Source of the DNA: Gonocerus acuteangulatus
Taxonomy: Eukaryota; Arthropoda; Insecta; Hemiptera; Coreidae
Direction: 5' to 3'
DNA: 64,000 nucleotides
NCBI GenBank assembly: GCA_946811695.1
Contig: OX328123.1
Location: forward strand, 17,016,213-17,080,212
The position numbers were made by a program, and so were the translations under genes. Shown piece by piece: positions 1 through 64,000 of the stretch (position 1 is its first letter; each line of letters opens with the position of its first letter). The notes under the pieces are model-generated. The model saw only the letters and a list, made by a program, of their open reading frames with translations. It searched no databases and was not told the DNA's origin.

Positions 1-61
1 TATCACCTCAATGTCATAACTGAGTGCAATCTAAATGATTCATAGTGTTTAAAACGAAAAT

Positions 62-110
62 CCGTCACGCAGGAGCGGCATTGCTCAGCACATTTTTTAG
101 AATGGTAGTA
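62..110 (-). mobile_element. HINE family 1, 3'-end fragment
   Basis: Read on the minus strand this ends in a small hairpin-like GC-rich motif (GCTCCTGCGTGACGGA) that also closes the fuller copies at 6117-6891 and 32896-33999. Only the terminus and a short degraded stretch next to it are recognisable. Confidence 0.4.
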
Positions 111-1083
111 GTGAACACAGCATGTCTGAATCATTGGTTTGAAATAAATTATATAAATACAAAAACATTAATTTTTATTATATATTGTATTTATGGGTAG
201 TAATATACTATTTTTATTGGGAAAACTAGCTATTAGGTTATTATTTCGTGTAAGTGGACGATCAGATCCGATAGCCACCGACTGTCGGAAGAAAACCCAA
301 CACATCTTAACGGATGTCCCTACAATGGTCCCGGCTCGACCCGATCCGATCCGATGGTCACCGATTCTCGGGTTTTCAAACTTCTTTATTTCTTGACCGA
401 TTTCGGACCGACGACGACCCGTCGTGGGACGAATGACCAATCTAGGCGGAAAAAAATCATGTTCGAAATTGACTAAACTTTTGTATTTAGTGTATAGGGA
501 AGTAGTTCTTGGAACCGTATTCAAGGTTGTTTTGATTTTAGCAGGCGAATTCCAAAGTAAACACAACGCTGTAAATAGTATTTGATTCGACGGGTTACTT
601 TTGGTTTAAATTATTCAATCTTTTAATTGAGCTCCGTACATCATCGAACTGATATTTTTTCATTATTAGTTTTTTATTAGTAAATATATACTACTGTTAT
701 TCAATCAAGTGATTCTCCAAATAATTAGTTTATATTTTGACCCATTATTATAATTTTTTTTATCATGCTTTAAAATAAGGCATTTTTAAAACTTAAAAGG
801 ACTTTTACTAAAAAGTACCCCAAAGTACCTCTGTGAAATTTATGGTACAGGTTACTTAGAAGGTATATGAGTGAAAATTGAAACATTCAGCTGCTTTCGT
901 CTGCTTATGTGTTTTTTGGAAAATAAATTCCATTTCCGCGAAGGAAGGTATTTAGTATTTGGTGAAATTGTAAGGATGTAGATTCAATATATATTACCAT
1001 ATTTGGAAACGTTTGAGATAGTAAATATTATTCCAACGTTTTCAGCTACATTAAAGACTCATTTAAAATAAAAAATTGCGAAA
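111..1083. other. AT-rich stretch, nothing recognised
   Basis: No coding homology, tandem repeat or terminal repeat was recognised. A more GC-rich patch at about 250-430 contains repeated GATCCGAT-like motifs; a similar patch lies at 2760-2860. Confidence 0.5.
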
Positions 1084-1415
1084 ATGAAAAAGAAATGGCA
1101 CGAGGCTGGAAGATATCCGGACAGATTTATAATTGAAAATAATCATTGGCTAGACAGTATGTTCATGTTGGAATACTTGTTTCAAAAAATTTTGCCATCT
1201 ACTTGTCTGTCGCTTTCGGTCGCTCTATTAAACGATTCGATGACTGCTTTGTCCGGGGAAAGTTAAATAAAGTTAAAGTTATTATAAAGTCACGCAGTAC
1301 GAAAAAATTACCATTCGCCATAGAAGAATCTGTTAAGAATTCAATGCTAAATCTTATCAAGGAAGTAGTTCAATCTCCCTCAGAATTTGCAACTCAAATG
1401 AAAAGAATGATTTAG
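1084..1415 (+). pseudogene. Unrecognised protein fragment split by a frameshift
   Basis: An ATG opens KKKWHEAGRYPDRFI...NNHWLDS in one frame. About 60 bases on, the next frame reads GRSIKRFDDCF...KVKVIIKS and stops after MKRMI. The combination of a KWxxxxxxPDxFxxxNxxWLDS block followed by GR(P/S)xKxFDDC resembles an N-terminal region that I associate with uncharacterised, multi-copy arthropod proteins, perhaps TE-derived, but I cannot name the family. The two frames suggest a decayed copy; a two-exon structure is less likely because no convincing splice sites lie between them. No neighbours inform its role. Confidence 0.25.
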
Positions 1416-1766
1416 TAAAACTAATCATATGTGTCTTTTTTCTAATAAAGAGGTTCTTGCTTTGATGGTAGACTACAAATTAACATAGCATACTTATCTT
1501 AAAGCTTGAAAGCTAGATCTAAGAATAGCCCATTGTATTTACAAATCATCCGCCCCCCCCCCCTTCCCTCAAGAATCCAAACCCAAGGGTAATTGTCATC
1601 CTTCATCGTGTGATATGACCGTTACTGGAACATTCGAAACCATAAACCTGTGTTTTTGGATTTCAAGTCTATTGTTTTAAAAAGACAAAGATTTTGCTGC
1701 TGATTTGTTAATATGTGTATTTATTACGAATTGATTGCAAAGTGCCTTAAACGTTTTATTAGTTCA

Positions 1767-1768
<2 letters not shown>

Positions 1769-1800
<32 letters not shown>

Positions 1801-1957
1801 TACGGTGCACCAACATCTGGGCGATTAGCGCCGACATCCATGGTGGAATGGGAAATGTTTTCAAGGAACCGTGAGATCCTGCTGCAGACAGGACTCGAAC
1901 CCACCATCTCCCGCATTAGAATCCAAGGCGTTAGCCTCTAGACCACGGGGAGACCCT
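1769..1957 (-). mobile_element. tRNA-derived SINE (family A), old copy
   Basis: On the minus strand it begins with a tRNA-like head (GGTCTCCCCGTGGTCTAG, A box; GGGTTCGAGTCCTG, B box), continues into the family body and the GGCGCTAAT tail, and ends in a poly-A of about 30 (poly-T on plus). More diverged than the copies at 15755 and 45291. It is a retroposon, not a functional tRNA gene. Confidence 0.85.
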
Positions 1958-2036
1958 CTTAAGTGTCTATTCTTTATTTAAATGAGATGACCCTATCCAT
2001 TTAAGTAATACAGAATTTTTTCCTCCTAGACTGCTC

Positions 2037-2240
2037 ATTCGTCCCACTGTGCGACGACACAAAATGGCCCTAAACGACATATTGTGTCTCAAAAAGGTCT
2101 ACAGCCTCTTCATCTTAACCAATTTCAATGTCCTTTTTTAAAAATGAAACCTAATACAATTTAGAACAAATTCGTCAATTCATAATATTGTTTTTTTGTT
2201 CCCCTTGTTTATTAAATTACGTGGAAATATGTTTATAACC
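2037..2240. mobile_element. Diverged fragment of the 9650-10047 MITE family
   Basis: CCCACTGTGCGACGAC, then CTAAACGACATATTGTGT, ACAGCCTCTTCATCTTAACC and ATACAATTTAGAACAA match one terminus and interior of the element at 9650-10047 with many substitutions. The other terminus is not visible. Confidence 0.5.
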
Positions 2241-2475
2241 ATCCAATGTCGATAACTTTCCAAAGCTTATAACCTTCTAGCTACCTTTCTTATAAATAAT
2301 TTTAAAATATGAATACTAATGCTTCTCTTATCGTAGTGTAACAATTAAAAGTTAACGATTACACTAAGATTTATTTTTTCGGGACTAATATACTTCCAGG
2401 TACAATCCAAATTGATTGGCATCTCAACTCCTCCTTCGTACCTCCAAAAATCAACCTAATCGAAGGTTTCTATGC

Positions 2476-2480
<5 letters not shown>

Positions 2481-2511
<31 letters not shown>

Positions 2512-2676
2512 GGCGCATCGACAAATCTTGGCCATTAGCGCCGCGCCTCCAGGGTGCAACCAGGAATTTTCTCAGCGAGCCCTGAGATGAGAAAATTCCT
2601 GTCGCCGGTGGGGATCGAACCCACGATCTCCCGCTTATAAATCCAGCGCGCTAGCCACTAGACCACGGGAGACCCC
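2481..2676 (-). mobile_element. tRNA-derived SINE (family B) with perfect target duplication
   Basis: Minus-strand copy: head GGTCTCCCGTGGTCTAG with A box, B box GGGTTCGATCCCC, body, GGCGCTAATGGCCAAGATT tail and poly-A of about 29. Flanked by the 13-bp target duplication TTCTATGCATATT (2468-2480 and 2677-2689). The body (GAGAAAATTCCTG) marks a subfamily distinct from family A; the copy at 46634 is its sibling. Confidence 0.95.
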
Positions 2677-2689
2677 TTCTATGCATATT

Positions 2690-3767
2690 AGGTGGTATTT
2701 CTTAAATTAACACATTTTCACTTCGTTACGAGGTCATTACTAACGAGCTTAGACTAAATCGGATAGGATCGCATGAAGACATCACGTCCGCCGCTGTTGG
2801 CCGTTGTCGGTAAAACAAAATTGGATTGGAACGGATCAGATCGGATCGGGAGAAATTCGGGTCCAATATAGGTGCAGCCTATTGCTATTGCGAGCTCTAG
2901 ATATATGTAACTGTTCGGATAATTATAATTTAGAAAGTATGTGTTTTTCAATTTATTTTTTTAGATGAGATATTGAATATTCTACCTGACTATGTACCTG
3001 CAATAAAAGTGGCCAGTAATTACTATCTATGAATAAAATAGTAATTATATTTTATTACGAGATCCAATTTTTTTTAATAACATGAGGATCTCATCTATCG
3101 CTTGGGCAGAGCTACTTCTATGTTGTGAGGGATTCGAAAATCATCAAAAATTGGCTGCAATATTGGGTATTGTTTACATCGTGCAGGGTCCGTCTTTTCA
3201 TGTTAGCTCCGATTCTTTTCATACGTAGAAGTTTCCAAGAATACCAGAAAACATCACTTCACAGGGGAACACAGATAACTGGGGGTTCTTAAATATAGAT
3301 AAATAGTTCGAAAGGCATTCTTATTCCAGATAAAAAAAAATTCCATAAAACCACTGAGAGCAATAATTCTGTATAGTTTCAGTCAACCCAAACCCACTCT
3401 GTTAAACAATAAGTTGAATTTGAACACGCGCAGTATGGGCTTATTCATGTCAAACTTGTGAAATTAGTAATGTAGAATCAATGGAAGCCCTAATTCCACA
3501 TTGGGCAAACAACTTGACAACTTGGGCCTCGGAGCATTGTTTCATCGGAGCATTGTTACACCAGCCTGTCCAACGTAGTCTCTCTATTTCACGCTCAAAA
3601 CCAACCTCTACCGCCCCTTATCGAATTTCCTTTACTCATTATAAACCAAAATCTAAAATTATTTGCTAATTACCCTGGAATTACTTAATTATGCCGCATA
3701 ATTCACATTCTATTCTCTGAAACATCTCTCTTCATTATTCTCAGTCAATGGTAATTTATAATATTTA
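2690..3767. other. AT-rich stretch, nothing recognised
   Basis: Short open frames here have no recognisable protein character, and no repeat structure was seen. Confidence 0.5.
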
Positions 3768-4422
3768 CTAGCTGTTACCCGGTGTACCATGCTTCGCCTA
3801 CTTTCTGCATCTAGAAAAGCAAAAATAACTTATAAGTAATATTCAAACCCAATAAAGCAAATCTGTAACTATTTGGGTTTATAGTTTCGAACCCGTGACA
3901 TCTGAACTGTGAGTCCTACAATATTTTAACCTAGCCTATGGCACTCCCCGGATCAAGGCCTACATTTATGCCAAGTTTGATCAAAATCGGTCGAACTGTG
4001 TGGATGTTTATAAGGTGCAATCATACAAACAGACATCTGGTAGATGTTTTTGACCTAGCCTATGGCCTTCCCCATATCAAGACCTACCTGTGTGCCAAGT
4101 TAGGTCAAAATAGGCCAACCGGTGTGGATTTCTATATTGAACAATCATACAAACAGACAACTGGTAGACTTTTTTAACCAAGCCTATGATATCAAGTCCT
4201 GCAAGTGTGCCAAGTTTGATCAAAATCGGTCAAACGGTGTGGATTTGTATAACGAACAAACAAACATACAGACAGCTGGTCAACGTTTTTGACAAGCCTA
4301 CGACGCTCCCCGGATCAAGATCTACCTGTGTGCCGAGTTTGTTCAAAATCGGTCAAACGGTTTGGATTTGTATATGGAACAACCAGATAATTAGGCAAAT
4401 ACGTGATTTTTATATATATAGA
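3768..4422 (-). mobile_element. Non-autonomous Helitron with internal ~120-bp repeats
   Basis: On the minus strand the 5' end is TCTATATATATAAAAATCAC and the 3' end is GTAACAGCTAG|T, i.e. the Helitron rules (5' TC, 3' CTRR, AT host site, no target duplication). The interior carries about four diverged ~120-bp units, each with the motif GATCAAAATCGGTCAAACGG and an AACAATCATACAAACAGAC-like segment. No coding capacity. A related element lies at 60390-60800 in the opposite orientation. Confidence 0.8.
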
Positions 4423-4852
4423 TTATTGAAAAGAATTCGTCTTTTTATAAGTTTCAGTTTCATTCTTATAAATTTTAAATATTATAAGAATTTTTTTCTT
4501 AAGGAATGACATTAGCGTTAGAACTTTATTGAACTTTTGAATAATAAACATATCTGGAGGAACTAACTCGCCAGGCCGCACAACGGCCCAACGCCGTTTT
4601 TTGGTGACAAACACCCGATTTTTGAAAAAAAAACTGATGGTATAATAAGATCACTACCAATACGATGGGATAATTATTATTATTATATAGGAAAATGAAG
4701 GGGTTTTGTATTAAGAAAAACCTGATATACAACAACTATTCATTTTAAACAAATCATATTTTACAAAAATGTATAATATAACGAATAAGTTAACAACCAA
4801 TATAATACTGCTATGCGTATTAGTCTTTATTAAAATTTGCACTTATAACGAA

Positions 4853-6014
4853 CTAGCCGAATACCCGTGCTTCGTCACGGCAGAAACGTAGTTATTTAAT
4901 TGCGGTAAATAATGTATCATCAAAATTAACGCTAATACATAATTGTTTGCAGTTTATTATAGCACGGTTTCCGTCATACTATATTTGATACATCAATTGT
5001 TAAGTAATCAAAGTATAATGTTTCTTGACAATGGGGCTCTCTGGCCAGTGCCAAGAAACAGATAACCTAGAGATAACCCGTTATCTATAGGTCACCAGCA
5101 TGGGCTTATATAAGGGTGGCTACAGCCCCCACCCCCTCCGACATTTTGATTTTATGGTAAAAATATGTCTTAAAACCCTTAAAAATAAATTAAATAAGAT
5201 CACTTAGTTCATAAAAAATATTTAATTTAAGTTGTAATAGCGTTTTATTTGCCCAAAACAATTCGAAGTTTTAAACTGTCAGTATTCCATACACCGAAAA
5301 TGTTCCCAGCCCCCCCCGCGAAATTTTCCTAGCCCCCCCGGGAAATTTTCCCAGCCCCCCGAAATTATTTCCAATAATTAACGCACATGGTTACCAGTAA
5401 CAGCAGTGTAACCAATACAGGTTAAATTTCGTTGTTAATAATAAATTAAAATTTATTCGTTGTTAAAATTTATTTTTCTCATATGTCATTTGGAAACACC
5501 CATTATATTTGCGAGCACGACCAAGAGGTGTTCTAACTGGGGATCCTGATGGGTGGGGAGGCTGTGAAGGGTTCGGGATATTATTACCTCGGATGGACCA
5601 TCACCAAGTATAGCGAAAACTCTATAGTGGACAAATTGAAATGAACCGCAATTAAAATGGTGAATTTGTCCCTCATAGCGTAAACTCTATGAAGGACAGT
5701 TTATTTCAACCTCAAACAAAAATAAAACTTTGAAGAAGATAATGTACGGTAACAGCTGTTCTTTATCGTCCTAGCAACGCATGCTGCCTAGGCTTGCCTG
5801 CTCTAACCAACTAAAACTCTAAACCCCTCTAAAAATACTTAAAAATTGGAATATCAAAAAATCCTTTCTTAGCGAGCGTCTACGTTCTATGGGGAGTGTC
5901 CATGCAAAATTTCAAATTATTCTGTCGAGTGGTTTGGGCTGGGCGATGATAGGTCAATGAGTGAGTCAGTGAGTGAGTGAGTGAGTGAGTGGTATTTGAC
6001 ACATATATAGTAGA
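4853..6014 (-). mobile_element. Non-autonomous Helitron, copy 1
   Basis: Minus strand: 5' TCTACTATATATGTGTCAAA and 3' GACGAAGCACGGGTATTCGG followed by CTAG|T. A GTGA tetranucleotide run lies just inside the 5' end (5960-5990). The element at 38834-39985 is its close relative over the full ~1.15 kb. No open frame of note. Confidence 0.85.
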
Positions 6015-6116
6015 TAAATTTAACAGTTTCACAGGAGACAGTAGATGATCTTAAGTTAATTTCTAACACAAAATGTTCGACTGCTCTTTGCATAATACAA
6101 TAATAGTAAAGTCTTT

Positions 6117-6891
6117 TAGCACTTTCCTCCGAAGGACAGTAGCTATTGAGGTTGGACTCATGACGGAATTTTTGAAAAATTTCTTCAAATCTTTATCGAT
6201 CCTACCTAGTAGACACCGAAAATGACCCCCGTTAAAATTTATATATATAACAAACATATAAAATATATAAAATATGTTATATATAAAATATGTCTCTTAA
6301 CACGATAGCGGCCAGAGTTTTTGTTTTTTCGTCACGAAACTTCAACGTATATAGCATTCAATTAGCAAACGATCGTTAACCACCAAAGTCGGTCCAACGG
6401 AAGGGGGGGGGGGGGGGTTACCCCGAACCCAAATTACTAATATACTCATAACGGTCGTAATTTCTGCTGTATTGTAACGAAACGCGGTATACGTCGTGGG
6501 TAACTCATGAGAAAGAAGTGTTGTAAAAATGAGCTGAATCGGTCAATCGGAAAGCGGGGGTTTAATTTGTAATATATTTCAATAGAAAAGCCCGCCAGAC
6601 GTAGGTTCACAAAGCCGCCGCAAGGAGCGCTTTCTACCACTAGAGTGACTGTATCCTGTTCCTGCGTTTGATCAAAATACGATAATATGAGTTTTTTTGT
6701 ATTTATTACGTAGTGTAATAGGTACCATTTGTAAACATAACTCTGGAAGCAAATTAATAATTGATCAGTTACTCATTACAAATTTTATTTATGTAGGATA
6801 TTTTAAGCAAATTGTTCTGGAAAGCAGTCTACACTACCCAAATTCTGAGGAAAGTGCTTAGTTATACAGCTCCTGCGTGACGGACTTTTTT
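6117..6891 (+). mobile_element. HINE (Helentron-associated, DINE-1-like) family 1, copy A
   Basis: The left end TAGCACTTTCCTCC is repeated inverted as GAGGAAAGTGCTTA near the right end (6847-6860), followed by a small hairpin (CAGCTCCTGCG) and a T-run. An asymmetric subterminal inverted repeat plus 3' hairpin and an internal AT-rich microsatellite core (6240-6290) is the HINE/DINE-1 plan. Shares nearly all its sequence with 32896-33999 but lacks one internal ~330-bp block. Confidence 0.75.
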
Positions 6892-7634
6892 CTTCTGAGG
6901 TGGTTTTTCCATTGTTGCTTCTTGACTTATAATAGTCCGTAGTTTGTTGTCTGCAAGAGTCATTCAAGAGTGTTCCCAGCATTCCAAAATACATTTCTTT
7001 GTAATTCTGCTTACGTTTTCATGTGTGATTGGTCCACCATCTATTTGTGCCTGTTTTGCAGCGTTTTTTTTGCGTGGGAGTCTGAGATTGAATTTTTCTC
7101 TAGACCTTCATGACCGGGTAGCTAGTACAATGACGAGATTAAATATTTTTTAAATAGATTGATACAATTTTAAACCTTCCAATTCATTCAAAATTGTTCA
7201 TGATATTGTTGCAAATTGTATACAGCATTGTTACAAATTTGGTGTTACATTGAGTGTTCATTTTCCATTCAAGTCTAAAATTTTTAGTTATTATGAAAAT
7301 TATAATAAAATAATATTGGAACGAGAGGAAGAGATTGGAGAGATAATGTGTGATTAATCGTCGTCAGGGGATATAGGATTAGCACAAATGGGGCCCCGTG
7401 GACCTCCAGGTGTCTGCCCATTAAAACTCTCTCGTTTTGTGGGGCTATTGATAGTACATTCATAAATCACCGGTAACGTCATTGATAGAGGACCTATCTC
7501 AATCAGTAGTCCCCATTCCATTCACGAGGAACGCATTAGCTTGATGGCTTTATAGTTTCGGCTTAGATTAACTCTCTAGTCACTGTTTGTCACTAGCTGA
7601 TTTTGGTAGTCATTACATTTTGGTAGTTGTTTAC
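6892..7634. other. Unassigned sequence
   Basis: No gene or repeat recognised apart from a short duplicated CTAGCTGATTTTGGTAGTCA motif at about 7595 and 7634, the second of which is the start of the hairpin element that follows. Confidence 0.4.
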
Positions 7635-7816
7635 TAGCTGATTTTGGTAGTCATTACATTGATGCAAATTGTATCTACATCTGCGGTTGCGGAACGGCTT
7701 GAGCAATCAATGACCGAAATATAACAAGGTCATTGATTGCTCAAGCCGTTCCGCATCCGCAGATGTAGATAAATTTTGTATCAATATAATGACTACTATA
7801 GCTGCCAAAATCAGCT
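7635..7816. mobile_element. Short hairpin MITE
   Basis: Two arms of about 80 bp, near-perfect inverted copies (CTGCGGTTGCGGAACGGCTT on the left, AAGCCGTTCCGCATCCGCAG on the right), folded about a centre near 7720. The outer ends are AGCTGATTTTGG and CCAAAATCAGCT. Superfamily not determined. Confidence 0.75.
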
Positions 7817-8164
7817 CGTAAAAGGTGTGGCAAAAAGACAAAATTATAATAATATTGTCTGCAAAATTACAGACTGTACACATTACACTAGACTGTGCCG
7901 CATACACAAGATACAAATATTTGGTAATTTGTTCAGATTCACACAGACAAATTGGAAAACATCGTAAATATATTAATAGATTTAGAAGACTGAACATGGA
8001 CATATATGGTTTCACTATATAAGAAATCGAAGTTGCTGATGAAGCAGCAGAGGCCTGCTGAGGATGCCATCATCCCTCTCCGATAAGGAACTGTATCTAC
8101 CACTCAATATAATTCATAAATGTATTCATAGATTGAGAGAATTAAACTTCTTATGGGTACCGAG

Positions 8165-9618
8165 CAGAGATGGGCAAACGTTAGCGGTCGCTAATATCTA
8201 ATACCTTCTCGCTAATTTAGCGGTACTGATAAGAGCCTGCGCTAACGATTAGCGCATAGCGACGGCAGAGCGCTAATCGCTAATTTATTCATGAAATGTT
8301 TAATCATAGTGATAGCTAATAGCTTTAGCTATAATTACAACATTTTGTCATCTCAATGTACACTTCCGGTCTGCTCTGAGCCCGGGGGCATGCACCGCAT
8401 ATAACTTTAGGTAAAACTGAAGTTTAGCGTCCTCCAAACCGATTTCTTTCATACAATAACGTATTTTGATGCACTAAACACGAATCCGCTAAAACAAAGT
8501 TCGCATTCAACTAGGAAAGAAGTTATTAAGCACTAAAGTTCACTGTTAGGAAGGTTATAAGAGTAGGCGTAAACAGCGTATTTGTAAACACGCGCATGCG
8601 CAGATATGTAACATTGGGAAACAGAGAAGTCTCGCCATTTAATCAAAAATATTGTCAATTTTAAGGGCATCCTCACCACTGGGTTTTGATATCTTCTTGA
8701 GCGAGCGTAGCGAGAGGAAACGCATAGCATGTATGCCTAAAAGCGTTGTCCTAGACATTCTTCTTATGTTTCTAGACATCCTTCTTAGCTTTCTTCTTCT
8801 TCTTGAGACGCGATGTTCGGTGGACACAAATCCCCAATCGCACAGAAAAATGCCTTTAAGCGCTCTTCATATTTATGAGCAAGTTTGAAGAGAATAATAA
8901 ATTTCTGCAACTTGATTGCTATTTTTTTTATAAAATAAGAGTATGTTGACAATTAAAGTTCAGCTGGTGCGAATTAGAACGAACTAATAATTATAAAGGC
9001 ATTAGCTAATTATTTAGGGATTTCTGTTATATAATACTTTTCATGAACGAAACAAGAAATGTGAAGAGTGTTTCATTATTTTAAAAAATTGTTGTGAATA
9101 AATAACTGCTGTTGAATTTAAATAATTGATGGTAAATTTCAATTAAACTTCTTTATTAAGAACTTTTCCATAAGCGCGCATGTGCATGTTGACAAATTTA
9201 TGTGTTTACATTAGCTCTCATAACCCCCATAACAGCGAACTTTAGTGCTTAATAACTTCTTTCCTAGTTGAATGCGAACTTTTTTTTTTTAGCGAATTCG
9301 TGTTTAGTGCATCAAAATACGTTATTGGTCAAAATTTGAAAGAAATCGGTTTGGAGGACGCTAAACTTCAGTTTTACCTAAAGTGCGGTGCATGCCCCCG
9401 GGCTCAGAGCAGACCGGAAGTGAACTTTGAGATGACAAAATGTCGTAACTATAGCTAAAGCTATTAGCTATCACTATGATTAAACATTTCATGAATAAAT
9501 TAGCGATTAGCGCTCTGCCGTCGCTATGCGCTAATCGTTAGCGCAGGCTCTTATCAGTACCGCTAAATTAGCGAGAAGGTATTAGATATTAGCGACCGCT
9601 AACATTTGCCCATCTCTG
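8165..9618. mobile_element. hAT-type foldback element with exact 8-bp target duplication
   Basis: Starts CAGAGATGGGCAAACG and ends in the inverted form (TTTGCCCATCTCTG). Flanked by GTACCGAG at 8157-8164 and 9619-9626. The inverted arms run about 440 bp each (8165-8600 and 9175-9618). The 570-bp loop has no recognisable transposase; it includes GAGCGAGCGTAGCGAGAGG at about 8700. CAG start plus 8-bp duplication is characteristic of the hAT superfamily. The arms are built of repeated GCTAAT/ATTAGC motifs. Confidence 0.9.
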
Positions 9619-9649
9619 GTACCGAGCCACATGAGTATTCATGAAAATG

Positions 9650-10047
9650 GAGTCGCCGCACAGTGGGGCCAAACGACATTTCGTGTTTCAACAACGGATA
9701 CAGCCTATAAACCTTAACATTTTTCAATGAATTTTCTTTTAAATGAAAGCTAATACAATTTAGAACTACTCTGTCTAGCCAGATTTTTGCTTTTTATTTC
9801 CCTCATTTTTTTTTTAAATTACGCGTAAATAATTCAAGAACTTTTACAATTGAACATAAATGTTCGTGATTATTTACAAGTAATTTAATAAATAAGGGAT
9901 ATAAAAAAACAAAAACCGGTCAGACAACATTGTTGTACATTTCATTAGATTTCATTTGAAACAAAATTCATTGAAATCGGTTAAGATTTATAGGCTGTAG
10001 CCTTTTTTAAAACATGAAATGTCGTTTGGCCCACTGTACGCCGACGC
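9650..10047. mobile_element. MITE with ~35-bp terminal inverted repeats
   Basis: Left CACAGTGGGGCCAAACGACA and right TGTCGTTTGGCCCACTGT are inverted; the match extends outward (GTCGCCG / CGCCGAC), so the boundary and target duplication are uncertain. Further inverted homology continues inside (AGCCTATAAACCTTAAC / ATTTATAGGCTGTAGCC). Superfamily not assigned. Confidence 0.7.
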
Positions 10048-10049
10048 GG

Positions 10050-12007
10050 CCCCAAAGGCCAAACACATCATCCGTCGCCTGTAAGGAACTTTTTTTTTTG
10101 TTACTCAATAAAATGCTTGAACAGGACTAGGCAACATAATTTTCGGGGAAGAGCGGACAACAAGAGTGTACACTAGAGCTCATTAAAAATGCAGTTTGGG
10201 CCTGATTAATGGGGATTTCCCTCTACTACCTGCTCCCTTCGCTTAGTTATAATTCCTCTAAAGGGCCTTATTCGTGATTTACCACTTGACAAGTACATAT
10301 AGATCACTTTCCCAAATTTTAATTTCAAAACGTTTGAAAAAAAAACAAAAAACTTTTTAATAAAAGAAACAACAATATCGTTTTAGGAGAAATGATAAAA
10401 TATGTGGGTTGGGGACTCAGGTATTTTAATGCCGCCCTGTGAAACCAGGAGAATTATACGGGCATCTAAGGTCTTACAGGCCTCTTAAGGGTAACCAAGA
10501 AATATATAGCCTTACGGGATCCCTCCCCTAATCCACACCTAAACATTGTACATAATCGAAGATCATATAACAACAAAATATTGTATAAGTGTAAGATCAT
10601 TGTATGATAGAGAGTGTTATGAGAAGCCACTGGTAATTGGGGGAGAGACAGCAGCTGTCCAATATACCTGTGGCATCCTGGAAACTAGCAGCTTCGGAAA
10701 CTTGGACTGTTACTAACACTATATAGCCAATAATTGACACAAAACGCTATTCCACTTTTGAAAAGTGCCTCTATATTTTAAGTGCGTTTCCAGCCACTTC
10801 GGCTAGCACGCACGAGTATGCAAGTTAAATGGTTTGGGAACATTTCGATATCTGATCTGGAACAACTGTCTGGAAATATAGAATTTTTCTTTACCCATCC
10901 CAAGCCTTATACAAAACCTTAAACTATTAATTTATTTAAGAATGTTGTTCGCGGAACGCCGCTCATTATATGTAAGAAGTACACCCCGTCAAGTGCTGCA
11001 CTCTAGCCGCAGCCCCGGGAACTATTTGCCCGCGGCAGTACGAACTTCACGAAGAAACAAGTTTGTAAGATATAGTCGCCTAGACAAAGTGTGGCAGTGT
11101 GGAGCATACTAGTTTTTTCTCCCCAAGTTTAATACTCACAAATTATGGAGGAGTAAACATCTGAGCCTCCCAGGCCGAGCAAGGGGAGCAGCAGCTGGAG
11201 TTGGCCAGCCCACCATGATTTGGAGAAGCAAGAAGAAGGAAAATACAGCAAATAGCAGGGAGTGCTTAAGCACAAACTATACTCAAGACACCTCAAGGTA
11301 CCTCTCTTAATTTCATCATTCTAAAGATCCAGCAAATCATCTCATCTCAACCAACCCCAGCAGCTCATCATACTCATAATTTCCCCATAATCAAAATTTA
11401 AGTAACCAACTAACCATAAATTGTTCCTGAGTTTTGGCCACACCCCCCTCCATAGAATTATGCTTTCTGTAATAAATCCTGATTTTCAATTTAACCTATG
11501 TACAAATCTCTGCAGTCCTTCACCACCAGTGGTCCACTCTAAGCCATATATAAAATGGTAGAGGGATCGTAATCATAAAGAAATGTGTAGGCACAAAAAA
11601 ATATGTTAACATAGCTTAGGAAGTGTCTGCATCTTCAAAGAAAGTAAAATCTAATAAACTACGTCAGATTTTTAATAAATACTATTTTTTGTTTTTTTCG
11701 AAAATTGTGAAAAATTCTTAATTTTCAATTTCGATTATAAAATCGTTATAATTCAATTAAACTAAATAATCCTACGGACGTCACTATCAAATAACATTAG
11801 AATAGCCCGATTCGAAAACAGAGTTTTTTAAAATCAACTTTAAAGCACAATGTTCTGAAATGTTCACTTTTTTCTTGATTTCTTGTTATTGGTCCGGTAG
11901 CATTGAGTGTAAAGCCATAAATAACGACTACGTAAACGAATTTGGATATCATTTTTGATTAGCTAAGGAAGCGAGTACAATTAATTATTGTACAATAGTG
12001 AGTACAG

Positions 12008-12041
<34 letters not shown>

Positions 12042-12640
12042 TTATAATAATTTATACAAAAAAGATATCTAGAGTTAAGGCTTGATAATATTATAATCTT
12101 CTGTTTTAAGTACAATTATTAATTATGCTCAATAATTGAAATTTTAACACAATGTTAGTATACATTCAACATAATATAATACATTGTATGATAACTCATA
12201 ACCAATAATATATCAAATAATAAAATTACATAGACCATGTATATTCCAATACAAAAGTATATTATAATACAGAGTATATACCCGAAGAAAGACAATAAGG
12301 TCCCAAACACCTCAATAAGATTTAAATATAAACATTTAGTAGTTTTTACCCATCTTTTATAATTCTACTCATTTTATCTTAATTTTCTCTTCTTCATAAC
12401 TTCATAATCTTCCTAACCTTTATTATTATTTGTAGAATGATTCTTTAGTAGAAAAAAATAATCAATATATTATCACATTATCTGCCAAGCATTCCAACAT
12501 TCACTGAATCCAAACGTTACAATCCAATGTCCTATAGCATTGTCAATGCTCCTTATTATTTTACAAATCACACCCTCCATAATGACCTAAATATCCCTTT
12601 TTTCCAGATATAATCCCTAGCTACTTCTCATCTTTCCATA
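10050..12640. other. 2.6 kb with no recognised gene or repeat
   Basis: AT-rich with a poly-A run at 12010-12039. Frames are short. The part near 10950-11280 is less AT-rich but gives no recognisable product on either strand. Confidence 0.5.
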
Positions 12641-12649
12641 GCAAATTAA

Positions 12650-12867
12650 TCAATCATCCTAATCCTTATCCAGCACCAATCATCCTAATCCTTATCCAGC
12701 ACCAATCATCCTAATCCTTATCCAGCAACAATCATCCTAATCCTTATCCAGCACCAATCATCCTAATCCTTATCCTGTACCAATCATCTTAATCCTTATC
12801 CAGCACCAATCATCCTAATCCTTATCCAGCACCAATCATCCTAATCCTTATCCAGCACCAATCATCC
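12650..12867. repeat. 26-bp minisatellite, ~8 copies
   Basis: Unit CACCAATCATCCTAATCC followed by TTATCCAG, repeated head to tail with very few substitutions. Confidence 0.95.
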
Positions 12868-12872
12868 TTCCT

Positions 12873-13740
12873 CTTAATAGGAAGAGGCCCCGGGATCTAC
12901 TGAGGCAGTGGAGTGATAAAAAATCAGTTTAATTATAATAACTGAGAGTGTTATCGATGGATACTTTCTCTCCTTATGATATCAATACCCACGTCTCATT
13001 CGCCTCCAATCCTCCCTGCTAGTCACAGGGTGTGGTTGGATGGCGTAAGGTAACTCCAGGTCATCCTAGAATCCTTCCTAACAAGGAAGGTATTCGGCTG
13101 ACAACTGGAGACACCTGAGGCGTGAGCAAGCTACTTGTATCAGACTGCATAATAACATTTTTTGTAGATTGTAAAATTACTGTAAATAAAATACAAATAT
13201 TACATACATTACATTAAATTGGAATGTAATTTATAAATTTTAACCCATTATATTTAAAACAGGATATAGAGATTGAAGAATCGTTGGGATAGGAATGATG
13301 ATCGGGCCCCGGCCAACAGGTGTAATTTGCTTCGATGTCTATCTTCCACTAATGTGAAATCGATGTTGGTTTTCTCTTTTTGTTCATAAATTAGCCCACT
13401 CGATCTCAAATATAGGGCCTCTGGAATCGGGAACTACCTCAATTGGAATTGGCCGATGCAACTCTCATCATTTAGTACTGTCCAATGTCTAAAATAGGAT
13501 TCCATGCAGGAAAATATCATCAATTTGTACTCCTACGTGTTTACATTGGGCCAAGATCTAAGGTGCAAAGAAATACCAAGGAAGGATGTATCGAATAACA
13601 TCTTTCGATAATTGGAGAAAATGAGCCTAATTTGATACAGAACACCTCCTACCAAATATAACATGCCACCTGATACTCTGGATGACGTCTCGCCCAAAAT
13701 AGATCAAATCAGACTTTTCCTCAAAGAGGCCAAATTACCC
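12873..13740. other. Unassigned sequence
   Basis: No convincing gene, terminal repeat or tandem repeat seen. Confidence 0.4.
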
Positions 13741-13744
13741 AATA

Positions 13745-15042
13745 GCCCCGTTTACACACACAGGTTTTCCGACAGTTTTGGAGCGGACGCTCCAAACCGG
13801 CGCTCCAATCCTGTGTGTGTGAATACTAGCCGCCGAGATGCCAGGAGTGCGGACCTGGAGCGACGTTCCGGGAGTGCAAGTTCCGACCTGCAGCGGCATG
13901 TTCACACACTTGCTCCAATCAAACGCTCCAGATCTTGCCAGTCGGTGATTGCTAGACATCAGTACAGTAAATGTGGCAAAAAAATTAGAAAATATGAACA
14001 ATGTTCAAGCAATTTATGCTGAGCGTCTTATAAATACAATTTTAAGCAAGGGTTTATTGAATGAAATACACCAAACACAGACATTATTGAAAGAGACCCG
14101 ATGGTATTAACCCTATCAAACCAATCTTCAACTTCATCTCATACATCTTATTTTGAACACGAATTAGCAAACTTAAAATTAATATGTTTTTAGAATATTT
14201 TTACTCAAAATGTTAAATATAATGTATATAATTATTTTTTGTCTCATAAAAAACTACAGAATTTATTAAAAAGTAGTTATTCCTTTTTGTAAAATGTACC
14301 TGTAAATAATTATTTTTCATTGCGGTATAAATAGCCCATCATGTTTCTGGAATGATAGAACACAAAGCAGGTGCTGAGATACAAGATGAAAATTTTAGAT
14401 CTTGAAGTGACCGTCCAGTGGCTAAATAACGGAGAGTAACAGCCAAACGTTCTTCCGCACTAATGCTATCTCTCATAATTGTATCTTTTTTCGTTATATA
14501 AGGGCGAATTAAATTTAAAATTACTTGAAACGTAATGTCGTCCATTCTTAAATAATTTCTCTAATCTTCTGGGTTATTTTCTCTCAGCTCCCGCAAAAGA
14601 GGCATATGACCGAAGCGTTCTCTATTTCTTCTCCACTCCTTAACCCATATTTGTCGCGGATTTCTCTGTTTCTTTTGACACATTAAATACAGTGCTACAC
14701 AAGCAATAGCACTCTTTTTTCTTGAACTCATTTAAAAAAAGTGGTCTTCTCACAGCAAAGTGTTCAATTCGACTGACTAGTTACCTAGGAATGTTGGAGC
14801 GGCGCGTGGAGTTTCCACCCTGGCGGAAACTCCACGCGCCGCTCTAAAACCTTCGTATATTTTATTTACACGAAGAGTATTGGACCGTACGCTCCAAACT
14901 CACGCTTCTGGCGCGCGGTCTAGGAGTGTTGCTCTTTTTGTCTACCACACTCCAACCTTACGCTCCTGATGCGCCACTCCAAACCGACGCTCCGGAGCGG
15001 CGCGCCAGGAGTGTCGTTTTGGAGCGTACATATAAACGGGGC
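13745..15042 (-). mobile_element. PIF/Harbinger-like DNA transposon, internally deleted
   Basis: The termini GCCCCGTTTA and TAAACGGGGC are inverted, and the first and last ~250 bp are rich in inverted GGAGCG/CGCTCC motifs. A tight hairpin sits at about 14794-14848 (GGAGTTTCCACC / GGCGGAAACTCC). It contains a broken Harbinger-type transposase N-terminus (14339-14731). The expected 3-bp target duplication is not clear: ATA on the left and TAA on the right. Confidence 0.7.
14339..14731 (-). pseudogene. PIF/Harbinger (HARBI1-like) transposase N-terminal fragment
   Basis: From ATG at 14731 the frame reads basic residues, then IWVKEWRRNRERFGHM, PLLRELRENNPED, one in-frame stop (14563-14561) and on into RNYLRMDDITFQVI, KKDTIMRDSISAEERLAVTL, RYLATGRSLQDLKF and ISAPALCSIIPET. 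This is the N-terminal pattern of HARBI1-like nucleases (W-x-R-x-FGHxxxLxxEL; AIS-xEERLxVTLRYLATG). The DDE catalytic core that should follow is absent: the frame ends shortly after IIPET. With the stop and the missing catalytic domain it is dead. It lies inside the 13745-15042 element and is its remnant transposase. Confidence 0.8.
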
Positions 15043-15073
15043 TAAAGTCATATGAGAAGTCAAAAAATCACAG

Positions 15074-15341
15074 GTGTTGGGAGCCGGTTGGTGAAGGTTC
15101 ATCATCATGTAGGGAAAGGAATAGGCCAAACTTCACTACTTAGAAAACTTTATTTCCAGAGCGGGCTTCTATATCACCGGCTCCCAACACCTGTGATACA
15201 GAAGCCCGCCAGGCTCCCGCTGGTATTACTTCGTGGCACAGCATAACACGCACTGATGGTGAGATTTCATCTCGAAAGCGATGTGGAAATAAACTTTTCT
15301 AACTAGTGAAGGTTGGCCTATTCATTTCCCTACATGAAGTC
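15074..15341. mobile_element. Foldback element with interleaved inverted repeats
   Basis: ATCACAGGTGTTGGGAGCCG (15067) is inverted at about 15177, and TAGGGAAAGGAATAGGCCAA (15110) is inverted as TTGGCCTATTCATTTCCCTA near 15313. The two pairs overlap, so the structure is not a simple hairpin. AGTCAAAAAATC occurs directly repeated at both edges (15057 and 15339), possibly a target duplication. Confidence 0.55.
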
Positions 15342-15489
15342 AAAAAATCGTTGGACTTTGACTAACAAAAACAGTCGAAATTTAGTAAAAATCTATGGTT
15401 TGAGCGTTTCGACATGCTCTTTGGGGGCCATATTTAGATAAAAAATAGATATATAAAATTAACAAAGACAATAATCAGAACAGTAATAG

Positions 15490-16630
15490 TCGGAGAGCCG
15501 GTAACCGCACGTTTCATGAAGTGTTTTATGCACCTTGAAATTTTACTGTAATGTACCTCTAGGGTAGATATGCACCTTGAAATTTTACTGTAATGTACCT
15601 CTAGGGTAGATATGCACCTTGAAATTTTACTGTAATGTACCTCTAGGGTAGATATGAAGATAAATATGAGTTGGCTAGACTTACCAAGGTACTGTGCATA
15701 GGGGAAAGGTGCAAAAAAATATAAAGACAATTTTACAATGAATAAGAAATAAGAGGGGTATCCCGTGGTCTAATGGCTAGCGCCTTGGATTCATAAGTGG
15801 GAGATGGTGGGTTCGATTCCCAACCTCCGGCAGGAATTTTATCATCCCACGGCTCGCTGGTAAAATTCCTCGCTGCACCCTGGATGTCGGCGCTAATGAC
15901 CTAGATGTAGATGCGCCGCAAAAAAAAAAAAAATAAATAAAATAAAGCAAATAATTTTAAGAATATAACGCAAAAAACAAAGAAAAAAAATTGTTTTTGT
16001 GTTTTTTTATTCTAATATTAAATGATAGTTTTATTCACGCTGCCATTTAAAGCGGAACACCTGTACAAAATCGTGTAAGGAAGAACCAATGAGAGGGCAG
16101 AGAACAACCCCAACTGCGCGGTGCTCTCATACACTTTCACGGTTACACGCAGTATATTGCAGTCTATCATAGGCAGCATTTATTTTCATATTTCCTGATA
16201 ATTAAACCCCACAAAAGTGTCTGCCCTTTTGTATTTTTTTTTCAATTATGTTTGTTGAAGACGCTGTTTAAATCGCAGCGTGAATAAAGCACTTCATTTA
16301 ATATTAAAAATAAAAATTAGGTACTTTTTTTTTTTATTTATTTATTTGCATTTTAACCCCCTTAAAAGTGCGTGCCTTTTTTTTTATTCATTGTAAAATT
16401 TCCTTCATTGTCAATTTTTTTTTTTTTTTTTTTACATTAATGATAGTCGGTTTCTGAATAAAACACTATTTTTAGGCAATATTTTTTTGCACCTTTCCCC
16501 TATGTGCAGTACCTGGTGTTCCACGGTTAGTCAACACATATTTACCTTCTTTTCTACCCAAGAGGTGCATTATAGCAAAATTTAAAGGTGCATAAAACAC
16601 TTCATGAAAAGTGCGTTACCAGCTCTCCGA
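15490..16630. mobile_element. Foldback element with nested SINE and 46-bp triplication
   Basis: GGAGAGCCGGTAACCGCACG on the left pairs with the inverted GTGCGTTACCAGCTCTCC on the right. TTTCATGAAGTGTTTTATGC also occurs on both arms. A 46-bp unit with CACCTTGAAATTTTACTGTA is repeated three times at 15530-15656, while the right arm has one copy, so the triplication is secondary. Inner inverted segments flank about 16015 and 16290. A family A SINE (15755-15934) lies inside. Confidence 0.7.
15755..15934 (+). mobile_element. tRNA-derived SINE (family A)
   Basis: Head TCCCGTGGTCTAATGGCTAG (A box), B box GGGTTCGATTCCC, body AATTTTATCATCCCACGG, tail GTCGGCGCTAATGACCTAGA then TGTAGATGCGCCG and poly-A. 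The tail forms a CGGCGC/GCGCCG stem. Confidence 0.9.
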
Positions 16631-16951
16631 ATAAAAAAAAAAATATCGGATCATGAAAATAGGTTAAAGAATATTTTTAAATGTGCATATTAAGTAACAA
16701 TAACTTTTGTAGAACATAGGCAATATTTATATAGAGAATTTAGTTAAGAGTAAAACTATTTATCGAGTGACACGAGTAAAATATCACAAATGCTAATAAG
16801 AAGGAAAATAGCCATATTTTACGTTTTTAATAACATATAAAATAATACATACAAATAGATGCTAAGGGGATGAAGGAATACCAATAAAACCAGTTAGGAT
16901 ACCATGAGTTCACTGTTAGAAACAAGGATTCAGGTGGGGTATATATAACTA

Positions 16952-17110
16952 GGTGCCGACATTAGCTCAGTGAAGGAGCGCTCGACTAATGCTCTAGAAA
17001 ACCTGAGTTCAAAACTCGGCAGTGCCCTGAAGATTGTATCTCCGAGTGTCGTCGTTTGAGGGTTGAATTGAGAGTCTCATACCCACGGATAATTGATATT
17101 TGAAACTCGG
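16952..17110 (+). mobile_element. tRNA-derived SINE (family C), diverged
   Basis: ACATTAGCTCAGTGAAGGAG (A box) and CTGAGTTCAAAACTCGG (B box) make a tRNA-like head; the next ~80 bp (AGTGTCGTCGTTTGAGGGTT) align by eye to the family C body at 21039. 3' part missing. Confidence 0.65.
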
Positions 17111-18246
17111 AAAATACGCTTAACACAAACAAGTATGAAATGTTTTCTCAATAAGAATAAAATATTAATCAGATTTGAGAATAAATTGACACCGAGATTG
17201 GTCTAGACAAAAATATCATCATTAAAGAATAAATTTTAAAGGTAACACTTACAGTTTTGAATAAATATCTGTGAACTGTACCTACTAGAATTTAGTAAAG
17301 TAGGTTAAACGTCCATTTCCTCTGATTGACATTTATTCGACTTAGCAAAAATTGAAATAAATGCGTTTTACTAAATTGAACCTGAACTTGAGGAAGACAA
17401 ATAAATGAAATGTAAAGTTGGCCTCGGGGGAACTTAGACTTAATCAAACTCCTCAAGTTGTAGGTTTAATTTAAGTTTTGGATTTAGTCGGACAAGATGT
17501 AGATCTCAATCCAGGGATTTCTAAACTTCTCAAACTCCAAGCGCTAAGACTGTACACGTGACGATGTAGATATGGAGAACAATGAGTTTGCTACTTCTGA
17601 CTTAATAAAGTTCTTTTGTAGTAAACTTTTTCTTACAGAGGAAATTTTATCCTTGACCTTGGGCGATCCATTGACTTCTCACAAAAATTAATTATGAATT
17701 ATTGTTCAGTTTGACAAACAAGTCAAAGAAGGCACTTTCCTTTGATGCTTATTTATAATAGCACTTTATTATAGGAAGTAACAATTGAGATTCTCATTAT
17801 TTGAACATTTTATCGTCAACAAAACGTTCTTGGACATATACAAAAACAGAATCCCAATCAGTAACGTAATGACTGTATATCTTGAATGTAAAATTACATG
17901 ACATACCAGGATCTTCAAGCCGAATCTAAGAGATATGTAACAGATAAATGGCAAGAATCCTGGTACAACACGACTGACAACAAGCTTCGAGAAATCAAGC
18001 ACACAGTACAGGAATGGTCATCCAGTAAAAGACCAAATAGACGTGAAGAAGTAGTTTTATGCCGTCTAAGGATTGGCCATTCACGACTGACACATTCCTA
18101 CATTATGACCAGACAAGACAGACCGACATGTACATACTGCAATACTCACCTAACAATAAAGCACATACTGACAGAGTGTAGACTCAGGACAAATTTTAAA
18201 TTACCCCACAATTTGACTGACTTACTTTCCGATAATAGCCAGTACA

Positions 18247-18411
18247 GCCAACGGCCATAGCCACGTTGAATGCACCGGTTCCTATAGATCACCGAAGTTA
18301 AGCAACGTCGGGCGTGGTCAGTACCTGAATGGGTGACCGACCACGTGCTGTTGGCATTAGAAAAGGGTGGCAACCTGTAGATAGCCCGGCGCTAATGACC
18401 AAGATGAAAAA
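18247..18411 (+). mobile_element. 5S-rRNA-derived SINE (SINE3 type)
   Basis: The first ~113 bp resemble 5S rRNA throughout: GCCAACGGCCATAGCCACGT start, GATCACCGAAGTTAAGCAAC (A box/IE), GGGTGACCG (C box), GTGCTGTTGGCA end, with diverged arms. It continues without break into AAAAGGGTGGCAACCTGTAG, then CCCGGCGCTAATGACCAAGA and a short A-tail. Target duplication AATAGCCAGTACA at 18234-18246 and 18412-18424. A fused tail, A-run and target duplication mark a retroposon, not a 5S gene. Confidence 0.9.
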
Positions 18412-18424
18412 AATAGCCAGTACA

Positions 18425-18589
18425 GCGGGGTCTTCCGTGGTCTAATGGATAGCGCCTTGGATTCATAAGCGGGAGATGGTGGGTTCGATTCCCAACCTCC
18501 GGCAGGAATATTATCATCCCACGGCTCGCTGGTAAAATTCCTCACTGCACCCTGGATGTCGGCGCTAATGACCTAGATGTAGATGCACC

Positions 18590-18652
<63 letters not shown>
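18425..18652 (+). mobile_element. tRNA-derived SINE (family A) inserted beside the 5S SINE
   Basis: Head TCTTCCGTGGTCTAATGGAT, B box GGGTTCGATTCCC, family A body, tail CGGCGCTAATGACCTAGATG, TAGATGCACCG and about 60 A. Bounded by AATAGCCAGTACA on both sides (18412-18424, 18653-18665), the same target sequence used by the 5S SINE. Confidence 0.95.
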
Positions 18653-18656
<4 letters not shown>

Positions 18657-18999
18657 GCCAGTACATTGTTGAAATCATTAACTACCTCATGCATACACAT
18701 CTATACAACAAAATTTGAAAAAGTTAAAATAACGAAAGCCATTTGGTGAATTGGATTTTTTGAGAAATAATCCAACAAAAAGATATTCTCTTTTTGTTGG
18801 ATTAATGTAACGAAACAGACTGTAACAAAACACTTAACAATACACAAAATAATCAACAGACAGAACATTTAAAACACACATAATCAACAGACGGATACTT
18901 TTCTGTCAATCTTTAATTAGGAACGAAGAACAAAGCCGTGGTTTTGTCACCAAATGGTGAAAAAACTAAAATAATATAAATAAATAAATAATCAATGAA

Positions 19000-19780
19000 A
19001 ATTTTCATTCCATACCTAAATACTTTTTATTCAATAACGAATAAAAATTATTTAGAATGAAATGAAAATTCTATTCATTTGTCATTATTCTGAAGGATTT
19101 TTGCACAAAACTATCTTGCTAGTAACTAATCCTTTACAAATGTCACTAGGATAAGAAGGGTAGCGGCTAAGATGTCGCAGTTCCTGAGAATCGGACATGT
19201 TTGTTTTGTTCACCTCCAACCCACATTCACCTATTTCATTTTTTTTTTTTTTTTTTTATCAGATACTTGGTCATCAATAAAAACTTCATAAAACCCCCGC
19301 AATGGGTTCTGTTTTCCTGGATTCTGTCCAATGACCCTGTTTGTCCGGAACGGTCACTATGTGACTTCTTTCAAGAGTAAATCACTTTGTCAATATCCTC
19401 GACGATTATCAGAGAATATATCATTCTGTTTTCCTTCCATTTCAGGGGACCTCATTTCAGTGGAGGACTCTTAGGGCAAAATTTATACTACCGGTAACTC
19501 GTTCTTGCGGGTAAAGAAGTCGTAACGTAGGAGCGGCATAAGCACATTTCTCGGAAATAATATCAAATTAAACTGCATTTTTAAAGAATTTGCCTAAAAT
19601 AATCTATATAAATGCAAGATAAACGTCAATAGTTGTAACATCAATTAAAGCTGAGTTAATTATTGTTTGTACATTTAATTTTCTTCTAGAGTAAAGTTCA
19701 TGTTTTATGGTCTTCATAGCGTTTTCTCCATCCCTTTATAAAGACGAAAACCAACAACTAGGTATACCTAAATTACACTA
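19000..19780. other. Unassigned; one HINE 3'-end motif
   Basis: CGTAACGTAGGAGCGGCATAA at 19518 (read on minus) resembles the HINE family 1 terminus; TAAGATGTCGCAGTTCCTGA at 19168 resembles the family 2 terminus. Nothing else recognised. Confidence 0.35.
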
Positions 19781-20056
19781 TATATATATATATATATGTT
19801 TGATGTTATTTTTCGTCGCTAGGATAGTATTTTTAGATGGAACGGCATTTTTCTCCGAAGAATGCTTTCTTTTAGAAGCAGGAGGAGAAGAAAAAAAAAG
19901 ACGCAATACCATCAGCGCTGCCAACGGACAGAATCCCAACTACACCAGGGAGCTTCAACACCATTCGTCCGCCGATACTGTGGCTAGAGGGGAGAAAAGG
20001 AGCCCAGATCGAGAAAAATGTCATTCCCTTGGCTACCACCGAGGAAGAAACAAATA

Positions 20057-20100
20057 CCTGGCTGAAGAAGATGGAGATGAATCCATCGAAATATTCTGGG
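20057..20100 (+). ncRNA. Candidate type I hammerhead ribozyme, unit 1
   Basis: Stem I strand CCTGG, core CTGAAGA, one extra A, stem II GATGGA/TCCATC with 6-nt loop GATGAA, core GAAA, then the self-complementary ATAT (minimal stem III), cleavage position T, and stem I return CTGGG (with G-U pairs). Conserved positions 3-9 and 12-15.1 fit CUGANGA...GAAA. The extra base before stem II departs from the canonical core, and stem I is only 5 bp. Confidence 0.6.
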
Positions 20101-20392
20101 AAGAAGTGAGGAGGAGTACCACCGCTGGAGAAAAATGCCGTTCCATCTAAAAATACTATCCCAGCGACGAAAAATAACATCAAACATATAAAACCTTACG
20201 GCGAGGAAAATAGAAGCAGGAGGAGAAGAAAAAAAGACGCAATACCATCAGCGCTGCCAACGGACAGAATCCCAACTACACCAGGGAGCTTCAACACCAT
20301 TCGTCCGCCGATACTGTGGCTAGAGGGGAGAAAAGGAGCCCAGATCGAGAAAAATGTCATTCCCTTGGCTACCACCGAGGAAGAAACAAGTA

Positions 20393-20436
20393 CCTGGCTG
20401 AAGAAGATGGAGATGAATCCATCGAAATATTCCGGG
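20393..20436 (+). ncRNA. Candidate type I hammerhead ribozyme, unit 2
   Basis: Same layout as the unit 1 motif, but the return strand of stem I is CCGGG, which turns one G-U pair into a G-C pair with CCTGG. The only difference inside the motif therefore preserves pairing. Confidence 0.62.
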
Positions 20437-20491
20437 AAGAAGTGAGGAGGAGTACCACCGCTGGAGAAAAATGCCGTTCCATCTAAAAAAA

Positions 20492-20532
<41 letters not shown>

Positions 20533-20548
20533 CAATTTTTTTATAGGG

Positions 20549-21464
20549 GCAAAGTTCTCGTCGAGATCTATAAAATGGTGCCCTCGGAAATAAGAAAATA
20601 ACACTTCTAAGGGCTCAAATAGGCCTTTGAAGGGAAGGATTTCCGCCCCTTCACAGGCCTATTGGTTGTTTGGAAGAACCAAACAAACGGGGTTTAGATG
20701 CGTCAAGTAGTTCGCTGTAAAGACACGTTTTCATTTGCATGTATTCCTCATCTGAAATTCCAAAAAAGGCACTTGAATTTATTTAAATAGTATTTTCGTT
20801 AAGGAAGGGCTAATTCAGCTTAGGAAAATGTGTTGAGCTCTCAATAAAACGATTCCCACTAGTGTAAACGAAAAAATAAAATACATAAAAATTGGAGCTT
20901 TAGGCATAAGAGTTGCCAAAATTGCAGATCACCAATAATGAATGAATTTACTTTTCTTTTTTTTTTGCAAAAAATACAATTTTTAAGGCTGAGCACATTC
21001 TCTTAAGCTGAATTAGCCCTTCCTTAACAAAAGTACTAGGGGCGAGGTTAGCTCAGTGGTAGAGCACTGGACTAATAAGCTGGAGGCCTGAGTTCAAATC
21101 CCGAGCAAGCACTAAAGATTTTTTCTACTAGTGTCTTCGTTCATGGGTTGAATTCGGCCTCTCTGACCGTCCCGAGGCCAACCCAGCCTATAATAAATTT
21201 AATAATGGGTACCTTGGGTGCTAATGACTTCAGCAGTCGAAGCAGCCAAGGGGAAAATCAGGCGGACGGAGCATAGTACTGACCACACTATCTCCCTAGT
21301 GTGCCGCATGGTCATGAATCAGATACTTCTATAGTATCTGCCCCTCAGGGCCCTCGAGGCCTGTTATGGGACTGATTTTTTTTTTTTTTCAAACAAAAGT
21401 ACTATTTAAATAAATAAATATGGGCAAAGAGTAAACCCTTCCCTTCAAAGGCCTATTTGAGCCT
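20549..21464. mobile_element. Long-inverted-repeat DNA element, copy 1 (right end lost)
   Basis: GCACTTGAATTTATTTAAAT, GGAAGGGCTAATTCAGCTTA and AGGCCTTTGAAGGGAAGG occur on the left arm and inverted on the right. A second copy at 38136-38757 has both arms to CTCGTCGAGATCTATAAAAT. Here the right arm stops at about 21464 where the 99-bp array starts. Split by a family C SINE. Confidence 0.75.
21039..21391 (+). mobile_element. tRNA-derived SINE (family C), full length
   Basis: Head GCGAGGTTAGCTCAGTGGTA (A box), CTGAGTTCAAATCCCGAG (B box), long body ending CTGTTATGGGACTGA and a T-run, so this family has a T-rich rather than A-rich 3' end. Target duplication AACAAAAGTACTA at 21026-21038 and 21392-21404. 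An internal hairpin with loop AATGACTTCAGCAGTCGA closed by CCTTGG/CCAAGG recalls the tail motif of family A. Confidence 0.9.
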
Positions 21465-21468
21465 TGAG

Positions 21469-22871
21469 TTATAGTATCATTATTGGTGCCTCTATTGATT
21501 TAGTATCTTAAGGATCATGAATTACTAAATGGCGAGTTGAAAGGATTCCTAGCTATCTTGTGTAGCGCTATAGTATCATTATCGGTGCCTTTATTGGTTC
21601 AGTATCTTAAGGATCATGAATTACTAAATGGCGAGTTGAAAGGATTCCTAGCTATCTTGTGCAGCGCTATAGTATCATTATCGTTGCCTTTATTGGTTCA
21701 GTATCTTAAGGATCATGAATTACTAAATGGCAAGTTGAAAGGATTCCTAGCTATCTTGTGCAGCGCTATAGTATCATTATGGGTGCCTTTATTGGTTCAG
21801 TATCTTAAGGATCATGAATTACTAAATGGCGAGTTGAAAGGATTCCTAGCTATCTTGTGCAGCGCTATAGTATCATTATCGGTGCCTTTATTGGTTCAGT
21901 ATCTTAAGGATCATGAATTACTAAATGGCGAGTTGAAAGGATTCCTAGCTATCTTGTGCAGCGCTATAGTATCATTATCGGTGCCTTTATTGGTTCAGTA
22001 TCTTAAGGATCATGAATTACTAAATGGCGAGTTGAAAGGATTCCTAGCTATCTTGTGCAGCGCTATAGTATCATTATCAGTGTCTTTATTGGTTCAGTAT
22101 CTTAAGGGTCATGAATTACTAAATGGCGAGTTGAAAGGATTCCTAGCTATCTTGTGCAGCACTATAGTATCATTATCGGTGCCTTTATTGGTTCAGTATC
22201 TTAAGGATCATGAATTACTAAATGGCGAGTTGAAAGGATTCCTAGCTATCTTGTGCAGCACTATAGTATCATTATCGGTGCCTTTATTGGTTCAGTATCT
22301 TAAGGATCATGAATTACTAAATGGCGAGTTGAAAGGATTCCTAGCTATCTTGTGCAGCACTATAGTATCATTATGGGTGCCTTTATTGGTTCAGTATCTT
22401 AAGGATCATGAATTACTAAATGGCGAGTTGAAAGGATTCCTAGCTATCTTGTGCAGCACTATAGTATCATTATCGGTGCCTTTATTGGTTCAGTATCTTA
22501 AGGATCATGAATTACTAAATGGCGAGTTGAAAGGATTCCTAGCTATCTTGTGCAGCACTATTACTATAGCGCTGCACAAGATAGCTAGGAATCCTGATAC
22601 TATAGGCACCGATAATGATACTTCATTATCGGTGCCTTTATTGGTTCAGTATCTTAAGGATCATGAATTACTAAATGGCGAGTTGAAAGGATTCCTAGCT
22701 ATCTTGTGCAGCACTATAGTATCATTATGGGTGCCTTTATTGGTTCAGTATCTTAAGGATCATGAATTACTAAATGGCGAGTTGAAAGGATTCCTAGCTA
22801 TCTTGTGCAGCGCTATAGTATCATTATCGGTGCCTTTATTGATTCAGTATCTTAAGGATCATGAATTACCA
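21469..22871. repeat. 99-bp minisatellite, ~14 copies, with internal inversion
   Basis: Unit includes TCCTAGCTATCTTGTGCAGC, TATAGTATCATTATCGGTGC and AAGGATCATGAATTACTAAA. Units differ by single substitutions. Because 99 is a multiple of three, a 447-codon frame stays open across the array (33-residue hydrophobic repeats, LAILCSAIVSLSVPLLVQYL). A ~66-bp inverted segment interrupts at about 22560-22625, and a ~100-bp inverted copy closes the array at about 22880-22955. No start context, promoter or non-repeat coding flank was seen, so it is listed as satellite rather than gene. Confidence 0.9.
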
Positions 22872-22967
22872 AGTGCTTAAGATACTAAATCAATAAAGGC
22901 ACCGATAATGATACTATAGCGCTGCACAAGATAGCTACGAATCCTTTCAACTCGCCCACTTACCGAG

Positions 22968-24150
22968 TTGTTCAACTCCGAGCAAGCAGCTTTAATTGGA
23001 GACGGTTCGTTTAGTCCATTATGTCAAAGGGCTGTTTGCTTGCTTAGCTTCCGTCTCAGCTGTATTCACCAACTAAAAACTTTAATCACTTTTACAGGTT
23101 GCTTCCTTAGCCAAGATAAAAATTCACTCCTTTTCCTAACTAAGCTAGACTATTATAAATTTATAACATGCTGCCTCTAACCCGTAATCGGCAGGAATGA
23201 GGTAGAAACGGTGTTTTAATTTGAACGTTTTATGTACCAACTTGAAGTGTCATGGTTCTATGAGTGAATATGTATTTACTTGTTTCTATAGTCTGCTTGC
23301 GCATTACCATCTAAAATTTGATGAATTTAAAATGTACAGAAAATATTTTAAATTAATGGAACAATTCTAAGTACCCTATCCGAAAATTAGTTCGAAAAAC
23401 TAGTTCCAGCCAAATTTCACTGAAACGTTTACAGATTTTATTATTATCATTTATTAGGTTGTCCCTGTAGGAAAGAAGTTCGGCTTATATACATATTAGT
23501 AGACTTTAAATTTTACCTATGACTGCAATATTCACACTATTATTAACACAATACAATATGCAAAGGAGTTACAAAATAACAATATTTCTACTTTAAAATT
23601 AAATAGAATAACAAATAATATATAATAAAAAAATATAATCATACAAATAAAATATAAATGTAATATTCTACCATAATAAAATCGCTGGGTATCGGATCTT
23701 CAATTGATGAAATTCTTGGAAATAATGAAGAGACCATAAAAAAAACTTTTCAAATTTTTAAGAAGAACCGAATTATATTCAAAAATATAACTTCAATTTT
23801 TTTTTCTTTTATTATTTTTTAAACTAACATTCATTAAATTATTATCAGATATATTTTTTTAACCATACGTTTTATTATATTTGAGTTATTTATTATAATT
23901 TTTATTCTAAATAATTAAGATTTTATTATTGTCATAATTGCTATTATTATTTACTCTATGATCATTTTACTTTAATCTTTCCTCATTATTATTTAATTAT
24001 CAAACATTTCTTATTTTACCTTTATTTGACAACTACCAATGATCCTTAAGAATAGAGGCAAAATGAAATAAATAAGTAATAAATTAACAAAAAAATATAA
24101 GTTGGAGTGACACTTCTTCAGTTGAGTTTTATTGTGAGTTGTGTCACTTT
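22968..24150. other. AT-rich stretch, nothing firm
   Basis: TTAGGTTGTCCCTGTAGGAA at 23456 looks like a mariner-type terminus, but no inverted partner was found. The remainder is simple AT-rich sequence. Confidence 0.4.
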
Positions 24151-24455
24151 AGAAATACTAGTGCGATATGTTGCCTGGAAAATGGGTTCATTCGTTTTCC
24201 TACGACGCAGAAAGAGCACCAGCAAGCATATTGCTAAGAGCACGCACTATGATATTTTGCACGCGAATTTCGAGTTTTCGATGGACGGATTCTGCTGATT
24301 TATGATCTTGGCTTTCGAAATTAATATCAAAACATTTGAAACACTGTTATTTTCGTGATATTATGGGTTCTGAAACGTGAGATTGTTTAGTCGGCACTTG
24401 CGGATTACGTCATAAATTCAACCTCATAATCCACTATGGAGGAAACGCGGTAATG
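24150..24455 (-). mobile_element. HINE family 2, degraded copy
   Basis: GGTTCATTCGTTTTCCTA, GGCGGATTCTGCTG-like, GTTATTTTCGTGATA, TCTGAAACGTGAGA, GTCGGCACTTGCGGATT and CAACCTCATAA occur in the order seen in the copies at 51787-53570 and 54074-55479, without the TA core. Confidence 0.6.
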
Positions 24456-24627
24456 GGCCCGATTATAAAGTATTTCGACATAAAATAATCTTTTGAAAAC
24501 CCCTTTCTTCAAGAAGAATTTAAATTTGATAATTACACAATCTTCTATACTCTGAATATTTAACACAGAACAAATCTAAACCATGAACATTTTAAGTTCA
24601 TATTGTAGTAGTTATTGAGGTATGAAT

Positions 24628-25196
24628 CAGTGTTGGGCAAAACTAACGTTAGTAAACTAACTAACGTTAGTTTTCTATAACTAAAACTAAACTAATTTTG
24701 TATTTTTAGTTTAAGTTTTAGTTTATTTTTAGATTTGTATAATAATTAATCATGTGGACTCCGTTTTTAGTATGGTAATTAGTTTAGTTCAGTAATAGAG
24801 ACCTAAATTTGTGATTTTAGTTTAGTTTTAGTTTTTAGTTTACTAATTTAGTTTATCAAAGAACATATGTTTGCAAATTACGAGAAAAAGCCACAATTTA
24901 TTATTCTTAAGCAAGTTCTATTAGTTTTAATAATTTACTTAAGTATCGAAATAACATATGATTTATATTAATTCATGTTATTTTAGTAAAACTAAACTAA
25001 ACTAAAGCTTTAATTTAGTTTTTAGACAATTCCCAAAGATTTAGTTTTAGTTTTAGTTTAGTTGAAATCCATTAATTAGTAAAATTTTAGTTTTAGTTTT
25101 TTTTTTAGGTTGCAATTTTTAGTTTAGTTTTAGTTTATTCGAAAAAGTGAATTTAGTTTTAATTTTTGTTTTAGTTTTTAGTTTTGCCCAACATTG
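24628..25196. mobile_element. hAT-type MITE of TTTAG/CTAAA composition
   Basis: CAGTGTTGGGCAAAACTAAC at the left and TTTAGTTTTGCCCAACATTG at the right; flanking 8-mers GTATGAAT (24620-24627) and GTATGGAT (25197-25204) differ at one base. The interior is almost wholly TAGTTTTAGTTTA-like repeats. No coding capacity. Confidence 0.85.
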
Positions 25197-25314
25197 GTAT
25201 GGATTCAAATGAACCATTTCATTCAACCCCGTCTTAATTCTTTGACCACTACATTCAATCCATGCGCGTTGTGCGGAATTCATTTTACCAGTGGTGCACA
25301 CCTCACGTGGAGCT

Positions 25315-26340
25315 AATTTCTTATTTATCTTTGTTCATTTACACATTAGTGACATTAGTATTAATAGAGGAGTCAATAGCAGCTAATATATCTAGTACTA
25401 TCTAGTAGTGAAATCGGTAAACTACTAAAATATCAAGAAACAGCCCCTATTTAGCTAAGGAATCTTTGTTAGCCCGCTCTTATGCGGGTCATCTTTGTTC
25501 CTTTACTCATTAGCGACCTTAGTATTAACAGAGGAGACAATAGCAATTAATATATCAAGTACTATCTAGTAGTGAAATCGGTAAACTACTGAAATATCAA
25601 GAAACAGCCCCTAGGAAGCTAGGGGATCTTTGTTAGCCCGCTCTTATGCGGGTCATCTTTGTTCCTTTACTCATTAGTGACCTTAATATTAATAGAGGAG
25701 ACAATAGCAACTAATATATCAAGTAATATCTAGTAGTGAAATCGGTAAACTACTGAAATATCAAGTAACAGCCCCTAGGAAGCTAGGGGATCTTTGTTAG
25801 CTCGCTCTTGTGCGGGTCATCTTTGTTTCTTTACTCATTAGTGACCTTAGTATTAATAGAGGAGACAATAGCAACTAATAAATCAAGTACTATCTAGTAG
25901 TGAAATCGGTAAACTACTGAAATATCAAGAAACAGCCCCTAGGAAGCTAGGGGATCGTTGTTAGCCCGCTCTTGTGCGGGTCATCTTTGTTCCTTTACTC
26001 ATTAGTGAGCTTAGACTTACTAGGTAAAGTACGAGGAAGTTATACATTTTGTAGTGCTATCTAAAAAAAACTTTAGGAAAAATCATAGCGTCTTTGTCAG
26101 GCCGCACCAGGTCGAGGATAGGCGATGTCAGCTTTGTCTCTTTGCTCGTACGTTAGCTTAGACCTACTAGGTGAAGTAGGGGAAAGTTAACAATCTCGTA
26201 CTATTTAGTAGTGAACTAGTGAAACTACTAGAATAACATTAAAAAAACCTCTACATAGCACGACAATTCAGTTGTATACCCTCTTTGTTAGCCCGACCTG
26301 TGCTCGATTGTAGTAGGGAAATGGTTTTTGGCTGCCCGCA
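25315..26340. repeat. 164-bp tandem array, ~5 good copies plus decayed ones
   Basis: CTTTGTTAGCCCGCTC recurs at 25464, 25628, 25792 and 25956, giving a 164-bp period. Each unit has the hairpin CCCGCTCTTATGCGGG and the segment TAGTAGTGAAATCGGTAAAC. After about 26010 units diverge strongly (26100-26340) but keep the TCTTTGTTAGCCCG landmark. Confidence 0.9.
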
Positions 26341-26930
26341 ACAGTGCTGGAGCAGCAGTGAATGGGTTAACAAGATACATTTTATGAAAAATAACATGAA
26401 TTGCCGATGTTCTTCAGAATTAATTCAAATTTATAAATTTAATTAATTAGTTTATAATAAATAGGTAAGTAGAGTGAGTCCTAATTAGTTATTAATAGAA
26501 TTGTCTCTATATTTAGCTTACCCAGAAGCGTTTTAGTTCCAGGGCTGGTTTCTGCTCCGTGTACAGAGAGCTTGAAACGGAAATCACATTGACAACAGGC
26601 TCAACCACAGGCCTTTGCCGGCGAGTGCTTTATCAAGCGATGCGGAAACTTGCTAACTACTAATGGGTCAGTCGTTACCAAGTTAGGCCCTTCCTCTGCC
26701 TACATAACTACAGAGCTGCTTTACTGTTCAGGAGAGCGCGAGAGGGATGTTGAGAGACCGACAAACCTCTGCTTGGTAATGATGATGAGAAACGGTTAGA
26801 TTGTAAGAATGATTGGGACATTTTCATTTCTCGAGAATTTCGCTGGATATTGGTCCCTTATGGTGGTAGAAGTATATTATACTTGATCAGAATAAACAAT
26901 ACGTTGCTAAGTTCTATTGATTTCACACGG

Positions 26931-27093
26931 AAGCCCGGTGGCCGTGAGTGTTAAGGCGTGAACACTTAACGCTCCGTGCCAAAGGGTAGTGGGTTCGATT
27001 ACCACTATGGGTTACAGAAGAAAAAACATCACCCCTATCCAGGATAGAAAAGGGTGGTAACCTATAGATAACCCGTCCTACTACAATTCGCAG
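26931..27093 (+). mobile_element. tRNA-Leu/Ser-like SINE (family D)
   Basis: CCCGGTGGCCGTGAGTGTTA AGGCG gives an A box of class II tRNA type with a long variable region, and GTGGGTTCGATTACCAC is the B box. It continues into AAAAGGGTGGTAACCTATAG and ATAACCCG, nearly the same core segment as in the 5S-derived SINE at 18360. No clean A-tail or target duplication. Confidence 0.7.
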
Positions 27094-27099
27094 TTAAAA

Positions 27100-29860
27100 A
27101 GAAATGGACGTTAAAATTTAATAATAATCATCATTTATTTGTTTATATTGAACTATTTAATTATATTCTCATCCCCCTCTGAATATTGTTTCACCATAGC
27201 TCCAATCTCTCATTCTCTTCTTCCTCCAGTATTCTACAATCCCTCCGTAATCACTATCTTATTTTTATTATTATAATTTATGTACATATGTACTTATGTT
27301 TTATTTTATTATTTAAGGCTTTGTTTATAATATTTGTATTCGTTCTTTCTGTTTTTGTGTATTCCTTATGTAGACCTAGTTATATTTTTAGGTTAAATTT
27401 GATTATTCATCCATATGTATTTATTCTTTATTCTTATGGGACGAAGTCCCAGGATAAAGTTTTTTTTTTTTTTTTCATTCATTCATTTATTCAAGTTCTA
27501 ATATTTGGCTGATAGATAGAGTGATAGTTTCACAGATTTAGCAACAAGTCCTTGAGTGGACATGCACACAACTCATACACGATTTCCGAGTGACGAAGGA
27601 ATGCAGACCTGGAACTGGAACGCAGTGGTTACGCAGTGGAGGTGGAATGCTTGTTTACAGGGCGCATCTGTTTTAGTTCGGTGTTGAGAGGGGGAGGTTA
27701 ATTTTTGTGGAAACATCTCAAGGAAGACCTTATATAATATTAATAATAATTAATTCGATTTAAGCATACCTCAATTATTAAGGTATACTTAAATTGAAAA
27801 TTTCCCGAAACTCACTTTTATGTACTTCTTTCACTTATAACTCCAACATTATTTATCAGGGACCTTCCTAAAGTGTCAAAAGATTCGCGAAAAAATTTCT
27901 TTAATGTTAACATTGATTCACGGATGATCAATGGGGGATCAGATTGGGGTCGCACTAGCAATAATTCCCCCAGAAGATTTTTTTTGTAATATGTTAGGTA
28001 TGGTGTGAGTATGCTAAAACAGAGTTTTCCAACTCGAAAGCCAGGGGGAGAACTTTTGGTAGTCCTATCGCCAATTGGGGGAGAAAAAAATGCCACAATC
28101 GCTAGCCAGAACACAGGATTTTTTTTCAAATGTTGGTAAAAATGGTCCTAAAGTCGAAGAGCATTAATAAATGAGTCCAAAAAGCACAAAAACCTATAAA
28201 TTTCGCCAATTTACTATTGAGCCAAATTGAGAATAAGCTAAATTTTCACGTGATCGCCATTTGCAACGTTTTGGTTCCTATTAGCCACAATTTACTTCTG
28301 ATTCCAATCTAAATATACCAATTAACAGTTTGCAGAATGTTCAGGGAAGAGTGTCAGGTGGGGATTAAAGATGCGCAATAGTCCTGTAATGCAGGACCTG
28401 ATAACCAATGGCCGGCAAGTTCGCTTCTACTGTAGAGAACTTCAGAGCTCTAAAAAAATATTTTCTAGAGTTCAGCTTCTTGATAGAAGATCAACATCTT
28501 CTATGAAAATCCCTTTGTTAGTATAAACCCCACAAAATTTTGGATTTGTATAATGAACAAACTGACAGACGGACAGGTGATTGACGATTTTCATCTAGCC
28601 TATATGCGTCTAAATGTTTCTTAAAACATCAAATACAGGTTCTCCATACCGAGAAGATTCATTCGATACCCCACATGAAGGGTTTTGGACGGAATGATGG
28701 GGTTACTAAGGAAATACAAAACTGGCACTCCCCGCCCCCCCGGAAGCGGAGTCAAGGACAACTTTTCAGGATTTTTCGAGTTTTTCCTTTAATTGCACCC
28801 TAATGTCTATCACCCTGCAAAATTTCTACCTTCTTGGGAAGTGCCTAATAATTTTGATTTGTGAGTGAGTGAGGCCTATTAATTCCGATTTTCCATCGCT
28901 TATATCTCAGAAACTATAAAATTTATATTTATGAAACTTTTGAGCTTTACTTATATCTATTAGAATAGTATCTGTGTAAAATTTCATAAGTTTATCTTTA
29001 CCTGGTTAAAAGTTATAAAAGGGTGAAAATCGGCTCTAAGGCCCCGTATAATATACACACAGTGTGCTTACTCCGGAAATCGGCCTGGCGCACTACCGTG
29101 CACCTAGGTTCATAGAATTATTTTCGCTTAGGATACTGTCAGTTTCCTACTGTCATGCCTAGGATATTGCTTCCCTTTGAGCTTTAACTTTTTATTTTTA
29201 CATGCGCTTATGTTCTCCATAACAGATTAAGACAAAGCATTATCTTTTTTCGTTGTATATTTCTTGAAATGGAAGGATAATCAAGTAATTGGACGTTTCG
29301 TGATGGTACTGGGTGATGAAGTGTTTTCATTGAAGGCGAGTACGTGTCATAGAGGACTCTGAAGACACGACCAGTAAACCATATCTATTAAATCTTGTGT
29401 TGATAGCTATAAACAAGTAGTCCATTACAGAGTCTGTATTTACAGCCATTGACTACTAGAGAGCTGTCGAGGTAGATGGATCGAGAAGCTAACAATGAAT
29501 GAAATTGTAAGGAATAATTAGTGTTCGGACTATTGTTTCCTCCTGAGCGGAGAAAGTTTTTGTTAAAAAGTCTATTGAGTCTATTTAATTTAATGAGAAT
29601 CCATTCTCTACCAGGACAATTTCGCCAAAATGCAAATCTTTTTTTTTTTTTTCAGACACATTTTGGTTAGTAAACTTGTTAGCGTTGGGAAAATGTCACA
29701 TCTTTCTATAATCATTCTTTTCGAAACTAAAAAATAGGAAAAGCTTAGGAATATTTTTTTTTTTTTGTTCAGTATTTCTTACATATATGTGCAGAAATAT
29801 GAATTGAAAAATAATTTTGCATGATTTTACTATCAGAAGATTTTTACGACATTTTCAAGA
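27100..29860. other. 2.7 kb with no recognised gene
   Basis: A Helitron-like phrase (GGATTTGTATAATGAACAAA, about 28543) and a GTGAGTGAGTGAGG motif (28861) are the only repeat traces. The open frame at 27818-28129 (minus) has no recognisable protein signature. Confidence 0.45.
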
Positions 29861-30300
29861 GTGTTACTAAACATGCAGAATATAGGTAGACGAGAAAAAA
29901 TGTATCACATCACCTTCACCCTCTTGCGCAATTCCTGTCCACCAGTAAATTTAAATGACGTAACTCTATCCTTTTGTGATACAGCTGGCTACCTCGGACT
30001 TCACATGGACTCTCGTCTTACCAGGAAACTCAAAAGACAGGAACTTAACAGACGTTTTGGACAACTTTACTGATTATCGGACCGAAAATAACTTTTAAGT
30101 ACCGAAAAAAATGTAACGAGCGCAACCTATTTGTACGTATGCATCAGAGCTCTGGGAAACATCGAAAATATAGAAAATCAGAGGTATCCAAACTTTTTCA
30201 ATCCAAAGTCTTAAGAACCACCATTAGTGCTCCCTTCAATTTTTGAAACCTCAACCTCCATTAAGACAGCAATATTCCACTTGTTAGAGATGTTATATCA
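29861..30300 (+). pseudogene. Jockey-type LINE reverse transcriptase fragment
   Basis: FTLLRNSCPPVNLNDVTL then AGYLGLHMDSRLTRK and QELNRRFGQLY match the Jockey ORF2 region after the RT palm (FTxRxxxCPPVxLN...YLGxxLDxRLTWxxH). After a stop at 30071, other frames continue with SKLFQSKVLRTTISAPF, the next conserved block of that family. Stops and frameshifts make it a relic; neither end of the element is visible. Confidence 0.75.
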
Positions 30301-30714
30301 AGACCTCAAGGGCGAGTCAGAAAAATAGATTTTTTTGTAAATTTTATTTTCTGATTTAGAAATATGTAGCTAACATGACGCTTCGCCTTGTTTCTTTGGT
30401 TCGCATTAAGTTCTCTCACAGTTTCAAGTTAAAGTGAACAGCAGCATCATCATGAAAAATTAAATGTCCTATTTCAAGGGCGAATTCCAGATCTGAAACG
30501 TCCCTCCTAGCATTTTTTACCCATAAATCTCTCGTAAAAATTATAAAAAAACATTGAATTCCAATTGCATATTTTTTTTAATCAGATTTATGAATCAGCA
30601 TTCCATAGAGTAAACATTCGCCTTTCCTCTCCTGAACCACTTTGACTAAGATTTCCCAACATCCGGAATTCGTGATACGCCCTTATTCTTCCAAGGTCCT
30701 GATATTATCCAAAG

Positions 30715-30880
30715 GGTCTCCCAGTGATCTAGAGGCTAACGCCTTGCATTCTTATGTGGAAGAGGTCCCACTTGCAACACGGATTTTTCTCAATTACAGG
30801 CCTGTGGAAAAGATTCCCTGGCGCCCCATAGTTGTTTGGGAAGGGTGATAACCAGTTCCGTTCGAGGTAATCTCCCTATC
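30715..30880 (+). mobile_element. Degenerate tRNA-derived SINE
   Basis: GGGTCTCCCAGTGATCTAGA GGCTAACGCC resembles the family A head, and GGGAAGGGTGATAACC resembles the core segment of the 5S SINE and family D. The B box is eroded. Confidence 0.4.
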
Positions 30881-31460
30881 GGGCGTCGCACATCCACTCC
30901 CTCCACCAGGGCGACCCAGAAGAGAGTGACCCAGAGATCTGCTGCAATGACCAAGTGAAGTGTTAGCAAAGTCTCTCACTTCCATTAGATGCGTCAATGT
31001 CTGTAGCTCACCGATCGTATTTTGAATTCAGACATCTGTCGAGGTAGAAGGGATATTAGATAGGCCCTTTCAACGTCATCTCAGCGTCCTTCTAAAGTTA
31101 ATCCAGGACGAAGTTAGTAGGCCTTGAGCACAGAACCCTTATATTACGTCATATTACCAGATGTATATATATACAGTTATAACTAAAAACAACAACGAAA
31201 GTAAAAAATGTCTACAACACATACACAAAGAACACAATAAAAAGGCCAGAAAATCAGTTCCTTTTTTGTTCCTCGTAGATCGTCAAGTGGTTCCCTCCCG
31301 TTGAAAGACAATAGAGACGAGGGTGGCTTAGAATCGAAGAGAGAAAATTAATTATTGTTTCTAGTGGAAGGATTAATTTGTCCTGCTAATGACGGGCTTG
31401 GCAGGGGATATTAATGGTGTTTTGGTTAATGGGGTAATGAGCTAAGCAACGAATCGAGGT

Positions 31461-32170
31461 TATTAGTGCTTCACTATTTTACACTAACCATTCTTGCGCT
31501 GCGCCTTTTCCTTTGGATCATCCGTAAACTGGCTTCATTCATTGATTGTAAGGCCTTCTCAAACTCTACATCGGACTAAGACACTTTTACGTCCCAAGAC
31601 CTTATGTGGCGCAATTCTGGTTGGTAACCAATTGGTTGCTACTAATACAGACCTTTGCACTTGGTCGGCATGCCGCCAGTGCTACTAACAGAGATCTGTT
31701 ATTAGTGCTTCACTATTTTACCATTCCACTGTTGAGCTGCTTGTTTTCCTTTAGATCATTCGCAAACTTGCTTCGTTTGTTGCTTGTAAGGCCATCTTAC
31801 ACTCTGCATCAGACGAAAGGGCCTTTTTACGTCTCAAAACCTCATGCGGCGCAATCCTGATTGAGTCTTTTAACCCATTGGTTGCTAATAATACAGATCT
31901 TTGCACTTGGTCGGCATGCCGCCAGTGCTACTAATAGAGATCTGTTATTAGTGTTCCACTATTTTAAACATGGCATAGTTTAGCTGCGCGCTTTCGTTTG
32001 GATCATCCTCAAACTGGGTTCATTTCTTTCTTGTAAGGCCTTCTCAAACTCTTCTTCAGGCGAAGGATTCTCTTTGCCGCCTTTTCTCAAGTCTCAATAT
32101 ATAATGTGGCGCAATCCTAGTTGAGTCTTTTAACCCATTGGTCCTTTTGAACCTATTTCAGCTTTATGAC
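31461..32170. repeat. ~240-bp tandem array, 3 diverged copies
   Basis: TTATTAGTGCTTCACTATTTTA-like starts at 31461, 31699 and 31945. Shared blocks include CTTTGGATCATCC, TTGTAAGGCCTTCTCAAACT, TGTGGCGCAAT and GGTCGGCATGCCGCCAGTGC. Copies differ at many positions, so it is older than the other arrays. Confidence 0.85.
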
Positions 32171-32833
32171 TGTTAGGCCTCAGACTTTTATATACCTGTT
32201 TTCAGAACCCAGCAGTGGGTGGATGCTGAGGAACTGCCCCTGTAGCACTCGGTCACGGGTCAAGCCTTGCACTGCACAGCAGAAAATGGGTTAAACTATT
32301 CCATCTTTTTTCACTACACACCTCTTGCTTAGCCCATTTCTGGTGTTGCAAAATCTGTTCGTACCTTTTTCTTGTGGCTTTCACCTTTAAAAGACCATCT
32401 TATTCCAGCCTCAAGACAATTTTGGCATCGTATTGTGCTCTCCCACCATAGACTAAGACAAGTCGGGAATTGCAGTATTCTTTCTGTTTTGTTTTTTTTT
32501 CTCTGCATCATCACAAGCGGCATGAACATTGATCATTAATATATTTTAGAATCTGGCCTTCAATCTGTTTTTGCAGACCATGTCATGAAAACGGTTGCAT
32601 CCAAGCAGGACTTGCCAGTTTTTTGTATTTACCATAAACCCAGTGCCCCTTTGATTCCATTTGAAATCCACTATTTATTAGGAAATACAAATATGAAAAG
32701 AAAAAATATATATATATGTGTAAAAAATAAAATATACATACTGGATAATTAATGATTAACTGACCAAATTTAGCAAATTAATAAAAAAAATGCGGAAGGT
32801 TAATAATACCACAATATACAATTTTACACTATT
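32171..32833. other. Unassigned sequence
   Basis: No gene or repeat recognised. Confidence 0.4.
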
Positions 32834-32895
32834 TATCAGGCTGTACCGTATGAAATGTCAGTTTTGTTTAGTTTGTGATTTAATCCTTTCCCTTT

Positions 32896-33026
32896 TAGCA
32901 CTTTCCTCCGAAGGAAAGTTGCTATTGAGGTTGGACTCATGAAGGAATTTTTGAAAAATTTCTTCAAATCTTTATCGATCCTACCTAGTAGACACCGAAA
33001 ATGACCCCCGTTAAAATTTATATATA

Positions 33027-33092
<66 letters not shown>

Positions 33093-33999
33093 TGTTAACA
33101 CGATAGCGGCCAGAGTTTTTGTTTTTTCGTCACGAAACTTGGTATATAGCATTCAATTAGCAAACGATTGAACGAGTTCGTTAACCACCAAAGTCGGTCC
33201 ACCGGAAGGGGGGGTTTACCCCGAACCCAAATCACTAATTTGACTATGTCAGCCGTAATATTTGTTATATTTAAACGAAACTTGGTATTCGTAGTGGTAA
33301 TATAGAGAGAAAAGTGAGATATAAAAATAAACTAAATCGGTTCATTAGGAGGGGGGGTTTACTCCGGACCCACAATACCAATTCGCCACGGCTGGTAATT
33401 TTTGGTATATTTCGACGAAACTCGGTATTCGTTGTGGTAATCTACAGGTAAATATGTGTTGTAAAAATAAACTAAATCGGTTCATTAGAAGGGGGGGTTT
33501 AATCTTGACCCAAATTCTTAATATACTCATACCGGTCGTAATTTCTGCTGTATTGTAACGAAACGCGGTATACGTCGTGGGTAACTCATGAGAAAGAAGT
33601 GTTGTAAAAATGAGCTGAATCGGTCAATCGGAAAGCGGGGGTTTAATTTGTAATATATTTCAATAGAAAAGCCCGTCAGACGTAGGTTCAAAAAGCCGCC
33701 GCAAGGAGCGCTTTCTACCACTAGAGTGACTGTATCCTGTTCCTGCGTTAGATCAAAATACGATAATATGAGGTTTTTTGTATTTATTACGTAGTGTAAT
33801 AGGTACCATGTGTAAACATAACTCTGGAAGCAAATTATTAATTGATCAGTTACTCATTACAAATTTAAAAGAGAACTATTCATGTTTTTATTTTATTTAT
33901 GTAGGATATTTTAAGCAAATTGTTCTGGAAAGCAATCTACACTACCCAAATTCTGAGGAAAGTGCTTAGTTATGCAGCTCCTGCGTGACGGACTTTTTT
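32896..33999 (+). mobile_element. HINE family 1, copy B
   Basis: Left TAGCACTTTCCTCC, inverted GAGGAAAGTGCTTA at 33955-33968, then CAGCTCCTGCGTGACGGAC and T-run. A (TA)n core spans about 33025-33090. Three successive blocks each start near a C/G-run (33205, 33345, 33487) with AACTAAATCGGTTCATTAG, a short internal tandem series missing from copy A at 6117. It lies inside the mariner element. Confidence 0.85.
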
Positions 34000-34127
34000 A
34001 TTTCATTATTTACAAACATCATTGTTATTCATATAGAATTAAAGCTCTTTTATTCCTATTATTTGATCAGTAACTTGCGTACTGTGTTGTGAGAACGATC
34101 CTCTGAGAAAAAAATAAAACTTAAATT

Positions 34128-34445
34128 ATGGCTTCAACGGAAATCCGTATCATTTTTCGTTATGAATTTAAGCTCGGTTATAGCGCTGCTGAGGCGTGTA
34201 TGAACATTAACACGGCGTTCGGGGAGGGAACGAACTGTTTACCGGTGGTTTTCCAGGTTTCGAAATGGAAATGTTGACCTTGACAACGAGGAGCGAGGAA
34301 GGCCAGAAACCAAGCTTGACAATGACCACCTGAAAGAAAGGGTTGAAGCTTGTCCCTCAAAAAGCACTAGGGAATATGCCAAAGAACTCGGAGTAGGAGC
34401 CACGACAGTTTTAAGACATTTGAAGGAAATTGGCAAGTCCAAAAC
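34128..34445 (+). pseudogene. Mariner transposase N-terminal fragment
   Basis: ATG at 34128 opens RIIFRYEFKLGYSAAEAC and NINTAFGEGT. The frame then shifts, and a second frame continues with ERTVYRWFSRFRNGN, RGRPETKLDNDHLKERVEA and STREYAKELGVGATTVLRHL. This is the paired helix-turn-helix DNA-binding half of mariner transposases. The frameshift falls near 34217. The DD(34)D catalytic half is absent: the reading frame ends in the 3' terminal repeat. About a third of the usual ~345 residues remain, so it is inactive. Confidence 0.9.
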
Positions 34446-34844
34446 TGACATTTCATACGGTACAGCCTGTTATTTCATACGGTTCAGCCTGATATTTCAT
34501 ACGGTACAGCCTGATATTACATACGGTACAGCCTGATATTTAATACGGTACAGCCTGATATTTAATACGGTACAGCCTGATATTTCATACGGTACAGCCT
34601 GATATTACATACGGTACAGCCTGATATTACATACGGTACAGCCTGATATTTAATACGGTACAGCCTGATATTTAATACGGTACAGCCTGATATTTCATAC
34701 GGTACAGCCTGATATTTCATACGGTACAGCCTGATATTTCATACGGTACACCCTGATATTTCATACGGTACAGCCTGATATTTAATACGGTACAGCCTGA
34801 TATTTAATACGCTACAGCCTGATATTTCATACGGTACAGCCTGA
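34445..34844. repeat. 22-bp satellite derived from a mariner terminal repeat, ~18 copies
   Basis: Unit TATTTCATACGGTACAGCCT GA, with small variants (TTTAATACGG, TTACATACGG). The same sequence occurs once, inverted, at the other mariner end (32837-32861), which shows the source of the unit. Confidence 0.9.
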
Positions 34845-35060
34845 TATTTAACTACCCTACACATTTCGCACCATTTTGGTGCCACTTCAACTACTTCGAT
34901 AACGAATTAAACAACATTTGCAAAATATTAATAAAGGAGAAAATAGAACAGCGTTGGCTTACCATACTATAAAATAGGATGTTATTTAGACTTTTAAAAT
35001 ATTGTACTATCAGAACAAGAAAGAAGTAGAATATTAGAAAGTTTAAGGAGAACAGCCAAA

Positions 35061-35684
35061 CAGCGTTGTGTAACTTTGAATTAAAATGTAATTCAAATGA
35101 TCTATGAATTATGAATTATATTTCTTTATTGTAATTGAAAACGATTAAAATATCAATTACATTAATTGAAACGAAAAATTCAATTTGGATTACCAGTATT
35201 TCAATTTCATATAATTCAATAATTTGAATTATGTAGTTATTTGAAATCAGTGCTGAGTAAATTTGAATTAAAATGTAATTTAAATGGTATTTGAAGTACT
35301 AATTACATTTTATTTATTGTAAATAAAAAAGGCTGAAAATATCAATTAAAGTAATTGAAAAAACTCAAGTACTTGAATTTTAATTGAATTACAATTGTAA
35401 TTAAATTACAATTCTTGAAAAAATTGACATTTTAATTACTGACTATCATAATTAGTGATAAGTACTCTTATAATTGAATTAAAATAGTAATTCAATTACA
35501 TTTATTGGTAATTGATATTTGAATTACATAGTTAATGCTTCAATTACATTACGGGATTACAATCTAATTATAATTTACATTTTATTTGAATTATTATTCA
35601 TTCTGTAATTCTAATTCATGAACTACAAATACAGTGTAATCGTTATTCGTAATTCTTAATTCAATTACAATATGCCCTACACTC
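35061..35684. mobile_element. hAT-type MITE of TAATTGAA/TTCAATTA composition
   Basis: Flanked by CAGCCAAA at 35053-35060 and 35685-35692. The left end CAGCGTTGTGTAAC and inverted right end GAGTGTAGGGCATATTG are weakly matched. The interior is almost entirely AATTGAATTA-type repeats. Assigned to hAT by the 8-bp duplication and CAG-like start. Confidence 0.7.
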
Positions 35685-35692
35685 CAGCCAAA

Positions 35693-36769
35693 TCATGAAA
35701 AACAGAAAGAAAGAAAAAACATGAATGAAGTGTGGAGAAATAAGAAATAAAAAAACTGAAATACCAGGTCTTAATAATATTTTCATTAATTTATTTAACA
35801 AAAAATTGGGAAAGGGGGATTATATTATTACAATAAATATTCCTTTTTAAAAGGGTTATATGACTATATATCGTCTGGAAATTAAAATAAATTTTAAATA
35901 TATGACACATCGATAATCGACCAGCTGATTACTGTCCACCATATTGGATTCGTTCAATTGTTGTATTTAAAACATATCCCCCTGAAAAAGCACCAAAACG
36001 GTGCGAAACGTGTAGGAAAAATAAATGAATAGTGTAAAAGTGTATTTTGTTACATAATTAAGTTACATACTACGGCAATATAGAATATTAATAATTACCG
36101 AAAATAATTATTACATAATTTATGGAAAAAAGAAGGAAAAATCATTCGTACATAATGCACAAAAAATATTAGTATATTATTAAATTAAACCAAACATACG
36201 TGACATAACAAAATTGGTAAAATATAACCTGGAAAAATCTAATTCAACCAACCAACCGATTTCCGGAGTTGTCAATTAACTGAACAGTTTCATTAACTTT
36301 TAGATTAAATTAACTTATCTCCCCTCGCGAATTTATTGAATATTAAATATAATTTTTCCGTGCCTCGATTTTATGTGGGGGAGTTTTCCCAAGTCAGAGT
36401 TTTCGCTAAGGATTTGGAGGCACCTTGAAACCCTGTTAATACGAAATGGGCCCACAAATAGCTTCTCCCCCCCCCCCCCCCCACTCGACGGACTCCCATT
36501 AATTTTTTCCCATCAAGCACCTAACAGAATTCCAAACCTATCGCCACCAACCGCAGAACCTCTTAAACTAAATGCGTCCCTTGGTAATTGATAGAAAATT
36601 GAGCACTAAAAACTCTGAACCTCCTGTATGTAGGACTTCGTTATAATTATATCGACATTTTAGCACGCCGTCGTAAACCATATTCACTAAAAAATAAAAA
36701 AATCGCTATTATTTATAAAACATTGGTAACAATAATAATACAATACATACAGGGTGAAGGGAAGGGTTA
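35693..36769. other. Unassigned AT-rich stretch
   Basis: A C-run lies at 36467-36482. No gene or repeat recognised; the frame at 36373-36591 has no protein signature. Confidence 0.4.
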
Positions 36770-36839
36770 CCTCTTTACAGAGATGGGCATAATTTTATTT
36801 ATAAATAAAAATACGAATTTATTCGTACTTCATATATTT

Positions 36840-37133
36840 CAAATCCCGAGCAAGCACTAAAGATTTTTTCTTCTAGTGTCTTCGTTCACCGGTTGAATTC
36901 GGCCTCCCTGACCGTCCCTAGGCCAACCCAGCCTTTAATTAATTTAATAATGGGTACCTTGGTTGGTGCTAATGACTCTAGCAGTCGAAGCAGCCAAGGG
37001 GAAAATCAGGCGGCCGGAGCATAGTACTGACCACACTATCTCCCTAGTTTGCCGTATGGTCATGAATCAGATACCTCTATAGTATCTGCCCCTCAGGGCC
37101 CTCGTGGCCTGTTACGGGACTGATTTTTTTTTT
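36840..37133 (+). mobile_element. Family C SINE, 5'-truncated
   Basis: Begins within the B box (CAAATCCCGAGCAAGCACTA) and runs to the T-rich 3' end (GGGACTGATTTTTT). Target duplication CATATATTT at 36831-36839 and 37134-37142. 5' truncation is what target-primed reverse transcription produces. Confidence 0.9.
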
Positions 37134-37509
37134 CATATATTTGTGAATACGAATATAAATAAATTCGTACTTCATATATTTGTGAATACGAATATAAATA
37201 AATTCGTATCATAAGTGTGAATACGAATTTATTTTTATTCACATATATTAAATATAGAGATACAAATAAAATTTTATTCGCAAATGTTTCTGCGAATACA
37301 AATAAATTCACAGAAAAAATTGTAAATAATCACAAAAAATGTGAATATTTACAAAAAATCAAGTGATTACAAAAAAAAAATCACATTAAAATATACGAAT
37401 AAAAATTTATTCACATTATAATTTGAGAATAAAAATTTATTCATAATAAAATTCGCAAATAAATTATGAATTTACTCGTATTAAGATGATATTACGAAAG
37501 TTATTGTAG

Positions 37510-37636
37510 GTGATTTTTTTTTTTTTATGGAGGTAGGTACAGATGACAAACTGTGTCCCTGCAGCATGGCTGGTGGTCCCGCGGCGGACTCGGTAAACAA
37601 AAAATCTAGGCGCTAATAACCTAGACGTTAAACGCC

Positions 37637-37673
<37 letters not shown>
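37510..37673 (+). mobile_element. SINE-like unit with the shared hairpin tail (family E)
   Basis: The head (GGAGGTAGGTACAGATGACA) is neither clearly tRNA nor 5S. The tail is CTAGGCGCTAATAACCTAGA then CGTTAAACGCCTTAT and poly-A. GGCG/CGCC pair around the same loop as the family A tail. It forms the loop of the enclosing palindrome. Confidence 0.6.
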
Positions 37674-37677
<4 letters not shown>

Positions 37678-38135
37678 CCTTCAATAACTTTCGTAATATC
37701 ATCTTAATGCGAGTAAATTCATAATTTATTTGCGAATTTTATTGTGAATAAATTTTTATTCACAAATTATAATGTGAATAAATTTTTATTCGTATATTTT
37801 AATGTGATTTTTTTTTGTAATCACTTGATTTTTTGTAAATATTCACATTTTTTGTGATTATTTACAATTTTTTCTGTGAATTTATTTGTATTCGCAGAAA
37901 AATTTGCGAATAAAATTTTATTTGTATCTCTATATTTAATATATGTGAATAAAAATAAATTCGTATTCACACTTATGATACGAATTTATTTATATGCGTA
38001 TTCACAAATATATGAAGTACGAATTTATTTATATTCGTATTCACAAATATATGAAGTACGAATAAATTCGTATTTTTATTTATAAATAAAATTATGCCCA
38101 TCTCTGCCTCTTTAACCATATTTTGGATTATATTA

Positions 38136-38757
38136 TTAAAATGTACTAACAAAACAAGGAAGAATTGATTGATTGATGCGTCAAGTAGTTCTCTGTAAAG
38201 ATACGCTTTTATTTCATCTGAAATTCCAAAATAAGGCACTTGAATTTATTTAAATATTATTTTTATTAAGGAAAGGCTAATTCAGCATAGGAAAATGTGC
38301 TCAGCATTAGAAATTGTATTTATTGCAAAAAAAAAAATCATTCATTATTTGTGATATGTAATTTTGGCAACTCTTATGCCTAAAGCTCCAATTTTTATGT
38401 ATTTTATTTTTTAGTTTACACTAATGGGTATTGTTTTGTTGAGTGCTGAACACATTCTCCTATGCTGAATTGCCCCTCCCTTAGCAAAAATACTATTTAA
38501 ATAAATTCAAGTGCCTTATTTTGGAACTTCACATGAGGAATACATGCAAATGAAAACGTATTTTTACAGAGAGCTACTTGAACCATAGAAACCCTGTTTG
38601 CACGGTTCTTCCTTGTTTTGTTAGTACATTTTAAAAATATATTGCAAACTATGGGTAAAGAGGAAATCCTCCCCTTCAAAGGCCTATTTGAGCCCTTAGA
38701 AGTTTTATTTTCTCATTTCCGAGGGCACCATTTTATAGATCTCGACGAGAACTAAAA
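38136..38757. mobile_element. Long-inverted-repeat DNA element, copy 2
   Basis: AAAATGTACTAACAAAACAA on the left is inverted at about 38609, and GCACTTGAATTTATTTAAAT is inverted at about 38500. It shares its sequence with 20549-21464, including AGATCTCGACGAGAAC at the right. The left outer arm is partly missing. Confidence 0.75.
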
Positions 38758-38833
38758 CTTTTCCGTTATAATAAATGTTGATATATCAAACTCTTGTGGT
38801 CCGCTTTTCTGGGCCACCCTGTATATATTTATA

Positions 38834-39982
38834 CTAGCCGAATGCCCGAGCTTCGTCACGGCAGATAAGTAGTTATTTAATTGCGTTAAATAATGTATCA
38901 TCAAAATTAACGCTAATACATAATTTTTTGCAGTTTATTATAGCACGGTTTCCGTCATACTATATTTTATACATCAATTATTAAGTAATCAAAGTATAAT
39001 GTTTCTTGACAATGGGGCGCTCCGGCCAGTGCCAAGAAACAGATAACCTAGAGATAACCCGTTATCTATAAGTCAGAAGCATGGGCGTACATAAGGGGGA
39101 GGGGGCTGAGGGGTCTGCATCCCCCCCTACGACATTTTGATTTGAATGTGAAAATGTGTCTTAAAACCCTTAGAAATAAATTAAATAAGATCACTTAGTT
39201 CATAACAAATATTTAATTTAAGTTGTAATAGCGTTTTATTTGCCTAAAACTATTCGAAGTTCTAAACTGTTAGTATTCCATACCCCGGAAATGGTCCCAG
39301 CCCCCCCCCCCCGAAATGTTCCTAGCCCCCCCGAAATTATTTCTGATATATGCCCATGGTTACTAGTAACAACAGTGTAACCAATACAGTTTAAATTGTG
39401 TTGCCAATAATACATGTATGTTAAAATTTATGGTTCTCATGTCATTTGGAAAGACCCATTATATTTGCGAGCACGACCAAGAGGTGTTCTGACAGGGGAT
39501 GCTGATGGGTGAGGAGGCTGTGTGAGAGTTCGGGATATTATTACCTCGGATGGACCGTCAACAAGTATAGCGAAAACTCTATGGGGGACAAATTGAAATG
39601 AACCGCAATTAAAACGGTGATTTTGTCCCTCATAGCGTAAACTCTATGAGGGACAGTTTATTTCTAGTAATTCAAGGACTGCCATCATAGTTGAAATTAA
39701 CCTCAATTAAAAATAATACTATAAAATAGATAATGTACGGTAACAGCTGTTCTATTATCGTCCTAGCAACGCATGCTGCCTGGCTTGCCTGCTCTAACCA
39801 ACTAAAACTTTAAACCCCTCTAAAAATACTTAAAAATTCGAATATCAAAAAATCCTTTCTTAGCGAGCGTCTACGTTCTGTAGGGAGTGTACATGCAAAA
39901 TTTCAAATTTTTCTGTCGAGTGGTTTGGACTGGGCGATGATAGGTCAGTGAGTGAGCGAGTGGTATTTGACAAATATATAGT

Positions 39983-39985
<3 letters not shown>
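38834..39985 (-). mobile_element. Non-autonomous Helitron, copy 2
   Basis: Minus strand: 5' TCTACTATATATTTGTCAAA and 3' GACGAAGCTCGGGCATTCGG then CTAG|T. Nearly collinear with 4853-6014. Its 5' end abuts the (TA)n that precedes the hammerhead array. Confidence 0.85.
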
Positions 39986-40032
<47 letters not shown>

Positions 40033-40086
40033 AAATAGGAAAACCAACAAACTCCAAGGTCTCCACCACAAATGATTTATTTTATT

Positions 40087-40137
40087 CACCAACAAAGCAT
40101 GCTTTCGGAGTCTACAGCTCCATCCTCAGTGCTTGTG
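40087..40137 (-). ncRNA. Hammerhead ribozyme motif, unit 1
   Basis: Minus strand: stem I CACAAGCA, core CTGAGGA, one extra T, stem II GGAG/CTCC with 7-nt loop, GAAA, GCATGC, TT, return strand TGTTGGTG. All core positions are present; stem I has one mismatch compared with the best copy. Confidence 0.7.
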
Positions 40138-40284
40138 TAACACTATGCCATTTAGATATTCCAGCCGAAGCCTGACGAGGTCGAAGATTTCTTGACATTG
40201 ATTTGGCTGGACGGTGGTGGTACTGCATCCAAATAGGAAAACCAACAAACTCCAAGGTCTCCACCACAAATGATTTATTTTATT

Positions 40285-40335
40285 CACAAACAATGCATGC
40301 TTTCGGAGTCTACAGCTCCATCCTCAGTGCTTGTG
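40285..40335 (-). ncRNA. Hammerhead motif, unit 2 (probably impaired)
   Basis: As unit 1 with a fully paired stem I (CACAAGCA/TGTTTGTG), but the position that should be U16.1 is A (GCATGCAT instead of GCATGCTT), which would break the pair with A15.1 next to the cleavage site. Confidence 0.6.
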
Positions 40336-40482
40336 TAACACTATGCCATTTAGATATTCCAGCCGAAGCCTGACGAGGTCGAAGATTTCTTGACATTGAT
40401 TTGGCTGGACGGTGGTGGTACTGCATCCAAATAGGAAAACCAACAAACTCCAAGGTCTCCACCACAAATGATTTATTTTATT

Positions 40483-40533
40483 CACAAACAATGCATGCTT
40501 TCGGAGTCTACAGCTCCATCCTCAGTGCTTGTG
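40483..40533 (-). ncRNA. Hammerhead motif, unit 3 (probably impaired)
   Basis: Identical to the unit 2 motif, including the A at position 16.1. Confidence 0.6.
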
Positions 40534-40680
40534 TAACACTATGCCATTTAGATATTCCAGCCGAAGCCTGACGAGGTCGAAGATTTCTTGACATTGATTT
40601 GGCTGGACGGTGGTGGTACTGCATCCAAATAGGAAAACCACGTCAGGCTTCGGCTGGAATATCTAAATGGCATAGTGTTA

Positions 40681-40731
40681 CACAAGCACTGAGGATGGAG
40701 CTGTAGACTCCGAAAGCATGCTTTGTTTGTG
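40681..40731 (+). ncRNA. Intact type I hammerhead ribozyme motif, inverted unit
   Basis: Stem I CACAAGCA (40681-40688) pairs at all 8 positions, one G-U, with TGTTTGTG (40724-40731). Core CTGAGGA 40689-40695; an unpaired T 40696; stem II GGAG/CTCC 40697-40700/40708-40711; GAAA 40712-40715; palindromic GCATGC 40716-40721, which with the flanking A and T gives a self-complementary AGCATGCT suited to dimer formation; U16.1 and H17 at 40722-40723, predicted cleavage after 40723. The one departure from the canonical core is the extra T before stem II. Confidence 0.8.
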
Positions 40732-40779
40732 AATAAAATAAATCATTTGTGGTGGAGACCTTGGAGTTTGTTGGTTTTC

Positions 40780-40847
<68 letters not shown>

Positions 40848-40859
40848 TGCTCTGACGGA

Positions 40860-42055
40860 TTTAGGAACGTTGCCTTCAGTAAATAAAAACCAGTATTATT
40901 CTTACGGAACGGACAGAAAAACAAATCCTACAGACAGAATGTTAAAACGTAAAAATAAACAAATACGTTACTTTTCCAAAGGCTTACGATCAACAATATT
41001 TGCTGGTTAAATAAACGGACAAAATGACAGAACTGGTAAAAAAGGATTTCCCCGGTTGCCATGAAAGGTTTCTTGTCATTCATGTAAACGAGTATTTCCT
41101 GGAAGGACCTATTCGATAGTCAGCGAATCCACTACACCAACAACCGTATCAAGTTGCCAAGTATTTTAGGCTAGGAGCTCTCGGTGAGGGCGAGATAAAA
41201 AAATGAAAAAAAGTCAATTATATATAAATAATTGTATACATTAGTAATTCAATGACAAATGTAGATTAAATTTAATAGGTCATTTGCAATCTTAAATAAA
41301 TTTTTCTCTTTAAAAAAAAACTCTTTTCTTTTCCTGTCATAAAACCGCTCTGATCTTACCCGACCTTCCTATTCCCTTCTTAGTGGGCACTCATTGGTAT
41401 TTATAGCCCGTTCAATTAGATGAAATAGTTCAAGTCCCGCATGCGCGAAATTCTGCGGGAATTATTCCCGACGGGTCTGCCATTTGCATTACTATATTAA
41501 TAAACAACACGTTACGTGAAACTCAATAAAAAATGACTTTGTCTCTTTTGGGACAAGGGAAGGCTATAAGAGGTCAGGTAAGTGATATTCGTTTAATATT
41601 TATCAATACTTAGTCAAAGCTAAGACTAAAAACAATTTAAACTATAACATTGCCTGTTCAAATAGACTGTAAGAAGGAGGGAAAAAGGCGTGGCCTATAT
41701 TCCTGGTAAAAAATTGGCGGGAAAATTCTCTCAGTCATAACCTTATCACTATGAAATTTAAAACGTTTTCAGCCTTATCTCCCTTATTTAAACTCTCAAA
41801 GCGTCCCCTAGTCTTAAACGAGACATAATGAGTTTTTATAGTGATTCACGTTAAGTGTTTGATCATTAAAAGGCTTTGCGGATGGCGGATCAGAAGGAAG
41901 AGTGCAGGGGAAATCCCCCCCCCCCCCCGACAGTCCCATGCTAGCTAAATTGACTCCTGGGTTTGTTTGAACACGCTATAGTATAGTTATAATTAAATAT
42001 TTAATAAAAACATTATTATTGTCTGTTCATTTGTATTTATTTCAGTTCAAATTTT
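40860..42055. other. Unassigned sequence
   Basis: No gene or repeat recognised; a C-run lies at 41918-41928. Confidence 0.4.
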
Positions 42056-42060
42056 TCCGT

Positions 42061-42196
42061 TTAGCGCGGTTCCTCCCTCCCTTCATAGGGAGGAACCCCG
42101 CTTATAAGGTTGATCTCATGAAACAATCCGGCAGTGCCGACTAGAAAATTTTGCGTTTCAGACCCCTACAGACCGAAAATGACGGTGGTTCAAATT

Positions 42197-42243
<47 letters not shown>

Positions 42244-42860
42244 CTGTTCGCGGCCCTGACAGGTCAAAAATGGTCCGATTTTGATGAAATACTGCAATGC
42301 AATTAAAATAAGCAACAACTAGTTAAAACTTTAGGTAAACAGATACAAAAACCCGTTCATCAAAAGGACAAAGCTAACAATTGCGAATTTACAAGTCCAT
42401 ATTTCTCCTATTCACATCACCCCATCAAAAATTACATTAGAACCTTTTTGGTAGAGAATGCAGTAAGCTTTCGAAATGATTACGTTCCACTTACCACGAT
42501 TTTCCTACCGTTTTCGAGATATTTAAGAAAATATACGAAGATACAAAAGCTTTTCATGCCTGTTAATGAAATATTTTGTTTCTAGTACTTCATTAACTCC
42601 AAACGGAACCAAAATTTACCTATCACAGATTATGTGAATATCAAACGCCTGGAACAAGTTTCAACTGAATTAATCGATTATGAATACCCAAACTGAAAAT
42701 TAGTTTGGAAAAGTAGGTCTTTCAATGTTTCACGAAAACGGTTACAGATATCACTTTAAGTGGACTTTGTTTTGAATTTGTCTAATCTCTCATCATCAGA
42801 ATAAGCAAATTTGTGGTTTCGCAATTCCATCGCCAATTATTAATATTGAGCATCAGAATA
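42061..42860 (+). mobile_element. HINE family 2, left part
   Basis: Left end TTAGCGCGGTTCCTCCCTCC, a hairpin (CCTCCCTCCC...GGGAGGAACC), GGTTGATCTCATGAAACAAT, (TA)n at 42198-42240, then the AT-rich body. The right end (CGCAGTTCCTGC) is not found, so it is truncated. Confidence 0.75.
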
Positions 42861-42937
42861 ATATGCTCTTCATTAAACCTGGCGATGCGAAACGATACCA
42901 AACATTGTTTGTGGTGTACACACAGAGTAATCGAGTT

Positions 42938-43281
42938 ACTCGTCCCATGAGTATACGTACTCGTAAGTACGCGATGCTATACTCGTCCCACGAGTATACG
43001 TACTCGTAAGTACGCGATGCTATACTCGTCCCACGAGTATACGTACTCGTAAGTACGCGATGCTATACTCGTCCCATGAGTATACGTACTCGTAAGTACG
43101 CGATGCTATACTCGTCCCATGAGTATACGTACTCGTAAATACGCGATGCTATACTCGTCCCACGAGTATACGTACTCGTAAGTACGCGATGCTATACTCG
43201 TCCCATGAGTATACGTACTCGTAAGTACGCGATGCTATACTCGTCCCATGAGTATACGTACTCGTAAGTACGCGATGCTAT
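42938..43281. repeat. 43-bp satellite, 8 copies
   Basis: Unit TACTCGTCCCATGAGTATAC GTACTCGTAAGTACGCGATG CTA. Units differ only at C/T in CCCAYGAG and one A/G. Each contains near-palindromes GAGTATACGTACTC and CGTACTCGTAAGTACG. Confidence 0.95.
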
Positions 43282-43754
43282 ACCTACTTGTGCAGTTCTA
43301 TAATGTAGGCATCATTGACAATATGTGCGCTACTTATCCATTTTTATCGGGCTGTTGTGAGAACCCCACTTTCCTACCTACGTGTAAACCATTGCTTACA
43401 TTATTTATTTTATTAATTAAGCTTATCGCAACTCAGGCGACGAAACTGCAGCTTGAAAGAATTGAGGTAAGTAGAAGAAAGTCAATTGTATAGTCAGTGA
43501 TAAATAGTAAAATTAAAAGTACGAGTCGTAAGTAAAGTAGTACTTATTAGCTGAGAGAAGTAACTTAATTCTGTGTTGATATTTCAGTGTCTCACTCAGT
43601 GATATTAACTTCTAGAAATAGAAAGGGGGGAAGGGAAAAATAAGACAAATAAATAGACAGATAAAAGAAGGAAGGAAAAAATAAATTTATATTATATATA
43701 ACAAAAATAAACAATTAAAACAAGGGGAGAAAAAAAAAAAAAAAAAGTGCGTTG

Positions 43755-43982
43755 CTAGATTTTATCCAGAGTTTTGATGTTGGAAAGGAATTTGAATGTG
43801 TCTGAAATATATTTGCTGTCATTTGAAAGTAATTCATGCATGTTTGATGGTAAGTCAGTGTTTAGCCTGAGCCTACAGTCTGTCAGTAAGTGTTTAACAG
43901 TAAGTGTTGTATTGCAGTATTGGCATATTGGTCTGTCTCGTCGTGTCATAAGGTATGAGTGAGTCAGTAGGGAATGGATTAG
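43755..43982 (-). pseudogene. LINE ORF2 C-terminus (same family as 17898-18717)
   Basis: LLTHSYLMTRRDRPICQYC, NTTLTVKHLLTDCRLR, LPSNMHELLSNDSKYIS and a terminal FLSNIKTLDKI before the stop. It carries the LTHSYxM-x-CxxC...H-C knuckle seen in the 17898 fragment. The 5' side degenerates beyond about 43982. It supports the frame reading of the SINE-split copy. Confidence 0.8.
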
Positions 43983-43989
43983 ATGCTTA

Positions 43990-44774
43990 CATTAGATGCT
44001 AGGGCCTTTCTGTTATTTACAAAAGCAAGTAGTCTTGCTCGTAAAGTCCACTTTTAGAGGGTATGGTTATATCTAAAGAACCATACCATACCATAATAAC
44101 AGCATTGGTATCATTATCAGTATGAATGCTGTAAATTTATAAATTATTTTCCTAAACCTAATAACCTGAAAGTATTATGTGGTCTATTGGTGTTCGATTT
44201 CCCAAGCTATGCCTTATCCCTCCCTCTGTGGAAAATAGAGCGCCCATAAATCTCTAGCCGATTTAATGCTTCACTTGCTCCACTAATGTGTTTTCTTTTG
44301 GCTCTTGGAGCTTCACCTCCCACGCAGAATAATGCTTAAACCATTCGGGGAAAAGAAGCCACTAACGCGAAAAGAATTCAGTGGGGGTTATAAATTAAAA
44401 CGGGGAATGAAAGAGATAGGAGATAGTAAAGATTAATCATCCTCACTAGAAAAAAAATTCAAACATATAAGAGGAGGAAAAACTTTATTGTACAAAAAGT
44501 TTGGTTGCCCAACTAAATTGGGTTGCTCCGTACACAACATGTTGATCAACCTTGTAGGTATTTTAAATTATAAAAAAATAAATAAATAACTAAAAATAAA
44601 AACATTATATGAATTAAGTAAATAAATGAGAACATAGTGATGAAAGTATTAATAAAAATCAACAAAACGAAAAAAAAGCTATATTATATAAAATACTACT
44701 GATAAATGTACCAAAAAGTTAAATAATAATTAAATTTAAAAAATAAAAATAAAACAAAAAAAAAATAGAATGTT
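43990..44774. other. Unassigned AT-rich stretch
   Basis: Probably includes the 3' untranslated end of the LINE read at 44775-45260 (minus), but no end signature was seen. Confidence 0.35.
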
Positions 44775-45260
44775 TCAGCCATATATGTGGCTTTGAATAA
44801 TAGCAAGTGAGTCTACGAGAATAGAATCTGCTATTCTTCCTAGTATGTTCTCGCTGATTCCTATTTCCTGGAAGAATACAGGAGTTTTCTTGGGAATGGT
44901 GCCTCGGGACCCGAACCATAGTCCTTTCACGGAGAATTCTCGGCTTCCATATGTCTCTCGGAACTTTTCTCTATAAAATGAGATGCACTTCTCATAGATG
45001 GCCTGCTTCTCTTTGTTCACAATTTCATTGTTGCCTTCATAGCGAATTGTTGGGTCTAAGATTAGAGCCGATTTGTTTTTTCGTTGAAAGGCAACGCTGT
45101 CAGCATATCTTTTGGAGCCTAAGTACAGCACGGAGTAGCTGTTTAACCCATTTGCTGCAGAGCAGTGCAAATCTGTAATTTTGTGAGGCTGGTGCCTCAA
45201 CACACTCCCAGTGTTAACTTCTGAAGGCACGTACACAGAAGTGTGAGAGCTAACGGTCAT
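44775..45260 (-). pseudogene. Non-LTR retrotransposon C-terminal region, probably RLE-type (R2/R4/NeSL-like)
   Basis: The frame reads HKITDLHCSAANGLNSYSVL, KRYADSVAFQRKNKSALILD, PTIRYEGNNEIVNKEKQAIY, VKGLWFGSRGTIPKKTPVFF, ILGRIADSILVDSLAIIQSH then IYG and stop. This block (AFxRKxKxAxxLDPTxRYE...KxxIYExC...VxGLWFGxRGT...I...VxDSLxIIxxHIYG) is one I know from the C-terminal, restriction-endonuclease-like region of insect LINEs, with the D...E of that domain visible; the exact clade is my inference. The frame is closed upstream, where a SINE (45291-45472) also interrupts. Reverse transcriptase is absent. Confidence 0.7.
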
Positions 45261-45290
45261 AATGCAGAAATACTATGTAAAGGAGGAAGT

Positions 45291-45472
45291 TTTTTTTTTT
45301 TTTTTTTACGGCGCATCTACATCTAGTTCATTAGCGCCGACATCCAGGGTGTAGCGAGGAATTTTACCAGCGAGCCGTGTGATGATAAAATTCCTGCCGG
45401 AGGTTGGGAATCGAACCCACCATCTCCCGCTTCTGAATCGAAGGCGCTAGCCATTAGACCACGGGAGACCCC
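45291..45472 (-). mobile_element. tRNA-derived SINE (family A)
   Basis: Minus strand: GGTCTCCCGTGGTCTAATGG, B box GGGTTCGATTCCC, body, CGGCGCTAATGAACTAGATG and poly-A. Target duplication ATGTAAAGGAAGT (45473-45485) versus ATGTAAAGGAGGAAGT (45275-45290), differing by a 3-bp slip. Confidence 0.95.
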
Positions 45473-45489
45473 ATGTAAAGGAAGTGCCC

Positions 45490-46428
45490 ACATTATCTAC
45501 AAGTGGATTTAGATATCACTAGATGTCAGTTCTGGGGCACAAACATATGTGAGAGTAGCTGTTGTTCAGAATCACAGATCTGTGGTAGTAACACTAAAGG
45601 CACGCCAGCCTAGCACACAGATCGGTCTTAGTAGCAGCTTTATTCCTGAAAAGCTAACGAAATTGCTAAACTAACCCACATTAATATAATAAAAAACTAA
45701 ATCGATTTTTACGTTTATGTTAATTAATGATAACCGGTTAAACTTACATAGAGTTTATACAACCCCGATCGTTTTAAATCATCAGAGAGTTTATAATAAC
45801 TCTGAATCGTTACCCTAAGGGCCTGAATCTTTAAATTCCAGACATCTTATAATAAATCCGATCGACATAGCGGCCATTATTTAACGAAAACAGGCCAAGA
45901 TGGAAATGTAAAAATAAGTGAGAGAGTATTACTAGGTTCTTGACAAGGTGCTAAGGTCCAATACTATGATATCTTAACTTTTATACGCAAACTGTTTTTG
46001 CTAGTGGCCTGGAACTTGGCCTCTTTTTTTCAACAGTTTTTTTTTTGGGGGGGGGGGGGGGGGAGGATTCTATTTACTAAGAGACAAGTAAGATCCACGA
46101 CTATTCTTCTACATAGTTACTCATTGTCGCATCCTTCAAACTGCCTGAGGGTGATATGTAAGTTAGTTACTAGACGGGCCATTCTGTTTGCATATACCCA
46201 CTACGGTTGAACAATATTTTGTTACTTGTCACATATCCAGCTTAACCTTCAGTAGGGCGCGGTACTAATCCTCACACAGTCGGGCACACCTCATCTGTGA
46301 GATTAGAAATATTATTATTACTATGAATATAAATAATAGGAGTGCCTATTAAAATGAGGAATCTCGAATCAAAACAAGACTCATCATCGAAGCCAATTTG
46401 TATTTGTATCGAACTAGTCATATGTATA
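45490..46428. other. Unassigned sequence
   Basis: A T/G-run lies at 46034-46062. No gene recognised. Confidence 0.4.
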
Positions 46429-46440
46429 TAAGTATAATAT

Positions 46441-46995
46441 ATATATATATTAAAAAAAAATCAGTCCCGTAACAGGCCACGAGGGCCCTGAGGGGCAGAT
46501 ACTGTAGAGATACCAGATTCTTGACCATACGTCACGCTAGAGAGATAGTGAGGTCAATACTATGCTCCGGCCGCCTGATTTTCCCCTTGCTGCTTCGAGT
46601 GCTAGAGTCATTAGCACCAAGGTACCCATTAATTTTTTTTTTTTTTTTTTTTTTTTTACGGCGCATCGACATAAATCTTGGCCATTAGCTCCGACCTCCA
46701 GGGTGCAGCCAGGAATTTTCTCAGCGAGCCCTGAGATGAGAAAATTTCTGGCGCCGGTGGGGATCGAACCCACCATCTCTCGCTTATGAATCTAGCGCGC
46801 TAGCCACGGGAGACCCCAAGGTACCCATTAATAAATTAATTAAAGGCTGGGTAGGCCTAGGGACGGTCAGGGAGGCCGAATTCAACCCATGAACTAAGAC
46901 ACTAGAAGAAAAATCTTTAGTGCTTGCTCGGGGTTAGAACTCAGGTCCTCCAGCATATGAGTCCAGTGCTCTACCACTGAATTAACCTCGCCCCC
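46441..46995 (-). mobile_element. Family C SINE, full length, split by a family B SINE
   Basis: Minus strand: head GCGAGGTTAATTCAGTGGTA, GAGTTCTAACCCCGAGCAAG, body, and GGGACTGATTTTTTTTTA end. Target duplication AAGTATAATAT at 46430-46440 and 46996-47006. Interrupted at 46619-46832 by the next entry. Confidence 0.9.
46634..46817 (-). mobile_element. tRNA-derived SINE (family B) nested in family C
   Basis: Target duplication AAGGTACCCATTAAT at 46619-46633 and 46818-46832. Same subfamily as 2481-2676; the head is short by about 10 bp in the A box region (GGTCTCCCGTGGCTAGCG). The nesting order shows family B was active after this family C insertion. Confidence 0.95.
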
Positions 46996-47006
46996 AAGTA
47001 TAATAT

Positions 47007-47524
47007 TTACATATGTATAATTTTCTTAAAGTTGTAAGTATCACAGAAAAATATTTTTGGGGAATTTGAGTTGTTTATCTGTTATATTATATGTTTTGAA
47101 GGAATTTTTATTTTTGATGTTTCTTACTTAGTTTTACATTTCTCTGATGTATGTAATATTTTGAAGCCAACTTTCCACTTCAGCATTCAAAAAACGATTA
47201 TTGAGTTTCGAAAAATCGTTTTCTTTACCAGTATTTAGAAGACATTTAGAACTTGTAATATCGGCTGTTATCTCAAAATCGTAAAAATAGTTGTTTTGAT
47301 TCTAGACGTCTCAAATAAAGATGGCCTTCATTGATTTATCGCTTTATGTATATACCTATCTTTTTGATACATCTAGTAATTCTCTGATTGTGTCAATGAG
47401 TTGAACTTCTTTCCTCCACATCACATCATCAAAGAAACGTATTTCGATTTCGGTTGAGTTCAAATGTTATTATCTTGTGTAAAAAATAATTACATAATAT
47501 TAAAAATAAATAAACGACCAATAC
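47007..47524. other. Unassigned; start of the receptor intron
   Basis: Read on the minus strand, 47524 downward is intron sequence from donor GTATTG. No further receptor exon was found anywhere below this point in the window. Confidence 0.5.
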
Positions 47525-47821
47525 CTTGAAGACCTCCCAGGTTGCCGAGAAAGGGAGCACGACGAGCCCAACCAGAAGATCGGCCACCGCTAGAGAGACG
47601 ATGAAGAAGTTGGTGACGGACTGTAGTTTGGACGACATGCAGACAGCCAGGATGACGAGTACGTTTCCTGCGACTACCATCACGTCGACGATGTAGAGGA
47701 GAACTAAGAGGACGATCCTGAGAGGGTCACCCCAAGGTACTGATTCCATTAGTGCAGAACAGGCTGTCCTGTTCATACCCACTCCTCCGACACCCATCTC
47801 AACCCATTCCAATATCACCAC
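47525..47821 (-). CDS. Oamb: Octopamine receptor (OAMB/alpha-1-adrenergic-like), exon with TM1-TM2
   Basis: A class A G-protein-coupled receptor exon of 297 bp, phase 0 at both ends: acceptor TTTGTGTTTTGCAG before 47821 and donor CAAG|GTATTG after 47525. Residues: short extracellular segment with an N-glycosylation site (NRT) and [11 protein letters not shown]1 [20 protein letters not shown] with the class A Asn; ICL1 [10 protein letters not shown]2 [20 protein letters not shown] with the conserved LAVADLL Asp; then [11 protein letters not shown]. The block [35 protein letters not shown] is that of insect OAMB receptors, which couple octopamine to calcium signalling. The WIFGD...TM3-DRY part must be in the next exon, not seen. 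GC content is well above the flanks and no stop interrupts it, so it looks functional. It may be a first coding exon (ATG at 47797 or 47776) or preceded by another. OAMB is favoured over other amine receptors by the SATWEVFK segment. Confidence 0.88.
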
Positions 47822-48244
47822 CTGCAAAACACAAACATCAGGAGAAATTAGTATATTTCAAAGGATAATCGAACACTTGGGTCTTTATAGTCTATTTAAA
47901 TCATTGTAAATCATAATTAATTGTGTTAAATGTGTCAATGTGCAGAAATTACAGACTGTCGAAGAAGAGAAGTAGAAAAAAAAAAATCGGTTCGTTATAT
48001 ATTCGTTAATATCATACTGTGGGTACTCTCCAGAACGAAATTAATTAAATTTGTGTGATTAATAATTAAAAACTCTGTTCATTACAAGTATGATAAGTAA
48101 ACAACTTGCAAAGTGAAATATGGTATACAAATGAAACATAGATTTACAAATATAAAAAGCATAGTTAGCATAGAGGACCGATGGCTCCGAACAAAATTTC
48201 CATCAGGGCCCAAGTCTTCCTTTTGTATAGTTATTTTGGCAAAC

Positions 48245-48307
<63 letters not shown>

Positions 48308-48681
48308 TCAAATACGCCTCGACAGCGGGCCCGATGACGGCATTTTTAGGGCGGATTCAGTATCATACGATACCAGACCCGCAAACCTAACCGGGAATAC
48401 GTCATGATGTCCCAAATCAAATACGAAGCGTATAGAACAAAACATGGAGTAGCCAAGCTATCTGCTGACGCATATGCCTCGACGCTGGCCCGCAGAACAC
48501 GCCTCTGTGACGCATATGCCACGACGCTGGGCCCGAACGTGTTAAAGAAATAAATTTGATGAAACGAAAATAAAATAAAATATACTCATACTAAAAAATA
48601 GGAAAAAAGAGGTTAATTAGAAAACCGAAATAATATATTTAAATAATATATAGAGGTGGAGATAGTTAGCGGTTGCAGTGA
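47822..48681. other. Upstream of the receptor exon: unassigned
   Basis: Read on minus this precedes the acceptor. It holds a ~55-bp A-run (48251-48305) and a repeated GACGCATATGCC(T/A)CGACGCTGG motif at 48466 and 48511. The lysine-rich frames over the A-run are artefacts. Confidence 0.5.
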
Positions 48682-48801
48682 TACGAAGACAAGGGATGGT
48701 TGGGATTCGGCTAGGAGAAAAAAAAACGTCATTTCTTCCTGAAGGTCTGACGTTTTTTTTTCTCCTAGCCGACTCCCAACCATACCTTGTCTTCGTAAAT
48801 A

Positions 48802-48865
<64 letters not shown>
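48682..48865. repeat. Hairpin element followed by (TA)n
   Basis: Arms TACGAAGACAAGGGATGGTT and inverted AACCATACCTTGTCTTCGTA, with GGCTAGGAGAAAAAAAACGT also inverted, centred near 48745. (TA)n runs from about 48806 to 48865. One arm directly borders the TA tract. Confidence 0.75.
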
Positions 48866-48868
<3 letters not shown>

Positions 48869-48889
48869 GTTGTTGGACAATTAATATAT

Positions 48890-49615
48890 CTTTTTATCTA
48901 CATTTAATAAAAAATAGCTTTTAATGCAATGAACAAACTTTCTCAGGATAATATTTCATGTTTTGTAGACTATCGAATTTTTTAACTGATTGTTGCTGTG
49001 TAGATGGTGTTCCACATTCTATTGGGCTGCATTTAGTTTTTAAGCTCCTGAAGAGACTTTAGATGATGAGAAATATAAAGGGAGAAATTTTACATATGAA
49101 AACCTGTTGAGATTTGAGCCACTATTCATTTTGATATCTATGTTTTCTTGGTAGTTCTACACATTATATTAAGCAAATTACTAAACTCAAACTAACAGTT
49201 TTGCTAAGAAATAGGCTTAGTTATGCACCTCCTGCGTGCCGGGCATATTATTGGATCCGTCAGATTCATCTATAAGATAGTTTTTTAAATTATTTTATAA
49301 TAAAAGGTTTGCACTTAGATAATTTATCCGAATTTCCGTGTTTCTTAAATTCTAACGAAATTAAATATAACTTATACCGGCTAAAAACAAGGTTAGCATC
49401 AGATATTTCTTATTTAGCTTTGGTTAAATGGGTGAAGATGATTCGCATTGCGTGTGAAGATGATATTAAGAAGCCCCCCCCCCCCCTACCCACTCTACGA
49501 TATTTAACATGAAACACTTGGGATAATAATGGTATTAATTCATGCTAAATATAAGCAGATACATATAAAACTTAATGTAATTAGACGTGTTTATATATAT
49601 ATATATATATATATA
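48890..49615. other. Mostly unassigned; HINE family 1 end at 49210-49245
   Basis: CTTAGTTATGCACCTCCTGCGTGCCGGGC (split here at 49219-49247) matches the family 1 terminus. A C-run lies at 49475-49486. No other feature recognised. Confidence 0.4.
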
Positions 49616-50631
49616 CTAGCTGACCCGGCAAACGTTGTTTTGCCATATAAATAATTTCCTAGTAATTTCTAGTGTAGACAAAAAATAGCTTACTTATTGT
49701 AAGTATGTATGTATGTTAGAATGTGTATATTGTATGTATGTAAGAATGTGGTGTATGCGTGAAATAAGCATGGAGCGCTGTGAACGATGAGGGAATATAA
49801 AAATAACAAAAGGCGAATATTATTTTTAAATTATTATAATTTATTCCTTAAAATTATATATCATTAATTAAACAATTACGACAGTAACACTATTAAACAA
49901 TATCAATCTCTTAATGCTATAGCGTGAACAATATTTTTTGGTAGTCCATCTTTAGCTAACACAAACAAACTGGATGGTTTACCCACTCGAGAGCATGCCA
50001 CGTATAATTGTCCATGTGAAAAACATGGTGTTCTCAAATCTAATCCACAAAAAGACATCGTTTGACCTTGGGATTTGTAGATAGTCATTGCAAATGCCAA
50101 TCTAATGGGAAACTGAATACGTTTGAATTGAATTGGCACATCTGTAGGTATAATAGGAATCCGTGGTATGAGTATATTTTCCCCTCTGAACTTGCCATTT
50201 AAAATCCTGAGAACTTTCTCGTTCTCATCCCTACTCCGTGCTGTTTACTGGGTCAGAAGTGACACCTGTAGACATCTGGCGGGGATAACTAATTAAATGA
50301 CGATTGATCAGTTTTCGACCGGAGAGGAAAAATGATTAAATTACTAAAATGGCTATTAAAAAATAAGGGTTGATCGTAGAAGGGCGAAAATTGAGGATTG
50401 TATGTATTTTTGTATGTTGTATCATAAAAAAATAGAAATTAAAAATTTTGTCTAAAAAATAAAAAAAAAATTTAGGGGTCGACTACCCCTAACATTTAGG
50501 GGGCTGAAAAATAGATGTTGGCCGATTCTCATAGATACCGGATAAGCACAAAAAATTTCATCAAAATCGGTCAAGCCGTTTCGGAGGAGTATGGCAACGA
50601 AAACTGTGACACGAGAATTTTATATATTAGA
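49616..50631 (-). mobile_element. Helitron, internally deleted, with helicase relic
   Basis: Minus strand: 5' end TCTAATATATAAAATTCTCG followed by TGTCACAGTTTTCG, and CAAAACAACGTTTGCCGGGT then CAGCTAG|T at the 3' end, the standard insect Helitron termini. Only the C-terminal helicase part of the large Rep/Helicase gene is left. Confidence 0.9.
49903..50219 (-). pseudogene. Helitron Pif1-like helicase C-terminus
   Basis: The frame reads LRILNGKFRGENILIPRIP, PIQFKRIQFPIRLAFAMTIY, KSQGQTMSFCGLDLRTPCFS, HGQLYVACSRVGKPSSLFVL. PxRLAFAMTIxKSQGQ...HGQLYVACSRVGxP are the last two conserved helicase motifs (SF1 motifs V and VI region) of Helitron Rep/Hel proteins. The frame stops after VHAIALRD. The Rep (HUH) nuclease and helicase motifs I-IV are missing, so it is non-functional. 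Lies at the expected place, near the Helitron 3' end. Confidence 0.92.
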
Positions 50632-50649
50632 TATATATATATATATATA

Positions 50650-50685
<36 letters not shown>

Positions 50686-50894
50686 GTAGTAAGTAGTAAA
50701 GTAAATTTTATTTTATAAATGTACAAATAATAAGTCCTTGAGAAATTCACAATAAATTTACATAAGCTTGGATATAATCCATCAGCTAAGCGACACCACA
50801 TAATATTATACTCATGAAAATTAAATAAAAACAATATGAGTGATTGTGAACAATATAAAAACAAATAAATAAGTAAAACAAAAATTGATCCTCC

Positions 50895-51640
50895 TTATTC
50901 CTGATAATCAAATTTAAAATTAATTGCCTCTTTAACGTAGTGGTATAGTTTTGTGTAGTCCTGGCCGTTCAAATAGTCTATTGCTTGCGTGTGGGTTAAT
51001 CTATTTTTGAAGAATATGTTTAATCTTATCTCGGAGAGGATTGGGCATACAGCTAGGAAATGGATGATATCTTCGGGTTCTTTCATATTGCAAAGAGAAC
51101 AGAGGGCACTATGATCAGAACTCCAAGGCTTCCTATTCAGATTTAGGGTTTCTGTTCTGGCTCGCATGATGGTCCTTATCATTTGAAGGCTGTTAGTGTC
51201 GTTGATATAAGACAGCTGCTTACATTCAAATTTCAGAATTTTGTAGGTTGTGTGGAACTGCGCGTTCGATAGCCTGTCTTGTAACTTTTCTTTTTCCTGG
51301 GAGTCAATACTCCCTACTATGCATTTGACGGTTGCATGTATCTTGTCCAGTGGGGTTGAAAAAAAAGTTTGCGGTTCGAATCCTGCTTTGATACAGACAT
51401 CACGCAAGTCATTGTACCAACCTACCTTACCCACAACCACTTTAGCTGCAAGCTGCTTAGTGAGCCTCTCTTCAGGCGCATTCAACACTTTTAGAACATA
51501 CATGAGATAAAGCTGCAGAGTGTAGATGTACATGGATGCTCTTCCTGTTTCCAGCTGCAAAGCGTAGTTCGGCGTATTCCTAGGGAGGCAGAATAGTCTC
51601 TTTATAAAACTTCTTTGAACCTGCTCATGAGCTTATGAGC
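50895..51640 (-). pseudogene. LINE ORF2 C-terminal region, 5'-truncated
   Basis: From the truncation, the open frame reads VQRSFIKRLFCLPRNTPNY, then ALQLETGRASMYIYTL, HTTYKILKFECKQLSYIND, LNLNRKPWSSDHSALCSLCN, EPEDIIHFLAVCPILSEIRL and stop after FKFDYQE. LPRNTPNYxxxLETG and CxLCx3ExEDxxHFLxxCP are hallmarks of the C-terminal part of a widespread arthropod LINE ORF2 group. The frame is open for about 245 codons, so the insertion is fairly young, but the reverse transcriptase core is absent. The 3' end is AT-rich and leads into TACTACTACTATATATA. The 5' edge abuts the palindrome at 51633. Confidence 0.85.
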
Positions 51641-51675
51641 AACGGCAAATAATGCGATTCGCCCAAAACAATTAT

Positions 51676-51729
<54 letters not shown>

Positions 51730-51772
51730 ATAATTGTTTTGGGCGAATCGCATTATTTGCCGTTGCTCATAA
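51633..51772. repeat. Perfect palindrome around (TA)n
   Basis: Left arm TTATGAGCAACGGCAAATAA, TGCGATTCGCCCAAAACAAT, TATTAAA; right arm is its exact inverse, with about 45 bp of TA between. Length and perfection suggest recent origin. Confidence 0.9.
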
Positions 51773-51786
51773 ATAAATATTTAAAA

Positions 51787-53390
51787 AAGTCCAACTCGCA
51801 GGAACTGCGTCATCTTAGCGCGGTTCCGTTCATATCCCTAGTCTAATTTGGAAAGATTAAAATAGAAGCAGTTATTATTTTGGTTCCATCAGTCTTTTTT
51901 TTTTTTTTTAATAAATTATTATAATGGCGTGTCAACCCTTAAGGTCACTAACGCCATTCCTGTGTGTAGTAAAGTCTTGAAAGGTCATGATTTACAATCT
52001 TACCTGGAAGGGTCTAGAACACACTAGAAACGGACCCGCTAGTGACAAGGTCTTGGAATCCTGGAAATCTATATTTCTAACAATAAATTGTTTTTGTTAT
52101 TTTACTTAACCAGTTTTATTGTCAAATACATTAGCCAACTATAAGCAATAAAAAAATAACAAGGAATAAAACAGACAAAAAGAACCTTTCGAATAAACGA
52201 AATCAATTACTTTAAAGTTTTAAGCACTTATTTCTCCGATTGACATCGCCTAATTAAAACTTTCTTCAGAACCTTTTTTGTAGAGAATTTAGTAAGCTTT
52301 CGAATGGTAATCTTCCGCTTCACAAGATTGTCAACGGTTTTCGAGATACTAACGAAAGTATACAAAGTTACCAAAACTTTTTTGTCTGTTAATAAAATAT
52401 TTGATTCTAACCCTTCCTTTACTCTAAACGTAACAAAAATTTCAACATATTAGTGTTGATGAAATTCAAACAAGCAGAAAATTTTTCAACTGTATCCCAT
52501 AATTCTAAGAAGCAAAATCAAAGACAAACAACCCTCCCTAGGAAGGACGCTAGGCAGTTGAAAAGCTATATCTTGGAAATCCATATCTCTAACATTAAAT
52601 TGTTTTTCTTATTTTTTTTAACCTGTTTTATTTTCAAATACATTATCCAACTATAAGCAATTAAAAAATAACAAGGAATAAAAAACAGACAAAAAGAACA
52701 GTTCGAAACAGCGAAATCAATTACTTTAAAGTTTTAAGCTCTTATTTCTCCCAGGACGATGGTAACCCTTGACGTTCTTCGTCCTTAAACCCCATTCATA
52801 CATTCATTCTTATTTCTCCGATTGACATCGCCTAACTTTCATTAGAACCTTTTTTTTAGAGCATTTAATAAGCTTTCTAATGGTATTCGTCCGTTTCGCA
52901 AGATTCTCAACCTTTTTCGAGATATTAAGGAAAGTAAACAAAGTTACTAAAACTTTTTATGTCTGTTAATAAAATATTTTATTCTAACCCTTCCTTAACT
53001 CCAAACGTAACAAAAATTTCAACGTATTAGTTTTAATGAAAGTAAAACATGCAGAAAATATTTCAACTGAATCCCATGATTCTAAGTACCCAAACCAAAA
53101 ACGGTATTCGAAAACTATTTTTCCAATTTTCTCAAAAACGGTTAAAGCTATCGTCTTGAAAATGGTTTCATTCGTTTTCCTAGCCCAGGAAGCCTATAAA
53201 ACGAGTATTTACAAGCTGATGAAGTCAAAAACGTAAGCGTTACGATTTTTTTGCGCGAATTTCGCCCCAAACGCCATCTTCCAGTGGGCGGATTCTGCTG
53301 GTTAACGAACTTGACCTTTCAAATTGGACGACGGATTTTTGTACCAAATTTCATCACAATCGGACCATTAGGGAAGCCAGAAATGAGCAG

Positions 53391-53451
<61 letters not shown>

Positions 53452-53570
53452 AATTTGAACCACCGTTATTTTCGGTTTCTAGGGGTTCTAGTCGGCACTT
53501 CCGGATTGTTTCATTGTATCAACCTTATAAGCGGGGTTCCTCCCTATGGGGGAGGGAGGAACCGCGCTAA
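51787..53570 (-). mobile_element. HINE family 2, long copy with ~510-bp internal duplication
   Basis: Minus strand: left end TTAGCGCGGTTCCTCCCTCC; right end AACCGCGCTAAGATGACGCA then GTTCCTGCGAGTTGGACTTT. The right AACCGCGCTAA is the inverse of the left TTAGCGCGGTT, the asymmetric terminal inverted repeat of Helentron-type elements, and GCAGTTCCTGC is the 3' hairpin. (TA)n core at 53396-53448. The body segment at 52090-52480 is repeated at 52590-53060. Confidence 0.8.
51893..52080 (-). mobile_element. SINE-like unit with the shared hairpin tail (family F)
   Basis: Minus strand: the tail ATGGCGTTAGTGACCTTAAG then GGTTGACACGCCATT, followed by an AT-rich, A-terminated end. AATGGCG/CGCCATT pair around a loop matching the family A tail loop. 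The head has no clear A or B box. Confidence 0.45.
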
Positions 53571-53699
53571 AAGCACCCCTAGACGAAACATCAGTGTTTT
53601 AACACACTAAAATTTAATTTAATTATTTTTTTACCACAAAAAGCATCAGTAGATATACAAGTAAACAGACGCAGAAACCATAACAACAATATTGGACGA

Positions 53700-53930
53700 C
53701 TGGAGAAAAGAATGGACTAAATCTGAAAACAAGAAACGAACTAGGGATTGGTTGAGCGAAAACCTCACAAGATGGGAAGAAGTACCTAATATTAACCAGG
53801 CTTAGAATTGGGCATTGCTTCTAGACCCACGGTTATTTGAACACATGAAACCCATGAATATTCATAGAATGTAGAATGAGAGACAACTTGCTACATACAA
53901 TGCTACATAAATTACTTGACATACAGTGTG
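53700..53930 (+). pseudogene. Decayed LINE ORF2 C-terminal fragment
   Basis: In shifting frames: WTKSENKKRTRDWLSENL, then TRLRIGHC with a stop, THGYLNTHETHEYS. The R-L-R-I-G-H-x-x-x-T-H-G-Y motif is the region before the C-terminal knuckle of Jockey/I-like ORF2. Several stops and frameshifts. Confidence 0.6.
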
Positions 53931-54073
53931 GACCATGAATTAGTTAACTTTTGACATCATCAAAATGACCGCCGTTTCCATTTTTGCACTCTTCTAAGCA
54001 AACTCTGGCCAGCCACATTGTTGGGTACTGTTGGGCGCTGCAGGGGCCCGGGCCGGGCCTCGCTAATTACAAA

Positions 54074-55310
54074 AAGTCCGATTCGCAGGAACTGCGTCAT
54101 CTTAGCGCGGTTACGTACATCTCGAAGAAATGGAATAGATTAGCATTACAAATCACAGGAAACTGACAGTAGCCAACTTACACAGAAACGGATAATTCTT
54201 AATCTGTATAAGTCAATACAATTATGTACTGAAAACCTACTTACTCTTTGACTACTGCTAAGAAGGCTCTATTCTAAACGACCAAAAATTCGTTGTCATT
54301 TTAAGTATCTTGTTTTACTAGCAAATTCGTTTTACTGTCGTTCAACCGTAAACATGTGCTTCATGGCGAATAAAATTTCATTCTGTCGTGGGTTAAATCT
54401 TTCTATAAAATAAGAAATAACGATAACTTCAGTTAGAGGCTGTAAGGAAGGTTATATAGACAGGAAAATTCAAAACAAACTACGTCATCATGATTAGCCA
54501 CAGCCATCTTGATTACCACAGCCACTCCAAACTTATTATTACCAATACCTTTCACCGTTTCTTAGCTTATATTACTACTATACTAATTTTACTGATAAAT
54601 GCAACTTAAAATAAGAAACAACCAATTAAAAAGTGAGATAAACAAAGAGAAAAACCCTTTCGAAACAACAAAACGAACACTTTTTAAGTTTTAAGCGCTT
54701 ATATCTCTGATTGACGTTGCCCCATCGAATATTGCTTCAGAACCTTTTTTGTAGAGAATTTAGTAAGCATTCGAATGGTCACCTTCCACAGAACACGATT
54801 TTCCAACCGTTATCGAGATATTTAGGAAAAATGTATGAAGATCCGAAAACTTTTCATATCTATAAACAAAATAATTTTTTCGCATACTTCCTTAACTCCA
54901 AATATAACCAAAATTTAAACATCTTAGTTGGGAGTAATTTCAAAGTTGTAGAAAATATTTCAATTGAATCCCGCGATTCTAAGTACTCATAAAAATATAA
55001 TGACTTACAAAAACATTGATTCCACTTTTCTCAGGAACGGTTACAGATATCGCCTTATGAATGGTTTCATTCGTTTTCTTATGTTACGAAACCTATAAAA
55101 CAAGTACCTGCAAGCATATAAACTCAAAAACGTAAGCGATACGATTTTTTTGTACGATTTTCGCCCCAAACCCTGTCTTTTAGTGGGCGGATTCTGCTGG
55201 TTATTTGTATTTGGTTTTGTATTTGGTTAGATTTTTGTACCAAATTTCGTTAAAATCAGACCATTTTTGAGCTTACTAGAGCGCGAACAGACAAGCATAT
55301 ATATAAATAT

Positions 55311-55343
<33 letters not shown>

Positions 55344-55479
55344 CAAATTTGGGCCACCTATATTTTCGTGATCTATAGGGTCTAAAACGTAAAAGTTTCT
55401 AGTCGGCACTTCCGGATTGCGTCGTGAGGTCAACCTCATAAGCGGGTTCTCCCTATGGAGATAGGAGTAACCGCGCTAA
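54074..55479 (-). mobile_element. HINE family 2, copy
   Basis: Minus strand: left TTAGCGCGGTTACTCCTATC, right AACCGCGCTAAGATGACGCA then GTTCCTGCGAATCGGACTTT. Core is (AC)5(TA)n at 55311-55343 where other copies have (TA)n only. Confidence 0.8.
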
Positions 55480-55489
55480 AAATGTGACA

Positions 55490-56100
55490 GGTTATGAAAA
55501 AAGAATGGATTTTCAAAATATCGGCCGGCAAAGCCTATATTTAATGAAACGGGATCTACATTTTTTAACGTACATAAACGAAAAAACAAGTGCAGTCCTA
55601 GAATAATATACATTTTTATTTAATAATTTAACAATATCCAAAGTCAAAGGACAAAGTTCTAGAATTTTCAGTTTTGTGAATTTGAATCATTTTTTATAAT
55701 GATTTTGAGAACATATTACATTTTTTGTAAAACAATATATTGTAGATTAGTATAAATATATTAGACATTTCAACCATTAAGAGTAACTATGAGGTCATTA
55801 TGATTTCTGTGTGGGAAGGGGATAGGGTTTATCCCATTGGGGTAATGGGTGTGTATAAGGAGGGAGTGGCTGAGGGGGCTGCAGCCCCCAAATTTTCATT
55901 TAGTTGGTAAAAATGTGTCATAAAAACCTTAAAAATAATTTAAATATGATCACTTAGTTCAAAGAAATATTTTTGTTTATTTAAGTAGCGATTATTTGGA
56001 TAATTATTCCAAGTTGTAGATTGTTAGTATTCCATACACGCCAAATGCTCCGAGCCCCCCGAATTTTTTTTCTATATATGTCTATGAGGGGGGCCCACGA
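55490..56100. other. Helitron copy 1/2 fragment and unassigned sequence
   Basis: GGCTGCAGCCCCCAAATTTT, AATGTGTCATAAAAACCTTA, GATCACTTAGTTCA and TTAGTATTCCATACACG at 55870-56060 match the interior of the Helitrons at 4853 and 38834. No ends present. Confidence 0.55.
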
Positions 56101-56490
56101 TCAAAACTGGCTTTGAGATGCGGCGGCCCTGAATCGACTACCAAAATATTCGAACATTCGTCGGCAAATTGACTGCGGGATCGCCAACAACTCTTCCCTG
56201 ATTTAATTATTTTAGTTGACGTAGTGTATTAAGTTTATGGACTCAATAAATAGCTCAATATGCTGGGGATAGATCGGACTCTTGGGTGGACATGGGGTGT
56301 CGTGTCGCCTGGAAATCAGCTTTTCCGGAAACATTTCATTGACCACCGGAAGGGAATCGTTGGATGTGTGACAAGTAGATGCATATTGCTGAAACCATGT
56401 GTAGCCAGCAAATTCCAGTAGCGTCTGTGGGAAGAACTCCCCTAACATTTTCACATAATCCTCAGCATTATTTAGGATAAAGTTTTTCAT
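56101..56490 (-). pseudogene. Tc1/mariner-type transposase, C-terminal half
   Basis: NNAEDYVKMLGEFFPQTLLE, FAGYTWFQQYASTCHTSNDS, LPVVNEMFPEKLISRRHDTP, CPPKSP: these follow the mariner pattern in which WFQQDGA-xxHT holds the second catalytic Asp and WPPRSPDL precedes the third. Here the first DGA has become YAS and the sequence after SP is not DL, so catalytic residues are gone. After a stop, IREELLAIPQSICRRMFEYF and RAAASQSQF (to the stop at 56103) match the C-terminal tail. The DFFLWGY block is deleted. It is unrelated in position to the mariner at 32836. Confidence 0.82.
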
Positions 56491-56505
56491 TTAAATATTT
56501 TGTAA

Positions 56506-56876
56506 GGCCTCTCGTCCACTGGAACCGAAAAGCTGCGAACTGCGAAGCAACGAATTCGGACGATCGGCGTTTGTCCGAATTCGTGCGAATGCCTCTAGTC
56601 CATTGCCTCAGTGTTCGTCCCAATTCGGAGTAGACTTGATGGCTCGTACTCACAGTCCATTTTCAACCATGACTTTTCGCACTCGTTCGCAACTATAAAT
56701 CCCAGCAGAATGGGATCGGTTCGCACTTCGCACAAGTTCGGACGAAAACGGACGAGCGATATGGGTCCAATGGACGCGGTCCATGATGGAGCCTCGTGTT
56801 TGGATTGTTCGTGCGTTTTCGTCCGAATTCGGACTAATTCATTTCGCAGCTTTCCGGTTCCAGTGGACGAGAGGCC
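56506..56876. mobile_element. PIF/Harbinger-like MITE with TAA target duplication
   Basis: Termini GGCCTCTCGTCCACTGGAAC and GTTCCAGTGGACGAGAGGCC, with inverted homology continuing (AAAAGCTGCGAA / TTCGCAGCTTTCC). TAA on both sides (56503-56505, 56877-56879). The interior is a series of GTTCG/CGAAC and GGACGA/TCGTCC motifs. 371 bp, no coding capacity. Confidence 0.88.
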
Positions 56877-56979
56877 TAATAATATCTGTGCTTAAAGTAA
56901 TTAATTTTCGCTTAGGATACTGTGAAATTCCTTTTGTGGCCCCTATGATCTTTCTTCGCTTTGAGATTCCATTTAAATG

Positions 56980-57985
56980 TTAGCGCGGTTTTCACTTCCA
57001 CCCTTAGGGAGGAACCCAGCTTATAAGGTTGACCTCATGAAACAATCCGGAAGTGCCGGCTAGAAGATTTTACGTTTCAGAACCTATAAACCTCGAAAAT
57101 ATTGCTGGTTCAAGTTTTTTCAATCAGGAAAATCTGTCCACCGGAACATGGTTTTTGGAGCGAAATGCACTCGAAAAAAATCGTAACACTTACCTTTTTG
57201 AGTTCATATGCTTGCAAGTTCTCGTTTTATAGGTTTCTTAACACAAGAAAACGAATGTAATCATTTTCAAAGCTATATCTGTAACCGTTTACGAGTGAAA
57301 ATTGATACAAATACTTTTCCACATTATTTTGTCAGTTTGGGTATTCAGAAACGATTGATTCAGTTGAAACTTGTTCCAGTCGTTTGAAATCTGATTTCAG
57401 ATAGTTAATTTTTGGTTCCGGTCGGAGTTGAGGATGTACTAGAAATAAAATATTTCATTAACAGGAATGAGAAGTTTTGGGATTTTCTAAAATATCTCGA
57501 ATACGGTTAGAAACCCTTGGTAAATGGAAAGTAACCATACGAAAGCATACTAAATTCTCTACAAAAAAGCTTCTCAAGTAATTTTTGATGGGGCGGAGAT
57601 TCATCCGGAGAAATATGTACTTGACTCTTTGAAATTGTTACTTTTGCTCTTTTGTATCTATTTATTTTAATTAGTTGTTGTTTTTGTTGCTTAATTGCAT
57701 TTAATGTAAAATGGGTATTTTAGTAAAACAAGGTAAGAAAATGTGATACGGTGTTATAGTGTTACCAAGAGCGAACGTTGTGACAGAGGATGGAGAAATT
57801 TTCGCTTAGGATACTGTCAATTTTCTGTCGTGGCGCGTTAAACTTCCTCCTTGGTTTTTATTGTATTTTTCACGAATGATCAAAACCTACTAATAGCTGC
57901 CTCTATTCCTTTACTAATGGCAAAAGGGGATATGAACGGAACCACGCTAAGACGACGCAGTTCCTGCTAGTCGGAATTTCTTTTT
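56980..57985 (+). mobile_element. HINE family 2, copy without TA core
   Basis: Left TTAGCGCGGTTTTCACTTCC, hairpin CCCTTAGGGAGG, GGTTGACCTCATGAAACAAT; right AACCACGCTAAGACGACGCA then GTTCCTGCTAGTCGGAATTT. A second, shorter terminus-like sequence (GAAGCGCGCTAAGATGAGGC) lies at 58074. Confidence 0.8.
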
Positions 57986-58344
57986 GTACAAGTGTTTAAA
58001 TTTTTGACGATAGATTAATACAATAAATTAAATGTTTCTTCTTTACGCTGTCGAATGAGACTAGAGATAAGAACGGAAGCGCGCTAAGATGAGGCTTGAC
58101 CTCAGACAGATTATTTTAACCCTCCGTCGACCACGTGAGAGAGAGTTCCAAAACCACGTGAGATGAGACTCCACATATGGAGTCTCAGGTTCCAAAATTG
58201 TGATTGTAGGATTTGAAATTGCATTTCAGAAAGACAATATCACAGGAAAATGGCATAATAGTCTCTGAAATGTTTAATAGCTTTTTATTTTTGAACAAAA
58301 GAAGGAACTTGAGTTAACAAAGAACAGATTATTTTGAGAAACTA

Positions 58345-58610
58345 TTACTTCATAATCCTCATATTAGCTAGCCTCCTCATATGTGTGGTCATTCCTTGTC
58401 GAAATGATTTTTTTCCTGCTAAGATGTATAAAACCCAACTGTTAACTCCCACTATGTCAAGGATCCCATAGAAATGTCTCATGGGCCATCGACAAAGTAC
58501 CTCTTTGTTGCGTAAGTGTGACACATTCTGACTAAACAATCAACTCCTCTTTTCGTCAGATTGTAAAATTCGACAAATTCAGTTGTACCTTGCTTGCAGT
58601 TACTACCATG
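58345..58610 (-). pseudogene. piggyBac transposase C-terminal fragment, frameshifted
   Basis: One frame reads EFVEFYNLTKRGVDCLVRMC then HTYATKRY; after a 1-nt shift near 58500 the other reads RWPMRHFYGILDIVGVNSWV then LY. This is the piggyBac stretch YNxTKxGVDxLDxMxxxYxxxRxTRRWPxxxFxxxLDIAxxNxxVLY, which contains the last catalytic Asp (here in GVDCL). The frame ends at RRLANMRIMK. Most of the ~600-residue protein is missing; the 179-bp array lies where upstream coding sequence would be. Confidence 0.88.
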
Positions 58611-58681
58611 ATGCAAACTAATCAAAATGGAAAAAGAAAATATATGTAAATATACTAAAAAAAACTACCACGGAAGCCCAC

Positions 58682-59945
58682 GTGGGGTCCGCTCAGACCC
58701 CAAAGCCGTTTTTCAACAAAAAATAATCAATTTGAGGCGCGGGCTATCCTTTATGAGCGATTTGACACTGCCGATCTCCGGAGCACTACTTGGTAAGAAG
58801 CTACTCAAAGAGCAGGAAGGTAGAGATACGGTGGCTATAAGAGAGGGGGGAATAGTGTGCGTGGGGTCCGCTCAGACCCCAAAGGCGTTTTTCAACAAAA
58901 AATAATCAATTTGAAGGGTGGACTATCCTTTATGAGCGATTTGACACTGCCGATCTCCGGAGCACTACTTAGTAAAAAGCTACTCAAAGAGCAGGAAGGT
59001 AGAGATACGGTGGCTATAAGAGAGGGGGGAATAGTGTGCGTGGGGTCCGCTCAGACCCCAAAGGCGTTTTTCAACAAAAAATAATCAATTTGAAGGGTGG
59101 ACTGTCCTTTATGAGCGATTTGACACTGCCGATCTTCGGTGCACTACTTAGTAAGAAGCTACTCAAAGAGCAGGAAGGTAGAGATACGGTAGCTATAAGA
59201 GAGGGGGGAATAGTGTGCGTGGGGTCCGCTCAGACCCCAAAGCCGTTTTTCAACAAAAAATAATCAATTTGAGGCGCGGGCTATCCTTTATGAGCGATTT
59301 GACACTGCCGATCTCCGGAGCACTACTTGGTAAGAAGCTACTCAAAGAGCAGGAAGGTAGAGATACGGTGGCTATAAGAGAGGGGGGAATAGTGTGCGTG
59401 GGGTCCGCTCAGACCCCAAAGGCGTTTTTCAACAAAAAATAATCAATTTGAAGGGTGGACTATGCTTTATGAGCGATTTGACACTGCCGATCTCCGGAGC
59501 ACTACTTAGTAAAAAGCTACTCAAAGAGCAGGAAGGTAGAGATACGGTGGCTATAAGAGAGGGGGGAATAGTGTGCGTGGGGTCCGCTCAGACCCCAAAG
59601 GCGTTTTTCAACAAAAAATAATCAATTTGAAGGGTGGACTATGCTTTATGAGCGATTTGACACTGCCGATCTCCGGAGCACTACTTAGTAAAAAGCTACT
59701 CAAAGAGCAGGAAGGTAGAGATACGGTGGCTATAAGAGAGGGGGGAATAGTGTGCGTGGGGTCCGCTCAGACCCCAAAGGCGTTTTTCAACAAAAAATAA
59801 TCAATTTGAAGGGTGGACTGTCCTTTATGAGCGATTTGACACTGCCGATCTCCGGAGCACTACTTAGTAAGAAGCTACTCAAAGAGCAGGAAGGTAGAGA
59901 TACGGTAGCTATAAGAGAGGGGGGGAATAGTGTGCGAGGGGTCCG
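58682..59945. repeat. 179-bp satellite, 7 copies, inside piggyBac
   Basis: Unit begins GTGGGGTCCGCTCAGACCCC and includes GAGCGATTTGACACTGCCGA and CAAAGAGCAGGAAGGTAGAG. TGGGGTC/GACCCCA makes a 7-bp hairpin in every unit. Two variants alternate (GAGGCGCGGGCTATCC and GAAGGGTGGACTATCC); unit 4 is like unit 1, which suggests amplification of a higher-order block. The 75-codon frames repeated here are products of the array. Confidence 0.95.
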
Positions 59946-59976
59946 CCTAGACCCCACGTAGTCGACGGAGGGTTAA

Positions 59977-60389
59977 AATAGTTCATATAATTTAAAGCTT
60001 TTACTTGCATCCCTATATGTAACCAATAGCATAGACATAACTGTACATTGAATGTAAAGTGAGCTTGGTATTTGACTACTGCTTGATTATTAGCTTGACT
60101 ACAGTAAAATGTGGACCCCCAGCTCTTGGTGGCCTATATACTGAGGAGATACAGAGAGAAAGTTTAATGGTTGGTCGTACATCCCAGTCTCCGTATGCAG
60201 ATGTACTATTTTCGCCTCGCTGTTCTCTTTACAACGGACGAAGCACCAACTCATTCTCATAGCATCGTTCTTCTTTAATAATGATTTCTGGAGAACGGAT
60301 GTTATTTTATTTACATATTTTTTTCTGATTCGTAAATCTTAAGCGTTTATGTAATTCTGTACGTTTTTAATGATTTTAAAGCTTAATCA
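59977..60389. other. Unassigned sequence
   Basis: No gene or repeat recognised. Confidence 0.4.
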
Positions 60390-60800
60390 AAAACTGTTTG
60401 TCTGTATGTTTGTTTCTTAACAAATCCACACCGTTCGATACATTTTGACCAAACTTGGCAGAAAGTTAGGTTTTGATCCGGAGAGTGTCATACGCTAGGT
60501 CAAAAACTTGTACCATTTGTCTTTTTGTATGTTTGTTCCTTATACCAATCCACACCTTTTGACCGATTTTGACCAAACTTGGCACACAGGGAGGTCTTGA
60601 TACGGGGAGTGTCATAGGCTAGGTCAAAAACGTCTACGATCTGTTTGTCTGGCTATTTGTTCCTTATAAATATCCTCACAGTTTGACCAATTTTCAACAA
60701 ACTTGACACACATTTAATATTACATACATGGTTTCTAATTTATTTCGGCTATTCTAGATGCAGAAAGTAGGTGTAGAAGGGCATGCCGGGTAAGAGCTAA
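60390..60800 (+). mobile_element. Non-autonomous Helitron fragment
   Basis: Three diverged units with GACCAAACTTGGCACACAG, GGGAGTGTCATAGGCTAGGT, CAAAAACGT and CTTATAAATATCC correspond to the repeats in 3768-4422. The 3' end GGGCATGCCGGGTAAGAGCT followed by AA and (TA)n fits Helitron 3' CTAA. The 5' end was not located. Confidence 0.75.
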
Positions 60801-60820
60801 TATATATATATATATATATA

Positions 60821-61084
60821 ATAAATCGTCGATACAAATGCAAAGTATCGAATGTGAAAATCTACCACTTTCCCGAGCGAAAAAGTTTCATTCATTACTT
60901 TGCTTTTGGACAGTCAAATAGTTTGCAGATTCAACCTTTTGACAGTAGCTACTCTCCTCTTTTATTGAGTGAACTAAGATTCGAGAGTTTACCGTTCATC
61001 AGTCCAACAGCAATCAGTAAAGATTGAAAATGAAAAATGTGTTTTTTTCATATTCGATACTTTACATTTGTATCGACGATAAAT
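60821..61084. mobile_element. Foldback MITE
   Basis: ATCGTCGATACAAATGCAAA and GTATCGAATGTGAAAA on the left are inverted on the right (TTTTTTCATATTCGATAC, TTTACATTTGTATCGACGAT). The loop of ~180 bp has no recognised sequence. Flanks are AATA/AAAT-like, target duplication unclear. Confidence 0.7.
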
Positions 61085-61694
61085 GCTAATTTTATCGGGG
61101 ATCATTTTTGGTATCTAGTAGGTGGAATTTATGAAGTTTTGAAGATTTTTTTCTATAATTCTTTTACGAGTGCAACCTCAATTTCTAAATTCTATCGTAA
61201 AGTGCTAAAAATATAAACTAGACTCACCTCCTGAACTGAGTTCTCGAGATTGATGGACCTCCTTATTGATGATGGAATCGGGAGAGAGTCCATTAATTCT
61301 CCTATTGAAACTATTGTATAAAAAATAAATAAATGGTTTACTAAAGAAGGTCAGTCCAATTCTATTCTCCTTCAATCTCCTCTTGTTCCTTCTAATCTTT
61401 TAAAGGTCAGAATGAATTACCCAAGTCCTATTTCAATGTCGGGTTTTAAGTTACTCCTTTTCTTATATATTATTAGATAATTATGAAAGAAGATCTGGTT
61501 GGGAAAACCTTTTCTATATATATATATATATATATACTTTATTGACACGTTGTTTTTAAAGTCTACGGGTTCATCGTGAGTCGCCAGTTAACACTTTGAC
61601 TGTAGGAGCGGTAAACCCCAAGCCATCCAAAAAATGGTATTTTTTTCTCATTTTATGATTTTATTTGTTTTGATTATGTGAAAAAATAACTTAC

Positions 61695-61898
61695 TCCTTG
61701 GAAGTTCGAGATAATATCCTCCATAAACATGTTTTAACCATGAGGCACATGATTCCTGTATCAGGCACTCGAAACACTCCCTGAGACGACGGAGGAACGA
61801 ATAAACCAGCCTGGAGGTTAGTAGCCGATCCACAAAACTTTTTAGCTTTTTCTCCCAGCTTGCCATGTAGCCCCCATGACACACATGTGGCGTCATGC
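61695..61898 (-). other. Candidate host exon, product unrecognised
   Basis: A 204-bp segment on the minus strand has a strong donor (AAGGA|GTAAGT, intron from 61694) and a plausible acceptor (pyrimidine-rich, ATTAAAG| at 61899). GC content is higher than its flanks. Two frames are open right through: one has GGYMASWEKKLKSFVDRLL and FECLIQESCASWLKHVYGG, the other GKLGEKAKKFCGSATNLQAG and FRVPDTGIMCLMVKTCLWR. I do not recognise either. It lies 14 kb upstream of the receptor exon on the same strand, so an upstream receptor exon or a separate gene is possible; neither is shown. Confidence 0.3.
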
Positions 61899-62022
61899 CT
61901 TTAATTATAGTGTAAAGTAAAATGTATTTTAATAACATTAGTAATATTTTAATTTCAAATCAATGAATCCCGTATTCAAATAATACAATTTACAATACAT
62001 TCCTGGTGTATTAGAACATAAT

Positions 62023-62136
<114 letters not shown>

Positions 62137-62139
62137 GGT

Positions 62140-62824
62140 AATTCAGGACTAAGTAGCCAAACTCTAGGAGGTAATTGCAGATATAATTTCCAACAAAAAA
62201 GTTCATTTAAAGTATGGTCCGATTCTGAAAGAAAAAGGAGCTATGTCCAATTTTCTGTTTTTTTTTAACGTAGTCATGTTTTTTAATGATTAAGAAAGGA
62301 TTGCTCAAAACCTATTCAACATAATTGAATTATAATTATACCATCATAAAATAGACAAAATGTCCTTTAAGAAACTGTAATTTAATGCACTACAACTATT
62401 ATTAAAAGATACTTTCTGGACGTCCAATAACGCACTTCTGTTTTTATCAATGAATCAGAGTTTTTTCGCGAATTTTTTCCTCAGCTCCCTAACGGAATAC
62501 TGATTCAATACTTGCTCGAAAACTTCTATATTTAGTAAGAATTAAATCCATGTAAATGAAGTGGAGGTTTATTCAGGGATAAATTGAACGATTGGCTCCC
62601 TTTTGTCCAAAAAATGTGGAATGTAGTTTTGTTTACTTTCAAATACCTTGCGAGAAGAAATTAAAAATTCTTCATTTTTTACTCGCCAAACTGTGGGAAT
62701 CCATTTTCCAGTCCGGAAGCAATAAAACTTAACAGAAATTAATGATTGGAAAAGTTTTTCATTTGGGAGATTTTGTGTAATATATTTAAAATTATATCCC
62801 TATCACTAATTATGACAATAAAAA
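62140..62824. other. Unassigned AT-rich stretch
   Basis: No gene or repeat recognised. Confidence 0.45.
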
Positions 62825-63155
62825 AAAAATCAATCTCTTAGCGCAATGGAGTTTCTGGCTGAGAAATGAAACCGCTAGACACCTAGTTGATCAGTTATCG
62901 ACCACCAAGGGTTGAATATTATTAAAGTACTAATATCGCTATTAAAAAATGGGGGTTGCTGAAAATTGTTCACCATAGGATTGTATATATTATTTAATAT
63001 CAAATCATAAAAAAAATAAACTTTGTCCAAAAAACAAAACCAAAATTTGTTGGGTTGGACCACCCTTATCACTTAGGGGTATGAATAAAAATCATAAAAA
63101 CAGTCGAGCCGTTTCGGAGGAGTTTTGCTACAAACACTGTGACACGAGAATTTAG
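62825..63155 (-). mobile_element. Helitron 5'-end fragment
   Basis: Minus strand: CTAAATTCTCGTGTCACAGT, GTAGCAAAACTCCTCCGAAA, CGGCTCGACTG, then a body shared with 50260-50630 (CTATTAAAAAATGGGGGTTG, TTGATCAGTTATCGACC). It is related to the Helitron at 49616-50631. Confidence 0.75.
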
Positions 63156-64000
63156 ATTATGCTCTGAAACGTGAAAATTTCTGTTTGGTCGGGATTCCGG
63201 ATTGTGCCAAGAGGCCGCGACTAAAATTGTAAAAGTGTAACAAACTGAGTCATGATAGCGTATTTCCATAAAAAGATCATTCCTTTTGTGATTTGAAAGC
63301 TTCATTATGGAAATGTTCATTATATAGCATCCAATGGGGTAACATCAAAATTTTGGGCTTCTACTTTTATTCGATACACGCAACAAGTCAATTAAAATTG
63401 CTCGGATCGTTCCAATTACGAAGACAGAAACGGAGGATATTTTCCGAGATGGAAGTCCTACTTATATATAAGGGAATGAAATGTTCGTGCCCGGTTTGCT
63501 GATGCTGTGTACACGAAGTCCACCGAAAGGTTGTATCCTGCAAATCCTCTAGTCTTAATGATACACTATCATCCTCTACTCACGTATCCCTGACCTCGTC
63601 GGATGGTCATCACGTACAGCAAACTAACCCCCCCCCCCCTCCCCCCACGCACACACCTTTATTTACCTCATCTCCTTCCGGCCAAGATTCCCTTTATAAA
63701 TAATATATAGAAAAACCTTAATGAGACTTCACCTATCTACTGTAATACAAGATATTGTACAATTTTCCAGTCTCATATAAAGCAGGGATGCTCAAAAGGT
63801 CGATTACGAGTGCTTTTTGAGTCAAGGTAAATAAAACCAAATGTCAATGAATAGTATATGGAAGGAGCCTACGAGGTAAGGTCCATAAGTTTCCGGCCTG
63901 TCCTGCTTCCCCTCCTTCAAACGTGCCGGGACCTTGCACGCCTATGCAGGTCTATGCCTGCTCACTCCATACCCATCGCCCGCACTTCCTCAGTCTTGTC
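63156..64000. other. HINE family 2 trace, otherwise unassigned
   Basis: GCTCTGAAACGTGAAAATTT and GGATTCCGGATTGTGCC at 63160-63215 resemble the HINE family 2 left region. A C-run lies at 63630-63646. No gene recognised to the window end. Confidence 0.4.

Follow-up and report, generated by a model that had tools for sequence, protein, structure and literature searches.

The window analysed here, a stretch of 64,000 nucleotides, contains a locus in which three direct 198-bp units and one inverted partial unit lie between (TA)n tracts, and the question raised by such a layout is from what sequence the unit derives and by which route it was multiplied and inserted. An earlier note on this DNA had proposed a candidate retrozyme, namely tandem units carrying type I hammerhead ribozymes with no protein gene, and had named the terminal repeats of Penelope-like elements (PLEs) as the alternative. 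The tandem arrangement was confirmed by TRF, which returned a 198-bp unit in 3.1 copies with 99% matches at 40029-40640, and by a repeat search, which found three copies of the unit with inverted arms reaching to 40785. The unit has a GC content of 43.4%, and its two full copies are identical in sequence. Positions within the unit are given as u1-u198, u1 being the start of AAGCAC. The first, terminal partial unit carries T16.1 and a TTGGTG stem I strand; at u39 and u45 its sequence departs from that of units 2 and 3, and the inverted arm is of a third type. The coordinates of the features are collected in table 1.

Table 1. Features of the array locus, in positions of the window.
Feature	Position	Strand
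(TA)n tract, left flank of the insertion, AT-rich target	39982..40030	.
Terminal partial unit, exon-2 positions 106 to 1; outer end of the u106 type (reverse-transcription start type)	40029..40134	-
Full 198-nt exon-2 unit: leader with hammerhead-like motif and first ~33 PLE codons; A16.1	40135..40332	-
Second full exon-2 unit	40333..40530	-
Partial unit, exon-2 positions 89-198, 5' end of the direct arm	40531..40640	-
ACCA, 4-nt overlap at the head-to-head meeting of both arms	40637..40640	.
Inverted arm, exon-2 positions 152-198	40637..40683	+
Inverted arm, exon-2 positions 1-102; outer end likewise of the u102-106 type	40684..40785	+
(TA)n tract, right flank of the insertion	40782..40845	.
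Exon-exon junction GTGTTACAC/AAGCACTGAGG	40134..40135, 40332/40333, 40530/40531	-
Exon-exon junction GTGTTACAC/AAGCACTGAGG	40683/40684	+
Hammerhead-like motif, best copy, T16.1, predicted cut after 40723	40681-40731	+
Hammerhead-like motif, unit 1, one stem I mismatch, T16.1	40087-40137	-
Hammerhead-like motif, A16.1, expected inactive	40285-40335	-
Hammerhead-like motif, A16.1, expected inactive	40483-40533	-

The further genomic copies that the earlier note had called for were found when the genome (1.1 Gb, 135 contigs) was searched with the unit: there are at least 233 matches (40 of 954 candidates scored), and the motif is kept in 113 of 132 exon-2 copies. Together with the window, 37 loci around the listed matches (L009-L045) form the set of 38 loci used below, a sample picked by similarity to the window. 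Several of these loci contain an open frame of 903 codons from stop to stop. At L019 the frame read from ATG encodes 887 residues (protein P0001), with an RVT_1 match at E=2.5e-12 and a GIY...YIG motif recognized by eye, Pfam giving no report of GIY-YIG there. Relatives of the protein have 24-37% identity among the 40 matches listed, of which one is annotated in Diabrotica balteata (31%); no PLE relative was confirmed in viral contigs, and no solved structure matched the protein at E<=0.001. The units encode codons 2-33 of this ORF, and where the junction is of the spliced type, the protein match of array loci ends at residue 32-34, that of L034 at residue 29. Judged by these sequence matches, the 198-nt unit is exon 2 of a PLE, consisting of a ribozyme leader and the first approximately 33 codons. 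The match to PLE exon 2 ruled out a stand-alone retrozyme with a sequence of its own. Thus, of the retrozyme reading, the tandem units and the type I hammerhead-like motif stand, but the unit is a PLE exon and no canonical hammerhead was detected. There is indeed no complete gene at the locus, where the PLE ORF with its RT and GIY-YIG, present in the source copies, is absent, but the statement that no protein gene is involved has to be amended, since the units hold PLE codons. The PLE alternative had pointed to the right source, an intact PLE with matching exon 2 being found elsewhere in the genome.

The limits of the exon can be read by comparing PLE copies and arrays. In PLE copies exon 2 starts at ...TTTTTCTATGCTGTAG/AAGCACTGAGG (CTGTAG/AAGCAC) and, near codon 33, the sequence continues as ...GTTACAC/GTGAGAATATT (TTACAC/GTGAG). 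The arrays read ...GTTACAC/AAGCACTGAGG instead, with the exon end joined bluntly to its own start; the joint has no overlap, and the missing piece would start with GT and finish with AG. A survey of the places that follow GGAATATCTAAATGGCAT (...GGCAT), allowing up to two mismatches at the 38 loci (n=105), yielded the exon-exon junction at 90 places distributed over 21 of the 38 loci, a run-on into the ORF as GTGAG at eight places (six loci) and a third form, GGCATA/TGCTGTAG, at seven places, all at L034. The older, diverged copies at L025, L026 and L028 have the identical junction type.

The sequence AAGCAC is preceded, in different copies, by the intron end CTGTAG, by the leader GAACTGG, by its own exon end TTACAC or by a foreign sequence, which ends in TTATTACAG and is joined at the exon-2 acceptor base in both arms of L027. 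With four upstream sequences meeting at one base, a splice acceptor is the simplest reading, and the sharing of this acceptor by the 35-nt leader and the foreign sequence makes it probably a real splice site. The leader was counted in 25 copies (up to four mismatches). In 18 of them the ORF stands before it and GTGGGT (17 copies) or GTGGGG (one copy) after it; in the other seven the ORF is lost at AGTCTACGGG (within 2 nt) and AAGCAC follows. At the point where the leader starts, the ORF sequence reads TCAGTC, which we take to be an arthropod-type initiator.

Two of the loci deserve a separate description. L027:2740-3470 is a PLE-type insertion that has a 12-bp duplication and the foreign, exon-like sequence in both arms; it may represent two copies of one chimeric host transcript. 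L034:1880-3440 consists of the leader, eight units and the non-splice junction GGCATA/TGCTGTAG with a 2-nt overlap. With its leader, non-splice junction and divergent units, it looks like the copy of a linear multimer. Its non-GT-AG junction and divergent units imply that arrays can arise in another way, and L034 suggests a second, independent route to nearly the same unit.

The outer ends of the insertions fall mostly at u~101-106 or at u~141-150, that is, at two positions 40 nt apart, in AT-rich DNA. Among 24 two-armed inserts 20 could be classified, and in 17 of them a u106 end is combined with a u146 end (p=0.003); the insert in the window, with u106 at both ends, is one of the three exceptions. 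The pairing of one u106 with one u146 end per insert looks as though each DNA strand had been allotted one of the two start sites. Target duplications were examined at 17 loci. Exact AT-rich duplications of 12 bp are found at L010, L014, L015 and L027, and one of at least 12 bp at L012; that at L034 measures 12 bp by eye and 8 bp by script. No clear target duplication was found at L025, L028 and L041, while L009, L011, L013 and L016 have on one side something other than an insertion end, and L017, L026, L043 and the window are set in simple repeats. With (TA)n on either side of the insertion, no target duplication can be read in the window.

According to the available text of PMC11167929, the PLE protein of the anole cleaves both strands of AT-rich DNA, and its reverse transcription starts inside the template, at two adjacent sites, which define a tail; the two end positions observed here, 40 nt apart, resemble this pair of starts. 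Inverted arms and a 31-bp tail are described for Adineta Penelope (PMC3846280, as far as available). In view of the double-strand cutting and internal starts of the former and the inverted arms of the latter, the simplest account of the inverted unit of the window is that it forms the second arm of a PLE-type insertion made from two sides, rather than a separate ribozyme unit. A satellite spread by DNA recombination alone was ruled out by the element-type ends and the duplications; block duplication is nonetheless seen, in that the large nested palindrome of L029 and the repeated block of approximately 11 units at L033 were probably generated by later duplication of the array at the DNA level.

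The 5' ends of the arms were read by hand for 32 array arms at 18 loci, a set without the older copies (L025, L026, L028) and without the additional nested arms in L029. They are distributed uniformly over the unit (KS p=0.95); one of the 32 adjoins u1, none reaches the leader in the spliced-type arrays, and none lies within 3 nt of the 5' product end predicted for hammerhead cleavage. The last result disfavours linear hammerhead cleavage products as the main template. Of the nine arms that do contain leader sequence, eight end at its first bases, as judged by eye. A Fisher test of these arms against the array arms was set aside as biased, the former having been selected for their leader. The units within an arm may be nearly uniform, as at L036 (no change in 634 nt) and in one arm of L030 (two changes in 787 nt), or variable, as at L031 (eight positions in 722 nt) and L032 (five in 938 nt). 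Tandem units, splice-type junctions and random stops are what an endless circle copied by an internally starting enzyme predicts.

As to the ribozyme, the layout proposed for the inverted unit was borne out, with stem I, core, stem II, GAAA and the predicted cleavage site all in place; the motif was also recovered in all three direct units, on the minus strand, and A at position 16.1 was verified in units 2 and 3. In the best copy, an 8-bp stem I that bridges the exon-exon junction is followed by CTGAGGA, an extra T, a 4-bp stem II with a 7-nt loop, GAAA, GC-AT-GC, T16.1 and T17. Features to be added to the earlier description are the unpaired T between A9 and stem II, U17 and a stem III of just 2-3 bp. 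The Rfam search that the earlier note had recommended yielded no canonical hammerhead: there was no match to the hammerhead families at gathering level in the whole window, nor at E<=10 within 39900-40900. The miRNA-type Rfam matches obtained in the latter interval were dismissed, as they reflect the inverted repeat and the TA runs. A scan of the window with the core-plus-stem-II pattern gave six occurrences in 64 kb, four of them at the array, so that the motif by itself is not very rare. The other two (20062 and 20398) belong to a different, duplicated sequence reading CTGAAGA...GAAA and are probably due to chance. Folding of single units, in four stretches, was uninformative (best z -1.34), the minimum-energy folds being different from the hammerhead.

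Comparison of the exon-2 copies adds information on how well the motif is kept. The 113 of 132 copies referred to above match the core, stem II, GC-NN-GC and U16.1; in the failing ones stem II is broken (five copies), the core or stem III pattern is off (12) or A16.1 is present (two, both in the window and the only such cases among the 132). In the same 132 copies, variation in the core columns affects 2.4% of locus-sites compared with 2.8-3.2% nearby, so that selection on the hammerhead core is not clearly visible. Across seven contexts compared, stem I reaches eight contiguous pairs only in the exon-exon copies of the window with TTTGTG, while it has four pairs in window unit 1 and in leader/exon or intron/exon B copies (for subtypes A and B, see below) and two in A copies. 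In the older copies L025 and L028 the core reads CTGATGATGG, presumably the commoner hammerhead core. The motif can be read as a minimal hammerhead of PLE type, perhaps decayed or helper-dependent; for the anole PLE hammerhead, cleavage is reported in the accessible part of PMC11167929 only with the protein added.

The window contains other repeats. At 18200-18670 a 5S rRNA-like stretch (Rfam, 64.8 bits) is followed by a tRNA-like stretch, recognized by eye, and by a run of 63 A; ATAGCCAGTACA occurs three times around the 5S- and tRNA-like stretches, and the whole looks like two SINEs, 5S- and tRNA-derived, at one insertion site. ARAGORN found no tRNA gene in the window. At 21470-22880 approximately 14 copies of a 99-bp repeat are open throughout as a frame of 458 codons. 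Further tandem arrays are present at 58681-59956 (179 bp), 25327-26014 (164 bp) and 34445-34849 (22 bp), and the hammerhead-like pattern scan of the window detected none of its occurrences in these three. The stretches 3924-4382 and 60394-60712, near the ends of the window, seem by eye to be one repeat family with a period of 124 bp in opposite orientations. An exon-like frame at 47429-47857 presumably resembles an amine (dopamine-type) receptor.

With regard to the origin of the arrays, we lean, with some reserve, towards a non-coding insertion made by the PLE, which would have copied a circle of back-spliced exon 2 by rolling-circle reverse transcription. Exon 2 would be back-spliced to a circular RNA of approximately 198 nt; the PLE reverse transcriptase, starting within the template rather than at a 3' end, would prime from both cut strands and copy the circle lap after lap, leaving tandem units with random stops, and the two arms would then be joined, often through short overlaps. 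The hammerhead, which the observations do not require, may cleave multimers or assist the re-formation of circles from array transcripts. Several observations weigh against this reading. The window has three types of unit (unit 1, units 2-3 and the inverted arm), where one simple circle would give identity, and the differences at u39 and u45 and the third-type arm would suit template switching or transcription from an older array. The variable arms of L031 and L032, the two u106 ends of the window, the non-splice junction of L034, the block duplications at L029 and L033 and the lack of a clear duplication at L025, L028 and L041 also count against it. Random arm ends would fit leaderless transcripts of older arrays as well.

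How often such arrays were founded is suggested by two exon subtypes, A (196 nt, CCTATTATGATG) and B (198 nt, CCTATTTGGATG), which are separated by six linked columns and both of which occur as arrays, that in the window being B-like. The full 196-nt exon with G at u191 is identical in the PLE copies L020 and L021 and in 20 units of the L029 array, and that with T at u191, a position 7 bases from the junction, is identical in L018, L019 and eight units of L033. Independent founding of arrays is likely on this comparison, with the qualification that recombination between array and PLE could mimic the matches and that the N-terminal frame of a B-type PLE is absent among the 38 loci.

Splicing might have founded the family only once, and array transcripts might since then have been cut by the hammerhead, circularized by a ligase and copied as circles by the PLE. 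A length of 198 nt, 43% GC and a tandem layout fit metazoan retrozymes as they appear in the available part of PMC7229834; conservation of the motif in 113 of 132 copies, the way in which the exon-exon junction completes stem I of the best copy and the heterogeneity of the window units, as if derived from an array transcript, point in the same direction, and circles made in this way are also compatible with random arm ends. We consider such a cycle unlikely, however, in view of the missing Rfam match (gathering level in the window, E<=10 in 39900-40900), of a core that is hardly more conserved than its surroundings (2.4% versus 2.8-3.2%), of A16.1 in two window units and of the correspondence between differing array subtypes and differing PLE subtypes, which speaks for repeated founding.

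The same splice sites as in the circle model could be used in a linear transcript of tandem PLE copies, the codon-33 donor being spliced to the next acceptor to give an mRNA with many copies of exon 2, which would then be reverse transcribed. Tandem copies exist, as at L019 with exon 2 at 2578 and at 5674, and at L034 the eight tandem units are preceded by a leader whose start coincides with the 5' end. However, the leader is reached by 0 of 32 spliced-type arms, yet eight of the nine leader-bearing arms end at its first bases; the units are nearly identical within many arms, and arms of 20 units would demand tens of kb of transcript, so that linear exon repetition appears improbable. Slightly lower still is the probability that we assign to template jumping or a DNA-level deletion of the PLE body, from codon 33 to the next leader, followed by unequal crossing-over, with the GT-AG limits being coincidental. 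A non-splice junction of this kind is present at L034, nine bases upstream, and DNA-level block duplication occurred in L033 and L029; against it, the common junction is blunt, lacks overlap and fits GT...AG (an estimated chance of approximately 1 in 256 per junction), the acceptor is common to the leader, and the junction recurs in two subtypes plus the older copies.

A back-spliced exon-2 circle copied by the PLE may be compared with the systems already described. Spliced transcripts were copied here, whereas PLEs are noted for intron retention. The source copies resemble canonical Penelope/Poseidon PLEs (PAc of Anolis, PMC11167929; Adineta Penelope, PMC3846280; both as available) in having an ORF with RT and GIY-YIG-type domains, and share with them the pseudo-LTR with a hammerhead-like motif, the optional tail of 30-40 nt, head-to-head arms and AT-rich targets; target duplications are of 8-10 bp in Adineta (PMC3846280) and of 12 bp at those of the present loci where they can be read. 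Unlike canonical PLEs, the window element has no ORF and consists of repeated exon 2 only, with a splice-type junction. With metazoan non-LTR retrozymes, in the accessible parts of PMC7229834 and PMC7761336, it has in common short tandem units, a type I hammerhead-like motif and a low GC content; its 198 bp and 43.4% GC fall within their size and composition (~150-450 bp, GC <45%). The same two sources state that metazoan retrozymes co-occur with PLEs, which are named there as no more than candidate movers, and what hammerheads do in PLEs is described as a mystery in PMC7761336. Retrozymes have a canonical type I hammerhead with tertiary contacts between loops I and II and are free of coding content; by contrast, the motif here is a minimal one of PLE type with no Rfam match in the searches described above, the sequence of the unit is nearly that of the PLE exon, codons included, and the founding junction is splice-like. 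The nearest precedent for the putative template is given by circRNA-derived pseudogenes, which likewise have exon ends in back-splice order, absent from the parent gene, and are taken to be reverse-transcribed circular RNA (PMC5345220, available text). Unlike them, the present arrays contain an exon of the retroelement itself, in tandem many-lap copies at many loci and with the reverse-transcription starts of that element. Small PLE hammerhead variants, reportedly found by Lunse et al. in 2017 to cleave as dimers, have the type I layout and a minimal stem III in common with the motif described here, but lack the extra U after A9, G7 and U17.

In the literature on PLEs, hammerheads and retrozymes, circRNA and exon repetition, as far as its texts were accessible (subscription journals being mostly outside), neither a back-spliced PLE exon nor rolling-circle copying by a PLE was found. 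The wider proposition, to which we attach an even chance, is that a PLE back-splices its own ribozyme exon and copies the circle internally from both cut strands, repeatedly seeding retrozyme-like satellites, so that retrozymes could be escaped PLE exons in which the hammerhead later took over the making of circles. The copies of spliced PLE transcripts bear on the question of a sense or antisense template, left open in PMC3846280 in the part available. Within one genome a retrozyme-like repeat is tied to an intact PLE by near-identical sequence, end positions and target preference. An exon circle with internal initiation would be a concrete way in which a PLE could give rise to tandem ribozyme repeats, and it hints at how some of those found in animals originate and what moves them.
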